Assembly (NCBI RefSeq): GCF_000743945.1
Contig: NZ_CP009238.1
Coordinates: 62,001 to 126,000, forward strand
Length of the DNA stretch: 64,000 nucleotides
Source: Basilea psittacipulmonis DSM 24701
GTDB taxonomy: Bacteria; Pseudomonadota; Gammaproteobacteria; Burkholderiales; Burkholderiaceae_B
Reading direction: 5' to 3'
Positions 1-64,000 of this stretch are shown piece after piece. The translations under genes and the position numbers were made by a program. A model generated the notes under the pieces. The model was not told where the DNA came from. It did no database searches and worked only from the letters and a program-made list of their open reading frames with translations. How positions within the stretch are numbered: the first letter of the stretch is position 1; each line of letters starts with the position of its first letter.

Positions 1-292
1 GTTAACGGATTTAAGAACCTATGTGATAGATGTACTCTATAAACAGACGCTTATAGAGTTGTTGTGTTCTAACATATCGGATATTTCGGTGCGTGCAAGG
101 CTAAAAGAAAAAGAAATAAATGAATTGCATCAGTTGGCAGTGAACGCTAAGGTGGATTTTAATAAGGTTATTTTTCAGTTATATCATAAAATAAAAAGTG
201 AAATTCATGAATCTGATTTCAATGCTAGAGATGTCATTGGAGTCATTATTGCTTATTTCTTTGAGATTTGTGATGTAGGAGTAAAATCATGA
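1..292 (+). CDS. ABC-3C system effector, C-terminal fragment (cut by window edge)
   Basis: The reading frame is open from base 2 to a TGA at 290-292, so this is the 3' end of a gene that begins outside the window; the GTG at 23 is only an internal start candidate. The visible ~96 residues are helical and charged (motif LTDLRTYVIDVLYKQ near the edge) with no catalytic motif. It overlaps the next gene by four bases (ATGA), which indicates translational coupling. The partner genes (a middle-component-6-like protein and a DUF2326-type SMC-like ATPase) suggest that this is the C-terminal domain typical of ABC-three-component effectors. That is an inference from context; the effector domain itself lies outside the window. 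Confidence 0.5.
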   Translation, partial: LTDLRTYVIDVLYKQTLIELLCSNISDISVRARLKEKEINELHQLAVNAKVDFNKVIFQLYHKIKSEIHESDFNARDVIGVIIAYFFEICDVGVKS

Positions 293-522
293 TCCTGCCA
301 AGCAAAACCGTCGCGCCCGTTGATAGTTTAATTTGCATATCGGCATATGTAATTGAGATATTAAAAGATAAGGCGATGAACATTGATGAGTTGCTAGAGC
401 TATTTAATGAGCGATATGACAAACCCATATCTATGGATAAAATGATGTTAGCCATCAATTTTCTATATCTTATTGACGTAGTGGAATATCACGATGAAAT
501 TATTAAAATTAACGTCAAGTAA
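289..522 (+). CDS. ABC-three component system, middle component 6-like protein
   Basis: A 77-residue protein beginning MILPSKTVAPVDSL, an N-terminus typical of the small MC6 family (ILPxK followed by a hydrophobic helix), and continuing with a winged-helix-like pattern (NIDELLELFNERYD, then AINFLYLIDVVEY). In ABC-3C systems such small proteins link the ABC ATPase to the effector. The start codon overlaps the upstream stop (ATGA) and its 3' end overlaps the ATPase start by 29 bases, so the three genes form one tight operon. The assignment rests on recognition of the sequence pattern plus context. Confidence 0.65.
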   Translation: MILPSKTVAPVDSLICISAYVIEILKDKAMNIDELLELFNERYDKPISMDKMMLAINFLYLIDVVEYHDEIIKINVK

Positions 523-2212
523 CCCTAACTTCCGAACAATAGTGTTCAAATCTGGATTGAATATTGTTGTGGGTACTCAGTTAACTAAGGAACAAAAAAA
601 ATCTATTAATGGCATTGGTAAAAGTATGTCATTAAATCTTGTTCATTACATTTTAGGTGGCAGTTTTAAGAAAAGATCTGAACAGAAGTTTGAAAAATTT
701 TTGGCTGAATATGGTGACTTTATATTAATGTTTCACCATAAAGGTAAGGACTATACCATTAAGAAGAATTTTGGGCAGCCTGAATTTTATATTAATGATG
801 AGAAGGTCAGTAAGTCAGCGTATCCTAAAAAATTAAATGAAATTTTTTTGGGAGCAGAAACCACACAGCCCTCGTTTAAACAGATTTTTAATTGTTTTGC
901 AAGACGGTATAGTAGTCAAACCGCTTATTATGGAAATGTGTTGACTCAACAAGGTCGTGATGTGGAAGATTATTTTCAGCGACTGACAAACTTATATTTG
1001 CTGGGGTTTGATGTAACGTTAATCCAAGCGTGTCATGACATTAAAGAAAGTATCTTAAAGCTTGAAAAAACACAACAAGTGATTAATGAATATAAAAAAG
1101 AGTGGGATGATTCCATTCTCAAAGATATTGAAGAGGGGATTGCCGAAGAGATTCGAGAATTAAGTGTTAAGCTTGAAAATTTTCGGATACAAGAAAATTT
1201 TGATTTCTTAAAGAAAAAGGCTGATGATATGACGGCTACGATGGGGAGAATGAGAAATCAGATTTATGATCTAGAACAGGTACTAGCACGGAAAAAAGAC
1301 AGTTTTGAAACATCGAAAAATACGGAAGTTGATTTAGAAAAAATTGAAAAATTGTTTAATGAGGCCAGTGTCTTTTTTGATGAAAAAATCAGCAAGCGAT
1401 TGGCGGACGCACAAAACTTTCATGAACAACTGATTAAAAATAGAAAAGAACGATTGGAAAAAGAAATTCAAACCATTAAAGGCCAGTTAATGGATTTGGA
1501 AAAAGAACTTATCAAAGTGGGTAGTGAACGAGATAGTTTGCTCAAGGATTTAGATAATTCGGGGGCATTGGAAGAAAGGGACTCGATTAAAAATCGTATT
1601 GTTACTTTAAAAAATAAACAGGCGGAACTTGAAAAGTACGAACGCTTATTGGAAGATTTTAAGCAAGACAAAATTCAATTAGAACTTAAAAAAGTACAAA
1701 ACAGAAAAGAGGGCTTGGATTATTTGGCTATTCATAAAAATAGACTCAATGAGATAAGTAAAACGTTTCGAAGTTTAGTCAAAAAGTTTTATGACCATAC
1801 TGGCGGTTCTTTGAGTATTGATGTGGCTAAAGATGCTAAATATCTTTTTGATATTTCGGTGAGTATTCCTAAAGAAGATTCTCAAGGAGTCGGCGAAGTT
1901 AAGATATTTTGTTATGACGTATTATTGTTTTTGATGAATAAGGCGTTGCTTGGTTTTCTGGCTCATGATGGTTGTCTTTTTTCAGAGATGGATCCAAGAC
2001 AGAAATCGACTATTTTTAAAGTTGTTTTAGAGTTAATGAAAGAATCAAATGATTTTCAGTATGTTGTGAATATCGGTAATCATTCGCTTAAAGAGGTCTT
2101 AGAAGCCGATGTTCTAACGCCAGAACAAAAACGTGATATTGAAAATAGTATTTGTTTAGAACTTTCTGATAAAGATCCCAAAGATTGGTTATTTGGGGTG
2201 AGTTTTCATTAA
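494..2212 (+). CDS. DUF2326-type SMC/RecN-like ATPase of an ABC-3C system
   Basis: This 572-residue protein has an N-terminal ABC half with a Walker A-like motif at residues 39-45 (NGIGKSM), preceded by the family pattern FKSGLNIVVG. A long charged coiled coil spans about residues 180-430. The C-terminal half carries a signature-like GVGEVKIFCYDV and a Walker B-like AHDGCLFSEMDPRQ, as in DUF2326 proteins. Such SMC-like ATPases are the sensor/motor of ABC-three-component systems, which are proposed to act in defence against invading DNA. It starts inside the middle-component gene. Nothing recognisable of the system follows it. The assignment is good at family level; a defence role is inferred. 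Confidence 0.8.
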   Translation: MKLLKLTSSNPNFRTIVFKSGLNIVVGTQLTKEQKKSINGIGKSMSLNLVHYILGGSFKKRSEQKFEKFLAEYGDFILMFHHKGKDYTIKKNFGQPEFYINDEKVSKSAYPKKLNEIFLGAETTQPSFKQIFNCFARRYSSQTAYYGNVLTQQGRDVEDYFQRLTNLYLLGFDVTLIQACHDIKESILKLEKTQQVINEYKKEWDDSILKDIEEGIAEEIRELSVKLENFRIQENFDFLKKKADDMTATMGRMRNQIYDLEQVLARKKDSFETSKNTEVDLEKIEKLFNEASVFFDEKISKRLADAQNFHEQLIKNRKERLEKEIQTIKGQLMDLEKELIKVGSERDSLLKDLDNSGALEERDSIKNRIVTLKNKQAELEKYERLLEDFKQDKIQLELKKVQNRKEGLDYLAIHKNRLNEISKTFRSLVKKFYDHTGGSLSIDVAKDAKYLFDISVSIPKEDSQGVGEVKIFCYDVLLFLMNKALLGFLAHDGCLFSEMDPRQKSTIFKVVLELMKESNDFQYVVNIGNHSLKEVLEADVLTPEQKRDIENSICLELSDKDPKDWLFGVSFH

Positions 2213-2241
2213 AGCCGCCCCATCCATATAGGTGGCTACTT

Positions 2242-2358
2242 ATGATGAGGTCAATAATGAGTGTTTCCGCCGTGCCTGTTGCAAAGAAGTTATTGGATTT
2301 ATCTCGAGAAGAACAGATTCAGTTAAATAATATGAATCTTGAGAAACCTCACTTTTAA
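2242..2358 (+). CDS. short ORF of unknown function (38 codons)
   Basis: A possible small protein of 38 residues (or 33 from the in-frame ATG at 2257) with the segment VPVAKKLLDLSREEQ, which would form an amphipathic helix. It lies 30 bases after the ATPase gene. No convincing ribosome binding site precedes it. It may be a real small protein, a remnant of a larger gene such as an antitoxin, or chance. I do not recognise a family. Confidence 0.25.
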   Translation: MMRSIMSVSAVPVAKKLLDLSREEQIQLNNMNLEKPHF

Positions 2359-2403
2359 AAATCCACTATAAATTTTTCTATAAAACCGATATAATCGTGT
2401 GTT

Positions 2404-2440
2404 CAGTGGTTCGTAACCATCCCACTATAAAAAACTAAGG
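2404..2440 (+). promoter_or_regulatory. preQ1-I riboswitch
   Basis: The aptamer reads as a P1 stem AGTGG/CCACT closing a C/U-rich loop, followed directly by the diagnostic A-rich tail ATAAAAAACTAAGG. It matches the classic preQ1-I consensus nearly base for base. The tail contains the ribosome binding site (AAGG, 2437-2440) nine bases before the yhhQ ATG, so ligand-induced pseudoknot formation would hide the Shine-Dalgarno sequence; control is therefore most likely translational. The downstream gene encodes a queuosine-precursor transporter, exactly the expected target. Confidence 0.92.
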
Positions 2441-2448
2441 AATGTAAA

Positions 2449-3093
2449 ATGAAATTATTATCGTTAGATTCGTCTTTGGAAAAGAAGACGGTTTTTTGGC
2501 TGTGTTTTTGGCATATTGTTGTCATTATTAGTAGCAATTATTTGGTTCAATTCCCTTTCAGAATCGGCCCGTATCACACGACTTGGGGTGCATTCACTTT
2601 TCCATTTATCTTTTTAACGACTGATTTGACGGTGCGTTTGGTCGGTCGTGATATTGCACGTCGGATCATTTTTATGGCGATGGTGCCGTCGTGGTTGATT
2701 TCGTATTTGATTTCAGTTTGGTTTCATGATGGGCAATGGCAGGGTTGGTCAGCATTGAGTGAATTTCATTCTTTTGCTTTCCGCATTGCGTTTGCAAGTT
2801 TTGCTGCTTATGTAACGGGACAATTATTAGATATTTACGTATTTAATCGTTTAAGACAGTTAAAGTCTTGGTGGGTGGCTCCTTCGGCTTCGACAATCGC
2901 GGGCAATGCTTTGGATACAGTGGTTTTCTTTGCGGTAGCTTTCTATGCATCCAGTGATCCCTATATGGCGGCACATTGGGTGGATATCGCGTGGGTAGAT
3001 TACGTCTGGAAAATCGTGATTAGTGGCTTGTTGTTTTTGCCCGCTTATGGTGTGTTATTGAAGTTTTTGATGCGTCAATTAAAGAGCAAATAA
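2449..3093 (+). CDS. yhhQ: queuosine precursor transporter (7-cyano-7-deazaguanine/preQ0 importer)
   Basis: This 214-residue integral membrane protein has about six membrane segments and YhhQ-family landmarks: an acidic/polar cluster after the third hydrophobic stretch (FLTTDLTVRLVGRD) and the conserved APSASTIAGNALDT segment near residue 143. YhhQ proteins import queuosine precursors for tRNA modification. A preQ1-I riboswitch overlaps its ribosome binding site. The same window contains queF (12985-13443), which converts preQ0 to preQ1. It is a single gene, followed by a long tandem repeat. Confidence 0.93.
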   Translation: MKLLSLDSSLEKKTVFWLCFWHIVVIISSNYLVQFPFRIGPYHTTWGAFTFPFIFLTTDLTVRLVGRDIARRIIFMAMVPSWLISYLISVWFHDGQWQGWSALSEFHSFAFRIAFASFAAYVTGQLLDIYVFNRLRQLKSWWVAPSASTIAGNALDTVVFFAVAFYASSDPYMAAHWVDIAWVDYVWKIVISGLLFLPAYGVLLKFLMRQLKSK

Positions 3094-3672
3094 GTCAGCA
3101 TCACGGTTTAACGGTAACGATCTGCAATAATCGCCTATGAATCAAAGCAGTCTAAAATCAGAGGCTGACCCAATCATGTCAATCAGGATATGAAAAGGGC
3201 TGTTTACCTAATCGTGTCAAAGTGGTTGTATATTGGCAATTGGTGAGGCTGTTGGAAGTTCAATGAATAAGTCACCGTCACGGTTTAACGGCAACGATCT
3301 GCAATGATCGTCTATGAATTAAGGCAGTCTAAAATCAGAGGTTGACGACTAATCATGTCAATCAGGATATGAAAGGGCTGTTTACCTAATCGTGTCAAAG
3401 TGGTTGTATATTGGCGATTGGTGAGGTTGTTGGAAGTTCAATGAATAAGTCACCATCACGGTTTAACGGCAACGATCTGCAATGATCGTCTATGAATTAA
3501 GGCAGTCTAAAATCAGAGGTTGACGACTAATCATGTCAATCAGGATATGAAAGGGCTGTTTACCTAATCGTGTCAAAGAGGTTGTATATTGGCAATTGGT
3601 GAGGCTGTTGGAAGTTCAATGAATAAGTCACCGTCACGGTTTAACGGCAACGATCTGCAACGATCGCTGGGT
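3093..3672 (+). repeat. 178-bp tandem repeat, about 3.25 copies
   Basis: The string CGGTTTAACGG recurs at 3104, 3281, 3459 and 3637, giving spacings of 177, 178 and 178 bp. Each unit contains a small inverted repeat (ACGATC-6 nt-GATCGT in copies 2 and 3) and two related words of the form CTAATCRTGTCAA. The array begins at the yhhQ stop codon and fills most of the 777-bp gap before the ornithine cyclodeaminase gene. There is no credible ORF in it. Confidence 0.95.
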
Positions 3673-3741
3673 GTGATTGGGCAAATATTGGATGACATGA
3701 GATGGCTTTTGCATCCAGTATTCATTTGATCCTCAAATTTT

Positions 3742-3759
3742 TCTAGGGTTTTCCCTAGA
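3742..3759. promoter_or_regulatory. inverted repeat upstream of the ornithine cyclodeaminase gene
   Basis: A perfect 7-bp inverted repeat TCTAGGG-TTTT-CCCTAGA lies 112 bases before the ATG at 3871. There is no T-run behind it, so an operator or a weak hairpin is as likely as a terminator. Function unknown. Confidence 0.35.
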
Positions 3760-3870
3760 TTTATAAAGACTTATTTTCACTTATCATAGTGTTATACATC
3801 ATTGTTAAAAAGTTATGCGATTCATCTGGCGGACGTTGGTGAGGCTCGGGCAGATGAATGAGGAGGTTTT

Positions 3871-4911
3871 ATGAAATATACGGAAGCATTGTTGTCTTAT
3901 TTGTTGCAACCACAAGAGTTGGCAACTATCGTCAAGAAAAAGGGTATGAAAGAGTGTTTGTTGGGTGTCGCTCAATACATTTATGACGATTATTTGCATT
4001 GGGATGAGTTTGATAAATCTGCGAGAGTGGCAAAATACATTGAGGATGGAGTTTGTGAATTAATGCCGATTGCAGACAAAGAGGGGTATGGATTTAAGTA
4101 TGTAAATTGTCACCCCTATAACCCAGACAAAGGTATGTCAACGGTGTTGGCGTTTGGTGCATTAGCTGATATGAAAACGGGAATGCCTTATTTTATCGGC
4201 GAGATGACGGTTATGACGGCTATTCGTACCGCGGCGACTTCTTTATTAGCGGCCCGTTATTTGGCTCGTAAAAATTCAAAAGTGATGGCGATTATTGGTA
4301 ATGGCTGTCAGTCTGAATTCCAAGCATTGGCGTTTCATTATGAATTAGGTATTAACACCTTGCATTTGTATGATACGGATGTGGCGGCTAGTGAAAAGTT
4401 GAAAAAGAATTTGGCTTTTACGGGCATGGAGATTAAGATTTTTTCTAGTGTTCCAGAGGCATTAGAGGGTGCGGATATTGTTACCACGATTACGGCTGAG
4501 TATTCTAGAGCCCATATTTTGAAACAGGAGTGGATTAAGCCAGGTATGTATATCAATGCAGTGGGTGGTGATTCGCCAGGTAAAACTGAGCTAGAACCAG
4601 AGATTTTGAGACAAGCTGATGGTGGCGTGTATATTGAGTTTGAACCTCAAACACGCGTGGAGGGCGAGTTGCAGAATGTGGAAGCGGATTTTCCAGTAAA
4701 AGCGTTGGTGGATGTGTTTAAAACAGGCAAAGGTCGTGAAAACGATGAGCAGGTCATTGTTTTTGACTCAGTAGGTTTTGCTTTGGAAGATTATTCTGTA
4801 TTGAAGTATTTCTTCGATGTTGCCAAAGAATTGGATGTCTTGAAAGAAATTCGTTTAGTGCCGAACTTGGAAAATCCTAAAGATCTATTCTCATACATAC
4901 ATGAGGTCTAA
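3871..4911 (+). CDS. ornithine cyclodeaminase
   Basis: This 346-residue member of the ornithine cyclodeaminase/mu-crystallin family converts L-ornithine to L-proline plus ammonia using bound NAD. Visible landmarks are the substrate-binding region KYVNCHPYNPDKGM, the helix TAIRTAATSLLAARYLA, the Rossmann turn IIGNGCQSEFQ (about residues 140-150) and the segment AVGGDSPGKTELE that carries the catalytic aspartate. The ATG is preceded by a good GAGGAGG-like ribosome binding site. Arginase (10035-10964) would supply ornithine. A rho-independent terminator follows. A related activity on another amino acid cannot be excluded. Confidence 0.88.
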   Translation: MKYTEALLSYLLQPQELATIVKKKGMKECLLGVAQYIYDDYLHWDEFDKSARVAKYIEDGVCELMPIADKEGYGFKYVNCHPYNPDKGMSTVLAFGALADMKTGMPYFIGEMTVMTAIRTAATSLLAARYLARKNSKVMAIIGNGCQSEFQALAFHYELGINTLHLYDTDVAASEKLKKNLAFTGMEIKIFSSVPEALEGADIVTTITAEYSRAHILKQEWIKPGMYINAVGGDSPGKTELEPEILRQADGGVYIEFEPQTRVEGELQNVEADFPVKALVDVFKTGKGRENDEQVIVFDSVGFALEDYSVLKYFFDVAKELDVLKEIRLVPNLENPKDLFSYIHEV

Positions 4912-4939
4912 TCGAAAAAGATTTTAATTTTAGGGGATC

Positions 4940-4979
4940 AAAGTCGCTTGAAGTGAATTACTTTGGGCGACTTTTTTTA
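4940..4979 (+). terminator. rho-independent terminator after ornithine cyclodeaminase
   Basis: AAGTCGC (4941-4947) pairs with GCGACTT (4967-4973) and is followed by a run of T. It lies about 30 bases after the stop at 4911. Confidence 0.8.
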
Positions 4980-5200
4980 TTTTTTAATGATAGTGAAAGG
5001 TAGTATAAGAGGGGGTTTGTAAGAGAACGGTGTGGTTAATAAAAATGAATAAAGTGCGAGGAATGGGTGATCTGGATCGGATAAATAAATCTAATAAGAA
5101 ACCCCTCTAATACCAAGAACAGCAAGGGTTTGGGGCGTATTGTGAAGTGGTATTTTGAATAAGGTGTATCGTAATTTCTGTAAGTTTTGTTTGTAAGGTT

Positions 5201-6604
5201 TTATCGTTCCAACAAATTATTGCCACTGTTTTTGGGAAGTTTGAGATAAAAGATGGCTGAAAGTAAGGCAAATAGGGCGATGACGAGGTAGGTGTAATTT
5301 ACATCGACAAGTGTTGCTTCTGGATGTTGGTTGAAGTATGTGCTGAGATCGAGTGAAACGGTAGCAATACCAATGCCTAGACTAAAGCTGATTTGTTGGG
5401 TGGTGGCGGCAAAGCTACTGGCTTGGCTCATTTGGTGTTTAGGAATATCCGCATAACACAAAGCATTCACGCCAGTTAATTCAAGTGAACGGAAAGTGCC
5501 AATCATAAAGACGATGGCGGTGATTAGATAAAAGTTGCTGTGTTGATCGAGCAAACTCATGCTGGCAAGGCTAATGCCAAGAACAACAGCCGACAAGCTA
5601 AGAATTAAACGGAAGTTGAAAGCATTCATTAATGGGTTGATAATGAATTTAATCAACAACGCTCCTAATCCGCCAATCAATGTAACAATGCCCGCTTTGA
5701 ACGGTGAATAGCCAAAAAAGACTTGGAGTTGTAAGGCGAGTAAAAAAGGCAAAGCACTCACAGAAAAACGGCAGAAACTGGCTCCATAAGTGGTTAAAGA
5801 AAAGGTGGGAATTTTTAACAAAGCGAGATCCAAAATACTATGCGGGTGTTTTTGGGCATAGAAAAAGTAGCAAAGTCCAGTCGCCAAGCCGATGATAATG
5901 AGATACCAAGACCATCGTTCATGTTGTCCTAGGGATTCTAGCCCCAATACAAAACACGCCATGGTAATGGTGGTGAGCAAAAAACCGACTTTATCGAGTT
6001 GCATTTTTTGATCGCTACGATAATTTTGAACGTACCGATAACTAAGGATGAATCCGATGATACCAATGGGGATGTTCATCAAAAATATCCAATGCCAGCT
6101 CGCTATACTGATGATTAAACCACCAAGGGGTGGGCCTAACATGGGGCCAAGCATGGCGGGAATAGAAAGGAATGAGGTGGCTTTAAGCAGTTCTTTAGCA
6201 TCAATGCTTTTGAGCAAAATAATTCTACCCACAGGAACGAGCATGGCACCACAGATACCTTGCAGGAATCGAAAGAGAATCAAGGTATCAATATGGGTGG
6301 CTAAGGCACACGCCAATGAGGTTACTGTAAACCCAGATATGGCAAAAAGGAAAATGGTTTTGGCACCGAAACGATCGGCAAGCCAGCCAGAAATAGGCAC
6401 AAAAACAGCACAAGCAAGTAAATATGAGGAAATCGCAACGTTCATGCGAACCGTCGTTGTCTGAAAAGATTCGGCCATCGAGGGCAATGCCATGGCAATC
6501 ACCGCGGCATCAAACAATTGCATAAATAAAGCACAGGTGATGATCCATGGAATGATTTTGGTGTGATGGTGACTTGCTTCATGTGCTGGCATAACGATTA
6601 GCAT
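5201..6604 (-). CDS. MFS multidrug transporter, DHA2/EmrB-QacA type
   Basis: About 467 residues with 14 predicted membrane segments and DHA2-family motifs: ALFMQLFDAAVIAMALPSM in the first segment, motif A GWLADRFGAKTIF, and the motif C-like stretch PAMLGPMLGPPLGG in the fifth segment. It probably exports drugs or other toxic compounds by proton antiport across the inner membrane. The frame stays open upstream to 6880, but those ~91 codons are low-complexity P/H/S/T-rich sequence, antisense to a G-rich spacer. I therefore start at the ATG at 6604; the ATG at 6592 (MPAHEAS) is equally possible, and neither has a clear ribosome binding site. The gene stands alone, divergent from the shikimate-dehydrogenase-like gene. 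Confidence 0.82.
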   Translation of the reverse strand: MLIVMPAHEASHHHTKIIPWIITCALFMQLFDAAVIAMALPSMAESFQTTTVRMNVAISSYLLACAVFVPISGWLADRFGAKTIFLFAISGFTVTSLACALATHIDTLILFRFLQGICGAMLVPVGRIILLKSIDAKELLKATSFLSIPAMLGPMLGPPLGGLIISIASWHWIFLMNIPIGIIGFILSYRYVQNYRSDQKMQLDKVGFLLTTITMACFVLGLESLGQHERWSWYLIIIGLATGLCYFFYAQKHPHSILDLALLKIPTFSLTTYGASFCRFSVSALPFLLALQLQVFFGYSPFKAGIVTLIGGLGALLIKFIINPLMNAFNFRLILSLSAVVLGISLASMSLLDQHSNFYLITAIVFMIGTFRSLELTGVNALCYADIPKHQMSQASSFAATTQQISFSLGIGIATVSLDLSTYFNQHPEATLVDVNYTYLVIALFALLSAIFYLKLPKNSGNNLLER

Positions 6605-6937
6605 TGAAAATAAGTAAAACGATATTTTAACAAGAATGAAATGATGGTGTATTGAATGGGGTAGGGAGAGGAGGTTGATGTTCTTGTTGGATGGAGATGA
6701 TTGAGTTAAGTGAAAAGATTGCTGTGATGGGAGGTGTGAGAGGGAAGTGAGAGTGGTGAGATGAGAAGGTTGTGTGCAGTGGCTTGAGGTTGGGAGGGGA
6801 GGTGGTGGTGGGTGAAAGTGCTGAGATTTTTGTGTGAGGTAAGTGTTGAAAAGACAAGGGGATGGGTGAGATGAGGGCATGTCAATGCGGTGCTCGTTTA
6901 TAATGATAGGCCGTTATGAATGGGTGTAGGTTAAAAG
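6605..6937. other. G/A/T-rich, C-poor intergenic spacer
   Basis: The plus strand is strongly C-poor (runs such as GGGTAGGGAGAGGAGG and GGGAGGGGAGGTGG). The minus-strand frame of the EmrB-like gene remains open across it, which is explained by the lack of stop-forming bases on that strand rather than by coding. It must hold the divergent promoters of the two flanking genes, but I cannot place them. Confidence 0.5.
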
Positions 6938-7768
6938 ATGAATATTACGGGTAACACAAGGGTTATTGGGCATATTGGGTATCCGACTCATACGTTTAAA
7001 TCGCCGATGATTTATAACCCTTATTTTGAACAAATGGGCATAGATGTTGTTGTGGTGCCGTTTTCGGTAACGACAGAATATTATGCGAATTTTTTGAGAA
7101 GTTTATTTAATTGTGGCAATACAGTCGGTGCTTTGATTACGATGCCACATAAAGTGAGTACCACATCCTTAGTGTCGCGTTTGTCAAAAACGGCTCAGAT
7201 TGCAGGTTCGTGTAATGCAGTCAGATTGGGCAAAGACGGGCAATTAGAGGGCGATATGTTTGATGGAGAGGGCTTTGTTCAAGGTATGTTAAGAAAAGGC
7301 GTTAATCCTCACGGAAAGTCTGCTTTGGTGGTGGGCTGTGGCGGTGTGGGACGGGCCATTGCAGCATCGTTGGCAAAAGCAGGAGTGGCCCGTATTGCTT
7401 TGTTTGATATAGCTGATTCATCGATGATGTTTTTGGCCTCGCAAATCCAACGATATTATCCAGAAGTGGACGTGTTGACGGGGATTAGGAATCCGCAAGG
7501 TTATGAGATTGTGGTAAACGCGACATCTTTGGGTATGGAAGAGGGGGATGAATTGCCGATGGATGTTGCCTTGATTGATAATGATGCGTTTGTTGGTGAT
7601 GTGGTGTTAAGGGCGGAAATGACTGCGTTTTTAAGCCAAGCAAAAGAAAAAGGATGTCAGGTTCAAGTTGGCACGGATATGTTGTTTGAACAAATTCCAG
7701 TCTATTTAGAATATTTTGGCTTACCCACCACGACACCCGATGTGTTGAGACGTTATGCAAAGATTTAA
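6938..7768 (+). CDS. shikimate dehydrogenase-family protein (AroE-like)
   Basis: This 276-residue two-domain enzyme has an N-terminal substrate domain with FKSPMIYNPYF (the SKSP-like motif is altered) and TMPHK, where K72 matches the catalytic lysine. The canonical NTDG is replaced by MFDG, but the catalytic aspartate (D109) is kept. A C-terminal NADP-binding Rossmann fold (VVGCGGVGRAIAASLA) and NATSLGM follow. The altered substrate motifs place it among AroE paralogues (quinate or other shikimate-like substrates) rather than the housekeeping AroE. It precedes an aromatic-acid transporter on the same strand, suggesting uptake and oxidation of a shikimate- or quinate-like compound. Substrate unknown. 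Confidence 0.78.
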   Translation: MNITGNTRVIGHIGYPTHTFKSPMIYNPYFEQMGIDVVVVPFSVTTEYYANFLRSLFNCGNTVGALITMPHKVSTTSLVSRLSKTAQIAGSCNAVRLGKDGQLEGDMFDGEGFVQGMLRKGVNPHGKSALVVGCGGVGRAIAASLAKAGVARIALFDIADSSMMFLASQIQRYYPEVDVLTGIRNPQGYEIVVNATSLGMEEGDELPMDVALIDNDAFVGDVVLRAEMTAFLSQAKEKGCQVQVGTDMLFEQIPVYLEYFGLPTTTPDVLRRYAKI

Positions 7769-8032
7769 TGAAGTGATGAAATGAATGTGAGTTGTTTAAC
7801 AGGGTCGCTGAAAGTCTGATGAATGGCTGTTTTAAGTAGATGTTGTGAAGTGTTGAAGTGGTGATGGAATGTGATTGATGTCGTGTTTAGTGTTGTTAAG
7901 TTGGTGGTGAGATGAATGTAGGGTTGTTGAGTGAAATGGTGTGTGAGGTTGTGGATAAAACAATGAGACGGTGTGTGATGGTGTTAAATAGTGTGATGGA
8001 AACGCTGATAGTGTGATGAAATGGGTGTTTAA

Positions 8033-9970
8033 ATGATGGACAAAAATAAGGTAACTCAAAAAACGATTAATGTTAGAGAGCTTTTGGATTCAAGGCCGAT
8101 TGGAAAGTATCAGTTTTTTATTGTGCTGATGTGCTTTTTGGTTGTATTGATGGATGGTTTTGATGTAGTGATTATGGGGTTTGTGGGTCCGGAATTGAAA
8201 GCGTCGTGGAATTGGAGTAATGATGATTTGGCTCCCGTGTTGAGTGCGGCGTTATTTGGGCTAGCAATTGGGGCGATGATGGCAGGCCCTATTGCTGATA
8301 AATTGGGTCGAAGAAAAGTATTGTGTGCCTGTGTTTTGTTGTTTGGTTTGTTTACGTTGTTGGTCGTGACGGCTACAGATAAGGTGCATTTTATTATTTA
8401 TCGTTTTATTGCAGGATTGGCGATGGGCGGTATTATGCCGATGGCGGCGACTCTGGTTAATGAATACTCACCTCGTCGTAAGAGTTCATTTTTGGTAACA
8501 ATCGTATTTGCTGGCTTTACGGTCGGTGCGGCAGGAGGTGGTTTTTTAGCAAAGTGGTTGGTGCCTCATTTAGGATGGGAAAGTGTGTTTGTTTTGGGTG
8601 GGATATTGCCTATTTTGTTGAGTGTGTTGATGTATCTGGTAATGCCTGAGTCGTTGGCATTTTTGGTGCTCAAGGGCGGATCGCATGAACGCATTCTTTG
8701 TATTGTTAAAAAGTGCGTGCCAGAGATAGAAACAGAAAATGTAAAATTTGTTGTGCAAACAGAACGAGAGGAAACCAGTCAGTCAAAAATTGAATTAAAT
8801 AAAAACGCCAATCAACAAAGCACCACCGAAACACAGTCAAATAGCACTTCTCAGCAATTGGGTGTTCAAGGTCAGATAAACGCTGTATCTGAAAATGTGA
8901 TGCGGAACGATGGTCAGCACCAACAAACCATCTCCGAAACACAGCTAAACAGCACTTCTCAGCAATTGGGTGTTCAAAGTCAGATAAACGCTGTGTCTGA
9001 AAATGTGATGTTGAATGATGGTCAGTGCCAAAAAACGAACACCGAAACACAGCTAAACAGCACTTCTCAGCAATTGGGTGTTCAAAGTCAGATAAATGCT
9101 GTATCTGAAAATGTAATGTGGAACGATGGTCAGCACCAACAAACCAACACGGAAACACAGCTAAACAGCACTTCACAGCGATTAGGTGTTCAAAGTCAGA
9201 TAAACGCTGTATCTGAAAATGTGATGCGGAACGATGGTCAGCACCAACAAACCATCTCCGAAACACAGCTAAACAGCACTTCTCAGCAGTCGGGTGACGG
9301 TGATCGGATAAATAGTCATTTGAGTGATCAAGTTGGAACGCAGGTAGATAAACGTTTTTCGTCAAGTCATCACAATGCGATTAGAACGGTATTAAGTTCT
9401 GTTTATTTGTTGGGCAGTTTGACGTTGTGGTGTGGTTATTTCTTGCATTTATTCTTGGTTTATTTATTGGGTAGTTGGATGCCGACGATGATAAAAGATT
9501 CGGGGATGAGTTATGAGTATGCGGCGGTGATTTCAGCGACATTCCAATTAGGCGGACCTTTGGGATCAATTCTACAAGGTTGGTTAATGGATAAGTTTGA
9601 GGAACATAAGGTCATCATTGCGGCTTATTTGATTGGGGCCTTGTCGTTGGTGTTGATGAGCTATTTGGGCCATCAATACGTGTTGTTGTGTTTGGTGGCT
9701 TTTGTGATGGGAGCTAGTTTGAATGGCGGAGGCACGGCGTTCAATGCTTTGTCCAGTAATTTCTTCCCCTTGTCGGCTCGGGCAACGGGCAATAGCTGGA
9801 TGCATGGTATTGGGCGTTTAGGTGCGATTTTATCGGCATTTTCGGGAGCATGGATGTTGAACGCGGGACTTGATTTTTCACAAGTGGCGTTTATATTGAG
9901 CGTCCCTGCACTCATGATTGTGGTGTTATTGTTTGTGAAATCTTGGTATTATCAAAAATGTTTGCCTTGA
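8033..9970 (+). CDS. MFS aromatic acid:H+ symporter (AAHS type) with inserted repeat domain
   Basis: The 645-residue protein is an AAHS-type transporter (family members are usually about 450 residues). The N-terminal half has LDSRPIGKYQ, VVLMDGFDVVIMGFVGP and motif A GPIADKLGRRKVL. The C-terminal half has YLLGSWMPTMIKDSGMS and GWLMDKFEEHKV. These are fingerprints of benzoate/4-hydroxybenzoate/shikimate-type symporters. About 190 residues of the central cytoplasmic loop are extra and contain a Q/N/S/T-rich 36-residue tandem repeat (DNA 8819-9290). Both membrane halves are intact and in frame, so the protein could be functional. ATG 8033 or 8036 are both possible. The pair with the upstream AroE-like enzyme suggests a quinate/shikimate-like substrate. 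Confidence 0.85.
   Translation: MMDKNKVTQKTINVRELLDSRPIGKYQFFIVLMCFLVVLMDGFDVVIMGFVGPELKASWNWSNDDLAPVLSAALFGLAIGAMMAGPIADKLGRRKVLCACVLLFGLFTLLVVTATDKVHFIIYRFIAGLAMGGIMPMAATLVNEYSPRRKSSFLVTIVFAGFTVGAAGGGFLAKWLVPHLGWESVFVLGGILPILLSVLMYLVMPESLAFLVLKGGSHERILCIVKKCVPEIETENVKFVVQTEREETSQSKIELNKNANQQSTTETQSNSTSQQLGVQGQINAVSENVMRNDGQHQQTISETQLNSTSQQLGVQSQINAVSENVMLNDGQCQKTNTETQLNSTSQQLGVQSQINAVSENVMWNDGQHQQTNTETQLNSTSQRLGVQSQINAVSENVMRNDGQHQQTISETQLNSTSQQSGDGDRINSHLSDQVGTQVDKRFSSSHHNAIRTVLSSVYLLGSLTLWCGYFLHLFLVYLLGSWMPTMIKDSGMSYEYAAVISATFQLGGPLGSILQGWLMDKFEEHKVIIAAYLIGALSLVLMSYLGHQYVLLCLVAFVMGASLNGGGTAFNALSSNFFPLSARATGNSWMHGIGRLGAILSAFSGAWMLNAGLDFSQVAFILSVPALMIVVLLFVKSWYYQKCLP
8819..9290 (+). repeat. 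in-frame 108-bp tandem repeat inside the AAHS transporter
   Basis: Four full units and one partial unit start at about 8819, 8927, 9035, 9143 and 9251, each encoding 36 residues around TSQQLGVQSQINAVSENVM. The units differ at only a few codons (R/L/W before NDGQ, H or C after it). Being a multiple of three, copy-number change would keep the frame. The antisense strand is also open here, which is a by-product of the repeat. Confidence 0.95.
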
Positions 9971-10034
9971 TGACGGATGGCGTCATGCTATGTTATGCAA
10001 TGAGGCTTGAATAGTCAGTGTTAGGAGTAAGGAA

Positions 10035-10964
10035 ATGAGTGAAGTAAATAAGCATATTAGTTTGATTGGTGTGCCAACAGATGTGGGGGCGGGGCATCGT
10101 GGTGCGAGTATGGGGCCAGAAGCTTTGCGAGTGGCAGGGATTACGCAGACTTTGGAAGCTTTGGGGTTGCATGTAAAAGATTGTGGTAATTTGAGTGGGC
10201 CACCTAATCCTTGGCAACGTCCTGATGATGCGGGTTATCGTCATTTAGATGAGGTTATTGCATGGAATAAATTATTATGCGAGGCTTCGTATCAAGAGTT
10301 AAAAGCGGGTCGTTTGCCGATTATGTTGGGTGGCGACCATTGTTTAGGTGCGGGATCAGTCAGTGCCGCCGCTCGTTATTGTAAGGAAGCGGGCAAAAAG
10401 TTGTTGGTGGTGTGGTTAGATGCTCATACGGATTTTAATACGCATGAGATTTCGCCAACAGGCAATATCCATGGTATGCCAGTGGCATGTTTGTTTGGTC
10501 ATGGTCCAAAGGAATTGACGCATTTAGCGGGTTTTTGTCCTGCTTTGAACGCTCAACAAATCAAGCAAGTTGGGATTCGTAGTGTGGATGCGGAAGAGAA
10601 AAAGTTTGTGCATCAAGCAGGTTATGAAGTGTTTGATATGCGTTATATCGATGAAAATGGGATGCGTAACACGATGGAAAGAGTGTTAGCCAAAGTGGAT
10701 TCCAATACGCATATTCATGTGAGTTTTGATGTGGACTTTTTGGATCCAGAGATTGCTCCTGGGGTGGGTACAACGGTTCGTGGCGGTCCGAATTATCGTG
10801 AAGCACAGTTGTGTATGGAGATGATTGGCGACACAGGTTTGATGGGGTCTTTGGACATTGTAGAATTAAATCCTGCCTTGGATATGCGTAATTTAACGGC
10901 TGAAATTGCTTTGGAAATGATTCAAAGTCTTTTTGGTTTAAATACGTTGGTCAGACCTAAATAA
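10035..10964 (+). CDS. rocF: arginase
   Basis: This 309-residue ureohydrolase of the arginase subfamily hydrolyses L-arginine to ornithine and urea using two manganese ions. The metal ligands are visible in GGDHCLGAGS (~residue 99), DAHTDFNTHEISPTGNIHG (~residue 133) and SFDVDFLDPEIAPG (~residue 233). The ATG follows a strong ribosome binding site (TTAGGAGTAAGGAA). A PACE exporter gene starts six bases later, and DMT and DUF1289 genes continue the same operon. With the ornithine cyclodeaminase gene it gives an arginine-to-proline route. Confidence 0.95.
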   Translation: MSEVNKHISLIGVPTDVGAGHRGASMGPEALRVAGITQTLEALGLHVKDCGNLSGPPNPWQRPDDAGYRHLDEVIAWNKLLCEASYQELKAGRLPIMLGGDHCLGAGSVSAAARYCKEAGKKLLVVWLDAHTDFNTHEISPTGNIHGMPVACLFGHGPKELTHLAGFCPALNAQQIKQVGIRSVDAEEKKFVHQAGYEVFDMRYIDENGMRNTMERVLAKVDSNTHIHVSFDVDFLDPEIAPGVGTTVRGGPNYREAQLCMEMIGDTGLMGSLDIVELNPALDMRNLTAEIALEMIQSLFGLNTLVRPK

Positions 10965-10970
10965 TCACTT

Positions 10971-11405
10971 ATGAAGTACGAAAAACCTAAATCAAAGCTA
11001 GAGCGTGTGTTGTATGCTATCGCCTTTGAGTTCTTTGGGATTGTCATCAGTGCACCCTTGATGTCGTGGTTGTTTAATCATTCGGTGTTTTCAATGGGCA
11101 GTGTAGCGATTGTTATTGCGATGATTGCTTTGCTGTGGAACGTTGTTTATAACTGGATTTACGATCGATTGAGATGGCATTTTGGGTGGGAAAAAACGCC
11201 CGTCACAAGGATTTATCACGCGGTTGCTTTTGAGTTAGGTTTGGCCTTGGTTTCAGTGCCATTGATTTTATATGGTTTGGATACGGATATTATCGAATCA
11301 ATCGGCGTGGAGATTGCATTTATGGTGTTTTATTTAATTTTCACGTACTGTTTTAATTGGATTTACGATATATTGCGTGCAAATTGGTGGGCAAAGGTGT
11401 CTTAA
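10971..11405 (+). CDS. PACE-family efflux transporter (two BTP domains)
   Basis: This 144-residue protein has four membrane segments arranged as two repeats: ERVLYAIAFEFFGIVISAP with WNVVYNWIYDRL, then RIYHAVAFELGLALVSVP with FNWIYDILRA. This duplicated bacterial transmembrane-pair layout defines the PACE family (AceI-like), which exports chlorhexidine, acriflavine or short-chain diamines. Placement directly after arginase hints that a polyamine or diamine may be the natural substrate, but that is inference. The stop overlaps the next start by one base (TAATG). Confidence 0.9.
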   Translation: MKYEKPKSKLERVLYAIAFEFFGIVISAPLMSWLFNHSVFSMGSVAIVIAMIALLWNVVYNWIYDRLRWHFGWEKTPVTRIYHAVAFELGLALVSVPLILYGLDTDIIESIGVEIAFMVFYLIFTYCFNWIYDILRANWWAKVS

Positions 11406-12295
11406 TGTCAGATAAGCGTATTTTGGGGTTAAGTCGTCAAGAATGGGCATTGGTGCTGGTGACGATTTTCTGGGGCAGTACGTTTGTCGTGGTGAAAAAT
11501 GCCATGCAATGGTCAGGGCCGTTTAGCTTTGTGGCCATGCGGTTTTTGATGGCTGGGGTAGTGACGTTTTTAATTTTTCGCCGAGATGTCTTGCGGATCA
11601 CGAAAAAAGAATTGTTTAGTGGTGTATTGATTGGTGCCATGGTGTTTATGGGCTATGGGTTTCAAACAGTAGGGTTACAAACAATTTTAAGTAGTCAGTC
11701 TGCATTTTTGACCGCTTTGTATGTACCGATTGTCCCGTTTTTACAATGGATTGTGACTAAAAAAGCACCCAGCAAAATGAACTTTCTAGGGATCGCTTTG
11801 GCGTTTGCGGGTACGATTTACATCACAGGTGGAGGCATTACCCAGATTAGCTTGAGTTTTGGCGAGTTGATGACGGTTTTGGCGGCCATTGCCTTATCGT
11901 TTGAGATCTTGCTATTTAGTTTTTTTGGATCAAAAGTGAACGTGCGTGGAATGACGGTTATTCAGTTGTTTACCGTGTCGTTGCTGGGTTTCATCGTGGC
12001 CCCGTTGTCTGGAGAAGCGATGCCTGAATTTTCTTGGGTATTATTAGGCAGTATTGCTTTTATGGGTGTGGGCAGTGGGGTGGTTCAGTTTACGATGGCA
12101 TGGGCCCAAAGTTCTATTTCTGCCACGCGAGCAACGTTGATTTATACGGGTGAGCCGATTTGGGGAGCCGTTGCTGGTCGTATCGTAGGTGAGCGGTTGG
12201 GAATGGGGGCTTTATTTGGTGCCTTGTTGATTTTTCTTGGTGTGCTGGTTAGTGAGTTAAAATTTAAATTTTCAAAAGCGGATAAACGTGAGTGA
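11405..12295 (+). CDS. DMT superfamily transporter (EamA)
   Basis: 296 residues with ten predicted membrane helices as two EamA repeats. Landmarks are FWGSTFVVVKNAM in the first helix, FVAMRFLMAGV in the second, and ATLIYTGEPIWGAVAGRIVGERL in the ninth region, the most conserved part of the family. The frame extends upstream to 11357 inside the PACE gene; I choose the ATG at 11405 (MSDKRILGL), which overlaps the PACE stop. Probable metabolite or drug exporter in the arginase operon; substrate unknown. Confidence 0.85.
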   Translation: MSDKRILGLSRQEWALVLVTIFWGSTFVVVKNAMQWSGPFSFVAMRFLMAGVVTFLIFRRDVLRITKKELFSGVLIGAMVFMGYGFQTVGLQTILSSQSAFLTALYVPIVPFLQWIVTKKAPSKMNFLGIALAFAGTIYITGGGITQISLSFGELMTVLAAIALSFEILLFSFFGSKVNVRGMTVIQLFTVSLLGFIVAPLSGEAMPEFSWVLLGSIAFMGVGSGVVQFTMAWAQSSISATRATLIYTGEPIWGAVAGRIVGERLGMGALFGALLIFLGVLVSELKFKFSKADKRE

Positions 12296-12545
12296 ACAAT
12301 TAGAACTATTTGATGTACCTAGTCCCTGTATCGGCGTGTGTACATCAGGTCCAGAGGGATATTGCAAAGGATGTTTTCGCACCCGAGATGAACGCTTTCA
12401 CTGGAATTTATTTACCAACTCACAAAAAAAACAAGTCATCCATTTATGTCGCATCAGAAAAATTAAATTGATTCGTCAGATGTTGGCTAAAAACGCCACG
12501 CCAGAAGAGGCACCATCGTCACCTCAAATGGAATTGTTTGAGTAG
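12288..12545 (+). CDS. DUF1289 domain protein
   Basis: 85 residues with the diagnostic cysteine pattern PCIGVCTSGPEGYCKGC followed by FRTRDERFHW, as in DUF1289 proteins. The four cysteines probably bind a metal. It overlaps the DMT gene by eight bases, so it is co-translated. The function of the family is unknown. Its last ~28 codons are duplicated 202 bp downstream. Confidence 0.85.
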   Translation: MSEQLELFDVPSPCIGVCTSGPEGYCKGCFRTRDERFHWNLFTNSQKKQVIHLCRIRKIKLIRQMLAKNATPEEAPSSPQMELFE

Positions 12546-12912
12546 TGGTGTTTATCGATGTTTCGATCGTTCGCTTGTAACGCTCGCTAAAACAGCTGGA
12601 TTCAAGCACCTTGTCCGTGGAACACAAAAAAAACAAGTCATCCATTTATGTCGTATCAGAAAAATTAAATTGATTCGCCAGATGTTAGCCAAAAACGCTA
12701 CGCCAGAGGCCACGCGGTCATCGCAAACAAACGCCACGCCAGAAGCCACGCGGTCATCACAAAACAAATACCGTCCTAGAAGAGGCCCATCACCGCCCCA
12801 GAAGCCACTCCATCCTCACTCATCCTATTACAACATCGCGTCCATCGCTTTCGTGTCTTTGATCATCTTAGAAAACATCAAAATTACCTCAACGTCATGT
12901 GAGAAAGCGTAA
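12538..12912 (+). pseudogene. duplicated tail of the DUF1289 gene
   Basis: Bases 12623-12708 repeat 12421-12506 with a few changes, recreating the residues KKQVIHLCRIRKIKLIRQML in a new frame context. A 36-bp unit (ACGCCAGAGGCCACGCGGTC and its near copy 36 bp later) follows twice. The resulting 124-codon frame has no start signal or family match and lacks the cysteine motif; I regard it as duplication debris rather than a gene. Confidence 0.65.
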
Positions 12913-12984
12913 AACTTATCTCTGTTTTAAGGTTTTGACGATACAATAGGAGGGTATAAGATTGATGAAAAATAAGGATGTTAA

Positions 12985-13443
12985 ATGTCAAACGAAACAT
13001 TAAGTTTACTTGGTTCAAAACGTACGGAATATCCGACGGATTATGCCCCTGACGTACTAGAGGCTTTTGAAAATAAACACCCTGATAATGATTATTTTGT
13101 GACCTTTGTTTGTCCTGAATTTACGAGTTTGTGTCCCATTACCAACCAGCCTGATTTTGCCACGATCTACATCCGTTACATTCCTAACATTCGGATGGTG
13201 GAAAGTAAGTCGTTGAAGCTGTATTTGTTTTCGTTTCGCAATCACGGGGATTTTCATGAGGATTGTGTGAATATCATTATGAAAGATTTGATTAAACTCA
13301 TGGATCCCAAGTATATCGAGGTCAAAGGGGTGTTTACGCCACGAGGCGGGATTGCCATTCATCCTTTTGCAAATTATGGACAAGCGGGAACGATGTTTGA
13401 AGAGATGGCTCGTGAACGTTTGATGAAGCACGAGATGGCGTAA
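12985..13443 (+). CDS. queF: NADPH-dependent 7-cyano-7-deazaguanine reductase (short form)
   Basis: 152 residues. It reduces the nitrile of preQ0 to preQ1 in queuosine synthesis. The catalytic motif [15 protein letters not shown] contains Cys50 (thioimide former) and Asp57 (proton donor). The QueF motif ESKSLKLY (73-80) and the substrate segment RNHGDFHED follow. The length matches unimodular QueF. A likely promoter is TTGACG (12935-12940) with TAAGAT (12957-12962). It stands alone between the DUF1289 region and an amino acid permease, about 10 kb from the riboswitch-controlled yhhQ. Confidence 0.95.
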
Positions 13444-13507
13444 GGGTTTAAAAGATTTTGTAAAACAGTGAAATAATGAAAATAGCGTTGTTCAAAGGAA
13501 AGATAAG

Positions 13508-14716
13508 ATGAAAAAACCATCGATATTAGGGGGTGCTTGCATTATTGCAGGTGTTTGTGTGGGTGCAGGAATGCTAGGCTTGCCAGCAGCGGGAGCAGGG
13601 GCGTGGACGTTATGGACAGGGTTTGCGTTATGCTTGACGATGATAGTGATGTCAGTGTCTGGATTTTTGTTGTTAGAAACCTTTCAGCATTATGATAAAC
13701 ACGTTTCTTTTGATACCGTTACTCGCTCGTTGTTAGGCCCTATTTATAATTTTATCAATAATTTATCGGTTTACTTTGTGGGCGGTATTTTGTTGTATGC
13801 GTATTCGACTTCATTGGGTGATATTGTCGGCAATATGTTCGGCTTGCCCATGTCGGTGGCTTCTATTCTGTCTGTGTTGGCATTCTCGTTTCCTGTTTGG
13901 TTGTCAACGCGTTCGGTCGATCGTTTCTCGGTATTGCTGATTGTGTTTATGATTGTCAGCTTTGTTGCCAGTATTTCAGGGTTGTTAAATAATATTTCCA
14001 GTGATGTGCTGTTTAACGTGGACGACCAACACGCGTCCTATCTGCCTTATTTAATGATGTTGTTCCCTGTTGCATTGACTTCTTTTGGGTATCATCATTC
14101 GGTGGCCTCGTTGCGTATCTATTATCAAGACGAGAAAAAGGCTCAATACGCTATTTTAGGTGGTACATTGATTGCCCTAGTGCTTTACCTTGTGTGGGTG
14201 GTGAGTATTTTTGGTAATTTGCCACGCCAAGAATTTCCTGCCATTATGGCAAAGGGCGGTGAGGTCAGTGCTTTATTATCGGCTTTGCAGGGCGTAATTG
14301 ATACAGAATTCGTGCCCAAAATGATCAATGCTTTTTCAATTGCAGCGATTGTGTCATCGTTTGTGGCAGTGGGATTGGGCGTGTTTGATTATTTGGCGGA
14401 TTTGTTTCACATCAAATCAGAAACCCCATCACAACGTACTCGTGTGTGGGCGGTTACCTTTTTGCCCCCTTTATTATGTTCCGTGTTTTTTCCAATGGGC
14501 TTTTTAAAAGCAATCGCCTATGCGGGAGCGGTCGCAGCGATATGGACATGTTTAACACCACCATTATTGGCATGGCGAGCAAGAAGTCGCTATGGCAAAG
14601 GTCATTACTCAGTTCCAGCTGGATACTTGTTTATGATCTTGGTGTTTGTGTTTGGTGCAGCCGTGATGATTTTCCATATGTTGAATTTATGGGGTTATTT
14701 GCCTGTATTTAAATAA
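13508..14716 (+). CDS. aromatic amino acid permease (Mtr/TyrP/TnaB family)
   Basis: 402 residues with eleven predicted helices of the hydroxy/aromatic amino acid permease (HAAAP) family. The N-terminal segment GGACIIAGVCVGAGMLGLP is the family fingerprint, and LFPVALTSFGYHHSVASLR matches the conserved sixth-helix region. It imports tryptophan, tyrosine or related amino acids with protons; the exact substrate cannot be read. The ATG follows AAAGGAAAGATAAG. Single gene before the str operon. Confidence 0.88.
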   Translation: MKKPSILGGACIIAGVCVGAGMLGLPAAGAGAWTLWTGFALCLTMIVMSVSGFLLLETFQHYDKHVSFDTVTRSLLGPIYNFINNLSVYFVGGILLYAYSTSLGDIVGNMFGLPMSVASILSVLAFSFPVWLSTRSVDRFSVLLIVFMIVSFVASISGLLNNISSDVLFNVDDQHASYLPYLMMLFPVALTSFGYHHSVASLRIYYQDEKKAQYAILGGTLIALVLYLVWVVSIFGNLPRQEFPAIMAKGGEVSALLSALQGVIDTEFVPKMINAFSIAAIVSSFVAVGLGVFDYLADLFHIKSETPSQRTRVWAVTFLPPLLCSVFFPMGFLKAIAYAGAVAAIWTCLTPPLLAWRARSRYGKGHYSVPAGYLFMILVFVFGAAVMIFHMLNLWGYLPVFK

Positions 14717-15094
14717 GATCTGTGTCGCTTTCGTATCTATTTGTTGAAATATTTGATTAAAATCTTTGATTAACTTGACCTTTTCTGCTTTAAGGTGTTA
14801 TATTTGTATGTTCACTTTATAGAGGTGAGGATTTTTTGCACGTTTTTGGTAAGGCTAGTTTTTATAGTGTTACGGAAAATAGCGAATGTTTTTACCGACT
14901 TATGAAGTGTTTTAGGTTGCTAGAGAATATCGAACAGCCTGCGATAGTCTGTTAGTGAAATGCTTGACATCGCTTAAACACAGGTTTCGATTTTGAAATG
15001 ATGTGTTGGTAGGTGTTGTTTGAACGGATGGATTAACGCGTAAGTGAGGTATTTTTTAGTGTTTTTTGAATTTATCATTTTATAGGAATGATTC
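14717..15094 (+). promoter_or_regulatory. str operon promoter region
   Basis: The best promoter is TTGACC (14775-14780), an 18-bp spacer, and TATATT (14799-14804). A second, weaker -35 (TTGACA, 14964-14969) lies nearer the gene with a poor -10. No terminator for the upstream permease and no ORF are evident. The long leader may carry ribosomal-protein or growth-rate control. Confidence 0.6.
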
Positions 15095-15472
15095 ATGCCA
15101 ACCATTAGCCAACTCGTGCGTAAACCGCGCGAAAGTAGCCATGTGAAGTCTAAGAGTCCCGCTCTTGAGAACTGCCCGCAGCGTCGTGGTGTATGTACTC
15201 GTGTATATACTACAACGCCTAAAAAACCTAACTCTGCGATGCGTAAAGTTGCTAAAGTTCGTTTAACTAACGGCTTTGAAGTGATTTCATACATCGGCGG
15301 TGAAGGCCATAACCTACAAGAACACAGTGTTGTACTTGTTCGTGGTGGTCGTGTTAAGGACTTGCCGGGTGTCCGTTACCACATCGTTCGTGGTTCTTTG
15401 GACTTGCAAGGTGTTAAAGACCGTAAACAAGCCCGTTCTAAATACGGTGCTAAACGTCCTAAGAAAGCTTAA
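15095..15472 (+). CDS. rpsL: 30S ribosomal protein S12
   Basis: 125 residues, full family length, starting [13 protein letters not shown]. It carries the conserved decoding-centre loop [16 protein letters not shown] (Lys43 in the streptomycin region) and the second streptomycin site [13 protein letters not shown] with Lys88, both in the sensitive (wild-type) form. First gene of the str operon. Confidence 0.98.
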
Positions 15473-15637
15473 TTTGCTGATTAGTTCCAGGTATGCTTCC
15501 GATCTATAACAGAAAGAAAGCGTGCAATAACCGCTGCTGGGTAAATTTAAAGCGGTAAGTAAGGGGTTGCATTTGAATGGGCAACCGTGGCCACGTAAAG
15601 TGGTTCAACTGAATTAACACAATTTAAAGGAAGTTAT

Positions 15638-16108
15638 ATGCCACGTCGTCGTAAAGTTCCAAAACGTGAGATTCTACCTGATCCAAAGTTCGGTAGCGTA
15701 GAACTTGCAAAATTCATGAACGTTGTGATGCTATCTGGTAAGAAAGCCGTAGCAGAACGTATCGTTTATGGTGCATTAGATAAAGTGCAAGAAAAAACAG
15801 GCAAAGATCCATTAGAGATTTTTGCATTAGCAATTAATAACGTTAAACCTGTTGTCGAGGTAAAAAGCCGTCGCGTAGGGGGTGCTAACTACCAAGTACC
15901 GGTAGAAGTTCGTCCTGTACGTCGTCTTGCTTTGGCAATGCGTTGGGTACGTGAAGCAGCTAAGAAACGCGGTGAAAAGTCAATGGACTTGCGTTTGGCT
16001 GGAGAATTGATTGATGCGTCAGAAGGTCGTGGCGCTGCAATGAAGAAACGTGAAGATACTCACCGTATGGCGGAAGCTAACCGTGCGTTCTCACATTTCC
16101 GTTGGTAA
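15638..16108 (+). CDS. rpsG: 30S ribosomal protein S7
   Basis: 156 residues starting [16 protein letters not shown], the standard S7 N-terminus and length, with [13 protein letters not shown] in the rRNA-binding region. A 165-bp gap separates it from rpsL and contains an imperfect hairpin (ACCGCT/AGCGGT, about 15530-15556). In enterobacteria, S7 represses its own operon through this intercistronic region; whether that holds here is unknown. Good ribosome binding site (AAAGGAAG). Confidence 0.98.
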
Positions 16109-16123
16109 TAAAAGGATACAAAA

Positions 16124-18226
16124 ATGGCTCGTAAAACCCCCATTGAACGTTATCGTAACATTGGTATTTCTGCTCACATTGATGCAGGTAAAACAACCAC
16201 TACTGAGCGTATTTTGTTCTACACAGGTGTAAACCACAAAATCGGTGAAGTGCATGATGGTGCTGCAACGATGGACTGGATGGAGCAAGAGCAAGAGCGT
16301 GGTATTACTATTACCTCTGCTGCGACGACTGCATTCTGGCGTGGTATGGCTGGTGATTGGCCTGAACACCGTATTAACATTATTGATACCCCAGGACACG
16401 TAGATTTCACTATTGAGGTGGAACGTTCTATGCGTGTATTGGACGGTGCTTGCATGGTGTATTGTGCGGTAGGTGGTGTGCAGCCACAGTCTGAAACAGT
16501 ATGGCGTCAAGCGAATAAGTACCGTGTACCTCGTTTAGCGTTCGTGAACAAAATGGACCGTACCGGTGCGAATTTCTACAAAGTTGTTGACCAAATGAAA
16601 ACACGTCTTCGTGGTAATCCAGTGCCTATCGTATTGCCGATTGGTGCAGAAGATCAGTTTAAAGGCGTGATTGATTTGATCAAAATGAAACAGATCATTT
16701 GGGATGATGAGTCTCAAGGTGTGAAGTTTGAATACGCGGATATTCCTGCTGATATGCAAGCCGAAGCCCAAAAATGGCGTGAACAAATGGTTGAATCAGC
16801 AGCGGAAGCCTCAGAAGAGTTGATGAACAAATACCTTGAAGAAGGTGATTTGAGCGAAGCAGATATTATCAAAGGTCTTCGTGCTCGTACGATCGCTTGC
16901 GAAATCCAGCCAATGCTTTGCGGTACAGCGTTTAAAAACAAAGGTGTACAACGTATGTTGGACGCTGTGGTTGAATTGTTACCATCACCAAAAGATGTAC
17001 CTCCAATCCAAGGTGAAGATGATGAGGGTAACCAAGTCGTTCGTCACGCAGATGACAAAGAACCGTTTGCTGCATTAGCGTTTAAATTGATGACTGACCC
17101 ATTCGTTGGTCAATTAACGTTCATTCGCGTATATTCTGGCGTATTAACGTCAGGTGACACAGTGTATAACTCTGTGAAGATGAAGAAAGAACGTATTGGT
17201 CGTATTTTGCAGATGCATGCGAACAACCGTGCTGAGATTAAAGAAATTTTGGCAGGCGACATCGCTGCGGTGGTTGGTTTGAAAGAAGTGACAACGGGTG
17301 AAACACTTTGTGATGTGAACTCTCACGTGGTACTAGAACGTATGGAGTTCCCAGATCCAGTGATTTCTCAGGCGGTTGAACCTAAATCTAAAGCTGACCA
17401 AGAGAAAATGGGCTTGGCATTATCTCGTTTGGCACAGGAAGACCCATCTTTCCGCGTGAAAACGGATGAAGAATCTGGTCAAACCATTATCTCTGGTATG
17501 GGTGAGTTACACCTAGACATCATTATTGACCGTATGAAACGTGAATTTGGTGTGGAAGCCAACGTCGGTAAACCTCAAGTAGCTTATCGTGAAACGATTC
17601 GTAAAGTTTGCGAAGAGGCTGAGGGTAAATTCGTTAAGCAGTCTGGTGGTCGTGGTCAATACGGTCACGTGGTGCTTAAACTTGAACCTATGGAGCCAGG
17701 TAGCGGTTACGAATTCGTAGATGCTATTAAAGGCGGTGTGGTACCTCGTGAATTTATCCCTGCCGTGGACAAAGGTGTTCAAGAAACATTGAGTTCAGGT
17801 GTGGTAGCGGGTTACCCAGTTGTTGACGTTAAAGTGACGTTGCATTTTGGTTCGTACCACGATGTGGACTCTAACGAAAACGCGTTCCGTATGGCGGCTT
17901 CTATGGCATTTAAAGAGGGTATGCGTAAAGCATCGCCTGTACTTCTTGAGCCAATGATGGCGGTGGAAGTAGAAACGCCAGAAGATTATGCAGGTACGGT
18001 CATGGGTGACTTGTCTTCTCGTCGTGGTATGGTTCAAGGTATGGACGATATCCCTGGCGGCGGCAAGATCGTAAAAGCAGAAGTGCCTCTAGCTGAAATG
18101 TTTGGTTATGCGACTAACTTGCGTTCTTTGACTCAAGGTCGTGCAACTTACACAATGGAATTTAAGCACTACGCTGAAGCACCTAAGAACGTTGCTGATG
18201 AAGTCATCAGTGCACGTAATAAGTAA
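16124..18226 (+). CDS. fusA: elongation factor G
   Basis: 700 residues. A GTPase that drives translocation on the ribosome. The G1 motif [11 protein letters not shown]2/G3 region ([18 protein letters not shown]) and G4 NKMDR are intact, followed by domains II-V with [10 protein letters not shown] in domain III and GGRGQYGHV at the start of domain IV. It starts 15 bases after rpsG with an AAAGGA site, as usual in the str operon. Confidence 0.98.
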
Positions 18227-18291
18227 TTAACCGAGTAAGCTACTTGTGATGAGTAGCTTACGTTTAACTTTTTTGATTTATTGGAAATATT

Positions 18292-19482
18292 ATGGCAAAG
18301 AGTAAGTTTGAACGTACCAAGCCACACGTAAACGTCGGTACGATTGGTCACGTTGACCACGGTAAAACAACTTTAACAGCAGCGATCACCACGATTTTGG
18401 CGAAGAAATTCGGCGGTGAAGCTAAAGACTATTCACAGATTGATGCGGCTCCTGAAGAGCGTGCACGTGGTATTACGATTAACACGGCTCACGTTGAGTA
18501 CGAAACAGCTAATCGTCACTACGCACACGTTGACTGCCCAGGACACGCTGACTACGTGAAGAACATGATTACGGGTGCAGCACAGATGGACGGTGCGATC
18601 CTTGTGTGTTCAGCTGCAGACGGTCCAATGCCACAAACACGTGAGCACATTCTTTTGAGCCGTCAGGTAGGTGTACCTTACATCGTTGTGTTCTTGAACA
18701 AAGCGGACATGGTTGACGATGAAGAATTGATGGACTTAGTAGAGATGGAGGTGCGTGAGTTGTTGAGCAGCTACGACTTCCCAGGTGACGATACACCTGT
18801 GGTTAAAGGTTCTGCTAAGTTGGCTCTTGAGGGTGATACAGGTCCTTTGGGCGAACAAGCGATCATGGCATTGGCTGAAGCATTAGACAGCTACATTCCT
18901 ACACCAGAGCGTGCAGTTGACGGTACATTCTTGATGCCAGTAGAGGACGTGTTCTCTATTTCTGGTCGTGGTACAGTGGTAACAGGTCGTGTAGAGCGTG
19001 GTGTGATCAAAGTTGGCGAAGAGATCGAAATCGTGGGTATTCGTCCAACAGCGAAAACAACATGTACAGGTGTAGAGATGTTCCGCAAATTGCTAGACGA
19101 AGGTCAAGCAGGTGATAACGTGGGTATCTTGTTGCGTGGTACCAAACGTGAAGAAGTAGAGCGTGGTCAAGTATTGGCGAAACCAGGTTCTATCACACCA
19201 CACACTAAATTCTCAGCAGAAGTGTATATTCTTTCAAAAGAAGAGGGTGGTCGTCATACGCCATTCTTCCAAGGTTATCGTCCACAGTTCTACTTCCGTA
19301 CAACGGACGTAACCGGTACGATTACACTACCAGCTGATAAAGAGATGGTATTGCCAGGCGATAACGTTGCAATGGACGTTGAGTTGATTGTGCCTATCGC
19401 GATGGAAGAAGGCTTACGTTTTGCGATCCGTGAAGGTGGTCGTACAGTAGGCGCTGGCGTGGTGTCTAAAATCACTGCATAA
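18292..19482 (+). CDS. tuf: elongation factor Tu
   Basis: 396 residues. The GTPase that delivers aminoacyl-tRNA. G1 [14 protein letters not shown]2 [13 protein letters not shown]3 [13 protein letters not shown]4 [10 protein letters not shown] and the C-terminal [13 protein letters not shown] are all present. Beta-proteobacteria often carry two tuf copies; only one lies in this window. Confidence 0.98.
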
Positions 19483-19557
19483 TTTAAAAAAGCTTGCCAC
19501 TAGTGATTGGCTTGTGGCAGGTCATGTTCTTTAATTTTGTTCTTTTTAGGAAACGTT

Positions 19558-19869
19558 ATGAAAAACCAACAAATTCGTATTCGTCTTAAAGCGTTTGATT
19601 ATAAATTAATCGATCAATCTGCTGCGGAAATCGTTGAAACTGCAAAACGTACAGGTGCAGTAGTACGTGGTCCTGTTCCACTACCTACTCGTATCAAGCG
19701 TTACGACGTATTGCGTTCACCACATGTGAACAAAACTTCTCGTGATCAGTTTGAAATTCGTACACACCAACGTTTAATGGATATCATCGATCCAACGGAT
19801 AAAACAGTAGATGCTTTAATGCGTTTAGATTTGCCGGCTGGTGTAGATGTAGAAATCAAACTACAGTAA
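19558..19869 (+). CDS. rpsJ: 30S ribosomal protein S10
   Basis: 103 residues from the ATG at 19558 ([14 protein letters not shown]), preceded by TTTAGGAAACGTT; an upstream in-frame start at 19507 is not plausible. Standard length, with [18 protein letters not shown] in the NusE loop. S10 also acts in transcription antitermination as NusE. It sits at the end of the str operon and is followed directly by a terminator, without rplC and the rest of the S10 operon. Confidence 0.97.
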
Positions 19870-19892
19870 TCGAATCATTACGTTGTGAATAT

Positions 19893-19921
19893 AAAAGCCT
19901 CCGAAATACGGGGGCTTTTTT
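19893..19921 (+). terminator. rho-independent terminator after rpsJ
   Basis: AAAAGCCTCC pairs with GGGGGCTTTT (one G-T pair) across the loop GAAATAC, followed by T residues, 23 bases after the rpsJ stop. It closes the str operon. Confidence 0.85.
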
Positions 19922-20172
19922 AATGTTTATTGCTGATAAAAATGACAGAATACTTATGTAAAGACTGTATCGGCATAGTCTGCTATTTGGGTTAAAGTTA
20001 GGGTTACACCGTTTAATAAGTGCGTTTCTGAAAAGGAGCATGATTGGTTGAACTGAGGGTAAAGTTTAGAAAGTTGTTGAAGTGTTTGTCATAAGGACTG
20101 ATGGTGTTGACGGTATCAGTCCTTATTGATTATAAGAATTTGATAGGGGGTAAACCGCTATTTAAGTATCCG
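19922..20172. other. intergenic, no gene seen
   Basis: Convergent gap between the rpsJ terminator and mtnN. No ORF, RNA gene or strong repeat could be recognised. The mtnN terminator may lie here, but no clear hairpin with a T-run was found. Confidence 0.4.
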
Positions 20173-20880
20173 CTAAATCTCTCGAATCATTGCTTGTACC
20201 ATTTGTGAAGAATGTTTTGACGCGATGGTGAGAAATTCTTCAAAGCTAATATCTGCTTTTTCATCAGCACTATCGGAGATAGCACGGATGATGACAAAGG
20301 GTGTGTTCAGTACATGACAAGTCTGTGCAATGGAGGCTGCTTCCATTTCGACAGCTTGTGCATCATTAAAATGATGATGGATAGTATGGATTTGTTCTTT
20401 ACTATGAATAAAACTATCACCACTGACAATTAAGCCTGTCTTTACTTGAGCGTTATCAAAATGCTGGGCAGCAGTTTGTGCAGTCATAAGCAATTGCTCA
20501 GAGGAATGATAGCGAGTGGGCAAGGCAGGGACTTGTCCATAATCATATCCAAAAGCGGTCACATCTACATCGTGGTGAGCAACTGTAGCACCAATCACGA
20601 CATCACCAACTTTCAAACCAGATCCAATACCACCTGCACTACCTGTATTAATCACACAGTCAGGTTTAAAGCACTCAATGGCGAGACTGGTAGCAATACT
20701 GGCATTAACCTTGCCAATGCCGCTTAAACATAGGATAATGTCCTTGTTTGCGTACCGTCCTGTATCAATTTGGATTGCACCAAATTGATGTGTTTGTCTA
20801 TTAGATAATGCCTGCTTGAGAATCTCAATCTCTTTTTGCATCGCACCGATAATGGCGATTTTAGAGGGTTTTTCGTTCAT
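20173..20880 (-). CDS. mtnN: 5'-methylthioadenosine/S-adenosylhomocysteine nucleosidase
   Basis: 235 residues from the ATG at 20880 ([17 protein letters not shown]). It cleaves adenine from MTA and SAH, feeding S-ribosylhomocysteine to LuxS. Family motifs are [10 protein letters not shown] at the start, [22 protein letters not shown] (the ribose/catalytic segment) and [10 protein letters not shown] with the catalytic aspartate. The start overlaps the luxS stop by four bases (ATGA), so the two are translationally coupled. Confidence 0.95.
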
Positions 20881-21356
20881 GCAAAAATCTCTTCCCATTC
20901 TTGACGATGATCTAAAAGGTATTGGGCGTATTTTTTAGCCCCTTCCAAACTATGACTGGCTGCCCAACCACACTGCACCACGTTACAAGCGGGAACCGCT
21001 GTGGCTTGAACAACATCTTTTAGTGTGTGTTCAATCAAATTTAAAGCGTCTTGGTAATTGGGTATATTTAACAACGTCACATAAAATCCCGTCTGACAAC
21101 CCATTGGGCTAATATCCACGATTTTATCCGAGTGATTACGTGATAATTCCGCCATTAAATGTTCTAGTGAATGTAGTGAGGGCATATCCATATGATCTTG
21201 ATTTGGCTGACAGACGCGTAAATCATATTTATAAATCATGTCGCCATGGTCGCCCTCTGTGACACAAGCTAAACGAACATAGGGGGCTTTTACTTTGGTG
21301 TGGTCTAAATTAAAACTTTCCACATTCATACGTTTTTCAGAAATAATCTCACTCAT
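20877..21356 (-). CDS. luxS: S-ribosylhomocysteine lyase (AI-2 synthase)
   Basis: 159 residues. It converts S-ribosylhomocysteine to homocysteine and the AI-2 precursor DPD. The iron ligands lie in [10 protein letters not shown] and in the C-terminal QCGWAAS segment; [11 protein letters not shown] carries the catalytic cysteine. A good site (AAGGATC) precedes the ATG. The operon luxS-mtnN holds both detoxification steps of the activated methyl cycle. Confidence 0.96.
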
Positions 21357-21999
21357 GTAGGATCCTTATTGGGTTTTTATTGTGTGGTTGATTGTAACAT
21401 TATGCATGGTATCGTAACGTTGTTCAATAAGTAAGTGTTCGAATCGGGACCCTCTTATTTAAATAGACAAGTATGTCCAGTTTATTTCATCACAGAAATA
21501 GCACTATATTAATTTTTAATAATTGTGTTGCTTAGGTGCTGATAAGAATATTATCGATTTTGTGATGAGATTCCTAGTAATTCCAATATTAATAGATAAA
21601 TGCTAAAAAGATGTTATAGCTTAATTTATATAATGTCACTATGAATTTAAATCATATTAATGCTGTTTTATATTCCATTTTACTTATGGGATGACACCAA
21701 CGAATGCTATGTAAATACTATTTATTGTTAGATAGTAAGGGCGTGAAGTTCTATATAGTATTTGGGTAAGTGTTGAGGTTATATGTAGCAAACAAGCAGA
21801 TGTTGAAAATAAGACTAATTCATTATGATCTGTTCTATATTTAATATGTATTACGGTTAATATTGAAATAGCAAATATGTTGACTCAATAGGAGATAATT
21901 GATGATAGTTAGACAAACAGTTCTCTTTATTTTAAAGCTTTAAAAAAGCCTAAGAATACTTTGTTATGAGGTGATTAAAGATGCATTAAAAAAAGGAAA
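21357..21999. other. AT-rich intergenic region, no gene seen
   Basis: About 640 bp between the luxS promoter and the fimbrial operon terminator. It is distinctly more AT-rich than its neighbours and holds only very short frames (for example 17 codons from 21641). The luxS promoter probably lies in its first 60 bp (CATAAT on the minus strand near 21400). No repeats or RNA were recognised. The composition would fit an old insertion boundary next to the fimbrial genes. Confidence 0.45.
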
Positions 22000-22029
22000 T
22001 AAAATAAAAAAGCGGTTATTCATAACCGC
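22000..22029 (-). terminator. terminator of the fimbrial operon
   Basis: GCGGTTAT (22012-22019) and ATAACCGC (22022-22029) form a perfect 8-bp stem. On the minus strand it is followed by six T and more T-rich sequence, just after the adhesin stop at 22038. Confidence 0.85.
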
Positions 22030-22037
22030 CAGAAATT

Positions 22038-23084
22038 TTATCGATAGTAAATGTCGTAGATCATTTGAGCTGATACGCTACCCGCAGTAGGTGTACCATT
22101 TTTGACATATTTAACTGTAAAGTTTTTGGTTACCATGCCTGTTCCAGCAATGCTTGAAGCAAAAACGCTGACATTACTTCCTGTTGTATCAATAATAGGT
22201 AAGCTTAAACTCTTGCCATATGTTAAAGCAGTAGTGGAGTCGCTTGGATAAATTTTTAAGCCAACACCTTTTGCTGTTGAAGTAGAAGATAAAGAAAGGA
22301 CTTGAGAGGTGTTGGCGGTATTATTGGCATCAGTGACCGATATATATGCCGTATTAGCGGTAGCACTGCCACAATTTAATGAAATAGGAAATTCTCCGCC
22401 TGTTACTTCTGTGTCAGAGTTTAGTTTACCGACAAATATAGGTGTTAAATTAACGGTTTGCTCAGTGGCAGATGCTAGAGAGCATGTTTTTCCCAATGAG
22501 ATAGATCCAGCAGTTGATTTCATATAGAATGTTGTTGATTGAAATTCATTCAAACCCATAGTCTGACTTCTATCCACGTTATATCTATCATCAGTACAGT
22601 TTGTCTGAGCATTTACTAGGTTGATATTAGTTAAATCAATGGTATCAGCATTAAAAATAGCAGTTGGGTTTAGCGTTAAAATCATGCGAACACGTAATGA
22701 TGCATTCTTGTTGATAGTGGGAATAGTACTAGCTATCCACCCAGATGCAAGTTGCGTCCACGTTCCATTATTTACACTGTAATATAATGCCGGAGAGAAA
22801 TAACGATATAAAATACTATCAGTTGTATTAAATCTAAAATCCATGCGATAGTTTGAGCGACTATAATAATTATTATCATTTTTGGCACATAAATCGATCC
22901 CTACATTATTTGCCAATGTAGCCGTATAAGTGATTTTTAAACTTGAACCTGAACCACTAATTTCTGGTCCGACATTAAGCGTTTTATCTACTCTACAATA
23001 AGTGCCCCAGCAAGAACCATAACCAGCCCAAGAAAGATGAGAAATAAAACAAAGAACGAAGAGAATAATCAATCTTTTTAACAT
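22038..23084 (-). CDS. fimbrial tip adhesin
   Basis: 348 residues with a signal peptide (cleavage after HLSWA). An N-terminal domain of about 190 residues has several cysteines and no similarity that I recognise; it is probably a receptor-binding domain. It is followed by a pilin-type domain starting near SISLGKTCSLA and ending in the chaperone-binding strand SAQMIYDIYYR. This two-domain build and last place in the operon are typical of chaperone-usher tip adhesins. The ligand is unknown. It starts nine bases after the usher stop. Confidence 0.8.
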   Translation of the reverse strand: MLKRLIILFVLCFISHLSWAGYGSCWGTYCRVDKTLNVGPEISGSGSSLKITYTATLANNVGIDLCAKNDNNYYSRSNYRMDFRFNTTDSILYRYFSPALYYSVNNGTWTQLASGWIASTIPTINKNASLRVRMILTLNPTAIFNADTIDLTNINLVNAQTNCTDDRYNVDRSQTMGLNEFQSTTFYMKSTAGSISLGKTCSLASATEQTVNLTPIFVGKLNSDTEVTGGEFPISLNCGSATANTAYISVTDANNTANTSQVLSLSSTSTAKGVGLKIYPSDSTTALTYGKSLSLPIIDTTGSNVSVFASSIAGTGMVTKNFTVKYVKNGTPTAGSVSAQMIYDIYYR

Positions 23085-23093
23085 ACAAACACC

Positions 23094-25628
23094 TTAATCA
23101 CAAGTAACCGGAATAATCACAGGAGTCGTGCTATTTTGTTTATCGTTAGGAATACGATAGTTGATGCGGCAACTTTGTTCACCCCAGCTAAGTTGAAGTT
23201 TACCTGAAGCAGGAGCGCCACGAGTATAAATACGACCACCTTGTGCAACGATACCAATATGTTGTCCTTTACTATCAAACACTTCTGTTCCGATAGGTGG
23301 AATACGGTCGGTATTTTTGATCTCGAAGAATACCACTGAACCTGTGGTGGTTTCAAAATTAACTAATAAAGCAGTATTTGCGCGTGGAATTACCTCTTGA
23401 TTTGTTGCTGATAATTCAACGGTGTCAGGAACAGAGTTAATATCCAAGCCTACGTTATTGATAGCGTAAGGCGTTAGATATGGCATAATACCATTACCAA
23501 ATCTATCAATCTCATTGCCGATAGATCCAGTAATCTTCGCACCTTTGGCACCCTTAGCATGGATGATCGCGAAAGTGTTGCCCAGACTGTTTGTAAATGT
23601 CACCCCTTTAGGATGGGCGACGATTGCACCAGATACGCCAAGTGATATCTGCTGACTACCATCATTTGATTTTGTAAAGCCACCGTCAAGACGAGCATAA
23701 GGACTTGCATAGCTATTATTAAAGCTAAACGAGTTGTGGCGAGATTGTGACTGGTGATTAAATGACATACTATAAGTGTATTGACTTTCCTTACCTAAGC
23801 TACCAGATAGGTTTGTATTGGTCGTTACACCATTCAAGCGACTATGCGTCAAGCTTTGAGAAACATAAGTGCTGTTGTCTGAACCTAAAGGCATCGATAA
23901 AGATAGATAAATCTGACGATCACGCTCACCAGTACTATTGCGAGTTTGATAGAAAGAAATATTGTAGTTAATATTCTTGTATTTGTTGCTATACCCAACT
24001 TGGTAATCGAACTGGCGTTTGTTACTACTCCAATAAGTGCTGGTACTGCCTGTTAGATATAGGTGACCCCAATTATCTTTGAGTTTTTGATCAATAGTTA
24101 CTTGGAACTGGTTCTTAGGTCTATAGCTGAATAGACGATGATTAATCTTTCTAGGCTCGTAGAAATAATCTCTATTATGTTCGATGAAGTCTGTTAAGCT
24201 ATAGTAACCATTTGACAAATAACGATAAGCCGCTACAGTTAAATTGGTGTTTGTTGGATTTATGCGTGTGTTGTAAGATGCATAGAGATTGTAACCTTTA
24301 ATCCTATCACTCTTACCGGCTGAATTTAAGTGTTCAGGGGAGAATTTGGCACTGGAGAATGTTGCATTGGTTACAAATGCACCGATTGGCGTATTGAAGG
24401 AGATGCCAAATAATTCTGAATGATAGTTGTTTGATAAGATAGTACCTAAGTTTACGGTTAAGCCATTAGTGACACCGTACTGCCATGTACCTTGCAATAC
24501 TTTTTCTTTGTATAGTCGGTTGGCATAGCGATAACGACCTGCTGCAATGACATAACGGCTGTATCCAGGACGAATAAGCTGTGCGGTAGCTGTATAAGGT
24601 ACAGTGAATCGACGTACTTCACCATTAGATTCACGAATTTCTACTTCAAGATCGCCAGCGTAGCCTGTTGGATATAAGTCGTCGATGACAAATGGGCCAG
24701 CAGGCACCGATACTTCTTTTAATACATTACCATTTTGACGAACGGTGACTAAGGCATTAGAGTTTGCAATACCTCTAATGGTGGGTGCGTAACCTCTTTC
24801 AGAGGTGGCTAACATGCGGTCATCGGATGCTAGCTGTGCCCCACGGATAGAAATTGCATCCATCACCGTACTGTTAGTGGTAAAGTCACCAATGGTAAGT
24901 TGACCTCTAACGGTAGCAATATCTCGTTGGATATAGGTTGAATTACTTTGATAATGCTGACGTTTACCATTCACCCATGATTGAGAACCACGATGACGGA
25001 ATGCCCAACTTCCAATATTAAAGCCTGTATCTAGGCTGAGGTATGTTTGGTTGTAGTGCTTGTTATTCGTTTTTGTGTCATAGTGATTCGCATAATAACG
25101 AATAAATGCCACAGGTACTCCTGTTTGCCAACGTGAAGGAGAGATGTATCCTCTTGGGCGTTGAACGACAAATGCTTGAGGAATTTCTACAGACAGATTT
25201 AATGTACTAACATCAAAATTTACTTTTGCCTCAGGAACTACTTGAGAAAAGAGTAAACAGTCTTGCACAGGCTTAGCAGAGTGGATGGCATCTGATGTTA
25301 AATCCAATGCGGTCATTAGTTCTGGTGAGGCACATAACTGTGCTAAGTGATGATCCCTGCTTTCAATGAATTTTAGATTAATACGACCTCTGTGTTCACC
25401 GTTTAAATTGATATCTGCAATATAGTTACCCGCACCAACAGGGTTGCTGTAACTAAAGCGACTGACATCAATAGTATTACCTGCTATGCTTTGTAGAAAG
25501 TGCGGGTCAAATTCAATGAACTCCTCATCGGCCCATGCTGTATAGGGAATAAGACCTATCAACATGATGGCAGAATAGATTTTCGTCAATCTATGCGAAG
25601 ATGTTATTGTCCGTTTATTCTTTTTCAT
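23094..25628 (-). CDS. fimbrial outer membrane usher
   Basis: 844 residues of the FimD/PapC family. Signal peptide ending YTAWA, N-terminal chaperone-binding domain (FDPHFLQ, then SRFSYSNPVGAGNYIADINLNG), a 24-strand pore region with the plug segment around APTIRGIANSNALVTV and FVIDDLYPTGYAGDLEV, and two C-terminal domains with the paired cysteines near EQSCRIN and VTCD. It secretes and assembles pilins delivered by the chaperone encoded just upstream. Confidence 0.96.
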   Translation of the reverse strand: MKKNKRTITSSHRLTKIYSAIMLIGLIPYTAWADEEFIEFDPHFLQSIAGNTIDVSRFSYSNPVGAGNYIADINLNGEHRGRINLKFIESRDHHLAQLCASPELMTALDLTSDAIHSAKPVQDCLLFSQVVPEAKVNFDVSTLNLSVEIPQAFVVQRPRGYISPSRWQTGVPVAFIRYYANHYDTKTNNKHYNQTYLSLDTGFNIGSWAFRHRGSQSWVNGKRQHYQSNSTYIQRDIATVRGQLTIGDFTTNSTVMDAISIRGAQLASDDRMLATSERGYAPTIRGIANSNALVTVRQNGNVLKEVSVPAGPFVIDDLYPTGYAGDLEVEIRESNGEVRRFTVPYTATAQLIRPGYSRYVIAAGRYRYANRLYKEKVLQGTWQYGVTNGLTVNLGTILSNNYHSELFGISFNTPIGAFVTNATFSSAKFSPEHLNSAGKSDRIKGYNLYASYNTRINPTNTNLTVAAYRYLSNGYYSLTDFIEHNRDYFYEPRKINHRLFSYRPKNQFQVTIDQKLKDNWGHLYLTGSTSTYWSSNKRQFDYQVGYSNKYKNINYNISFYQTRNSTGERDRQIYLSLSMPLGSDNSTYVSQSLTHSRLNGVTTNTNLSGSLGKESQYTYSMSFNHQSQSRHNSFSFNNSYASPYARLDGGFTKSNDGSQQISLGVSGAIVAHPKGVTFTNSLGNTFAIIHAKGAKGAKITGSIGNEIDRFGNGIMPYLTPYAINNVGLDINSVPDTVELSATNQEVIPRANTALLVNFETTTGSVVFFEIKNTDRIPPIGTEVFDSKGQHIGIVAQGGRIYTRGAPASGKLQLSWGEQSCRINYRIPNDKQNSTTPVIIPVTCD

Positions 25629-25703
25629 GATACATCTCTGGTTATGTCCTGTCGCCTATAAGCATACAAAACGACCATTTATCCATAAAGAACAGCATAA
25701 AGA

Positions 25704-26432
25704 TTAGTGAAGTTCTGTTGTTCCTTTAGTACGACCACCGTAATCATTGATCGTTGTCCATATTATTTCTTTTGCTGATTTGATCGGGCTATTTAACAAG
25801 AAACGAGCTTGAGAAAAAGGGGCGACCATATCAGCATTGGGTGCTTGAATTTTCTTGCCGTTTTGTAGGGCATATAACGTTCCATACGTAATATAGTAGG
25901 GAGTAGGATTGTCTGCCACTAAATAAGTTTTGCCTTTACTGTTTTCCAATGACCATTTCACTTGTTGGTACGCTTCACTAGGAGAAATGCTTAATGTCGT
26001 TGGACGGAAAAATAATTTAATGCGACTGCGGATGGCAATCTGCAAATAATTCGGAGAGGCTTCCCCTGCTTTAGGTTTAGGCGGAATGTCTAACACATTC
26101 ACATAAAAAATTGATTCACGATCGGTTGGCAATGGTTCACCAGTATAAGTAATACGTAAAGTTTGTCCTTTGCCATTATCTACCCGCGCAACGGGAGGTG
26201 TAACAACAAAAGGAGCGGTAATTTTTTCTGGGCTGGCATCAGGATTGCCGTTATCGATCCAAACTTGTACTAAAGATGGACGTTTACCTGAATTAGTTAA
26301 TTCTAAGCTGACGCTTTTCTGATCGGAGGGATAAATAACGCGTGTGGCCATGATCACATTCGCTTGACCTTGTACAAAACACAATACAAAAAATATGGCT
26401 ACGAAAAAACGATAAAATCCACGTGCTAGCAT
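25704..26432 (-). CDS. periplasmic fimbrial chaperone
   Basis: 242 residues of the PapD/FimC family with two Ig-like domains and a signal peptide (cleavage near QGQA). The chaperone signature is present as ESIFYVNVLDIPPK and AIRSRIKLFFRP, which includes the residues that anchor the pilin C-terminus. The short F1-G1 loop suits the FGS class (rod-like pili). It lies between pilin and usher in the operon. Confidence 0.95.
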   Translation of the reverse strand: MLARGFYRFFVAIFFVLCFVQGQANVIMATRVIYPSDQKSVSLELTNSGKRPSLVQVWIDNGNPDASPEKITAPFVVTPPVARVDNGKGQTLRITYTGEPLPTDRESIFYVNVLDIPPKPKAGEASPNYLQIAIRSRIKLFFRPTTLSISPSEAYQQVKWSLENSKGKTYLVADNPTPYYITYGTLYALQNGKKIQAPNADMVAPFSQARFLLNSPIKSAKEIIWTTINDYGGRTKGTTELH

Positions 26433-26461
26433 TATCTCACCTAAAAAATTGGATAAAAACG

Positions 26462-26487
26462 AGGTGGGTGAATTATCCCGCCCACCT
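26462..26487 (-). terminator. intra-operon hairpin after the pilin gene
   Basis: AGGTGGG (26462-26468) and CCCACCT (26481-26487) form a 7-bp stem in the 72-bp pilin-chaperone gap; on the minus strand it is followed by CGTTTTTATCC. It could be a partial terminator or a 3'-stabilising stem that keeps pilin mRNA in excess over the downstream genes. Confidence 0.6.
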
Positions 26488-26504
26488 AATACTTCTAAAG
26501 TAGA

Positions 26505-27059
26505 TTATTTGTAAACTACAGAGAAGTTAGCAATTGCTTGAACGTCACCTGCTGTAGCTTGTCCTGTTGCATAGTAACGAGCTGAGAATGGAATTTTTGT
26601 TTCAGCAGATGTACTAGATTTATCTAAATTCTTGTAGTTGATACTAGCAGTTGCATTTGCATCACCTACTTTAATCGCTGAGCCATCTTCGTTAACCAAT
26701 TGGATATTAACATTACTAGCTTTTGGAGAAGTTGAAGCTTGGTTAATTAATGTACCAGTTGCTGCATCAACATTGTTGTCTAGTTTCCACTGAATACCAC
26801 CAGCAGTTACGCTATCACCAGTAGAACAACCAGTAATGATTAATTCAAAGCCAGTATCACCAGTTGTATTGCCTGCTGTAGTTAATTCGCTTGACGGAAC
26901 GCTAGGTAAACTAACAACTTTGTTTTCATCATCTGATTTAATAATACAAGTTGTATCAACTACTTTACCATTAAAAGTTACTTTACCACTGTTGGCAGCA
27001 AATGCAACTTGAGCCGACAAACCAGCTAGGATTGCAGAAGTTAGCAATAGTTTTTTCAT
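26505..27059 (-). CDS. major fimbrial subunit (type 1-like pilin)
   Basis: 184 residues. The signal peptide ends AQVAFA. The mature protein has the typical donor-strand segment (SGKVTFNGKVVD), the conserved disulfide cysteines (VDTTCII and ITGCSTG) and the C-terminal beta-zipper motif ANFSVVYK with the penultimate tyrosine. It is the only pilin in the operon and the first gene. A C8 tract lies about 100 bp upstream on the coding strand, suggesting phase-variable transcription. Confidence 0.93.
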   Translation of the reverse strand: MKKLLLTSAILAGLSAQVAFAANSGKVTFNGKVVDTTCIIKSDDENKVVSLPSVPSSELTTAGNTTGDTGFELIITGCSTGDSVTAGGIQWKLDNNVDAATGTLINQASTSPKASNVNIQLVNEDGSAIKVGDANATASINYKNLDKSSTSAETKIPFSARYYATGQATAGDVQAIANFSVVYK

Positions 27060-27137
27060 GTCAAATTTCCTTGTTTATTTAAAAACATTAAGACCAAAAT
27101 GGAATATTTCATTCATTAAAAATGAAACGTATTGGCT

Positions 27138-27163
27138 ATTATTCCAAAAATAATCGGGGGGGG
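27138..27163 (-). promoter_or_regulatory. fimbrial promoter with poly-C tract
   Basis: On the minus strand, eight C (27163-27156) are followed after 12 bases by AATAAT (27143-27138), a good -10. The -35 position for a 17-bp spacer would fall on the edge of the C tract, where no TTGACA-like box exists. This mirrors the Bordetella fim promoters, where C-tract length sets activator spacing. The promoter position is inferred. Confidence 0.55.
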
Positions 27164-27175
27164 TAGCTGATTGTT

Positions 27176-28944
27176 TCAAAAATATTTCTGTATGGGTTTA
27201 GATATGGTATTTATCCAACGAAACAATTCGGTCAAGTCATAATCTCCGCTATGAGGCATCCCCCAAACAAGGCCGTAATCAACGTTTTTATGCTGATTTT
27301 GGAGCTTTGTTGTGAGTATTGCACTGATGGCATGAGAGGTGTCTGAGTCATGTGTGCCAACACGAATACGCCAGTATTTTGTGGGGCTTTGATGTAAATA
27401 ATTCATAGGATTCATTAACTTAATGATAGTGCTATCAGCCATCTGTGCTTGCGGTGCAATATTACGGTGCATTGCGTAGGAAGTGAAGTGTTTTTGATCC
27501 CTATCGCTTGTTCCAAATAATTGATTTTCACCAGAAGATAGGTCGAGATGGTCAAAAGCGGGTACGCCTTTTTGTCTGCCAATGGCTTTGATATAGGCCT
27601 CAAAATCTATGTCCACGACTTGATGATGCTCAATGGTGAGATAGCTGACTTGACTAAGATCTTGGCCCTCGTCAATGGCTTTTTGAGCGGATGCCATGAG
27701 TTGTTGAATAAGGTAATCCTTAAAACTGCCGTTGCCGTTTTGATCAAGCGTTAATGGTTGGTTTTGTGTGTCACGTAGGTTTAAGCTGTTGAGATATTGG
27801 GGGAATTGAGTTTTTAAGGCTTGACTCATTTTGATTTCCGAATCACTTAAAGCCGTTGAGGTGACCTCGTGTTTGATATGGTAATCTAACATAGAAATGG
27901 ACATTTTTTGATAAGTGTTGATGCCGTTAAACTCCCATTCATAGGCCATGTCAGCGTGTTCAAGATTGGTAATGGGACAATAGGCCGATACCGCGAATAC
28001 ATTATCGTCTTGGATAGGGGCTCTGCACCAATGTCATCTAGATAAGGCTGGTAGTCAGGTTGATTCCCGCTGGCCCCCATCAATGCAGATAATGCGCCGC
28101 CTGCACTTGTTCCGTTAATAATGATTTTTTGAGCGTCTCCTTGCATACGTTCATCGTTGAATTTCAAATAACGAACCGCTGCTTTTAAATCCACTATCGC
28201 AGCGGGTGCCTTACCGTAGCTTTGCGTGCGACCCCTTGCTCCAGGGCTTACCACTACGTAACCTTGTGCCAAAGCGGCGAGCAAAGTGTTGGGATGGTCC
28301 ATGTTTGGCGGTGTTTGAGGTTGGGTGGCGTTTTGCGAGTGGTTGGTGGAAGATGGATCGTTGTGCGTTGAGGCAGATGGAGACACGTTGCTGTTTGTTG
28401 AGGTGGGTGATGAGGTGCGGGGTGATGTGTTGGAATCCGCTTGGTTGTTGGATGACAGCGTGTTGTTCGATGATGTGGGGGATGATGCGGTTTGTGTGGC
28501 AGGAGGTTCCGCTCCCATTGGCTTATTTTCTATTGTTCCAGGCAAAGCAGGCATATAACCACCCACATTGTTTTGCATAAAAATAGGGGCGGTGTCTTTG
28601 TTAAAACCGTTGATGGATTGGTCCTCAAAGTACGCTTCAGGGATATAAATATTCATACTTTCGTATTGCGTATCAATGGGTTTTTCCACGTATATCAGTT
28701 GTTCAAACGCACGGAATTTAATTTCTTTGCCCTCATAATTCATAGATTTTTTAACCCCTTTTGTAGGGTCAAAATATAAGTTATGAAGCGTGTTTTGGGT
28801 GGGTGTGGAGCTGGATAGGTTGTTGGCAGAAGCATTTTGGGTGGTGGTGGATGAGTTTATTGAGGTATTTTCTATATCTTGAGCCATGCTGTGCATGTTT
28901 AAACCCAATAGGATAGAACTAATAAGTAAGCGTTTAAATTTCAT
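27176..28944 (-). pseudogene. subtype B tannase-like hydrolase, frameshifted
   Basis: Two overlapping frames together make one alpha/beta hydrolase of about 589 residues with a signal peptide (start ATG 28944, MKFKRLLISSILLG). The first part has MNIYIPEAYF, the oxyanion region and the nucleophile GTSAGGALSALMG. The second part has YWRIRVGTHDSDTSH with the catalytic Asp and WGMPHSGDYDLTELF with the catalytic His. Adding one G to the G4 run at 28017-28020 joins the frames and restores the conserved YCPITNLEHAD cysteine segment. About 70 residues of S/T/N/P-rich sequence interrupt the domain before HPNTLLAAL. Either an inactivated gene or a sequence error. Tannases release gallate from plant tannins; the true substrate is unknown. 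Confidence 0.8.
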
Positions 28945-29296
28945 GATAAATCTTCCTTGCAATCGAGATAATGAATAGGACAAATATAAAAATAAAAAGT
29001 TTCTATGATTTTTGTTGTTTAAAAACCACTTTTTGATGAATTTGTTGTTTTTGTGCAACGGTAGTGGTGAAGTGACAGGCGATATGAACGTGAATAATTG
29101 AGTTGTTTTGGTCAAAGAATGATGGGGGATGGTAGGACGAAGCCGTAAGCCTCCCCGCATCTTAACAGTTGTTTTGCCTAAGAATGGCATGTGAAAGTAG
29201 GTTTAATGAGGGCGATGTGATGGGGGGGGGTAAACGAATGCTATAGATAGGGGAGTTGTAAAAAAATAAAAAACGATAAAAGCGGTTATATAAAGT
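28945..29296. other. intergenic region upstream of the tannase, with C9 tract
   Basis: The tannase frame stays open for 82 codons above its ATG but shows no coding features. A G9 run (29222-29230; C9 on the tannase strand) lies 278 bp upstream of the ATG. No clear promoter could be assigned. Confidence 0.5.
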
Positions 29297-29321
29297 AAAA
29301 AGGGGTGTTTGGCCCCTTTTT
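29297..29321. terminator. bidirectional rho-independent terminator
   Basis: AAAAAGGGG (29297-29305) and CCCCTTTTT (29313-29321) form a perfect 9-bp stem with A/T flanks on both sides, 30 bp after the Bcr/CflA stop. It would terminate transcription from either direction. Confidence 0.85.
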
Positions 29322-29350
29322 TACGGATAGGTGTTAAAGTTTGTTTGGGT

Positions 29351-30565
29351 TTATTGGGCGATGATTTTGGCTTTTTTGACTTTTGGAATCACCCACAACA
29401 TAATCAAGAACGCGATAATCAGCCATGAAACCATGCCCGAAATCAAGGTATGAGGGGTTTGTGCATGAAGATGGCTCATAATAGCCCCTGCAATACTACC
29501 CATGATGATTTGGCACGATCCAATAAGTGATGAGGTGGACGCGGCTAATTGTCCATATTTTTCCATGGCAATAACAGTGGAAGTAGGAATGGTCCATGCC
29601 ATGCACATTGAACCCAGCATTAACAAAGGCATAAAGACATAGAGGTTTTCGCCTAAGAAATGCAGATATATCCACAGTATCCCCAATGCAGTCACCGAAC
29701 CGCTCATTCCAATGCGTACCAGATTAGGAAGTCCAACGCGTTTGCCAAGAAAGGAGTTGAGTTGGGCACTCAAGAAAAAAGTGGCCGCGTTGAGTCCGAA
29801 TAATAAGGCGTAATGGCTGGAACTTTGATGATAATACCCTTGGAAGACAAAGGAAGAGGTAAATAAAAAGCAAAAGAACGCCGCAATATTGCACGCCCCG
29901 ATAAGTGCTAGCCCGATGATATGCGGGTCTTTGATAAGGATGCCAAAGTTTTTGAATGCCTTGGTTAATGTTGCACCTTGACGTTTTTCTGCAGGTCGGG
30001 ATTCTGGAATAAAGAAGTAAGCCAAACAAATATCAATGGCGGCAATCACGGTAATGGTCCAGAAAATCCAACGCCATTCGCCTTGAGAAATCGACACAAT
30101 GAAACTGCCTGCAATGGGTGCCAAAATAGGTGAGACGCTAAAAACAAGCATCAAAAAAGAGATGAGTTTGGTTGCTTGTGTGCCAGTGTAAAAATCACGC
30201 ACAATCGCATAAGCAGTCACTGAACCCGCTGCGGCCCCCATCCCTTGAAAAAAGCGAAACGCAATCAGTGCTTCAATGCTAGAGGCTAACGCACACGCAA
30301 TGGTACAAATCGTAAAAATGCTCAGTCCGATAAGTAGCGGTTTTCTACGACCGTAAGTATCGGATAAAGCTCCATAAAATAATTGACTCATCCCCATTGC
30401 AAAAGAAAAGGCAACAAGTGTTAATTGCGTTTGACCTTCAGTGGTATGTAAATGTTCAGTAATGGTGGGCAAAGAGGGTAAGTACATGTCGATAGCAAAA
30501 GGACCAATAGCGGTCATAATGCCAAGAATTAGCCCGAGTGTATAAAATCCAGGATTTTTAGTCAT
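29351..30565 (-). CDS. Bcr/CflA-family multidrug efflux MFS transporter
   Basis: 404 residues, twelve helices, DHA1 type. Landmarks: GPFAIDMYLPSLPTI in helix 1, motif A YGALSDTYGRRKPLL, and helix-4/5 RFFQGMGAAAGSVTAYAIVRD with SVSPILAPIAGSFI. These are characteristic of Bcr/CflA proteins, which export drugs or cysteine/dipeptides. The start is the ATG at 30565; a TTG at 30571 is also in frame. Confidence 0.9.
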   Translation of the reverse strand: MTKNPGFYTLGLILGIMTAIGPFAIDMYLPSLPTITEHLHTTEGQTQLTLVAFSFAMGMSQLFYGALSDTYGRRKPLLIGLSIFTICTIACALASSIEALIAFRFFQGMGAAAGSVTAYAIVRDFYTGTQATKLISFLMLVFSVSPILAPIAGSFIVSISQGEWRWIFWTITVIAAIDICLAYFFIPESRPAEKRQGATLTKAFKNFGILIKDPHIIGLALIGACNIAAFFCFLFTSSFVFQGYYHQSSSHYALLFGLNAATFFLSAQLNSFLGKRVGLPNLVRIGMSGSVTALGILWIYLHFLGENLYVFMPLLMLGSMCMAWTIPTSTVIAMEKYGQLAASTSSLIGSCQIIMGSIAGAIMSHLHAQTPHTLISGMVSWLIIAFLIMLWVIPKVKKAKIIAQ

Positions 30566-31027
30566 GGTCAATTCAGAAAATTTAAAAAAGGAAGAGTATT
30601 TTATTATAAATGAATGTGTTAAGGGGTTTGTGCTGATTGTGGGAAGTAAGAAGCGTGCTACTACGCAAGTAAATGTACGTATTAAGAGGGGTGGAGATAC
30701 GTCAGTAGATCTACGTAATCATATGGTTAAAAAGATACGTTCGTTTAGCGTGCTACTACGCAAGTAAATGTACGTATTAAGAGGGGTGGAGATACGTCGG
30801 TAGATCTACGTAATCGTATGGTTAAAAAGATATGTTCGTTTAGCGTGCTACTACGCAAGTAAATGTACGTACTTAAATGAGGTAGAGGGATTGCCGTCAC
30901 AAATATTGGATTCATCTATATACGGTGTTTTTAGAGGTTTTTGGACGTGATAAACTGATAAAATGTAGGGTTTGACTTGCGTGTTTGAACAAGAAATTTT
31001 GATTTTTATTCCATGGATGTGAGATAG
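30566..31027. other. intergenic region before lgt
   Basis: Contains a 95-bp tandem repeat (separate entry) and, after it, the lgt promoter region (TTGACT near 30972 is a possible -35). A 67-codon plus-strand frame at 30564 runs into the repeat and is not convincing as a gene. Confidence 0.45.
30652..30870 (+). repeat. 95-bp tandem repeat, about 2.3 copies
   Basis: AGCGTGCTACTACGCAAGTA recurs at 30652, 30747 and 30842, exactly 95 bp apart, with only single-base changes between copies. Each unit is rich in ACGT words and holds the palindrome GTAGATCTAC. Confidence 0.95.
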
Positions 31028-31813
31028 ATGTTAGTTTTTCCTGATTTTGATCCCGTTGCAATCAGTGTGGCAGGTATTGATATTCATTGGTATGGTTTGA
31101 TGTATTTGCTAGGTTTTTTGCTTGCTTATTTATTAGGACGGTATCGTATTCGCCATAAGCAGCTTCCTTTTACACTGAAACAATTTGAAGATATGTTGTT
31201 TTATGGTGCGATGGGGGTGATTATTGGGGGACGCTTAGGATTTATTTTGTTCTACCAATTTCAAGAATACATGGCTAATCCGATCATGATTCTTGAGGTT
31301 TGGAAAGGCGGTATGTCTTTTCATGGGGGATTTTTAGGGGTGCTGTGTGCTATGTGGTTGTACGGGTATCGTCAAAAAATCTCGTTTTTTACCTTGACGG
31401 ATTTTATCGCTCCGTTGATACCTTTAGGCTTGGTGGCTGGACGTTTGGGGAATTTTATCAATGGCGAATTGTGGGGAAGAGTCACGGATGTGCCTTGGGC
31501 GATGGTTTTTCCAACAGGCGGCCCTGTTCCACGCCACCCATCGCAGTTGTATGAAATGTTTCTAGAGGGGTTTTTGCTGTTTGCGATTTTATGGGTGTAT
31601 TCACGAAAACCGAGAGCAACAGGAAAAGTGTCTGGGTTGTTTTTAATCGGATATGGTTCGTTCAGGTTTTTAGTGGAGTTTGTGCGTGAACCCGACTATT
31701 TCTTAGGCAAATTGGCTTTAGGACTAAGCATGGGTCAATGGCTATCGTTGCCTATGATAGTGATTGGGGTGTGGTTGTATTTTGTTTGGAGCAAAAAACG
31801 TTCATCTGAATAA
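31028..31813 (+). CDS. lgt: prolipoprotein diacylglyceryl transferase
   Basis: 261 residues, seven helices. It transfers diacylglycerol from phosphatidylglycerol to the lipobox cysteine of prolipoproteins. The conserved HGGFLGV (His essential) and the Lgt signature [14 protein letters not shown] are intact, as is HPSQLYE. Normal length. A 34-bp piece of its 3' end is copied just after the gene (31839-31874). Confidence 0.96.
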
Positions 31814-31838
31814 GGGTGATGACGTGACGTGACGCTGA

Positions 31839-31874
31839 GACTAAGCACGGGTCAATGGCTATCGTTGCCCATCG
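31839..31874 (+). repeat. duplicated fragment of the lgt 3' end
   Basis: GACTAAGCACGGGTCAATGG and the bases after it repeat 31722-31757 of lgt with two or three differences, 117 bp downstream and outside the gene. It does not encode anything in its new place. Confidence 0.85.
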
Positions 31875-31888
31875 TTTCGCACGGTGTA

Positions 31889-32341
31889 TTAAGGCTGTTC
31901 AATACAATTAGGGCAAATAACTTGGATTTCGGTTTCTTTCCCCGTTGTCTGATAACCATGTTCATGAAGCATGTTGGTAAGATGATGGGTAACGGTTTGA
32001 TTTTCAATTTCTTTGACACTGCCGCAGCTTTTGCACGCCAGTAAAAGACTCTCGCCATGTTCACAATCTTTCTGGATATGTTGGCACACCGCCCACGCGT
32101 TCAGGGAATCAATACGATGTATAAAATGTTGTTGTTCTAAAAATTCTAACGCACGGTAAACAATGGGTGGTTTGGTGTTCGGATGTTCTTTTAGCATGGC
32201 CTTTAAAAGATCATAGGCTTTTACGCTTTGTGGTGATTCAAGAATGAGTTCAAGCACCTGACGACGAGATTGGGTCAGTCGTGTGCCGTTTGCCTCACAA
32301 ATATCCTCGATTTTCTTTAGTTGTTCTGAAATATTATTCAT
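31889..32341 (-). CDS. zur: Fur-family zinc uptake regulator
   Basis: 150 residues with an N-terminal winged helix (RLTQSRRQVLELIL, PPIVYRALEFLEQQH) and a C-terminal dimerisation domain with a structural zinc site of two CxxC pairs (CKSCG and CPNC). The sequence is closer to Zur than to Fur, and the divergent neighbours are the znu zinc uptake genes. A palindromic Zur-box-like site lies in the shared promoter region, so Zur probably represses that cluster when zinc is bound. Confidence 0.9.
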   Translation of the reverse strand: MNNISEQLKKIEDICEANGTRLTQSRRQVLELILESPQSVKAYDLLKAMLKEHPNTKPPIVYRALEFLEQQHFIHRIDSLNAWAVCQHIQKDCEHGESLLLACKSCGSVKEIENQTVTHHLTNMLHEHGYQTTGKETEIQVICPNCIEQP

Positions 32342-32442
32342 ATCTGATTTTCCTTGAAACGTACTTATATTCTACATCAATCTAGATGAATAAATAAGGA
32401 ATATATCAGTCATATTTGTGTGCGTTTAAACACGACTCATAC

Positions 32443-32475
32443 TTTGCATAATCAGACAGATGTTATACAATAACA
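32443..32475 (+). promoter_or_regulatory. znu promoter with Zur box
   Basis: TTTGCA (32443-32448), a 17-bp spacer and TACAAT (32466-32471) form a promoter. The -10 is buried in TGTTATACAATAACA (32461-32475), a perfect TGTTAT-3-ATAACA palindrome matching known Zur boxes. Zinc-loaded Zur would block RNA polymerase. Confidence 0.82.
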
Positions 32476-32496
32476 TTTTTGTTACCGACTTTTTTT

Positions 32497-32655
32497 ATGT
32501 CAATTGAAAATATTTCAAGAATCCCGTCCAAACAGATTCAATCCGTAAAACATTCTTTTTTATTGTCTAGTGCGATGACGCGAGTGGCTTATGTGATTTT
32601 TCCTATCTTGATATTGTGCTGGTGTGCATGGATGATTTTAAGAGGATTGGACTGA
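32497..32655 (+). CDS. small membrane protein in the znu operon
   Basis: 52 codons starting MSIENISRIPSKQ with one strongly hydrophobic helix (VIFPILILCWCAWMI) ending in RGLD. It begins 22 bases after the Zur box, is thus the first gene under Zur control, and its TGA lies two bases before the znuC ATG. I do not recognise a family. Position and composition suggest a small inner-membrane accessory of the zinc transporter; function unknown. Confidence 0.6.
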   Translation: MSIENISRIPSKQIQSVKHSFLLSSAMTRVAYVIFPILILCWCAWMILRGLD

Positions 32656-32657
32656 GC

Positions 32658-33353
32658 ATGAATGTCTTTGAATGCGAGCATTTATCACTGTCTTGGGGAA
32701 ACAAACAGGTGGTGGTTGACTTGAATGTTGAGTTTTCTCAAGGTGAATTGATAGCGATTTTAGGTCCAAATGGAGCGGGAAAATCGACATTGGTCAAGGC
32801 TATGATGGGCCTTTTAAAACCGAGTGCTGGGGTGATTAGAAAAAATCCAAATCTGCGTTATGCCTTGTTGCCACAGTCTTCCGAGATTGATAAAACCTTT
32901 CCGATGACGGTTTATGATTTGGTGGCGATGGGGGCGTGGAACCAAGTTGGGGTATTTAAAAGTTATTCAAAACAGATCAAACAAAAGATCGCTGATGCAA
33001 TGGAACGAGTAGGGCTGAAAAACCACAGCCATTCTTTGATTGGAGAATTGTCAGGCGGACAGTTTCAACGTGCATTGTTTGCTAGATTGATGGTCACTGA
33101 TGCATCGGTTTTTGTGTTAGATGAGCCGTTTGCTGCGATTGATGCTTACACGCGAGATGATTTGCTTTGTATTATTCGTGATTGGCACGCGGAGGGGCGA
33201 ACCGTGATTGCGGTACTACACGATATTGATTTAGCCAAAGCAAACTTTAACCAATGCTTATTGTTATCGGATACGATTCGGGCTTGGGGAAGTGTGGATG
33301 CCGTCATCACGCCAGAAAATTTAGAAAAAGCCAGACAACAAAGGAGTTTTTAA
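32658..33353 (+). CDS. znuC: zinc ABC transporter ATP-binding protein
   Basis: 231 residues from the ATG at 32658 (MNVFECEHLSLSWG); an upstream in-frame start overlaps the small membrane protein. Walker A GPNGAGKST, signature LSGGQFQRALFARL and Walker B VFVLDEPFAAID are complete, followed by the H-loop VLHDID. Powers zinc import with ZnuB and ZnuA. Confidence 0.95.
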   Translation: MNVFECEHLSLSWGNKQVVVDLNVEFSQGELIAILGPNGAGKSTLVKAMMGLLKPSAGVIRKNPNLRYALLPQSSEIDKTFPMTVYDLVAMGAWNQVGVFKSYSKQIKQKIADAMERVGLKNHSHSLIGELSGGQFQRALFARLMVTDASVFVLDEPFAAIDAYTRDDLLCIIRDWHAEGRTVIAVLHDIDLAKANFNQCLLLSDTIRAWGSVDAVITPENLEKARQQRSF

Positions 33354-33354
33354 T

Positions 33355-34194
33355 ATGTATTCTTTATTGATTGCTCCGTTTGTTGAGTATGATTTTATGC
33401 GTCGTGCTTTGTTGGGCGGGCTGTTTTTGGCTTTGTCATCCGCTCCGTTAGGTACGTTTTTACTATTAAGAAGAATGAGTTTGGTGGCGGATTCGATGTC
33501 GCATGCGATTTTGCCAGGCGTGGCCTTGGGTTTTTTGATTTCAGGAAATTCGATAGTGGCTATGGCCAGTGGCGGGTTGGTGGCAGGTCTGGTGGTCGCG
33601 GTATTGGCGGGTTTGGTGACGCGTTATACCAATATGAAAGCGGATGCAAGTTTTGGTAGTTTTTATATTATTTCTTTGAGCTTGGGTGTGCTATTGCTGT
33701 CGTTGAAGGGCAGTAATATGGACTTGGTTCATGTGTTATTTGGTACGATTTTGGGCTTGGATAATGATTCCCTCATGTTTATGATGATCGTGAGTGGGTT
33801 GACAACATTGGTGATCGCGATTATTTATCGGCCTTTGTTAATTGAATGCTTTGATCCGATATTTTTTCAAAGCGAGGGGGGCAAAGGATCGTTGGTGCAC
33901 CTGTTTTACTTGGTGTTGCTCGTGATTAATTTGGTAGCAGGATTTCAAGTATTAGGTACTTTAATGGTGGTGGGGATGATGTTGTTACCTGCCTCGGCCG
34001 CAAGTTTGATGGTCAAAACGGTTGGAAAGCAAATGATTGCCGCGGTTTTGATTGGAGCTGTATCGGTGTATGTCGGTTTAGCGGTTTCTTTTCATCACAC
34101 CATGCCATCGTCTTCAGGCATTATGCTAACAGCAGGCTTGATTTATATCTTGGCCTTGTTAATGGGCAAACGCGGTGTTTTGAAAAGACGATAA
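33355..34194 (+). CDS. znuB: zinc ABC transporter permease
   Basis: 279 residues of the metal ABC-3 permease family with eight or so helices. The conserved MSLVADSMSHAILPGVALGF and QVLGTLMVVGMMLLPAS are visible. It begins one base after the znuC stop. ZnuA follows after 168 bp. Confidence 0.95.
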   Translation: MYSLLIAPFVEYDFMRRALLGGLFLALSSAPLGTFLLLRRMSLVADSMSHAILPGVALGFLISGNSIVAMASGGLVAGLVVAVLAGLVTRYTNMKADASFGSFYIISLSLGVLLLSLKGSNMDLVHVLFGTILGLDNDSLMFMMIVSGLTTLVIAIIYRPLLIECFDPIFFQSEGGKGSLVHLFYLVLLVINLVAGFQVLGTLMVVGMMLLPASAASLMVKTVGKQMIAAVLIGAVSVYVGLAVSFHHTMPSSSGIMLTAGLIYILALLMGKRGVLKRR

Positions 34195-34362
34195 CTAGAA
34201 GTTTAGCGATCGTGACGTAGATGATAATCGCTTCGATAGCGTGATGTTGGCTCGTTGTGCTGCGATCGTGACGTGGATGGCGATCGTGATGGGTTCGTAA
34301 GGAAATGAAATAATCGCGATTAATTTTGATTAAAAAACTAATGACTATAAGAGGGTGTTTGT
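34195..34362. other. znuB-znuA spacer with direct repeats
   Basis: 168 bp with the word GCGATCGTGACGTRGATG twice (34206 and 34264) and a shorter GCGATCGTGA copy at 34281. No terminator or clear promoter; znuA may be read through from znuB. Confidence 0.5.
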
Positions 34363-35274
34363 ATGAAAGGTTGGGTAAAACTTGCAGTGGTGCTGGTGTT
34401 GAGTGTCGCCAGTCTCGTGGCAGAATCAAAAGTTAAAGTGGTCACGAGTTTTTCGATTCTTCAAGATATGGTGCAACAAATTGGTGGTGAGGCGGTTGAG
34501 GTTGTTTCTTTGGTGCCGATTGGGGCGGATGTTCATGAGTTTGACCCCAGTCCTCAGTCGGTCGCCACGTTGGCCAATGCGAATTTACTGGTGATAAATG
34601 GCTTGGGTTTTGATGATTGGACGCAACGTTTAGTAAAGTCGGCGGGTTACAAAGGTCTGACGGTGGTGGCGACGAAAGGTGTTGTCCTTATTGAGGTGGA
34701 TGAGGCACACCATCATCATGATGGACCTCATCACGACCATGAACATCACGGAAAATGGGACCCTCATGCGTGGCAAGATTTAAGCAATGCCGTGATTTAT
34801 GTTCAGAATATCGTAGAGGCGTTAAGAAAGATTGATCCTGAACACGCCAGTGATTATGAGCAAAGAGGCGATGCATACGTGGCATCGATTAAGTTGTTAG
34901 ATGCAGAAACAAAAGCAAAATTCGCATCTTTGCCACCTGCACGTAAACAAATGGTCACGAATCATGATGCGTTTTCTTACTTTGCAAAAGCGTATGGCAT
35001 TAAGGTTCATGCGGCAATGGGCATTAGTTCGGCTTCACGACCATCGGCAAAAATTATCGCCTCCCTCATTGATGAAATTAAAGAGGAAAAAGTGCCGGCA
35101 GTATTTTTTGAAAATATTTTTAATGCACGATTAATTGAACAGTTGGCTCGTGACAGTGGGGCCAAAGTCGGCGGTAAGTTGTACACCGATTCGATTAGTG
35201 AAAGCGGGCCAACCAGCACGTATTTGGGCATGTTCCAATACAACGTTGACACGATTTTTAATGCGATTCGTTAA
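34363..35274 (+). CDS. znuA: periplasmic zinc-binding protein
   Basis: 303 residues with a signal peptide (SLVAESK region). Cluster 9 metal-binding motifs are VHEFDPSPQ, a charged His-rich loop (AHHHHDGPHHDHEHHG) that marks zinc rather than manganese specificity, WDPHAWQD, and the C-terminal GGKLYTDSIS. It captures zinc and hands it to ZnuBC. Confidence 0.95.
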   Translation: MKGWVKLAVVLVLSVASLVAESKVKVVTSFSILQDMVQQIGGEAVEVVSLVPIGADVHEFDPSPQSVATLANANLLVINGLGFDDWTQRLVKSAGYKGLTVVATKGVVLIEVDEAHHHHDGPHHDHEHHGKWDPHAWQDLSNAVIYVQNIVEALRKIDPEHASDYEQRGDAYVASIKLLDAETKAKFASLPPARKQMVTNHDAFSYFAKAYGIKVHAAMGISSASRPSAKIIASLIDEIKEEKVPAVFFENIFNARLIEQLARDSGAKVGGKLYTDSISESGPTSTYLGMFQYNVDTIFNAIR

Positions 35275-35404
35275 GATGGCGATTACCCCATCGGATGTTC
35301 TGGGCAAACGATAATTAAATAAATTCTAGGGTAAATGCTAGGTTAAAATATCAGTAATATTTGATATGCTAAGCAGTGATATATCACGGAATTTATAAGC
35401 CAAG

Positions 35405-36730
35405 ATGAATCGTTTCTTTTACACCCAGATTTTACGACTGAGTAAACCTTTTTTATTTAATATTCTGAAAAAGCGTGCGAAAAAGGCAGGTGGGGAATGG
35501 GGTATTGATGATAAACGACGTTTGGGCCACTATGAACAATTATCTTCAGATGAACCAGCGAATGCAGGGTTTTACGATCCGAAACGTCAAGAGTTAATCG
35601 CACCTGTATGGATTCATGCAGTTTCTTTGGGTGAGACACGTGCGGCGTATCCGTTGATTCGTTATTTATTAGATAAAGGGTATCCGATTTTATTGACGCA
35701 TATGACGGCAACAGGGTTTCGTCAGGGACAGCGTTTTTTTGCGAATGCCATTATTTCTGGCCAGTTGGTCCAAACTTGGATACCTTTTGATTTTCCTCAA
35801 GCGGCACAGGCGTTTTTTGATCATTGGCATCCTCGATGTGGTTTGTTGATTGAACGTGAGATTTGGCCGAATTTATTACATGAAGCGAAAAAAAGAAATA
35901 TTCCGATGATTCTGGTCAGTGCAAGGTTCTCAGAGTCTGCTTTAAGATCCGCGAAGTTGCTAGGTAAGGTGATGCGAGAGGCGTATGGCAGTCTGTCTTT
36001 GGTGTTGCCTCAGACGAAAAAGGATTTACATCGTTTACAAGAAATCGGAGTCAAATGTCCCTCAGAAGTCGTTGGTAACTTGAAGTTTGATTTACAAGTA
36101 TCAGGCATGCAGGTGCATTACGCCACAGAAGTGAAACGTGTGTTAAATCGTCCGATTGTGGCGTTGGCTTCGATTCGTGAAAATGAAGAAGCCCTGTTTA
36201 TTCAGGAAATCGCTCGCTTAAAAGACGAGGGCGTTCATTTACCTTTGTTTTTACTCATTCCTCGACATGCAGAAACGTATGCTTTGTGTAAGAATTTACT
36301 GGGTACGTGGAGTTTGAGTTTTGTGGTGAGGTCAGAACATCCAGATGATGCCAGAGCGAGAGCGGCAGATGTCATCCTAGGTGATACGGTCGGCGAGATG
36401 TATTTTTATTATGGGATGTCGGATGTGGCCATTATTGGCGGTAGTTTCCTGCCTTATGGGGGTCAAAACCATATTGAAGCATGTGCCTTAGGGGTTCCAG
36501 TGATTTTTGGCCCGCATACAGAAAATTTTTCACAATCGGCTGACAACGCCTTATTTGCTGGGGCGGCGAGACGAGCAGAAACGGTATCAGAAGCGATAGA
36601 GATAGCGTTGGACTTGCTTGCACACGAAGATGAACGAAAAGAAATGGGTAAGGCAGGTAAAGATTGGTTATCGCTTCATGAGGGGGCGACCCGACGCATT
36701 GTCAAAGCGATTGAATCATATTTAAAATAA
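35405..36730 (+). CDS. waaA: 3-deoxy-D-manno-octulosonic acid transferase
   Basis: 441 residues, GT30 family. Adds Kdo to lipid IVA at the inner membrane. IHAVSLGETRAAYPL carries the catalytic glutamate. IEREIWPNL, VVGNLKFD, and the nucleotide-sugar site GGQNHIEACALGVPVIFGP are present. Full length. It starts the block waaA-birA-coaX. Confidence 0.95.
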   Translation: MNRFFYTQILRLSKPFLFNILKKRAKKAGGEWGIDDKRRLGHYEQLSSDEPANAGFYDPKRQELIAPVWIHAVSLGETRAAYPLIRYLLDKGYPILLTHMTATGFRQGQRFFANAIISGQLVQTWIPFDFPQAAQAFFDHWHPRCGLLIEREIWPNLLHEAKKRNIPMILVSARFSESALRSAKLLGKVMREAYGSLSLVLPQTKKDLHRLQEIGVKCPSEVVGNLKFDLQVSGMQVHYATEVKRVLNRPIVALASIRENEEALFIQEIARLKDEGVHLPLFLLIPRHAETYALCKNLLGTWSLSFVVRSEHPDDARARAADVILGDTVGEMYFYYGMSDVAIIGGSFLPYGGQNHIEACALGVPVIFGPHTENFSQSADNALFAGAARRAETVSEAIEIALDLLAHEDERKEMGKAGKDWLSLHEGATRRIVKAIESYLK

Positions 36731-36754
36731 CAAATTTACAAGCAGTATCAGTAT

Positions 36755-37612
36755 ATGGAAAGTATCGATTCAGGGGTGATGACAAAGGAATTGCTGAGTG
36801 CATTGCCCCAATTCAACATGGTGTCGTGGGTGGATACCGTCGATTCGACTAATGCAGCGTTAATTCGTCTTGTTCGTGAGGGTAGTGTGAAACCCTTTCG
36901 TCCCGCGATATTGGGCGCCAGATTCCAGACGCAAGGCAAAGGCCGTCAAGGCAAAAAATGGCATAGCATGAAAGATGCGAGTTTAATGTTTTCATGTGCG
37001 TTTGATGTGTTTATGGATCCGATGAAAGTTCCTGCTTTAGCACCGATTTCTGGATTAGTGGCGTGTGAGGTGTTGCGACAGAATTTGGATTTTGTTCAAC
37101 AAAAAAAATTGACTTTAAAATGGCCAAACGATATTTATTTTAATGGTGCTAAACTGAGTGGCATTTTGGTAGAGTCTGTAAGACCGACTTTGGCAGAACG
37201 CACAGGGCCTAAACATCACGTTATTGTGTTGGGTATGGGGATGAACCTTGCACGAGCGGCTTTTTTGAGCCAAGAATTAAATCGCCCGATTATTGATTGG
37301 ACCTCGATTTTAGATGGCAGTCATCGCCGTCAAAATGAAAGCTTAGCGATGTTAGTGGCTAAAATCGCTTATGCGTGGCAAGAAGCCTTTGCACGATACG
37401 AACAAGAAGGTATTGAGCCATTTTTAGAGCGTTTTAAATTGGTCGATGAATTACAAGATAAAATGGTGGATGTTTTTCACGACCAGCAGTTGGTGTTGCA
37501 AGGACAAGCACTTGGCATTGATCAAGATGGACGATTGTTGGTTAGAGATGATCAAGGTCATGAACACCGTGTGCTGGTGGGTGACGTTTCAGTGCGTGAG
37601 ACAGAAGAATGA
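36755..37612 (+). CDS. birA: biotin--[acetyl-CoA-carboxylase] ligase
   Basis: 285 residues. Activates biotin and attaches it to the carboxyl carrier protein. The catalytic domain has DSTNAAL, the biotin/adenylate loop QTQGKGRQGKKWHS and LKWPNDIYFNGAKLSGIL. No N-terminal helix-turn-helix repressor domain is present, so this is a monofunctional ligase. Its TGA overlaps the coaX ATG (ATGA). Confidence 0.95.
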   Translation: MESIDSGVMTKELLSALPQFNMVSWVDTVDSTNAALIRLVREGSVKPFRPAILGARFQTQGKGRQGKKWHSMKDASLMFSCAFDVFMDPMKVPALAPISGLVACEVLRQNLDFVQQKKLTLKWPNDIYFNGAKLSGILVESVRPTLAERTGPKHHVIVLGMGMNLARAAFLSQELNRPIIDWTSILDGSHRRQNESLAMLVAKIAYAWQEAFARYEQEGIEPFLERFKLVDELQDKMVDVFHDQQLVLQGQALGIDQDGRLLVRDDQGHEHRVLVGDVSVRETEE

Positions 37613-38418
37613 TTGATATATTGATAGATGCAGGTAATTCGAGAATAAAAGTTTGTTTTGTTGATTCACAAAATGAAACCCCTCAATCTTATTTAGTGAT
37701 TAACCATATTCACATCGATGAATTAAAAAAATGGGTAGCTGATTTGCCCGATTTACCTAAACGAGCGTTTGGCGTGAATGTGGCGGGACAAGTGATTAAG
37801 GCACAAATCGAATCCATGATGCCTTGCCCTGTAAAGTGGCTTAAAAGCGAGCCTCAGACATTGTGTTTAACATCCGCTTATCGACACGAGCAATTAGGTG
37901 CAGATCGATGGTATGCCTTGTTGGGCTTGAGATGGCATTGTCCAAAAGATGTGGCGATGTTGGTGAGTATGGGAACGGCTACAACCATTGATTCCATTAG
38001 TGAAGCGAACGAGTTTTTAGGTGGATTAATTTTGCCAGGTACGTTGATGATGACGAAAAGTCTGCACAGTGGTACCGCGAATTTGCCTCAAGTCAGAGTG
38101 GACAAAAAAGTATATTTTCCGCCAGATTTTCCAGTCAATACGGTGGATGCGATTCGTTCGGGTATTATTGCCGCCCAATGCGGTGCGATTTTAAGACAAT
38201 GGCAAGCGTTAAAGTCTTATTATGCCCAAAAAGGCGTAGTGAAAGAACCCAAGATATACCTGTCAGGCGGGGCGAGACACGACATCATTCCTGAGTTAAA
38301 ACAGCAGTTTTTGAGACTAGAGGGATATGAGCCAGTGTTATCAGAAATTCGTTTCCCTGTATTGGATGGACTGCGATTCTATGCCTCGAAAATCAGTGCT
38401 GATGGGGTTGTTGGTTAA
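37609..38418 (+). CDS. coaX: type III pantothenate kinase
   Basis: 269 residues. ATP-dependent phosphorylation of pantothenate, first step of CoA synthesis. ASKHA-fold motifs are LIDAGNSRIKV (phosphate 1), GADRWYALLG and SMGTATTIDSI (phosphate 2), and YLSGGARHD (adenosine). Coupled to birA. A 48-bp piece of its 3' end is copied 135 bp downstream. Confidence 0.94.
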   Translation: MIDILIDAGNSRIKVCFVDSQNETPQSYLVINHIHIDELKKWVADLPDLPKRAFGVNVAGQVIKAQIESMMPCPVKWLKSEPQTLCLTSAYRHEQLGADRWYALLGLRWHCPKDVAMLVSMGTATTIDSISEANEFLGGLILPGTLMMTKSLHSGTANLPQVRVDKKVYFPPDFPVNTVDAIRSGIIAAQCGAILRQWQALKSYYAQKGVVKEPKIYLSGGARHDIIPELKQQFLRLEGYEPVLSEIRFPVLDGLRFYASKISADGVVG

Positions 38419-38517
38419 ACGTGATGAATGCGGGACTCGATACGTGTTCCATGATGAAATGGTTGAGTGGTGCGATAACGAGGAATGAACGCGTGCTTGA
38501 TGGGATGGCGATGTGGA

Positions 38518-38565
38518 GCCTCAAAAATCAGTGCTGATGGGGTTGTTGCTTAAACGTGATGAATG
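38518..38565 (+). repeat. duplicated fragment of the coaX 3' end
   Basis: GCCTCAAAAATCAGTGCTGA and the following bases repeat 38383-38430 (the last codons of coaX, its stop and the bases after) with two mismatches. It is non-coding here, lying between coaX and the hydrolase gene. Confidence 0.9.
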
Positions 38566-38609
38566 TAAGCGAAAGTAGTTTTTGATGAACACCAAAAAAG
38601 GAAGATGAG

Positions 38610-39257
38610 ATGAATCCAAAAACAATGCAGTTTCAAGGACAAGTAGGGATCGTAGATTGTGCGATAGATTGGCCCACCACACCTGAAATCACGGGGTGGG
38701 CTTTATTACTTCATCCTCATCCTTTGTATGATGGTAGTCGCGATAATAAAGTTATTACGACCATGGCACGTCTTTGCACGCAATTGGGTTTTGTGGTGGT
38801 GCGTCCGAATTTTCGTGGTGTGGGGTTATCAGAGGGTGTGTTTGATAAAGCTCATGGCGAAACCTTTGATATGTTGGCGGTTTATGAACAATTTTTACAA
38901 ACCTATCCTGAGTTGATGGATAAGCGTTTTGTGTTAGGAGGCTTTTCTTTTGGCACTGCAGTAGCAACACAGCTATATAATGAATTAAAGGATAGAGGTT
39001 TAACACTCCCAGATTCTTTGGTATTAACAGGGCCTGCTGTATGGCGTTTTACATGGCGTGAGATAGTGTTGCCCGCCGAAAACACTTTGGTGGTGCATGG
39101 CGAAAATGACGAAGTGGTGCCTTTGCAAGAAGTCTTTGATTGGTTTAGACCTTATCATGTTCCAGTGGTGGTGGTGCCTGAGTCCACGCACTTTTTCCAT
39201 GGAAATTTAATCATCTTGAAACGATTGGTGCATGATTTTATCAATCGTTTGAGATAA
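38610..39257 (+). CDS. alpha/beta hydrolase (COG2945-like)
   Basis: 215 residues. A small alpha/beta hydrolase with HPHPLYDGSRDNKV near residue 34, VVRPNFRGVGLSEG, the nucleophile elbow GGFSFGTAV, the acid in GENDEVVPL and the histidine in STHFFHG. The HPHP...DN motif is typical of this conserved but uncharacterised group. Good ribosome binding site (AAGGAAG). Confidence 0.85.
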   Translation: MNPKTMQFQGQVGIVDCAIDWPTTPEITGWALLLHPHPLYDGSRDNKVITTMARLCTQLGFVVVRPNFRGVGLSEGVFDKAHGETFDMLAVYEQFLQTYPELMDKRFVLGGFSFGTAVATQLYNELKDRGLTLPDSLVLTGPAVWRFTWREIVLPAENTLVVHGENDEVVPLQEVFDWFRPYHVPVVVVPESTHFFHGNLIILKRLVHDFINRLR

Positions 39258-39288
39258 ACAATAGATATGAATAAATGGTTGGAATGAT

Positions 39289-40524
39289 ATGAAAAAAATA
39301 AAACTTTTGGTGTTGATTCTTGTGCTGGTTGTGGTGGCTGTTTTGGTATTGACGGATAGCGGACAGCCTGTTAATCAGGTGAATCGAACGGTTTACACGA
39401 CCCCGAGTGCGGTTGAAAAAGCGATTCAAAATGCCGATAAAATCAGCTTGAGTGAGATCAGTCATTTTAATCCCCCGCAAGTCAATGCAAAAGCATGGAT
39501 GTTGTTGGATGTGAATAGCGGTCAAGTTTTGGCTGGTCAAAACGCTAATGAACGCGTGGCACCTGCTTCTTTGACTAAATTAATGACTGCTAGTTTGGTG
39601 TTTTCAGCAATTCAAGATCATCGAATTAGTCTGGATCAAAAGGTCACGATTTCTGAACGAGCGTGGCGAACAGGCGGATCGCGTATGTTTATCGAAGTGA
39701 ATAAAACGGCGACCGTGGGTGAGTTATTACAAGGCTTGATTGTTCAATCGGGTAATGATGCAGCGGTACAGTTAGCGGAATTAGTCGGTGGATCGGTTGA
39801 GAATTTTGTTTTGTTAATGAATAAACGTGCCAAAGAATTTGGTATGAATCAAACGCATTATGATGATCCGACTGGACTGCCTTCTGATACGCATTACACA
39901 ACGGTACATGATTTGGCTATTCTGGCTCAACATATGGTGAAAGATTATCCCGAGTTTTATCATTATTTTAGTCAACAGTCGTTTACATTCAATAAGATTT
40001 CGCAGTCAAATCGCAATGGCTTGTTGTTTAAGAATTTAGGTGTAGATGGCTTGAAAACAGGGCATACAGACGATGCGGGATATTGTTTGATCGCCACAGC
40101 TTTGAGAAATGATCGTCGTGTGATTTCAATTGTGGTGGGTGCAGATAGTATTCGTGAACGCGAACAAATGAGCGAAACCCTGTTGAATTGGGCGTATGGA
40201 ATGGTTATGGATAAAGAAATGACAGCTGCTAAAGGTGTCGTTGCCCACGTGCCTGTGTTGGGTGGTCAAGAGAAAACCGTTGCGGCAGGTAGCTTAGAGG
40301 CGGTGGTATTGAGTTATCCAGTGGGTCAAGATAACAAAATATCGGTCGTCGCGGTGCCTGAAGCCAATCTTTATGCACCTGTGAAAAAAGGCGAAATACT
40401 GGGACAAATCGAGTATCGTTATGATGACAAGGTATTGAAAACGGAGCCTTTGGTCGCTTTAGAAGATATGCCCCAAGCAGGATTTTTTGGGCGTTTATGG
40501 GATAGATTGTTGAACGTTTTTTAA
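39289..40524 (+). CDS. dacA: D-alanyl-D-alanine carboxypeptidase (penicillin-binding protein 5/6 family)
   Basis: 411 residues. Trims the terminal D-Ala of peptidoglycan stem peptides. N-terminal signal/anchor, then the active-site SxxK as SLTKLMTA, SGN as VQSGNDAAVQ, and KTG as GLKTGHTDDAG. The C-terminal PBP5 domain ends in an amphipathic helix (FFGRLWDRLLNVF). First gene of the conserved dacA-dat-ybeD-lipB-lipA block. Confidence 0.94.
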   Translation: MKKIKLLVLILVLVVVAVLVLTDSGQPVNQVNRTVYTTPSAVEKAIQNADKISLSEISHFNPPQVNAKAWMLLDVNSGQVLAGQNANERVAPASLTKLMTASLVFSAIQDHRISLDQKVTISERAWRTGGSRMFIEVNKTATVGELLQGLIVQSGNDAAVQLAELVGGSVENFVLLMNKRAKEFGMNQTHYDDPTGLPSDTHYTTVHDLAILAQHMVKDYPEFYHYFSQQSFTFNKISQSNRNGLLFKNLGVDGLKTGHTDDAGYCLIATALRNDRRVISIVVGADSIREREQMSETLLNWAYGMVMDKEMTAAKGVVAHVPVLGGQEKTVAAGSLEAVVLSYPVGQDNKISVVAVPEANLYAPVKKGEILGQIEYRYDDKVLKTEPLVALEDMPQAGFFGRLWDRLLNVF

Positions 40525-40539
40525 TAAAAGGTGATAGTC

Positions 40540-41406
40540 ATGATTCAAGGGATTAATGACGATAGAGAAGTTTATTTAAATGGTGAATTTTTGCCACTTT
40601 CTCAAGCAAAGATTTCTGTTTTAGATCGTGGATTTATTTTTGGTGACGGCATTTACGAGGTGGTGCCTGCTTATAAAGGAAAACCCTTTCGTTTAGATGA
40701 GCATGTCGCTCGTTTGATGAGAAGTTTGTCCAAAATAAAATTGGAAACGGGAAAAACGGCTGAGGACTGGAAAGCCTTGATGAAAGCGATGATTGACCGT
40801 TCTGATTATGAAAATACATTTGTTTATTTGCAAGTGACAAGAGGCGTGGCTAAACGTGATCACGCTTTTCCGCGTCCTGCCGTGGCACCGACTATTTTTA
40901 TGATTGCCTCACCTTTTGATCGTCCATCTGAACATTATCGCGAAGACGGGCTTAGAACCGTGAGTATGGAAGATGTGCGTTGGTTGCATTGTGATATCAA
41001 GTCTGTTTCTTTGCTGGGAAATGTGTTGGCAAAAGAATATGCTTTGGAACGTGAGGTGGATGATGTGATTCAATTCCGTGACGGTTATTTGAGCGAGGCA
41101 TCTTCTGCCAATATTTGGGTGGTCAAAGGCGGTAAGTTATTGGCACCTGTTCGTGATAACTTGATTTTAGAGGGTATTCGCTACGGCTTTATTGAAGAAT
41201 TGGCTAAAAAAGTAGGTGTGCCGTTTGAAGCAAGAAAAATCTCCAAAGAAGAAGTGGCACAGGCTGATGAAATCATGTTTACATCGGCGACTAAAGAGAT
41301 TTTGCCTATTACTGAACATGATGGTAAGGCGGTGAATGGCGGTAAACCGGGTCCTGTCTATCGTCAGTTACGTCAAGCTTATGATGAGGTCATTGAACAA
41401 TTATGA
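40540..41406 (+). CDS. dat: D-amino acid aminotransferase
   Basis: 288 residues from the ATG at 40540, preceded by AAAAGGTG; a GTG at 40531 is in frame but lies on the ribosome binding site. Fold-type IV PLP enzyme with VLDRGFIFGDGIYE, a K for PLP in WLHCDIKSVSLLGN, and EASSANIWVV. Makes D-glutamate/D-alanine for cell wall. Overlaps ybeD by four bases. Confidence 0.9.
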   Translation: MIQGINDDREVYLNGEFLPLSQAKISVLDRGFIFGDGIYEVVPAYKGKPFRLDEHVARLMRSLSKIKLETGKTAEDWKALMKAMIDRSDYENTFVYLQVTRGVAKRDHAFPRPAVAPTIFMIASPFDRPSEHYREDGLRTVSMEDVRWLHCDIKSVSLLGNVLAKEYALEREVDDVIQFRDGYLSEASSANIWVVKGGKLLAPVRDNLILEGIRYGFIEELAKKVGVPFEARKISKEEVAQADEIMFTSATKEILPITEHDGKAVNGGKPGPVYRQLRQAYDEVIEQL

Positions 41407-41705
41407 CAAAAGATCCAAAAGCAACGTTACAACAGGCACAACGTTTAGAAGAATCGCTTATCGAGTATCCATGCGAGTTTCCGATTAAGGCGATGGGGGT
41501 TAATGAACCAGACTTTGCTCAAAAAATCGTGGATTTGGTGAAACAGTTTGATCCTGATTTTGATGCCAGTACTGTGGTGATGAAACCGAGCAGTGGCGGT
41601 AAATATCTGGGCTTGACGTTGTTTGTGAATGCTACATCAAGAGAACAATTAGATAATATTTATCGTGCCTTAACATCGCATGAGTTAGTGAAATACGTGT
41701 TGTAG
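41403..41705 (+). CDS. ybeD: DUF493 family protein
   Basis: 100 residues of the YbeD family, with LIEYPCEFPIKAMG at the start and SSGGKYLGLTLFVNATSREQ in the middle. The fold is ferredoxin-like and resembles regulatory ACT domains. It is regularly encoded between dacA and lipB; its role is unproven. Confidence 0.9.
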   Translation: MTKDPKATLQQAQRLEESLIEYPCEFPIKAMGVNEPDFAQKIVDLVKQFDPDFDASTVVMKPSSGGKYLGLTLFVNATSREQLDNIYRALTSHELVKYVL

Positions 41706-41802
41706 CCGATGTTGCCTGCTAGTTCGGATGATGTGAACGTGGTGGGTGAGTTGGCGAGAAGTGCGGTGGATGAGGTGATTCACGACGTGTTGAGATGAGT
41801 GA

Positions 41803-42465
41803 ATGAAAATGTCTGATGGTATTGAAGTTCGTTATTTTGCAGGATTGACTCCTTACCAATCTTGCTGGGATGCGATGAAAGCGTTTACTGAACAGCGTGA
41901 TGAACAGACGACTGATCAGTTGTGGATAGTTGAACATGAGCCTGTGTACACTTTGGGTCAAGCGGGCAAAACAGAACATATTCTTAATCCGGGCAATATT
42001 CCAATTGTGAAATGCAATCGTGGCGGACAAGTTACTTATCACGGACCGGGGCAAGTCGTGCTGTATCCTTTGATTGATTTACATCGATACGGTTTGTTTG
42101 TGCGTGAATACGTAACTTTGTTGGAAGATGTGGCATTAGATACCTTGCGAGATTTAGGCGTGACAAAGGGGTGTCGCAAAGAGGGGGCCCCAGGTATATA
42201 TGTGAACATGCCAGAGGGTGATTTGGCGAAAATCGCAGCGTTGGGCGTGAAAGTGACCAAAGGCAGTACCTATCACGGCATGGCATTTAATGTGGATATG
42301 GATTTACGTCCGTTTTTAGGCATTAATCCATGCGGGTATGCAGGTATGAGAACGATTGATTTAAAGACATTGGGTATCCAAAAATCTTGGCAGGAAGTCG
42401 CAACCATACTTGAACAACATATCTTAAACCGCTTAAAACAGCGAAGACAGGCTGTTGTGGGTTAA
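41803..42465 (+). CDS. lipB: octanoyl-[acyl-carrier-protein]-protein N-octanoyltransferase
   Basis: 220 residues. Moves octanoate from ACP to lipoyl domains. The signature RGGQVTYHGPGQ is complete, as are the GAPGIYVN segment, KGSTYHGMAFNV with the catalytic lysine just upstream, and INPCGY with the catalytic cysteine. The ATG at 41803 or 41809 could both serve. Confidence 0.95.
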   Translation: MKMSDGIEVRYFAGLTPYQSCWDAMKAFTEQRDEQTTDQLWIVEHEPVYTLGQAGKTEHILNPGNIPIVKCNRGGQVTYHGPGQVVLYPLIDLHRYGLFVREYVTLLEDVALDTLRDLGVTKGCRKEGAPGIYVNMPEGDLAKIAALGVKVTKGSTYHGMAFNVDMDLRPFLGINPCGYAGMRTIDLKTLGIQKSWQEVATILEQHILNRLKQRRQAVVG

Positions 42466-42778
42466 TGTGAGTACCTATCCAGAAACTTTGTAAGCATGCC
42501 TTGATTGCGGTGAGTGATGGGGTGTTTGGATGAGTGATGTTGATTTGATCGATAATCAAGTGAAGTTGGTTTTTTGATAGCTAGGTGAGACAAAAATAGC
42601 TGTAATCTGGCTTTGGAGAAATCAAGGACTTTATAAATTGTTAAAATAGGAACGAAGTGCTAACTGACGGATGTGCAAACATTGAAATAGTGCGATGAGT
42701 GAAGAGGCAGTTAGACAGATGTTTTGAAATAGTTGCGATAAGTAAATCGTATTAATGAGTACACAAAGAGAATAGAAA
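42466..42778. other. lipB-lipA intergenic region, nothing recognised
   Basis: 313 bp without an ORF, repeat or clear hairpin. It is G/A/T-rich on the plus strand like other spacers in the window. A lipA promoter probably lies here but was not identified. Confidence 0.4.
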
Positions 42779-43726
42779 ATGAGTACAGGAACATATGATC
42801 CTACTAAAAAACAAAAGGCTTATGAGAAAGTGTCTCGTATTCCCGTTAAGGTGGTGCATAGTGAGCGTCTGAAAAAACCTGAATGGATTAGAGTAAAAGC
42901 GGCGGCTCCCGGTTCTCGTTTTAATGATATTAAGCGAATTTTAAGAGAAAACGAGTTGCATACGGTGTGCGAAGAGGCTTCTTGTCCGAATATTGGAGAG
43001 TGTTTTTCTCGAGGCACGGCAACGTTCATGATTATGGGTGATAAATGCACGCGACGTTGTCCGTTCTGTGATGTAGGTCATGGTCGTCCTGATCCATTGG
43101 ATGAGAAAGAGCCTGAAAACCTCGCTCGTACCATTGGTTTGATGAAATTAAATTATGTCGTGATTACGTCGGTTGATCGTGATGACTTGTTAGATGGCGG
43201 TGCAGGCCACTACGTGAATTGTATTAAGTTGATTAGAGAGCGTTCGCCCAATACAAAGATTGAAACATTGGTTCCAGATTTTCGTGGACGTTTAGAAAAA
43301 GCGTTGGCGTTGTTTGATGGCTATACGCCTGATGTATTGAATCATAATTTGGAAACAGTGCCTCGTTTGTACAAACAAGCCAGACCTGGTGCGAATTATG
43401 AGCATTCTTTGAAATTGCTAAAAGATTTTAAAGCGCTTTATCCTCATGTGACCACAAAATCAGGCTTGATGGTGGGTTTGGGTGAAACAGATGAGGAAAT
43501 TTTGGAAGTGATGAGAGATTTACGCCGACATAATGTAGAAATGTTGACGATTGGACAGTATCTTCAGCCGTCCGAGCATCACTTGCCCGTATTGCGTTAT
43601 GTTCATCCTGATACTTTTAAAATGTTTGAAGAAGAAGCTTATAAAATGGGCTTCTTGCACGCAGCGGTAGGAGCGATGGTACGTTCATCTTATCACGCTG
43701 ATAGTCAAGCAAAAGAAGTGATTTAA
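42779..43726 (+). CDS. lipA: lipoyl synthase
   Basis: 315 residues, radical SAM. Inserts two sulfurs into octanoyl domains. The auxiliary cluster CxxxxCxxxxxC appears as [12 protein letters not shown], and the radical SAM motif as [13 protein letters not shown]. The C-terminal serine ligand lies in [10 protein letters not shown]-like AAAGAGAAT precedes the ATG. A terminator follows. Confidence 0.97.
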
Positions 43727-43744
43727 ACAGTTTGTCACCTGTTT

Positions 43745-43771
43745 GCCCTGCTTTATGCGGGGCTTTTTTTT
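43745..43771 (+). terminator. rho-independent terminator after lipA
   Basis: GCCCTGC (43745-43751), loop TTTAT, GCGGGGC (43757-43763), then eight T. It lies 18 bases after the stop. Confidence 0.88.
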
Positions 43772-43933
43772 GAGTGTTTCGGATTCGAGGAAGTGGGTTG
43801 ATGATATGTTTGTGTGTCGGAGAACCTGTAGCCTTGAATGATAGTAAACATCAGATGATCGGCTGATGATGGGGAGATATAAGGTTGTTGGCGATTGTGG
43901 GTGTAAACATCAGATGATCAAAAAGGGTGGTGT

Positions 43934-44722
43934 TTATAAGAGATCTTGGATGTTGTGTTGGTTTAAAAACTGAAATTCTAATAAACGTGCGTTGCTAATC
44001 TCATCTTCTGACGAATGTGCGTTCATCGCGGGATGACACATGATGATTGCGGGTTCGGTTTTGGCTGCGGTTATCCAGTTTTGCCATAAAGTGGTTAACG
44101 TCGTTTCGTCACAATGTTTGAAATGATACACCCCTCCAAAAGCTTGGTTCGTTTGAAATCCTTTTTTTAAGGCAAGTTTTCGCATCTGTCGTCCGCCTAA
44201 TAAGTAGATAATATGGGCTTTTGCGTTTTTAGTGTGAGCAAAAGGTCGTGTGCTACGAATAAAAGGTAGTTTTTCTTTGGAGTACCTTTTTAAACATTCA
44301 TTAAGCAGGATGTGACGAATTTGTGCAAATTGATGAACGTGCTGATGGCCATCAATAAAATCGGGTGCGTGATTCCATGTGTCTTCAAATCGGTCCAGCT
44401 GTGCTTTAATGCTGTTTTCAATGCTGTAGCGACTTAATGATCGGAAAAAAGTAGTCAAAATAAGTTGCCTAAGCGGCAGGCTAAGGTGTTGTTCGGGGAC
44501 CAAGTGACTGGTCATGTCAAGGTGTAATCCAATGTACTGAAACCCTTTAGGTGTGTGTGTTTCACGAGTTTTGGTGAGTATAGAACGATGTTCATCTGAT
44601 AAATGTCCAAACACCATATGGCTACACGCATTGATATGATGTTTTTGAGCCAACAATACAATGGCTTCGTTAATGGCATCATTAAAACCCAAGTCATCAG
44701 CATTAATGATTAGTTTCATCAA
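43934..44722 (-). CDS. ChbG/HpnK/YdjC-family deacetylase
   Basis: 262 residues with the metal-site pattern of the family: NADDLGFNDAINEA at the start (Asp-Asp), GLHLDMTSH and FIDGHQHVHQF (His ligands), and a C-terminal MCHPAM. Members remove acetyl groups from N-acetylhexosamines. It is downstream of GT2 and GT39 genes on the same strand; the same trio occurs in lipid A aminosugar pathways (Francisella NaxD, Bordetella Lgm), which suggests that the substrate is an undecaprenyl-phosphate-bound N-acetylhexosamine. The long repeat-filled gap before it is unusual for an operon. Confidence 0.82.
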   Translation of the reverse strand: MMKLIINADDLGFNDAINEAIVLLAQKHHINACSHMVFGHLSDEHRSILTKTRETHTPKGFQYIGLHLDMTSHLVPEQHLSLPLRQLILTTFFRSLSRYSIENSIKAQLDRFEDTWNHAPDFIDGHQHVHQFAQIRHILLNECLKRYSKEKLPFIRSTRPFAHTKNAKAHIIYLLGGRQMRKLALKKGFQTNQAFGGVYHFKHCDETTLTTLWQNWITAAKTEPAIIMCHPAMNAHSSEDEISNARLLEFQFLNQHNIQDLL

Positions 44723-44734
44723 ATTCTATCCTTT

Positions 44735-45310
44735 AAATCGTTCAACCTCAGCATTCATCAGCGTTTTCATTGCGGTTATCAGAATCATCATCGATGTTAA
44801 GTCACCTATTAAGTTACCATAATACTCACGTTGATGAGAGGGTTAACGTTCCAACTTCACTATTCATCAGCGTTTTCATTGCGGTTATCTGAATCATCAT
44901 CGATGTTAAATCACTTATTAAGTTATCACAATTTCACGTTGATGAGAGGGTTAACGTTCCAACCTCAGCATTCATCAGCGTTTTCATTGCGGTTATCTGA
45001 ATCATTATCGATGTTAAATCACCTATTAAGTTACCATAATACTCATGTTGATGAGAGGGTTAACGTTCAAACCTCAGCATTCATCATCGTTTTCATTGCG
45101 GTTGTCTGAATCATCATCGATGTTAAATTACCTATTAAGTTACCATAATACTCACGTTGATGAGAGGGTTAATGCTCCAACCTCAGTATTCATCGGCGTT
45201 TTCATTGTGGTGATTTGAATCATCATCGATGTTAAGTCACCTATTAAGTTACCACAATATTCACATTGATGAGAGTGTTGATGCTCCAACCTCAGCATTC
45301 ATCAGCGTTT
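44735..45310. repeat. 109-bp tandem repeat, about five copies, derived from the GT2 3' end
   Basis: TTGATGAGAG recurs at 44831, 44939, 45048, 45157 and 45266 (spacing 108, 109, 109, 109). Each unit contains CCTCAGCATTCATCAGCGTT, which is also the last codons and stop of the GT2 gene on the minus strand. The array thus runs out of the GT2 coding end into the spacer before the deacetylase gene. Confidence 0.93.
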
Positions 45311-46299
45311 TCATAATGGTTGTGTGAATCGTTATCTGGATGATCGGTGTTTTGTGGTTCAATGATTTTGTTAATGACGTAAAGCGGACGGCCTTTGACT
45401 TCGTTATAGATATTGCCAATGTACTCGCCAATCACGCCTAAAGAAATGAGCTGAATGCCTGATAAAAACATCATCCCCGCCGCTAAGGTCGGCCAACCAG
45501 GTAAATGATTGCGAGAGGACAGTGTATCTATGATGATGTATATCCCATAGAGAATTGAGCAAAGCGAAATGATCATGCCGATGTGTGACACCCAACGCAA
45601 AGGACGTGAGGAAAAGGCCGTGATGCCGACTAGTGCTAATTCAAATAATCGTGAAAAATTGAATTTGCTTTCGCCTTTGATTCTGTCTAATGCTTGAAAA
45701 GCGATGTATTCTGTTTTAAAGCCAGCCCAAGCATACAGGCCTTTCATAAAACGTTTTTTCTCGGGCAATTGGTTTAATACGTTGACGACTTTTTTTCTCA
45801 TCATTCGGAAGTCGGCTGCATTGGCTGGGATTTCAAAATGTTGAGCGTCGGCTACTAAACGATAGAATAAACGTTTGCTGGTGCGTGTCAGCCAAGATTC
45901 GTGATGACGGGTGTGTTGAACACCTGCAACCACATCCGCTCCCGCTTTTATGAGGTCAACCATTTGAGGAATTAAGTTGAGGGGATGTTGTCCATCAGGA
46001 TCCATTAACAACACCATGTCGCCTTGTGCTTGTTCCAGTCCTGCACTGATAGCGGCTTCTTTGCCAAAGTTTCTGGAAAATTGGATAAGTTTGCTGTGAT
46101 AATCGTTAGGCAAAACGTATTGTGAAAAATGTTGAAAAACAGATTCGGTGCGATCGGTGCTTCCATCGTCAACAATGATGATTTCATGAGGGCCAGCGAT
46201 GTTTTGAAGACACTGGCTCAGCAAGGGCAAAAATATTTCCAATGAGTCCGCTTCATTGTAAGCAGGAAGAATAACGGAGATCGCAAAGTGATGATTCAT
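45292..46299 (-). CDS. GT2 glycosyltransferase, polyprenyl-phosphate sugar synthase type
   Basis: 335 residues from the ATG at 46299 (MNHHFAISVILPAYNE). A cytoplasmic GT-A domain has IIIVDDGSTDRT and the metal motif LMDPDGQHP. Two C-terminal membrane helices (WVSHIGMIISLCSILYGIY; MMFLSGIQLISLGVIGEYIG) match the DPM1/ArnC/GtrB type that loads sugars onto undecaprenyl phosphate. The C-terminal tail (HNHYENADEC) lies inside the repeat array and is probably variable. Context suggests that it makes Und-P-N-acetylhexosamine for the deacetylase and GT39 enzyme. Confidence 0.88.
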   Translation of the reverse strand: MNHHFAISVILPAYNEADSLEIFLPLLSQCLQNIAGPHEIIIVDDGSTDRTESVFQHFSQYVLPNDYHSKLIQFSRNFGKEAAISAGLEQAQGDMVLLMDPDGQHPLNLIPQMVDLIKAGADVVAGVQHTRHHESWLTRTSKRLFYRLVADAQHFEIPANAADFRMMRKKVVNVLNQLPEKKRFMKGLYAWAGFKTEYIAFQALDRIKGESKFNFSRLFELALVGITAFSSRPLRWVSHIGMIISLCSILYGIYIIIDTLSSRNHLPGWPTLAAGMMFLSGIQLISLGVIGEYIGNIYNEVKGRPLYVINKIIEPQNTDHPDNDSHNHYENADEC

Positions 46300-46512
46300 G
46301 TTGTTGTCTAAAGTTATACCATCGCTTATTTTAACTGTGATTGCGGGTTTTGGCATGACTTTACATCAGCTAAGATTTAAATCATTAGACATTATGAAAT
46401 TCGACCTGTCTGTACTCACTGATGTATGCTTGTTTTCCGTCCCACGGCAATGTCACCACGCCGTCGTAACCTCAAGCCGCATCCCAACACCCACATCTCT
46501 AACGAATAATCA

Positions 46513-48114
46513 TCACGGCTTAGATGATTTGCATCCGTACACGGCATTGATTTTGTCAGGATCGATTTTGGCAAGGATTAAATTTCTGTCTTGATGAATG
46601 ATGGTGCTGAACGCTCGGATGTCTAATAATGTCAAGCGATTGGGGCTACTCACGATCCAAGAGGGGGTAGAAATTTGGCATAAATCCAAGTGTGAGAGGT
46701 CTTTGTACAAATATTCATCTTGTGGTTTAAATAAAACCGTCCCCTCCATTAGCTCACGTTGCCAGTTATCCGTATTCAAAACCTGTTCTTTGTTCCAGTG
46801 ATCGATGATGTAAACTGGTTTTTTTAATCCCGCATAAAAAGGAAAGGAATAGTAATAATAACCGAGCATATATACCTCATCATTGGCTTGAATAGATGAA
46901 GACAAGGTTAGGGCGGCGGGTTGATAGTTTTTAGGGGAACGGAAAGTAAGCCAAATAACCGTCATGATTAAGGCGGTGGCAAAAAAAGTTACCCCTGCAA
47001 AATAAGACAAACGTTTGATAGCAGTGATTTTGCAGGCATAATACGCGTCAGCAATCAAATAAGCTAGAAAAAATGTAACGGGAAAAATATAGCCGATTAA
47101 TTTGGAGTTGGGGATGGAGAAAAAAAGAGTCATCCATAACACCGCCACCCATGCCATTAAACGAATCTGAGCAGAAGGTTTGAAAGGGTGTTGAATGAGG
47201 CTTTTGAGCAGCCAATACAAATAAGGCAATACACAAGGCACCAGATAAATTAGGTAAAACCAAGCTGGATTGGGGTTGTTGAAGCTTTCATCGGTATAAC
47301 GTTCAAAATGTTGCACGATAAAGAAGTAATGAAGAAAGCAGGGGTATTGGATTTGTACCGCGATTAACCATGGCAAGATGATGATCAATAATGTCAGCCA
47401 AGCCCAAGGAGCAGCGAGCAAAGGCAACATCAGTCGCCATTGTGCGGTTAAAACTAGCCAAAGACCGATCGCACCCGCAGGCAATACGATGCCGATTAAA
47501 CCTTTGGCCAAAAAAGCCAATCCCGCTAGGCCATAAGCGACTATTAACCAGCTTTGATGGGGGTGTTGTGCGTTGATCAGTAAGGCACAATGCACGAAAC
47601 AAACGATACACGCACTAATCAAGCCAGCTACCAGCATGTCTAAATTCGCATATTCGGCTCCCATAAATAACAAGGGTAAGGTGCTGGCAATGATGAGGTA
47701 TAGCAAGGCAGTTCGTGGGTGTTGGTGTTTTTTGATTAAAAAATAGAAACTAAATATCCCAATCAAAGCCCCTAAAATCGGGGTTAAACGTGCCGCATAT
47801 TCATGATGTCCAAAAATATTGAGGAACAAAGCGGTTAGCCAATACATCAAAGGCGGTTTATGAAAAAAAGGCTGATCATTTAAGGTGGGAATCAGGTAAT
47901 TGCCTGAACGTATCATTTCCCAAGCGACCCCCACATATCGCCCCTCATCAGGGATTAAAAAAGGACGACTCCACGCATACAGAAAAAACCACAGAAAAAC
48001 GCCTACTATCAGCCAAATACTGGATATTTTTTCACCACGATTCAGTAAACGATGGCAAAAGTCAAAAAGAAAAGCAAACTTGTGTTGAATGGTTTCGTTC
48101 GTACGATTGGGCAT
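46513..48114 (-). CDS. ArnT-like GT39 aminosugar transferase
   Basis: 533 residues with about 12 membrane helices and a periplasmic C-terminal domain. The catalytic loop FLIPDEGRYVGVAWEM (Asp56-Glu57) followed by FFHKPPLMYW is the ArnT/PMT fingerprint. Such enzymes transfer a sugar from undecaprenyl phosphate to lipid A in the periplasm. With the downstream GT2 and deacetylase genes it fits a lipid A galactosamine or glucosamine pathway linked to cationic peptide resistance. Family certain, acceptor inferred. Confidence 0.88.
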   Translation of the reverse strand: MPNRTNETIQHKFAFLFDFCHRLLNRGEKISSIWLIVGVFLWFFLYAWSRPFLIPDEGRYVGVAWEMIRSGNYLIPTLNDQPFFHKPPLMYWLTALFLNIFGHHEYAARLTPILGALIGIFSFYFLIKKHQHPRTALLYLIIASTLPLLFMGAEYANLDMLVAGLISACIVCFVHCALLINAQHPHQSWLIVAYGLAGLAFLAKGLIGIVLPAGAIGLWLVLTAQWRLMLPLLAAPWAWLTLLIIILPWLIAVQIQYPCFLHYFFIVQHFERYTDESFNNPNPAWFYLIYLVPCVLPYLYWLLKSLIQHPFKPSAQIRLMAWVAVLWMTLFFSIPNSKLIGYIFPVTFFLAYLIADAYYACKITAIKRLSYFAGVTFFATALIMTVIWLTFRSPKNYQPAALTLSSSIQANDEVYMLGYYYYSFPFYAGLKKPVYIIDHWNKEQVLNTDNWQRELMEGTVLFKPQDEYLYKDLSHLDLCQISTPSWIVSSPNRLTLLDIRAFSTIIHQDRNLILAKIDPDKINAVYGCKSSKP

Positions 48115-48709
48115 ATTGGCTCACTGATTAAATGGGGTGACGAGGATGTGAAACGAGCATTTTAACATTCCCCAGATAGATTGTTGCAGCGAATGAGACG
48201 ATTGGAGGGAGAGACAGCCCCCGCACCAGAGTGAAGTCGTGGCGGGATGATTGCAGCGAATGAGACGATTGGAGAGAGAGGCAGCCCTGCACCAGAGTGA
48301 AGTCGTGGCGGGATGATTGTAGCGAATGAGACGATTGAGGGAGCAATGATCTGAAAAGCATCGTTTAAGCATCGCAGATAGATCAAAACCTATGCAATGC
48401 AAGAAGTCTTAAAGATAATCTATTATTAAATCAGAAGATTTTGAATTGTTAGGTTGCAAAAAAAGCAACGCTTGTATTTCATAAATATTTCATTTTCATC
48501 GGGGAGGGGGTAGGCCTAAAAACAAGGGTTAACTATATGAAAAATAAGTAAGATGGGGTGTTTGGCTGACAAGAGTTAAATTGTTGGTCTTTGTTCTAGG
48601 CAAAGGACTACTATAAAATATAGGGTAGTTAGAACTTTTCTCTGAAAAAGTGAAAGGTAATGAAAATAATTATTGGTACTTACAAGAGTTTCTTATAGAG
48701 GGAATCGTT
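48115..48709. other. divergent intergenic region before the autotransporter
   Basis: Holds a 67-bp tandem repeat (48183-48345), an AT-rich stretch and a G-rich word (GGGGAGGGGG near 48500). It must contain promoters for the GT39 gene and the autotransporter, but none is clear. Minus-strand frames here are products of the repeat. Confidence 0.5.
48183..48345. repeat. 66/67-bp tandem repeat, about 2.4 copies
   Basis: GCAGCGAATGAGACGATTGG recurs at 48186 and 48253, and as GTAGCGAATGAGACGATTGA at 48319 (spacing 67 and 66). It lies just upstream of the GT39 start. Confidence 0.93.
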
Positions 48710-51700
48710 ATGAATCGCCATTATAAAACAGTCTGGAGTCATGCCCGTCAACAGTGGGTGGTAACCTCTGAGTTAGCTAAATCTCATTCTAAATCCTCAC
48801 GTTCGTCTGTTGTTAAAGCTGCAATAGCCACGTCTTTACTAGCTTTGGCAAGTGGTACAGCCTTTGCAGAGTGTACGGGGGGGTACAGCCACGATAACTT
48901 GTACAGGTGATACAGCTGGTCAACGCCAAAAAATCACCGATGACAATACGATATTTACTGTTGATTCAGGGGCTTCATTGAAGATAACAGGTGCTGAAGA
49001 TAAAAGAGCTGGTTTAGAAACGACCCTTGATTATTCTGGATCAGGAAGTGGTCTTGGTGTAGTCATTGATTTAGATAATAAGAATTATAGCGGAACGAAT
49101 AATGTTAATAATGCCACAATTATCAACAAAGGAACGATAGCTTGGAATGAAGCGAATAAAACAGGTGAACTTATCAAGTTCGGTAAAATAGGTTCGCAAG
49201 CACCTACAGCTACCAAGCTTTCTTTGACGAACGAGGCAGATGCCACCATTTCGCTAGATGTTGGGGATAGTAGTAAAGCATCTAAAGTAAGAGTTATCCA
49301 TACGGCAGTTTATCCTGATAATCCTACTGATCCTAATGATTATTCTACAAGCATCATTAATAAAGGTACAATTTCTGCGACGAATGCGACTACCCCAGTT
49401 TCTAGTAGTGGCATAATGCAAGGCATTTATGCGGGTAACTATAACCCTAGCGTGACTAACTCAGGTACGATCTCCGTAAAATCAACAGATGCCAAAGTTG
49501 ACGTAGATGGGCTTTTATTTAATACGACGACGGTTACTAATGGTCAGCCGATTGTTAATAATGAGGCAGGCGGTAAGATTACAGTTGAGGGTTTAAAGCA
49601 GTCTTCTGGTGTAAGAAGCACAACAGCTCAAAGTGCATTAGAAATGACCAATGCGGGTGAGATAACCGTTACTGGTCAAAAATCTTATGGCATTAACACA
49701 ACGACCAATAACGGTGCGACAACAATCGAGAATAAAGGTAAGATTACAAGTAAAGGGGTGTTAGCAGGCCAAACCCTTGCCGAAGCTTATGGTGTGTATA
49801 TAAATAGTCAATACAATGGTTATTCTAAAGCAGACGGTAATTTGACGGTTGGTGTGACGAATGAAGGTACGATAGACGTATCCTCTGAAATAGGGACTGC
49901 GACGACCATAGCAACCACAGACAGAAATAAATTCAGTAAGGCGGTGGGTGTTTATGGATATATTTCTGGTACAGATAATGATGTCACCCTTACTAATAAA
50001 GGGACTGGTAGTGCGATTAAGGTAACAGGTCCTCAAGCAGTGGGGATGTATGCTTCTGTAAATGCTGCAGGTAATGCGACTACCACAAATGAAGGTAATA
50101 TAACGGTTACGCAAAACGCCAAAGGAATCCAGGAAGATTTATATTTGTATAGTAATTCAGTCGGTATGTATGCATTTTCTAGAGAAGGTAATGCGACCGC
50201 TGTCAATACAGGTACTATTACGCTTAAAGGCGAAGAGTCGAATGGACAGTCCTCTTATTATGATAGTAAGGAGATATCAGGAAGTACAAATAATAATACA
50301 GAATCTGGGCTGTATCCCGATAACCCCAAATTAGTGGGTATTATGGCAAATGGTCAAAATGCTACTGTAACGAATAGTGCTTCAATTAACGCCACATCAA
50401 CGCTTTACGGCGTTCGTTCGGTGGGTATTGCACTTGAATTTGCCCCGAATGAAAGTTATAGACGTAAATCACTTTCCAATTATGAGGTTAAAAATAGTGG
50501 TGCTATTGATGTTTCTGGTGTGGGAGCAGGCGGTATTCTTGGTAGATCGTTTGGTAAGATTACTATTACCAATGAAGCAACAGGAACGATTAAGGCTACT
50601 TCAAATTCGTATGCTGGGGTAGATACCACTAAAACGAAGATTGATAATGCGGTAGGGATTCAAGGCTTCTCTTTCACAAACGATGTAAGCATTGATAACA
50701 AAGCCGATGTGACGGCCACAGCGAATGATACTTCTACCAATCTTAACGGCGGTGCATTTGGTATCTATGGTGCAGCAGCTGCTTCCATTACATCTCGTAA
50801 TAATACGGCTCCATTATCTGGCAATCTCACTATTAAGAATACAGGAAATGTCAAAGTATCTGGTCAAACATCGACAGTAGGTATTTTTGGTGAGTCTTAT
50901 AACAATACTTATTTTAAGGATCCAACAACTGTTAAGATTGAGAACTCTGGCGATATTAGCATTACGAAAAATCCTAGCTCTTCGACTTCCTTTGCGGCAG
51001 GTATTTATGCCAGTGCAAACACCACTACTTCAACTGTTGAGGTAAAAAATACCGCCTCAAAACTTGATATTAATGCAAATACGGCGACTGACAATGCTAA
51101 ATCAGCAACAAGCCGTTCTTCAGCTGAGATGCAAGGAATCATTGCTAAAGGAAAATCAGCAAAAGTGGAGAATAGTGCCGTTATTACCGCTAATTCAAAT
51201 TTAGCTGGATTAAATATGACGGGGATTCGATTGTACGCAGGCGACGGTGATGCTACCCTGACCAATACCGCTAAGATTACCGCTACCCAGACAGGGAAAA
51301 TGGAAGCTAGCGCCACTTATCCAACGGGTGATGATATCTATTCCGCAGCGATTAAGGTAACAAACCGAGGAGCTACTGAGATTAAGAACAACGGTGCCAT
51401 AAGCTTAGCAGGTAACTTGGTATCGGATGTATCTTCAGTATTTAATAATGCAGGTAATAGCCAAAATCTCAATAATATCTACAGTGATTATGTCAGAAAA
51501 CTGATGGGTATCTATGTCAAAAATTATTCTAGTACAGATACACCAACAGTTGAAAACACGGGCGATATTAAAGGTGAGTCTAAACTATTTGCTACCCAGA
51601 TTACTGGTGTTTATGTAAATAGTAACAGTGTAGCCACAGATGGGGTTATTAAAAATACAGGTGGAGAAATTGACCTTAAAGGTGCCTCTGCAGTGGGCTT

Positions 51701-54700
51701 GATGTCCTATGCAAATAAAGGTAAAGCAGAGATTACGTCAACAGGTACTAAGATTAAAGTCACCTCTCAAGCCAATACAGAAGCTGATGCAGCGAGTAAG
51801 TCGGAATTCTTACGCGTAGGCCCTGCAGTAGGGATTTATGCCCGCTCAACAAGTGGTGTGGCTAACATTACGAACCAAGCGGTAATCGAGGCAGAAGGTC
51901 CTACTGCAACCGCCATAGAAACTTATTCTGGTAGTAATACCACAAGCGTGACTAATGGGGCTGCTTTAACGGTAACAGGTAATGTAGCAACAGGGATTAA
52001 AGCTTATGGCAGTACCACTGCTGCAGGCGAAGCTACTAAAGTTACTAACTCAGCTGATATTACGATTACTCGCACTCCATCTAATACGACCACTAGTAGT
52101 GCAGCGATTTATGCACAAGCAGGTGGTAAGGGTGATGTAAAAGTTGAGAATACTAATACTGCCAGTAAGATTACCTTAACGGCAAATGCCGCGAGTGACA
52201 ATACAACTGGCGGTGGTACCTTGTATGGTATTTATGCTTCAGGACAAGGTAAAAGTACGGTTGTCAATAAGGCAACGATTGTCGGTAATTCTAATCTAAC
52301 AAGTCAATCCATTACAGGTATCTATGCTTCTGCAAGTAGTTTAGCAGCAGGTGATGTAAGTGTTGATACGGATAAAGATATAAACTTAACAGCGAGAACA
52401 GTCACTGGTATTAGTGCACAAAATGGCAATGGCAGTACCGCACTTAACTTAACAAAAGGCAATATTACGGTTACCGCTCAACCTGTAACATCGAATACAA
52501 GCTACGGTAGTGATACAGTAGGTTCGGCAACAGGTATCCAAGTAAGTGCTTCAGGAACAGGCAATGAAGCTAAAGTTGAAAATGCTGTGGCAGTGATGGC
52601 TAAAGCTATTGTCGATGCAGCGACTTATGGAGCAAGTGTCGGTAAGTATGAAACCGCACTCGGCATTAAAGTTAATGGCGGATCTGGTACGAATGCAACG
52701 CTAGTGAACAAGGGTGCGATTACCACTGAAGGGGCATCTTCTATTGGTTTAATGGCTACGGCATATTCTAGTACAACAATTGCAAAAGTTGAAAACAATG
52801 CCGCGATTACTACCACTCAGAAAGGTAAAAATATCAGTGGTGTAGCGTCTAATATTTCAGCGGCAATCATGGGCACTGCTCAGTATGCTAACGTAGATGT
52901 TACTAACAATGGTGCAATTACCTTAAATGGCGAAGCTCTTTCAGATGATACAACTGTTGCTACAACTCCTACATTAAGCACGACTGAATCGAAATTAGTC
53001 GGTATTTATGGTGAATTAACTAACAGTAGTAACACTAAAGAGTTAACTGTTAAGAATAACGCTGCCATAACAGGTACGTCAACACTTGATAGTACCTCAG
53101 TGGTGGGTGTGCTAGCGACCTCAGAAGGAAATGGCACAGTTAAGATCATTAACGATACTAGTGATAGCACTATTAACTTAACAGGTGCTTCAGTAGCAGG
53201 TTTGATGACCTCAGGTGGTCAAAACATTGATATTCAGTCTAAAGGCGGTGATATTACTGTAACAGCAACGGCTGACAAAGGTGTTGCAAAAGGTATCTTT
53301 ATCAATACGAACTCTGCCGTTATTACAGGTACTTCTGATTTAACCAATAAAGCATTAGTAGGTATTCGTGCGGCTAGTAATGGCAGTGGTGGTGCAAGCG
53401 TTACCAACAAAGGTAATATTGCACTTACACATGACCAATCGGCTGTTCAAGGTAATAAGCAAGGCTTTGAAAGTGTAGGTATCTACGCAAGTTCTTCAAC
53501 TAGTGTGGCGAAAATTGAGAACACTGGTGCAACGGTTACTGTTGAGAATCCAATATCTTTTGGTCAAGTAAATTCACGTGCTTTGAAAGCAGAAGGTGCA
53601 ACTAAGGCTGAAGTAACGAATGATAGTGCTTTGACTATTAAGAAAACAGCTTCCGTATATGCAGAAGGAATCAGAGCAACTGCTAATGCTACTACAGGAA
53701 CCGCCACGGTGAATAACAAAGGTGAGATTAATGTAGAGTCTAGTGCTAGTAACGCTTATGCTGCGGGTATTTACAGCACTGCAGGTGAAGTAACTGTGGA
53801 GAATACAGCTAATATTACTTCCGTTGCAGATAGCTCGAATAATTATGCTGCAGGCATTGTGTCGACTAACAGTTCAGCAACGGATGTTACGCTTAAAAAC
53901 TTAAATAATGCGGTCATTAAAGCCACTAATAATGGCACTGGTAGTGCTAGAGGTATTTATGCGACTGCATCAACTACGAAAGGTACCGTTAAGATTGAAA
54001 CGGCAGCAGGGACTAGTATTGTTACTGACAATGCTGCAGGTAAAGCACAGGGTCTTTATGTAGCTAGCGCACTAAATAGTAATATCCAGAATAATGGTAC
54101 TATTACAGCAACCACTGCAAAAGATGCTTATGGTATTCAAGATGGTAGCTTAAATAGCGTCATTACAAATACGGCAGATATTAAAGCAACAGGCACTTCT
54201 TCTGCTTATGGTATGTACGTTGAAAACACAACTTCGAAAACGGTAGGTGGAACAACAAAACAACAATGTTTTGGTAATTTCTGCTTTGATGTTACTGAAG
54301 GTGGTACTAACGTATTCACTTCTAACTTAGTGTCTAGCAATATTACCAACGATGCGAATCTAACCGTTAAGGCTAATAATGCCACGGATTCGGCTGGTAT
54401 TTATGTTGGTTTTGGAGCTGATACGACAGCTGCTTCGATTACTAACACGAAAACCATTGAACTTACTGGCTCATCAGATAAAGCAACGTCATTACGTCGC
54501 AGTGCGATTACATTTGCTAGTGATGGTAATACCGCGAAGGCTACATTCACGGTGGATAACAGTGGTACGATCCAATCTGATGATAATAGCTATGCGATTA
54601 CATTAAGCCAGATAGCTAATCCAGCTACTGGTGCTATCGAAGACAATGAAACAAACATCGCCATTACCAATACCGGAACGATTAGCTCGGCGTTAGGTGT

Positions 54701-56555
54701 GAAAACACAAGCTGGTGCGGATAGTTATACTCAGACAGGTTCAAACTCTATGTTTGAGGGTGTGCTAGATATGGATAAAGGCGATGATGTAGCAACTTTC
54801 GAAGATGGATACATTATCGGCAAGATCTATATGGGTGAAGGTAGTGATACGGTTTCGATTGCGTCTAATGTTGATACTACTGGTTTAACCGTCTTAGATG
54901 GTGGCGATGATTATGGTACTGCAGATGGCTGGGTAGATACGCTAATCTTAAACGGTGAGCGTCAGATCTTCACGGATAATCAAGGAACGACCGCTACTTC
55001 TCGTGCTGGCAATACAGGAATAAACCTATTGGATTGGGAAAACATCGATTTGGGTGATGGCACGACAGAATCTGTTGCAACCTTAGCAGGTAACTTAGAG
55101 GCTGAAACAGTCAACATTGCAAATAATGCTACCTTGAAGATGAGTGAAGATATTAATTCTCCAACGATCAAGGGTAGTGTTGTCAACTCAGGTACGATTG
55201 ACCTAACAGGTAATAAACAAACAGGCGATACCCTTACTATCGATGGTAACTATACAGGTAATAGCGGCAGTACGATTAAACTTAACTTTGTACTCAATGA
55301 TGACAAAGAGTTTGCAGCTTCTGACAATGTCGTTATTACGGGTACCGCTTCTGGTGAATCAACAGTAGAGTTACTTGGAGAAGATAATACGGCTGTCGTG
55401 TTAGACGGTAATGCGGAAGAAGTTAGCTTGGCAACAAGCAAATTACCGATTATCTCTGTTCAAGGAAATAGTGACTTCCAAGTGACTGACTTTAAACTAA
55501 CAGGTACATTAGAGACAACAGGTGCATCTGATGTTAAGTTGGTAAGAAACGGTGCAAATAACTACTACTGGGGACCTAGTTATGCTTGGGTAACTAACCG
55601 AGTGGGTGCAAACGCGACTAACTACTTAGGTATGATTCGCGTCAACCAAGAACAAGGCTTTATGACACTTTCTACGTATCATGAACGCCGTGGCGATAAT
55701 ATTTACACCTATCCAGAAAACAAACAAAGCTGGGGACGTATCTATGGTCGTCATATTTCTCAAGATGGTGCACAGTTTATCGGTTTAGATACAAACTTCT
55801 ATGGTATCCAAATCGGCCATGACTTCCGTATTCGTTATAACGAAAATGGCAGACGTGATCAAACAGGCGTGTACTTTGCTTATAACCAAGCATCAGCTGA
55901 TTTCATGAACTATACACGCGATGATCCTAAGACTGGTCGCGGTACGGCTAAGAACTTCAGCTTAGGTATTACTCATACTCGTCTATACGCGAATATGACA
56001 TACATTGACTTAGTTGCTCAAGTTTCGCATACACGCAACAAATATAAACCGATTGCTAAAGAGGCGAGAGGTCAAGACACTTGGGGTTATGCGTTATCTG
56101 CTGAATACGGTCGTCCATTCGTGATTAATGAGCGTCGTGCTTTGGATAATGCTTATACTACTCGTTGGACAATTGAACCACAAGCTCAATTAGTGTATCA
56201 GTATATGCACATGAATGATTTCCGTGATGAAACACGTGAAATTGCTACGAATGTCCAACACGCCTTGAGAGGTCGCTTGGGTGCAAGAGCGGTTTACCAT
56301 ACCAATGAGAAAAATACCGTGTATGCAGTGGCTAATATTTGGCATGATTTCTTGAAACCAAGAAAAATGAATATTGGTGAAGATGCGATACGTGAAACTT
56401 ACGCCTCAACATGGGGTGAACTCGGTGTGGGTAGTTCAATGAAGTTTAACCGCAATACCGCTATCTATGGCGATGTACGCTATGAACGTAGTTTATCAGG
56501 TACTAAACGCCATGGTGTGAGAGGTACTGTAGGATTGAGCTACAACTGGAAATAA
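48710..56555 (+). CDS. giant ESPR autotransporter adhesin, frame interrupted at a G7 tract
   Basis: A type Va autotransporter. The ATG at 48710 opens an extended signal peptide (MNRHYKTVWSHARQQW, then SELAKSHSKSSRSS; cleavage after GTAFA). The frame then meets G7 (48877-48883) and stops at 48910. The passenger is open in another frame from before the tract to 56555. With G6 or G9 the two join, giving ~2614 residues (G6) with ECTGGTATITCTGDT after cleavage, as in other members. The passenger is ~2250 residues of degenerate beta-helix repeats (phrases such as TNKGTI, VENTGDI, GIYA), rich in T/N/S/A. The C-terminal beta-barrel runs from about 55720 (SWGRIYGRHIS) to LSYNWK. As read, the gene is phase-OFF. 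Confidence 0.88.
48877..48883 (+). repeat. G7 contingency tract at the signal peptide/passenger junction
   Basis: Seven G directly after TGTAC. Six or nine G would join the signal peptide to the passenger; seven leaves it out of frame by one base. Confidence 0.9.
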
Positions 56556-56586
56556 TTTTTCTAAGTAACTAATCTCCTCCCATATT

Positions 56587-56619
56587 CCTCCCTAGCCCCA
56601 ATACTAGGGAGGTTTTTTT
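56587..56619 (+). terminator. rho-independent terminator after the autotransporter
   Basis: CCTCCCTAG (56587-56595) and CTAGGGAGG (56604-56612) form a perfect 9-bp stem followed by seven T. The T-run touches the first unit of the following 41-bp array. Confidence 0.9.
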
Positions 56620-56829
56620 GTGCACGTGGTGGATCTCATGCACAAAAAATCGCAAAATTTGTGCACGTGGTAGATCTCATGCACAAAAAATCGCAAAATT
56701 TGTGCACGTGGTAGGTCTCATGCACAAAAAATCGCAAAATTTGTGCACGTGGTAGATCTCATGCACAAGAAATCGCAAAATTTGTGCATATGGTAGATCT
56801 CATGCACAAAAAATCGTAAAATTTGTGCA
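56617..56829 (+). repeat. 41-bp palindromic array A, five units plus a half-site
   Basis: GTGCA recurs at 56620, 56661, 56702, 56743, 56784 and 56825, always 41 bp apart. Each unit is TTTGTGCA, 14 nt, TGCACAAA (a perfect 8-bp inverted repeat), then the linker AAATCGCAAAA. The last complete unit has TCGTAAAAT in its linker, which makes a -10-like TAAAAT at 56817-56822. The final half-site ends 28 bases before the Fic start. It looks like an operator array. Confidence 0.92.
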
Positions 56830-56857
56830 TATGAAATGTTGATGAATGAGGTGGATC

Positions 56858-57937
56858 ATGGGGCAGGAGAAAACTTATCAGTTACCTGATTTATTTAATC
56901 TGGGCAATATTGAAAATAAAACTATTTTAAAAGCGTGTAATGTGGCTCATCAAGCACTAGGGGAGCTGAAAGGGGTGGTGCATAGCATGCCAAACCAAAA
57001 TATTTTGCTGACAACATTGCCGATACAAGAAGCAAAGGAAAGTTCTGCCATAGAAAATATTATCACCACCCAAGATGATCTATATAAAAGTAATGCCGAT
57101 AATTTAGAGTTTCCCTCGATTGCCGCGAAAGAGGTGCATCGTTATGGTTTAGCGATGGCAATTGGTTATGAACAGGTTAAGCAACATAAATTAATCACAT
57201 TAAGATTAATTAAAGATGTACAAGAGCGATTAGAGGGAAATAACGCGGGTTTTCGCCAACAAGCGGGTACTGCTTTGATTAATCAACACACTGGGGAAAC
57301 GGTTTACACGCCCCCACAATTACCGTCTGAAATTGAAAATGGTATGGCAAAACTGACTGAGTTTATCAATAATTCAGAACAAATTGATTATGATCCATTG
57401 GTTAAAATGGCATTAATTCATCATCAGTTTGAAAGTATTCATCCATTTTATGATGGTAATGGTCGAACAGGTCGAATTATCAATATTCTTTACCTTATCC
57501 AACAAGATCTGTTGGAAACCCCTATTTTGTACCTTTCACGTTATATTAATCAGCATAAAGAACAATATTATCGATTAATTCAACAAGTCAGAGATACGCA
57601 AAATTGGGAAGAGTGGATTTTGTTCATACTCCAAGGCATTGCTCAAACAGCGAAACAAACAACCGTATTGATTAATCAAATCAAAGAATTTATGCAAAAA
57701 CATAAGCACCTCATTCGCCGTGAATTACCTAAGATTTACAGTCATGAACTTATCAATAATATTTATCAGTATCCTTATACAAAAATTGATTTTGTTGCCA
57801 GAGACTGTCGTATTCATCGCAATACTGCAAGTAAGTATTTAGAAGAACTGGTCAAACTCGGGGTGCTGAAAAAAGAAAAAATAGGTAAAGATAATTTTTA
57901 TATCAATACCAATTTATTTAATTTGTTGGGGGAGTAA
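56858..57937 (+). CDS. Fic-domain protein with C-terminal winged helix (Fic1)
   Basis: 359 residues from the ATG at 56858, which has GAGGTGG five bases upstream; the in-frame ATG at 56846 lies before this site. The inhibitory helix motif SSAIEN is N-terminal (class II Fic), the catalytic Fic motif HPFYDGNGRTGR is intact, and a winged helix-turn-helix forms the C-terminus (VARDCRIHRNTASKYLEELV). Such proteins AMPylate other proteins, and the DNA-binding domain suggests autoregulation. It follows the 41-bp array A directly. The target is unknown. Confidence 0.9.
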   Translation: MGQEKTYQLPDLFNLGNIENKTILKACNVAHQALGELKGVVHSMPNQNILLTTLPIQEAKESSAIENIITTQDDLYKSNADNLEFPSIAAKEVHRYGLAMAIGYEQVKQHKLITLRLIKDVQERLEGNNAGFRQQAGTALINQHTGETVYTPPQLPSEIENGMAKLTEFINNSEQIDYDPLVKMALIHHQFESIHPFYDGNGRTGRIINILYLIQQDLLETPILYLSRYINQHKEQYYRLIQQVRDTQNWEEWILFILQGIAQTAKQTTVLINQIKEFMQKHKHLIRRELPKIYSHELINNIYQYPYTKIDFVARDCRIHRNTASKYLEELVKLGVLKKEKIGKDNFYINTNLFNLLGE

Positions 57938-58278
57938 GCAAAAACCCACAGCAACAATCGCCATGGGTTTGGGTTGATTAGAAGTAGTCGTTTATCGTTC
58001 CTACTAAGATGATGAGGGTGAGGGCAGCTAGTGACAAGGCGAAAAAAGAACGCTCTTGCCTTAAACATAAATGCACAATCTAGAAAAATGTCGTTGAAAC
58101 AAGTGTTCATAACAGTGTGAAAGACAAATAAGTGGCATGAAACTCACAAAAAACGCGATGTTGTGGTTATTTTTATACACTTTGAATTTGAATTAAAAAA
58201 GGATGTGTGACTAGGCAAATTTTGGCTTTCCAAAGATTTTTGCCTAAAATTCAGCTGAATAATAATCAGATTTATATT
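57938..58278. other. intergenic region between Fic1 and the siderophore receptor
   Basis: About 340 bp with no convincing ORF. ACCCA/TGGGT near 57945-57967 could form a weak hairpin after fic1 but lacks a T-run. The end of the region holds the promoter and Fur box of the receptor gene. Confidence 0.4.
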
Positions 58279-58297
58279 GAGAATAATTATCATTAAT
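58279..58297 (+). promoter_or_regulatory. Fur box of the siderophore receptor gene
   Basis: GAGAATAATTATCATTAAT matches 14 of 19 positions of the Fur consensus and sits 171 bp upstream of the receptor start. It implies iron repression. Confidence 0.75.
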
Positions 58298-58468
58298 AGT
58301 ATCTTTATAAATGTTTCGTTGGTTTGTGAAGCGTTGGGGCCACCTGCTAACGAAGTGGACACAAAGGCAAAAGGCGAGTTTCGGATATGAAACGGATGCA
58401 GGATCGCGTTTTTGCGGTAGTAAATGTTCTCTATGACAAACAGGGATAAAGTGGTACAAGGAGTAGGT

Positions 58469-60667
58469 ATGAGGTTGTACAAAACAAAATTATCGGTGGT
58501 GACGTGTTTAGCACTGACTTCTGTGGCATTTGCACAGGAACAAAATGACGTTGAATTAGAAAAAATTGTGGTGACCGCAGAACGCAAGCTCAAGCAGTCT
58601 TTGGGGGTGAGTGAGTTACCTGCCCAAGAGATAGAAAAATCGGCGGTTGTTAATGATGTGTCGGATTTGTTGCGTAAAATGCCGGGGGTGAATTTAACGG
58701 GAAATACCGCAACGGGTCAGCGTGGTAATGCCCGTCAGATCGACATTCGTGGGATGGGGCCTGAGAATACGTTGATTTTGATTGATGGTCGTCCAGTGAC
58801 CTCGCGTCATTCGGTGCGTTATAGTTGGCGTGGTCAAAGGGATACGCGTGGTGATACGAACTGGGTGCCTGTTGAGGATATTGAGTCAGTCGAAGTGCTA
58901 AGAGGTCCAGCGGCTGCCCGTTATGGTTCAGGTTCGATGGGTGGCGTAGTCAATATCACGACAAAGAAAACATCTAAGGTGTTCAAAGGCTCGCTTACCT
59001 ACTATACGAATATTCCTGAAGATGGCGATGAGGGTGGCACAAATCGAGTCGGCTTTAGCGTCTCGGGGCCGATTATTTCGGATACCTTGGCGTTCCGTTT
59101 GTATGGTAATTACAATAAAACTCAGGCGGATGCTTATGATATTAATAGTGGAGTCGTTGTTGGAGGAGCGGATGCTCGTGCTGCGGGTCGTGAGGGCGTG
59201 AGAAATAAAGATATTGCAGGACGATTAAATTGGAAAATCAATGAACATCAATATGTGGATGTGGACGTGAGTTACAGTCGTCAAGGTAATATTTATGCAG
59301 GCGATATTCAGAATACGAGTTTGCATAGCTTGAATAAAGAACTTATTCCAGCTTTGTACAAAGCAGAAACTAATCGTATGTATCGTCAAAGCTATGCCAT
59401 CACCCATCATGGTGATTGGGATTGGGGATCGGTGAGATTAACAGCCCAATATGATCGCACCACAAACAGTCGTTTAAAAGAAGCGTTGACTGGGGGGCCA
59501 GAAGGTAGTATTACGGCTCCTTTTATATATTCTGACAGTATTTTAAAAACGTATCGTACTGCGGCAGAAGTCAGTGTGCCATTTGAATGGGCGGTACCTC
59601 ATGTGGTCACGGTAGGGGCGGAGTTTTCGCATGACAGCTTGGATGATCCCGCTTCGATGAGTCAAACCTTTACTGATAGAGGTCAAACAGCTACATTTAA
59701 GCGATTTGAGGGGGTAAACCGTGGCAAGCAATCACAAAATAGTTTTTCTGTTTTTGTCGAAGATAATATTTCGGTAAGTCGTCCGCTTAGCTTGGTTCCG
59801 GGCTTGCGTTTTGACTATAACAGTCGTTCAGGCGGAGCTTTAAGTCCATCTTTGAATGCCTTTTATAATGTGACACCGACCTTGACGATTAAAGGCGGGG
59901 TCGCACGGGTGTATAAAGCACCTAATTTATATCAAAGTTCAGAGGGGTATTTGCTTTATACCAGAGGCAATGGTTGTCCTTTAAATATTAAGTCAACTCG
60001 ATTACAAAACAATGCTTGCTATTTAATGGGGAATGCAAACTTAAAACCTGAAACCAGCTGGAACAAAGAGTTGGGGTTTGAGTACGATCCAGGTACATGG
60101 AAAGCTTCACTAGCGTACTTCCATAATGATTATCGTAATAAAATCGCTGCGGGAAATACAGTTCTAGAAACCTCAACTAGGTTCTATTTGATTCAATGGG
60201 AGAATATTCCAAAAGCCGTGGTATCAGGCGTAGAGGGAAATATTACCCTTCCTTTGGTGAAAAATACCTTGAATTGGGCGACAAACTTCACTTATATGAT
60301 TGACAGTAAGGATAAATCAACAGGGAATCCTTTGTCGATTATTCCTAAATACACGATCAATACCTTTTTGGATTGGCAGATTAACGATAAATGGGATGCT
60401 CAGTTAAATGCGACTTTCTATGGTCGTCAGAAACCACGTCAATATGTGGAAAATTATATGGAGAACAATAATGGTTTGTCGACAACAGCTGTCGGTGCCT
60501 ATACCTTAGTTGGTGTGAATACGGGTTATGCCTTTAACAAAAATTTCAAAATCCGTGTGGGTGTGTCTAATTTGTTTAACAAAAAGATCTATCGTTCAAA
60601 CGATGGGGCAAATACCTATAACGAACCAGGTCGTGCATACTATGCAAGGGTGACCATGTCCTTTTAA
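58469..60667 (+). CDS. TonB-dependent catecholate siderophore receptor (FepA/BfeA-like)
   Basis: 732 residues from the ATG at 58469, which follows a strong AAGGAG site; upstream in-frame starts lack one. Signal peptide ends SVAFA. The TonB box is EKIVVTAE. The plug domain has DIRGMGPENTLILIDGRPV and SVEVLRGPAAARYGSGSMGG, with WRGQRDTRGDTNWVPVEDIE, a feature of FepA/PirA/BfeA receptors. The 22-strand barrel ends in a terminal phenylalanine (RVTMSF). It probably imports ferric enterobactin-like catecholates; no siderophore synthesis genes are in the window. Confidence 0.9.
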   Translation: MRLYKTKLSVVTCLALTSVAFAQEQNDVELEKIVVTAERKLKQSLGVSELPAQEIEKSAVVNDVSDLLRKMPGVNLTGNTATGQRGNARQIDIRGMGPENTLILIDGRPVTSRHSVRYSWRGQRDTRGDTNWVPVEDIESVEVLRGPAAARYGSGSMGGVVNITTKKTSKVFKGSLTYYTNIPEDGDEGGTNRVGFSVSGPIISDTLAFRLYGNYNKTQADAYDINSGVVVGGADARAAGREGVRNKDIAGRLNWKINEHQYVDVDVSYSRQGNIYAGDIQNTSLHSLNKELIPALYKAETNRMYRQSYAITHHGDWDWGSVRLTAQYDRTTNSRLKEALTGGPEGSITAPFIYSDSILKTYRTAAEVSVPFEWAVPHVVTVGAEFSHDSLDDPASMSQTFTDRGQTATFKRFEGVNRGKQSQNSFSVFVEDNISVSRPLSLVPGLRFDYNSRSGGALSPSLNAFYNVTPTLTIKGGVARVYKAPNLYQSSEGYLLYTRGNGCPLNIKSTRLQNNACYLMGNANLKPETSWNKELGFEYDPGTWKASLAYFHNDYRNKIAAGNTVLETSTRFYLIQWENIPKAVVSGVEGNITLPLVKNTLNWATNFTYMIDSKDKSTGNPLSIIPKYTINTFLDWQINDKWDAQLNATFYGRQKPRQYVENYMENNNGLSTTAVGAYTLVGVNTGYAFNKNFKIRVGVSNLFNKKIYRSNDGANTYNEPGRAYYARVTMSF

Positions 60668-60696
60668 CCCTTATTAACCTCGAGGCAATGTGCTTT

Positions 60697-60730
60697 ATCC
60701 CTGTCAGATTGATGGCAGGGATATTTTTTT
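60697..60730 (+). terminator. terminator after the siderophore receptor
   Basis: ATCCCTGTCA (60697-60706) pairs with TGGCAGGGAT (60713-60722) with one G-T pair, followed by seven or eight T. Confidence 0.88.
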
Positions 60731-60739
60731 GAGCAAAAA

Positions 60740-60982
60740 ACGTAAAAAGTCGAACTAACGGGTTTGCTTAGTTCGAGAAAACGCAAAAAGTCGAACTAAC
60801 GATGTTTCTTAGTTCGAGAAAACGCAAAAAGTCGAACTAACGAAGTTTCTTAGTTCGAGAAAACGCAAAAAGTCGAACTAACGAAGTTTCTTAGTTCGAG
60901 AAAACGCAAAAAGTCGAACTAACGATGTTGCTTAGTTCGAGAAAACGTAAAAAGTCGAACTAACGGGATTGCTTAGTTCGAG
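60740..60982 (+). repeat. 41-bp palindromic array B, six units
   Basis: TCGAACTAA recurs at 60750, 60791, 60832, 60873, 60914 and 60955, exactly 41 bp apart. Each unit is TCGAACTAA, 9 variable nt, TTAGTTCGA (a perfect 9-bp inverted repeat), then an A-rich linker with AAAACGCAAAA. The last unit runs into GTTTTTTATT and could act as a terminator. It precedes the second Fic gene, with a 294-bp gap. Confidence 0.93.
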
Positions 60983-61276
60983 TTTTTTATTAAAAAAGAG
61001 ATTAAAATGGAAAAAGCAGAGGGTTTTTATTTAGATGCATTGAGTAGAATGTGGACCATCGGGTAATAGCGTCGCAGTCATTATTAGGAAATGTGACACG
61101 TTCACAGTGACATAGCTGTGTTAGTGAAGATAATCTCGCCTAACAAAGGATGCTGCTTTGCTCGGATCATGGTGACATGGCTATGTTGTTGACGATAGTC
61201 GTCAGAAAAAATCATATGAGTAAAAGAGCTTGTGTTTATTGAGATGGCTTTTGCTCAATTATCAGGTGGATAGATC
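60983..61276 (+). other. leader region of the second Fic gene
   Basis: Contains a 19-codon frame at 61007-61066 (MEKAEGFYLDALSRMWTIG) with an AAAGAG-like site, possibly a leader peptide, and a diverged direct repeat (GTGACATAGCTGTGTTAGTG near 61108 and GTGACATGGCTATGTTGTTG near 61172, 64 bp apart). No terminator or clear promoter. Confidence 0.4.
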
Positions 61277-62404
61277 ATGAAAATCGAAGAATTTAAAGCA
61301 GGAACATGGGAAAAACGTTATCAATACGAGAGTTTTGAGCCATCTTTGATTAATACAGAGTGGACATGGGACTCACCAAAGATTCATTTAGCACTGGAGC
61401 GAGCAACGAGAGCGTTGGGAGAGCTGAACGCGTTTTCATTGATTGTGCCAGACGTGGATTTATTTGTTCAAATGCACATCGTTAAAGAAGCCCAAACGTC
61501 TAGTAAGATTGAGGGCACGCAAACACAGATGGACGAAGCTTTGATGTCCAAGGACCTGATTCAGCCTGAAAAACGAGACGATTGGCAGGAAGTGCAAAAC
61601 TATATTCAAGCGATGAATAGTGCGATCGCAGGATTAAGTCGGTTGCCACTTTCTAATCGTTTGTTAAGAGAGACGCATGCGGTATTGGTGTCAGGTGTGC
61701 GAGGACGTGAAAAACAACCAGGTGAGTTTCGCACAAGTCAAAACTGGATTGGCGGATCGAACTTGAATGATGCGGCCTTTGTGCCACCTCATCATGAAGG
61801 ATTGCCTGTGTTGATGCGTGATTTGGAAGAGTTTTGGCATAACGATATGATTCTGGTGCCTCATTTGATTCGGATTGCCATTAGTCATTATCAGTTTGAA
61901 ACTATCCATCCTTTTTTAGATGGGAATGGGCGAATTGGGCGGTTGATGATTCCGTTGTATTTGATGAGTCATGGCGTGCTAGAAAAACCGTCGTTGTATA
62001 TCTCTGACTTTTTCGAGCGTTATCGTAGTAGTTATTACGATGCGTTGATGGCTGTGCGTATGCGTAACGATCTAACGCATTGGGTATTGTTTTTCTTGCA
62101 AGCGGTTGAAGAAACTTCTAAAAAAGGTTGCATGGTGTTTAAAGGGATTTTGAGATTCAGAGAAGAAGCCCAAAGCAAAATTATGAAACTAGGCAGACGT
62201 GCGGAATTAGCTGTACAGCTGTTGAATTTGCTATATCGAAACCCCATACAAACCGCCCAGAATATTGAAACCCATTTAAATATTTCAAAATCGACAGTGA
62301 ATCTTCTGATAAAAGACTTTTTGGATGCGGGATTAATCAAAGAAGTAACAGGTAAAAAAAGAGGACAGGTTTTTGCGATGAATGACTACTTGACGTTGTT
62401 TTAA
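61277..62404 (+). CDS. Fic-domain protein with C-terminal winged helix (Fic2)
   Basis: 375 residues. N-terminal Fic_N-like region (GTWEKRYQYESFEPSLIN), inhibitory motif SSKIEG (class II), catalytic motif HPFLDGNGRIGR, and a C-terminal winged helix (NIETHLNISKSTVNLLIKDF). It differs strongly from Fic1 outside the motifs, so the two are not a recent duplication. Probable AMP transferase with autoregulatory DNA binding. The ATG follows AGGTGGATAGATC. Array B lies upstream. Confidence 0.9.
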   Translation: MKIEEFKAGTWEKRYQYESFEPSLINTEWTWDSPKIHLALERATRALGELNAFSLIVPDVDLFVQMHIVKEAQTSSKIEGTQTQMDEALMSKDLIQPEKRDDWQEVQNYIQAMNSAIAGLSRLPLSNRLLRETHAVLVSGVRGREKQPGEFRTSQNWIGGSNLNDAAFVPPHHEGLPVLMRDLEEFWHNDMILVPHLIRIAISHYQFETIHPFLDGNGRIGRLMIPLYLMSHGVLEKPSLYISDFFERYRSSYYDALMAVRMRNDLTHWVLFFLQAVEETSKKGCMVFKGILRFREEAQSKIMKLGRRAELAVQLLNLLYRNPIQTAQNIETHLNISKSTVNLLIKDFLDAGLIKEVTGKKRGQVFAMNDYLTLF

Positions 62405-62482
62405 CGTGTTTAGAAACAATACACGCAAGAATAGCTACTTCTCAACTGTTGAGTATGTTTTATTGCTGAATGGGAAAATGAA

Positions 62483-63520
62483 TCATGCTTGTGGAGATGG
62501 GGTTAATAAATGGGTGGTTTGTTTTTTTGTAAGTTCATACATCACCCGCAAAATCCTTTCTGCAATACGTTTGACTAAAGGCATGCTGACGCTGTTTCCA
62601 GCCTGCATATAAAGTTTGCTATTTGCAATGGGTGGTAAGACAAAATGATTCATGTCATACCCTTGAAAAGCAAAACACTCTTTAGGCGTGAGTTTTCGGA
62701 TGCCGTAGTCATCAAGAAGTAAGGGGACGTTATGTCCACCTGTACCCATATTGGCAGTTAAGGTGGGGCAAAGATTATTTTTATTCTCACGAACATAGAC
62801 TCGTCGCCACTGATATAAGGTGTTTTTCGAGCAGATATGTTCTTTTAGTGTATCGATGTATTTTGAGTGGTCGTAATAAAACTTATCGTCTTGTTTTTCT
62901 GAATCAATAAAGTCATGAATGGTCTTAGTGAGCGGGATTTTCGAGGGAAAAGAAAACTGCTCGTAGTTCAAATGACTTTCTTTATTAAAAGCTACGATAA
63001 AAATACGTTCTCGATTCTGGGGAATATTCGCATATTCAGCCGTGTTCATCACTTGATAGAAAACGTGGTAATTTAGCTTATCCAAAATAGAGAGAATCGT
63101 TTGGAATGTTCGCCCTTTATCATGAGATACTAAGTTCTTCACGTTTTCAAGGAAGATAACTTTAGGACGATGTTTTTCAGCAATCTGTTCAATATCAAAA
63201 AATAAAGTGCCTCGACTATCGGCAAATCCTTTCTGATAACCTGCAATAGAAAAAGCCTGACAAGGAAAACCCGCACAAAGAATATCGAATGTCTCTGGGA
63301 TTTTCGCTTTAGTTTCAGCTAATGTAATATCGCCGTAGGGTAGGATGCCATGGTTAGCAAGGTAGGTTTTCTGTGCATCTTTATCCCATTCGCTACTAAA
63401 AACGCAAGTGCCCCCTAATGCTTTTAAAGCAAAATGAAAGCCTCCTACGCCCGCAAATAAGTCAATAAACGTAAATGCGGCAGCTTGAGTATGAGAATGT
63501 GTTAAATCGCTATTAGACAT
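62483..63520 (-). CDS. C5-cytosine DNA methyltransferase
   Basis: 345 residues from the ATG at 63520 (MSNSDLTHSHTQ). The ordered motifs are all present: I DLFAGVGGF, IV GFPCQAFS (catalytic Cys), VI ENVKNL, VIII QNRERIF, and X GNSVSMP, with the target-recognition region around residues 190-280. No restriction endonuclease gene is adjacent on the visible side, so it may be solitary or its partner may lie beyond the window. The recognition site cannot be read from the sequence. Confidence 0.93.
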   Translation of the reverse strand: MSNSDLTHSHTQAAAFTFIDLFAGVGGFHFALKALGGTCVFSSEWDKDAQKTYLANHGILPYGDITLAETKAKIPETFDILCAGFPCQAFSIAGYQKGFADSRGTLFFDIEQIAEKHRPKVIFLENVKNLVSHDKGRTFQTILSILDKLNYHVFYQVMNTAEYANIPQNRERIFIVAFNKESHLNYEQFSFPSKIPLTKTIHDFIDSEKQDDKFYYDHSKYIDTLKEHICSKNTLYQWRRVYVRENKNNLCPTLTANMGTGGHNVPLLLDDYGIRKLTPKECFAFQGYDMNHFVLPPIANSKLYMQAGNSVSMPLVKRIAERILRVMYELTKKQTTHLLTPSPQA

Positions 63521-63628
63521 AGATAGCCTATCAAATGACTGAGTGGTAATCATAACATTAATCATACATGAAAGTCTTTGAGGCAATCGACCGATTGTAA
63601 GACAATGTCCATGGTGATAATTACGTCA

Positions 63629-63662
63629 TAAAAAAGCCCTATCATCAGTGGATAAGGCTTTG
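63629..63662 (-). terminator. rho-independent terminator downstream of the edge gene
   Basis: AAAGCCCTATC and GATAAGGCTTT form a stem with one bulge; on the minus strand it is followed by six T. It lies just after the stop at 63678. Confidence 0.8.
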
Positions 63663-63677
63663 GGTAAGCTAGGGGCG

Positions 63678-64000
63678 TTAGGATACGATGCCTAGTGTTT
63701 TGAATAGTTTGAGGTGGTGTTGGAAAAAGTTTGTTTTTAATTCCTCAAGATAGGCTAAGCTTTCTTGTTCGTCTTGGATGGTTTTGCCCTCTTTAATTAA
63801 TACTTGATGATGTTGTTTTAACCGTTTAAAGGCATGGTTGACGTATTGATCTTTAGGGATGTTTTGCAAATACGCTTCTAAAAATAGTTGATTTACCGCG
63901 GTAATAAGCCAACCTGAGCCAATGACGGGACTGGCAAAGTAATTCACCTGTTGAGGCGATAGCGTAAAGTCCAATAAATACTGATTGAGACGTTGGCAGA
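63678..64000 (-). CDS. protein of unknown function, N-terminus cut by window edge
   Basis: The frame is open to the window end, so the TTG at 63974 is probably internal. About 107 C-terminal residues are visible: mainly helical and charged, with a more hydrophobic stretch (SPVIGSGWLITAVNQLF). It is upstream of the methyltransferase and has its own terminator. I do not recognise a family. Confidence 0.55.
   Translation of the reverse strand, partial: CQRLNQYLLDFTLSPQQVNYFASPVIGSGWLITAVNQLFLEAYLQNIPKDQYVNHAFKRLKQHHQVLIKEGKTIQDEQESLAYLEELKTNFFQHHLKLFKTLGIVS

Follow-up and report, generated by a model that had tools for sequence, protein, structure and literature searches.

Two Fic genes in the stretch of DNA analysed here (64 kb, the window) each lie downstream of a tandem array of 41-bp units built on a palindrome. 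Are these arrays the operators of the Fic proteins encoded 3' of them, and is the layout peculiar to this locus or common to a protein family?

Two period-41 arrays and two SoFic-type proteins

The elements of the locus lie on the same strand, in the order autotransporter-like gene, stem-loop, array A, Fic A, FepA-type receptor, stem-loop, array B, gap and Fic B:

ending at 56555, + strand: large autotransporter-like gene (autotransporter call by eye)
56587..56612, + strand: intrinsic-terminator-like stem-loop 3' of the autotransporter-like gene (9-bp stem, T tail)
56617..56829, + strand: array A, five 41-bp units plus a half-site
56846..57937, + strand: Fic A gene (alternative start ATG 56858)
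58424..60667, + strand: FepA-type TonB receptor gene (profile match)
60696..60723, + strand: intrinsic-terminator-like stem-loop 3' of the FepA-type receptor gene, directly preceding array B
60737..60982, + strand: array B, six 41-bp units
60983..61276, + strand: gap between array B and Fic B, 294 bp
61277..62404, + strand: Fic B gene, 5' end 294 bp past array B

TRF reported two arrays of period 41 in the window and no others, array A (5.2 copies, 95% matches) and array B (6.0 copies, 94% matches). This accords with the preliminary description, which had placed such arrays ahead of two Fic genes with a winged helix (wHTH). Its arms and spacers were the same when the sequence was re-read, TTTGTGCA-14-TGCACAAA in array A and TCGAACTAA-9-TTAGTTCGA in array B. 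Read as half-sites of alternating orientation, array A contains 11 (TGTGCA/TGCACA, at steps of 20 and 21 bp), and array B contains 12 (TTAGTTCGA/TCGAACTAA), which start between 527 and 302 bp upstream of Fic B. The statement that each array precedes a Fic gene is apt for array A, which begins inside the T-run of the stem-loop at 56587..56612 and leaves 16 bp between its last half-site and ATG 56846, whereas array B stands 294 bp off. By eye, the alternative ATG 56858 has a better ribosome site than ATG 56846. Agreement of the two linkers at 10 of 11 bases, previously offered as evidence of design, was equalled by 9 of 300 shuffled unit pairs, and this similarity was set aside as evidence of a common design.

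The two proteins are ~28% identical, as distant as had been described. In Pfam each matches Fic_N and Fic and carries a wHTH-like part at its C terminus, PF21248 in Fic A and MarR_2/HTH_24 in Fic B, MarR_2 falling slightly under the cut-off. Both match the PADLOC SoFic model PDLC03963 over nearly their full length (Fic A 378.8 bits, Fic B 383.4 bits), and we call them SoFic-type by this match to a SoFic protein model; with the NCBIfam SoFic equivalog they score 382.6 and 157.0, both below its 550-bit cut-off. Read from the translations, Fic A carries SSAIEN, HPFYDGNGRTGR and the recognition helix IHRNTASKYL, and Fic B carries SSKIEG, HPFLDGNGRIGR and ISKSTVNLLI. We take SSAIEN/SSKIEG to be the inhibitory motif and HPFYDGNGRTGR/HPFLDGNGRIGR the FIC motif. 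The class II layout of inhibitory helix, intact FIC motif and C-terminal winged helix is present in both, and we infer that Fic A and Fic B are class II Fic AMPylases of SoFic type with a putative anti-phage function.

Ordinary intergenic tandem repeats or selfish palindromes might also come to lie near Fic genes by chance. Both arrays start directly after a terminator-like stem-loop, and TRF found other tandem repeats in the window. We therefore consider how common such arrays are in a sample of 464 kb of the 1.96-Mb genome (~23%), made up of the window and 20 stretches of 20 kb each, one of which falls within the window. When this sample was tiled as 2554 stretches, only the two Fic arrays showed at least three matching palindromes recurring every 30-41 bp; the other palindrome matches were pairs at scattered distances (one 42 bp, one 45) or belonged to tandem repeats with different periods. 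Half-site detectors, run on 3065 stretches of the sample, gave a score of at least 3 for the frame TGTNNA (see below) at array A only, with three further places at 2.25-2.75. A looser chain detector added three places at 3 or above, one of which is a tandem repeat, and at 2.5 or above returned 35 overlapping stretches in all, the Fic arrays among them. It had been said beforehand that arrays of the same design lying mostly beside non-Fic genes would count against an operator role; none was seen in the sampled 23% of the genome.

Arrays of the same geometry precede SoFic-type genes elsewhere

A search of related genomes had been proposed. Sample 1 was drawn with Fic A as query from 101 and 369 genomes near that of the window, one named relative and 60 further fetched stretches. 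The higher-scoring and more complete matches gave 117 loci, and 113 remained after L008, L020, L057 and L092 were dropped for a partial locus or too little upstream DNA. For genes with an internal stop, the upstream DNA was used without read-through. With 8-letter words in the region -350..+15 relative to the gene, two or more matching palindromes were found at 43 of 113 loci, while the controls gave 0 of 565 (dinucleotide shuffles), 1 of 224 (coding stretches) and 0 of 101 (flanks). At L015, L043 and L051, which are among the 43, the palindromes lay 117-201 bp apart. A second scan used 7-letter words and, for array B alone, a longer upstream window; in it, spacings of 30-31, 40-41, 70-72 or 81-82 bp, a set named after the 8-letter scan of this same sample, occurred at 49 of 113 loci and in 0 of 565 shuffles, while any spacing up to 120 bp occurred at 51 of 113 loci and in 17 of 565 shuffles.

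These preferred spacings follow from alternating half-sites in which one step is constant and the other is ~21 or ~11 bp. Because they form such a stepped set, 41 bp is one value among several. In word coordinates the constant step is ~18-20 bp and the second is ~21-22 or 10-12 bp, the shorter being one helical turn less. Examples are <22>18<12>18< at L062 and L063, and >21<20>21<20>10<20>21<20>21< at L074. Array B has the pattern <16>25<, as do other Fic B-type arrays such as that of L024, a protein 48% identical to Fic B. Half-site chains scoring at least 3 were present at 31 of 113 loci in sample 1, compared with 0 of 1130 shuffles.

For sample 2 the rules were fixed beforehand. Fic B was the query against 398 genomes of the phylum, 20 further stretches were fetched, and the window's own locus, L160, one partial row and three loci already seen were excluded. 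Spacings within the set were found at 12 of 48 loci (1 of 480 shuffles), any spacing at 14 of 48 (5 of 480), and chains scoring at least 2.5 at 10 of 48 (0 of 480). The geometry is thus common before SoFic-type genes and is built from other words.

A combined detector, defined once all three samples had been seen (the third is described below; L211 and L213, two pieces of one locus, were also dropped from it here), found arrays at 106 of 206 SoFic-type loci and in 2 of 206 shuffles. The other 100 of 206 loci had no array by our detectors, with any array more than 300-350 bp upstream missed by the searched range, as array B would be. Arrays were scarce where a same-strand ORF of at least 100 codons ended within 60 bp upstream, 5 of 26 such loci having one compared with 99 of 178 elsewhere (Fisher p 6e-4, with 2 loci outside the classification), and operons explain the absence of an array at part of the array-less loci only. 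By eye, the array-less L029, L032, L142 and L143 sit behind apparent type I restriction genes. L029 sits behind a long gene.

These counts against shuffles, together with those of sample 3, already contradict a chance neighbourhood of repeats and genes, since the design is conserved before SoFic-type genes in all three samples, and the array sequences differ between loci, which indicates that there is no shared repeat family. With 464 kb of the window's genome holding no other such array, we regard the explanation by chance as extremely unlikely.

The half-site follows the recognition helix in the Fic A subfamily

In the Fic A subfamily of sample 1 the half-site reads TGTNNA, with an NN that is specific to the locus and is GC in array A. 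At a score of at least 2.25 this frame was found at 22 of 47 loci and in 1 of 470 shuffles. Sample 3 came from two further searches (rows with a locus; L204, L207 and L210 dropped) and served as an out-of-sample set: the frame reached the same score at 22 of 47 loci, which include two pieces of one locus, neither with a site, and in 0 of 470 shuffles. In this sample TGTNNA ranked first among 256 frames of that form with its 22 loci; the runner-up, TATNNA, had 13 and is probably a shifted reading of TGTATA. The spacing counts of the first two samples and this third count bear out the proposal of a shared layout with an exchanged palindrome, and the comparison as a whole supports a model in which each Fic protein would bind its own array within that common layout.

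Read in TGTNNA coordinates, the steps are uniform: most are > 20-22 (or 11) < or < 19-21 >. Within the TGTCGA subgroup it is the divergent step, TNNACA...TGTNNA, that stays constant, so that this arrangement is probably the site of one dimer. As the 41-bp period splits into two half-site steps, the array A linker AAATCGCAAAA probably lies inside a dimer site. The frame also occurs on mobile elements: among 16 of 267 plasmid and phage records, of which 15 were named plasmids and one was a phage scaffold, a score of at least 2.25 was reached by 6, as against 0 of 320 shuffles. The six are from Marinobacter, Psychrobacter, Persicobacter, Peteryoungia, Hymenobacter and Sulfitobacter; the ten below 2.25 include both cyanobacterial plasmids and Pontibacter.

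An NN could be assigned at a score of at least 2, which 5 of 470 (sample 1) and 4 of 470 (sample 3) shuffles also reached, for 57 of 102 Fic A-type loci, a set that excludes L028, L065, L201, L230, L238 and the phage scaffold. Grouped by recognition-helix class, with classes named after sample 1 and partly after sample 3, the NN were as follows:

R-[ILMV]: AT 26, TC 2, GC 1
[ST]RQ: TA in 8 of 8
RP: AA in 3 of 3
(K/H/Q/N/E)R(Q/E/H): CG in 16 of 16
RN: window A alone, GC

With window A set aside as a one-member class, the NN fits the helix class in 53 of the 56 relatives whose array could be read; the exceptions are L041, L043 and L197. This agreement spans independent branches and phyla, and in sample 3, among the 22 loci scoring at least 2.25, it holds for 20 of the 21 readable helices.

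Could relatedness by itself produce this agreement? On a tree built from the Fic domain, with the wHTH excluded, helix class and NN change jointly on independent well-supported branches for TA (3 of 3), AA (3 of 3) and CG (1 of 1), and for AT in 0.9 of 1 on average, with none the other way. Independent-pairs sign tests had too few pairs to reach 0.05. Five loci placed among relatives of another helix class (L003, L246, L251, L004, L245) carry the NN of their own helix, although the arrays of L246 (2.0) and L251 (2.25) are weak. When whole half-site words were used instead, a partial Mantel analysis did not separate a helix effect from relatedness in the Fic A subfamily (721 of 2000 permutations reached as high a value) and showed a weak effect in the Fic B subfamily (16 of 2000). 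Also against the code, a TGTGCA array was sought upstream of the three relatives that share the HRNTA motif of Fic A (L029, L030, L189) and was absent from all three. L028 (Chelonobacter oris), 68% identical to Fic A over the best piece on its contig, has the TGTGCA half-site (score 2.5, with mismatches) and the 41-bp palindrome spacing; its wHTH is cut by the contig end. For the Fic B subfamily a half-site frame is tentative: TTANNTN, at a score of 2.4, was found at 7 of 66 and 8 of 48 loci, and in 0 of 1140 shuffles.

These results also speak to whether some other host regulator binds the arrays, with the Fic wHTH having a different role. Conserved spacing would be expected of a conserved regulator just as well. 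The half-site, however, varies by locus and tracks the Fic recognition helix, it differs between arrays A and B inside one genome, and the Fic-HTH protein CccR binds its own promoter (PMC9755527). We consider an unrelated regulator very unlikely.

Comparison with known Fic-HTH proteins

In the literature searched, mostly open-access and exclusive of preprints, the sole Fic-HTH protein with a described operator is CccR of Yersinia pseudotuberculosis (PDB 7XUX), a class II Fic AMPylase with a C-terminal HTH that represses itself via inverted repeats in its promoter (PMC9755527). The resemblance to Fic A and Fic B lies in this class, in the C-terminal HTH and in inverted repeats near the gene; those of array A lie where the gene's own promoter should be and cover most of the stretch from terminator to start codon. 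Self-repression of a Fic-HTH protein through a palindrome is hence already known, and the remark that no Fic system of this arrangement had been described stands for the array only: array, spacing rule and sequence code were not found in print within the same literature. CccR differs in other respects. Its sequence is distant (7xux against Fic A 1.5e-13, against Fic B 7.8e-16), it is a secreted effector, and its operator is a single site, two 10-bp boxes at a distance of 26 bp, with no array mentioned in the passages covered, whereas arrays A and B have 11 and 12 half-sites ~20-21 bp apart. It is a dimer whose arrangement differs from that of SoFic (3eqx), and because SoFic pairs differently, the 70.2 Å spacing of the CccR DNA helices is not transferable (PMC9755527). 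According to the same source, class II Fic proteins make up 80% of all Fic proteins, with function and control nearly unexplored.

SoFic itself (Shewanella oneidensis SO_4266, PDB 3eqx; E 1.5e-83 against Fic A) belongs to the same family as Fic A and Fic B and shares their domains. An anti-phage toxin role has been described for Sofic proteins, and EcSofic of E. coli is both toxic and a dimer (PMC12249575). Crystals are reported to contain dimers of SoFic (PMC10628234) and of EcSofic, the latter being dimeric in solution as well (PMC12249575). DNA binding by SoFic had no demonstration as of 2023 according to PMC10628234, and the available portions of PMC12249575 and PMC10628234 contain no operator or array for SoFic or EcSofic. 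EcSofic has a 47-aa antitoxin, AS1, encoded downstream (PMC12249575); 3' of Fic A there are short ORFs only, none of evident kind. CbFic2 of Coxiella burnetii is likewise a class II Fic with a DNA-binding C-terminal wHTH; it acts on histone H3, random DNA was used in its binding tests, and no operator is described in the portion available (PMC10628234). Since it bound this random DNA tightly, some Fic-HTH proteins may have little sequence preference.

Probable cooperative autorepression and its alternatives

Cooperative autorepression, with each Fic dimer reading its own half-sites, is the best reading of the comparison and very probably the right one. Arrays A and B would be the operators of the SoFic-type proteins encoded 3' of them. 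A Fic dimer would place its two C-terminal winged helices on neighbouring opposite half-sites, about two helical turns apart, and each Fic A-type protein would read its protein-specific NN in TGTNNA. More dimers would bind side by side on the same DNA face, one per 41 bp, or one per 30-31 bp in arrays with one of the two half-site steps shortened by a turn. As the array A row fills nearly all of the DNA between terminator and start, Fic A should shut off its own gene. Between the last half-site of array A and the start codon there is space for hardly more than a ribosome site, and a terminator-like stem-loop lies 5' of the array, so the Fic A promoter should be within the array, where bound Fic A would block it; a simple sigma-70 match was sought in the array A region and none was found. 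Such cooperative shut-off would keep a toxic AMPylase scarce.

The case for autorepression is weaker for Fic B because of the 294-bp gap, in which two weak promoter-like matches lie on the + strand (61107..61134 and 61172..61199). Array A may then be the Fic A operator while array B is a relic or has another role, with the Fic B promoter in the gap. Arrays detected in relatives, within the 300-350 bp searched, are closer to the gene, and the close Fic B relatives L140-L143 have no repeated palindromes within 1.2 kb. On the other hand, array B shares its step pattern with other Fic B-type arrays such as that of L024, there is no ORF of note between it and Fic B, and its units are nearly identical to one another, which argues that it is not decaying. 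We judge a relic or separate role for array B to be unlikely. The 294-bp gap sequence has no second copy in the genome and no match in plasmids. The only chains at L140-L143 are two weak ones (2.4, 2.8) far upstream.

Autorepression may also fall short of what the arrays do. They might hold SoFic inactive or deAMPylating on DNA until phage attack on host DNA or transcription frees the toxin, the DNA thus acting as antitoxin or sensor. Arrays A and B, with the longest half-site chains in all three samples (11 and 12), seem longer than simple repression needs, the SoFic defence model matches both proteins, and CbFic2 has been proposed to switch from AMPylation to deAMPylation on DNA-driven dimerisation (PMC10628234). 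Many of the chains listed elsewhere, however, have only 3-6 half-sites, and EcSofic toxicity requires dimerisation rather than being silenced by it (PMC12249575). A DNA antitoxin of this kind seems to us improbable.

Repression and sensing could also be joined, SoFic proteins being toxin-repressors with a modular DNA code whose long lattice stores the toxin, and the operator being the phage sensor. Residues of the recognition helix would set the dinucleotide within a fixed frame, which in one subfamily is TGTNNA; the lattice would consist of half-sites in helical phase on which dimers polymerise; and phage damage to host DNA could free the silent row of toxin. This joint reading is speculative, and we give it little credence. 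It raises the question whether the DNA array represses only or senses too.

If cooperative autorepression is true, putative phage-defence toxins become testable self-controlled switches, and a family-wide spacing and sequence code predicts binding sites for many SoFic-type genes. Four PDB entries are named SoFic (9tc4, 9tch, 9tcl, 9tb0); we know of no accompanying paper. Sites predicted from sequence alone would include that of Shewanella oneidensis SoFic, whose structure is solved: its recognition helix is AKRQTASVYL, for which the helix code predicts the operator TGTCGA.

Methyltransferase and restriction-modification genes

The gene next after Fic B encodes a C5 cytosine methyltransferase, which matched the PADLOC Type II MTase model at 413 bits.

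62483-63586, strand opposite to Fic B, C5 cytosine methyltransferase

The next large open reading frame past this gene contains a methyltransferase regulatory domain, and no restriction enzyme was recognised near the methyltransferase among the few neighbours examined. Elsewhere, restriction-modification genes were seen by eye to adjoin some SoFic-type genes, at the fetched loci L029, L032, L142 and L143. By annotation, such neighbours also accompany SoFic-type genes on named plasmids of Azotobacter, Geminocystis and Komagataeibacter (L243, L244, L247). On the Azotobacter plasmid, the SoFic-type gene has a DNA methyltransferase gene on one side and a gene for a restriction subunit S on the other; on that of Geminocystis, it follows a type ISP enzyme gene; and on that of Komagataeibacter, it is followed by a DNA methyltransferase gene.

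Other sequence elements and repeats

Between the two Fic genes, upstream of the FepA-type receptor gene, lies a stretch picked out by eye, GAGAATAATTATCATTAATAG (58276-58300), which we take to resemble a Fur box. The window also holds other long tandem repeats.

3089-3666, period 178 bp
8813-9296, period 108 bp
30652-30876, period 95 bp
44739-45330, period 109/217 bp

In other fetched DNA, the chain detector, which scores rows of alternating half-sites, picked up a tandem repeat at about 17085-17310 of L135 (genome 1617085-1617310), with half-sites TAGTGAA/TTCACTA alternating at 12/9 bp. At L110, three palindromes form an 81-bp repeat from -207 to -45 upstream of a SoFic-type gene, a period about twice that of 40-41 bp.
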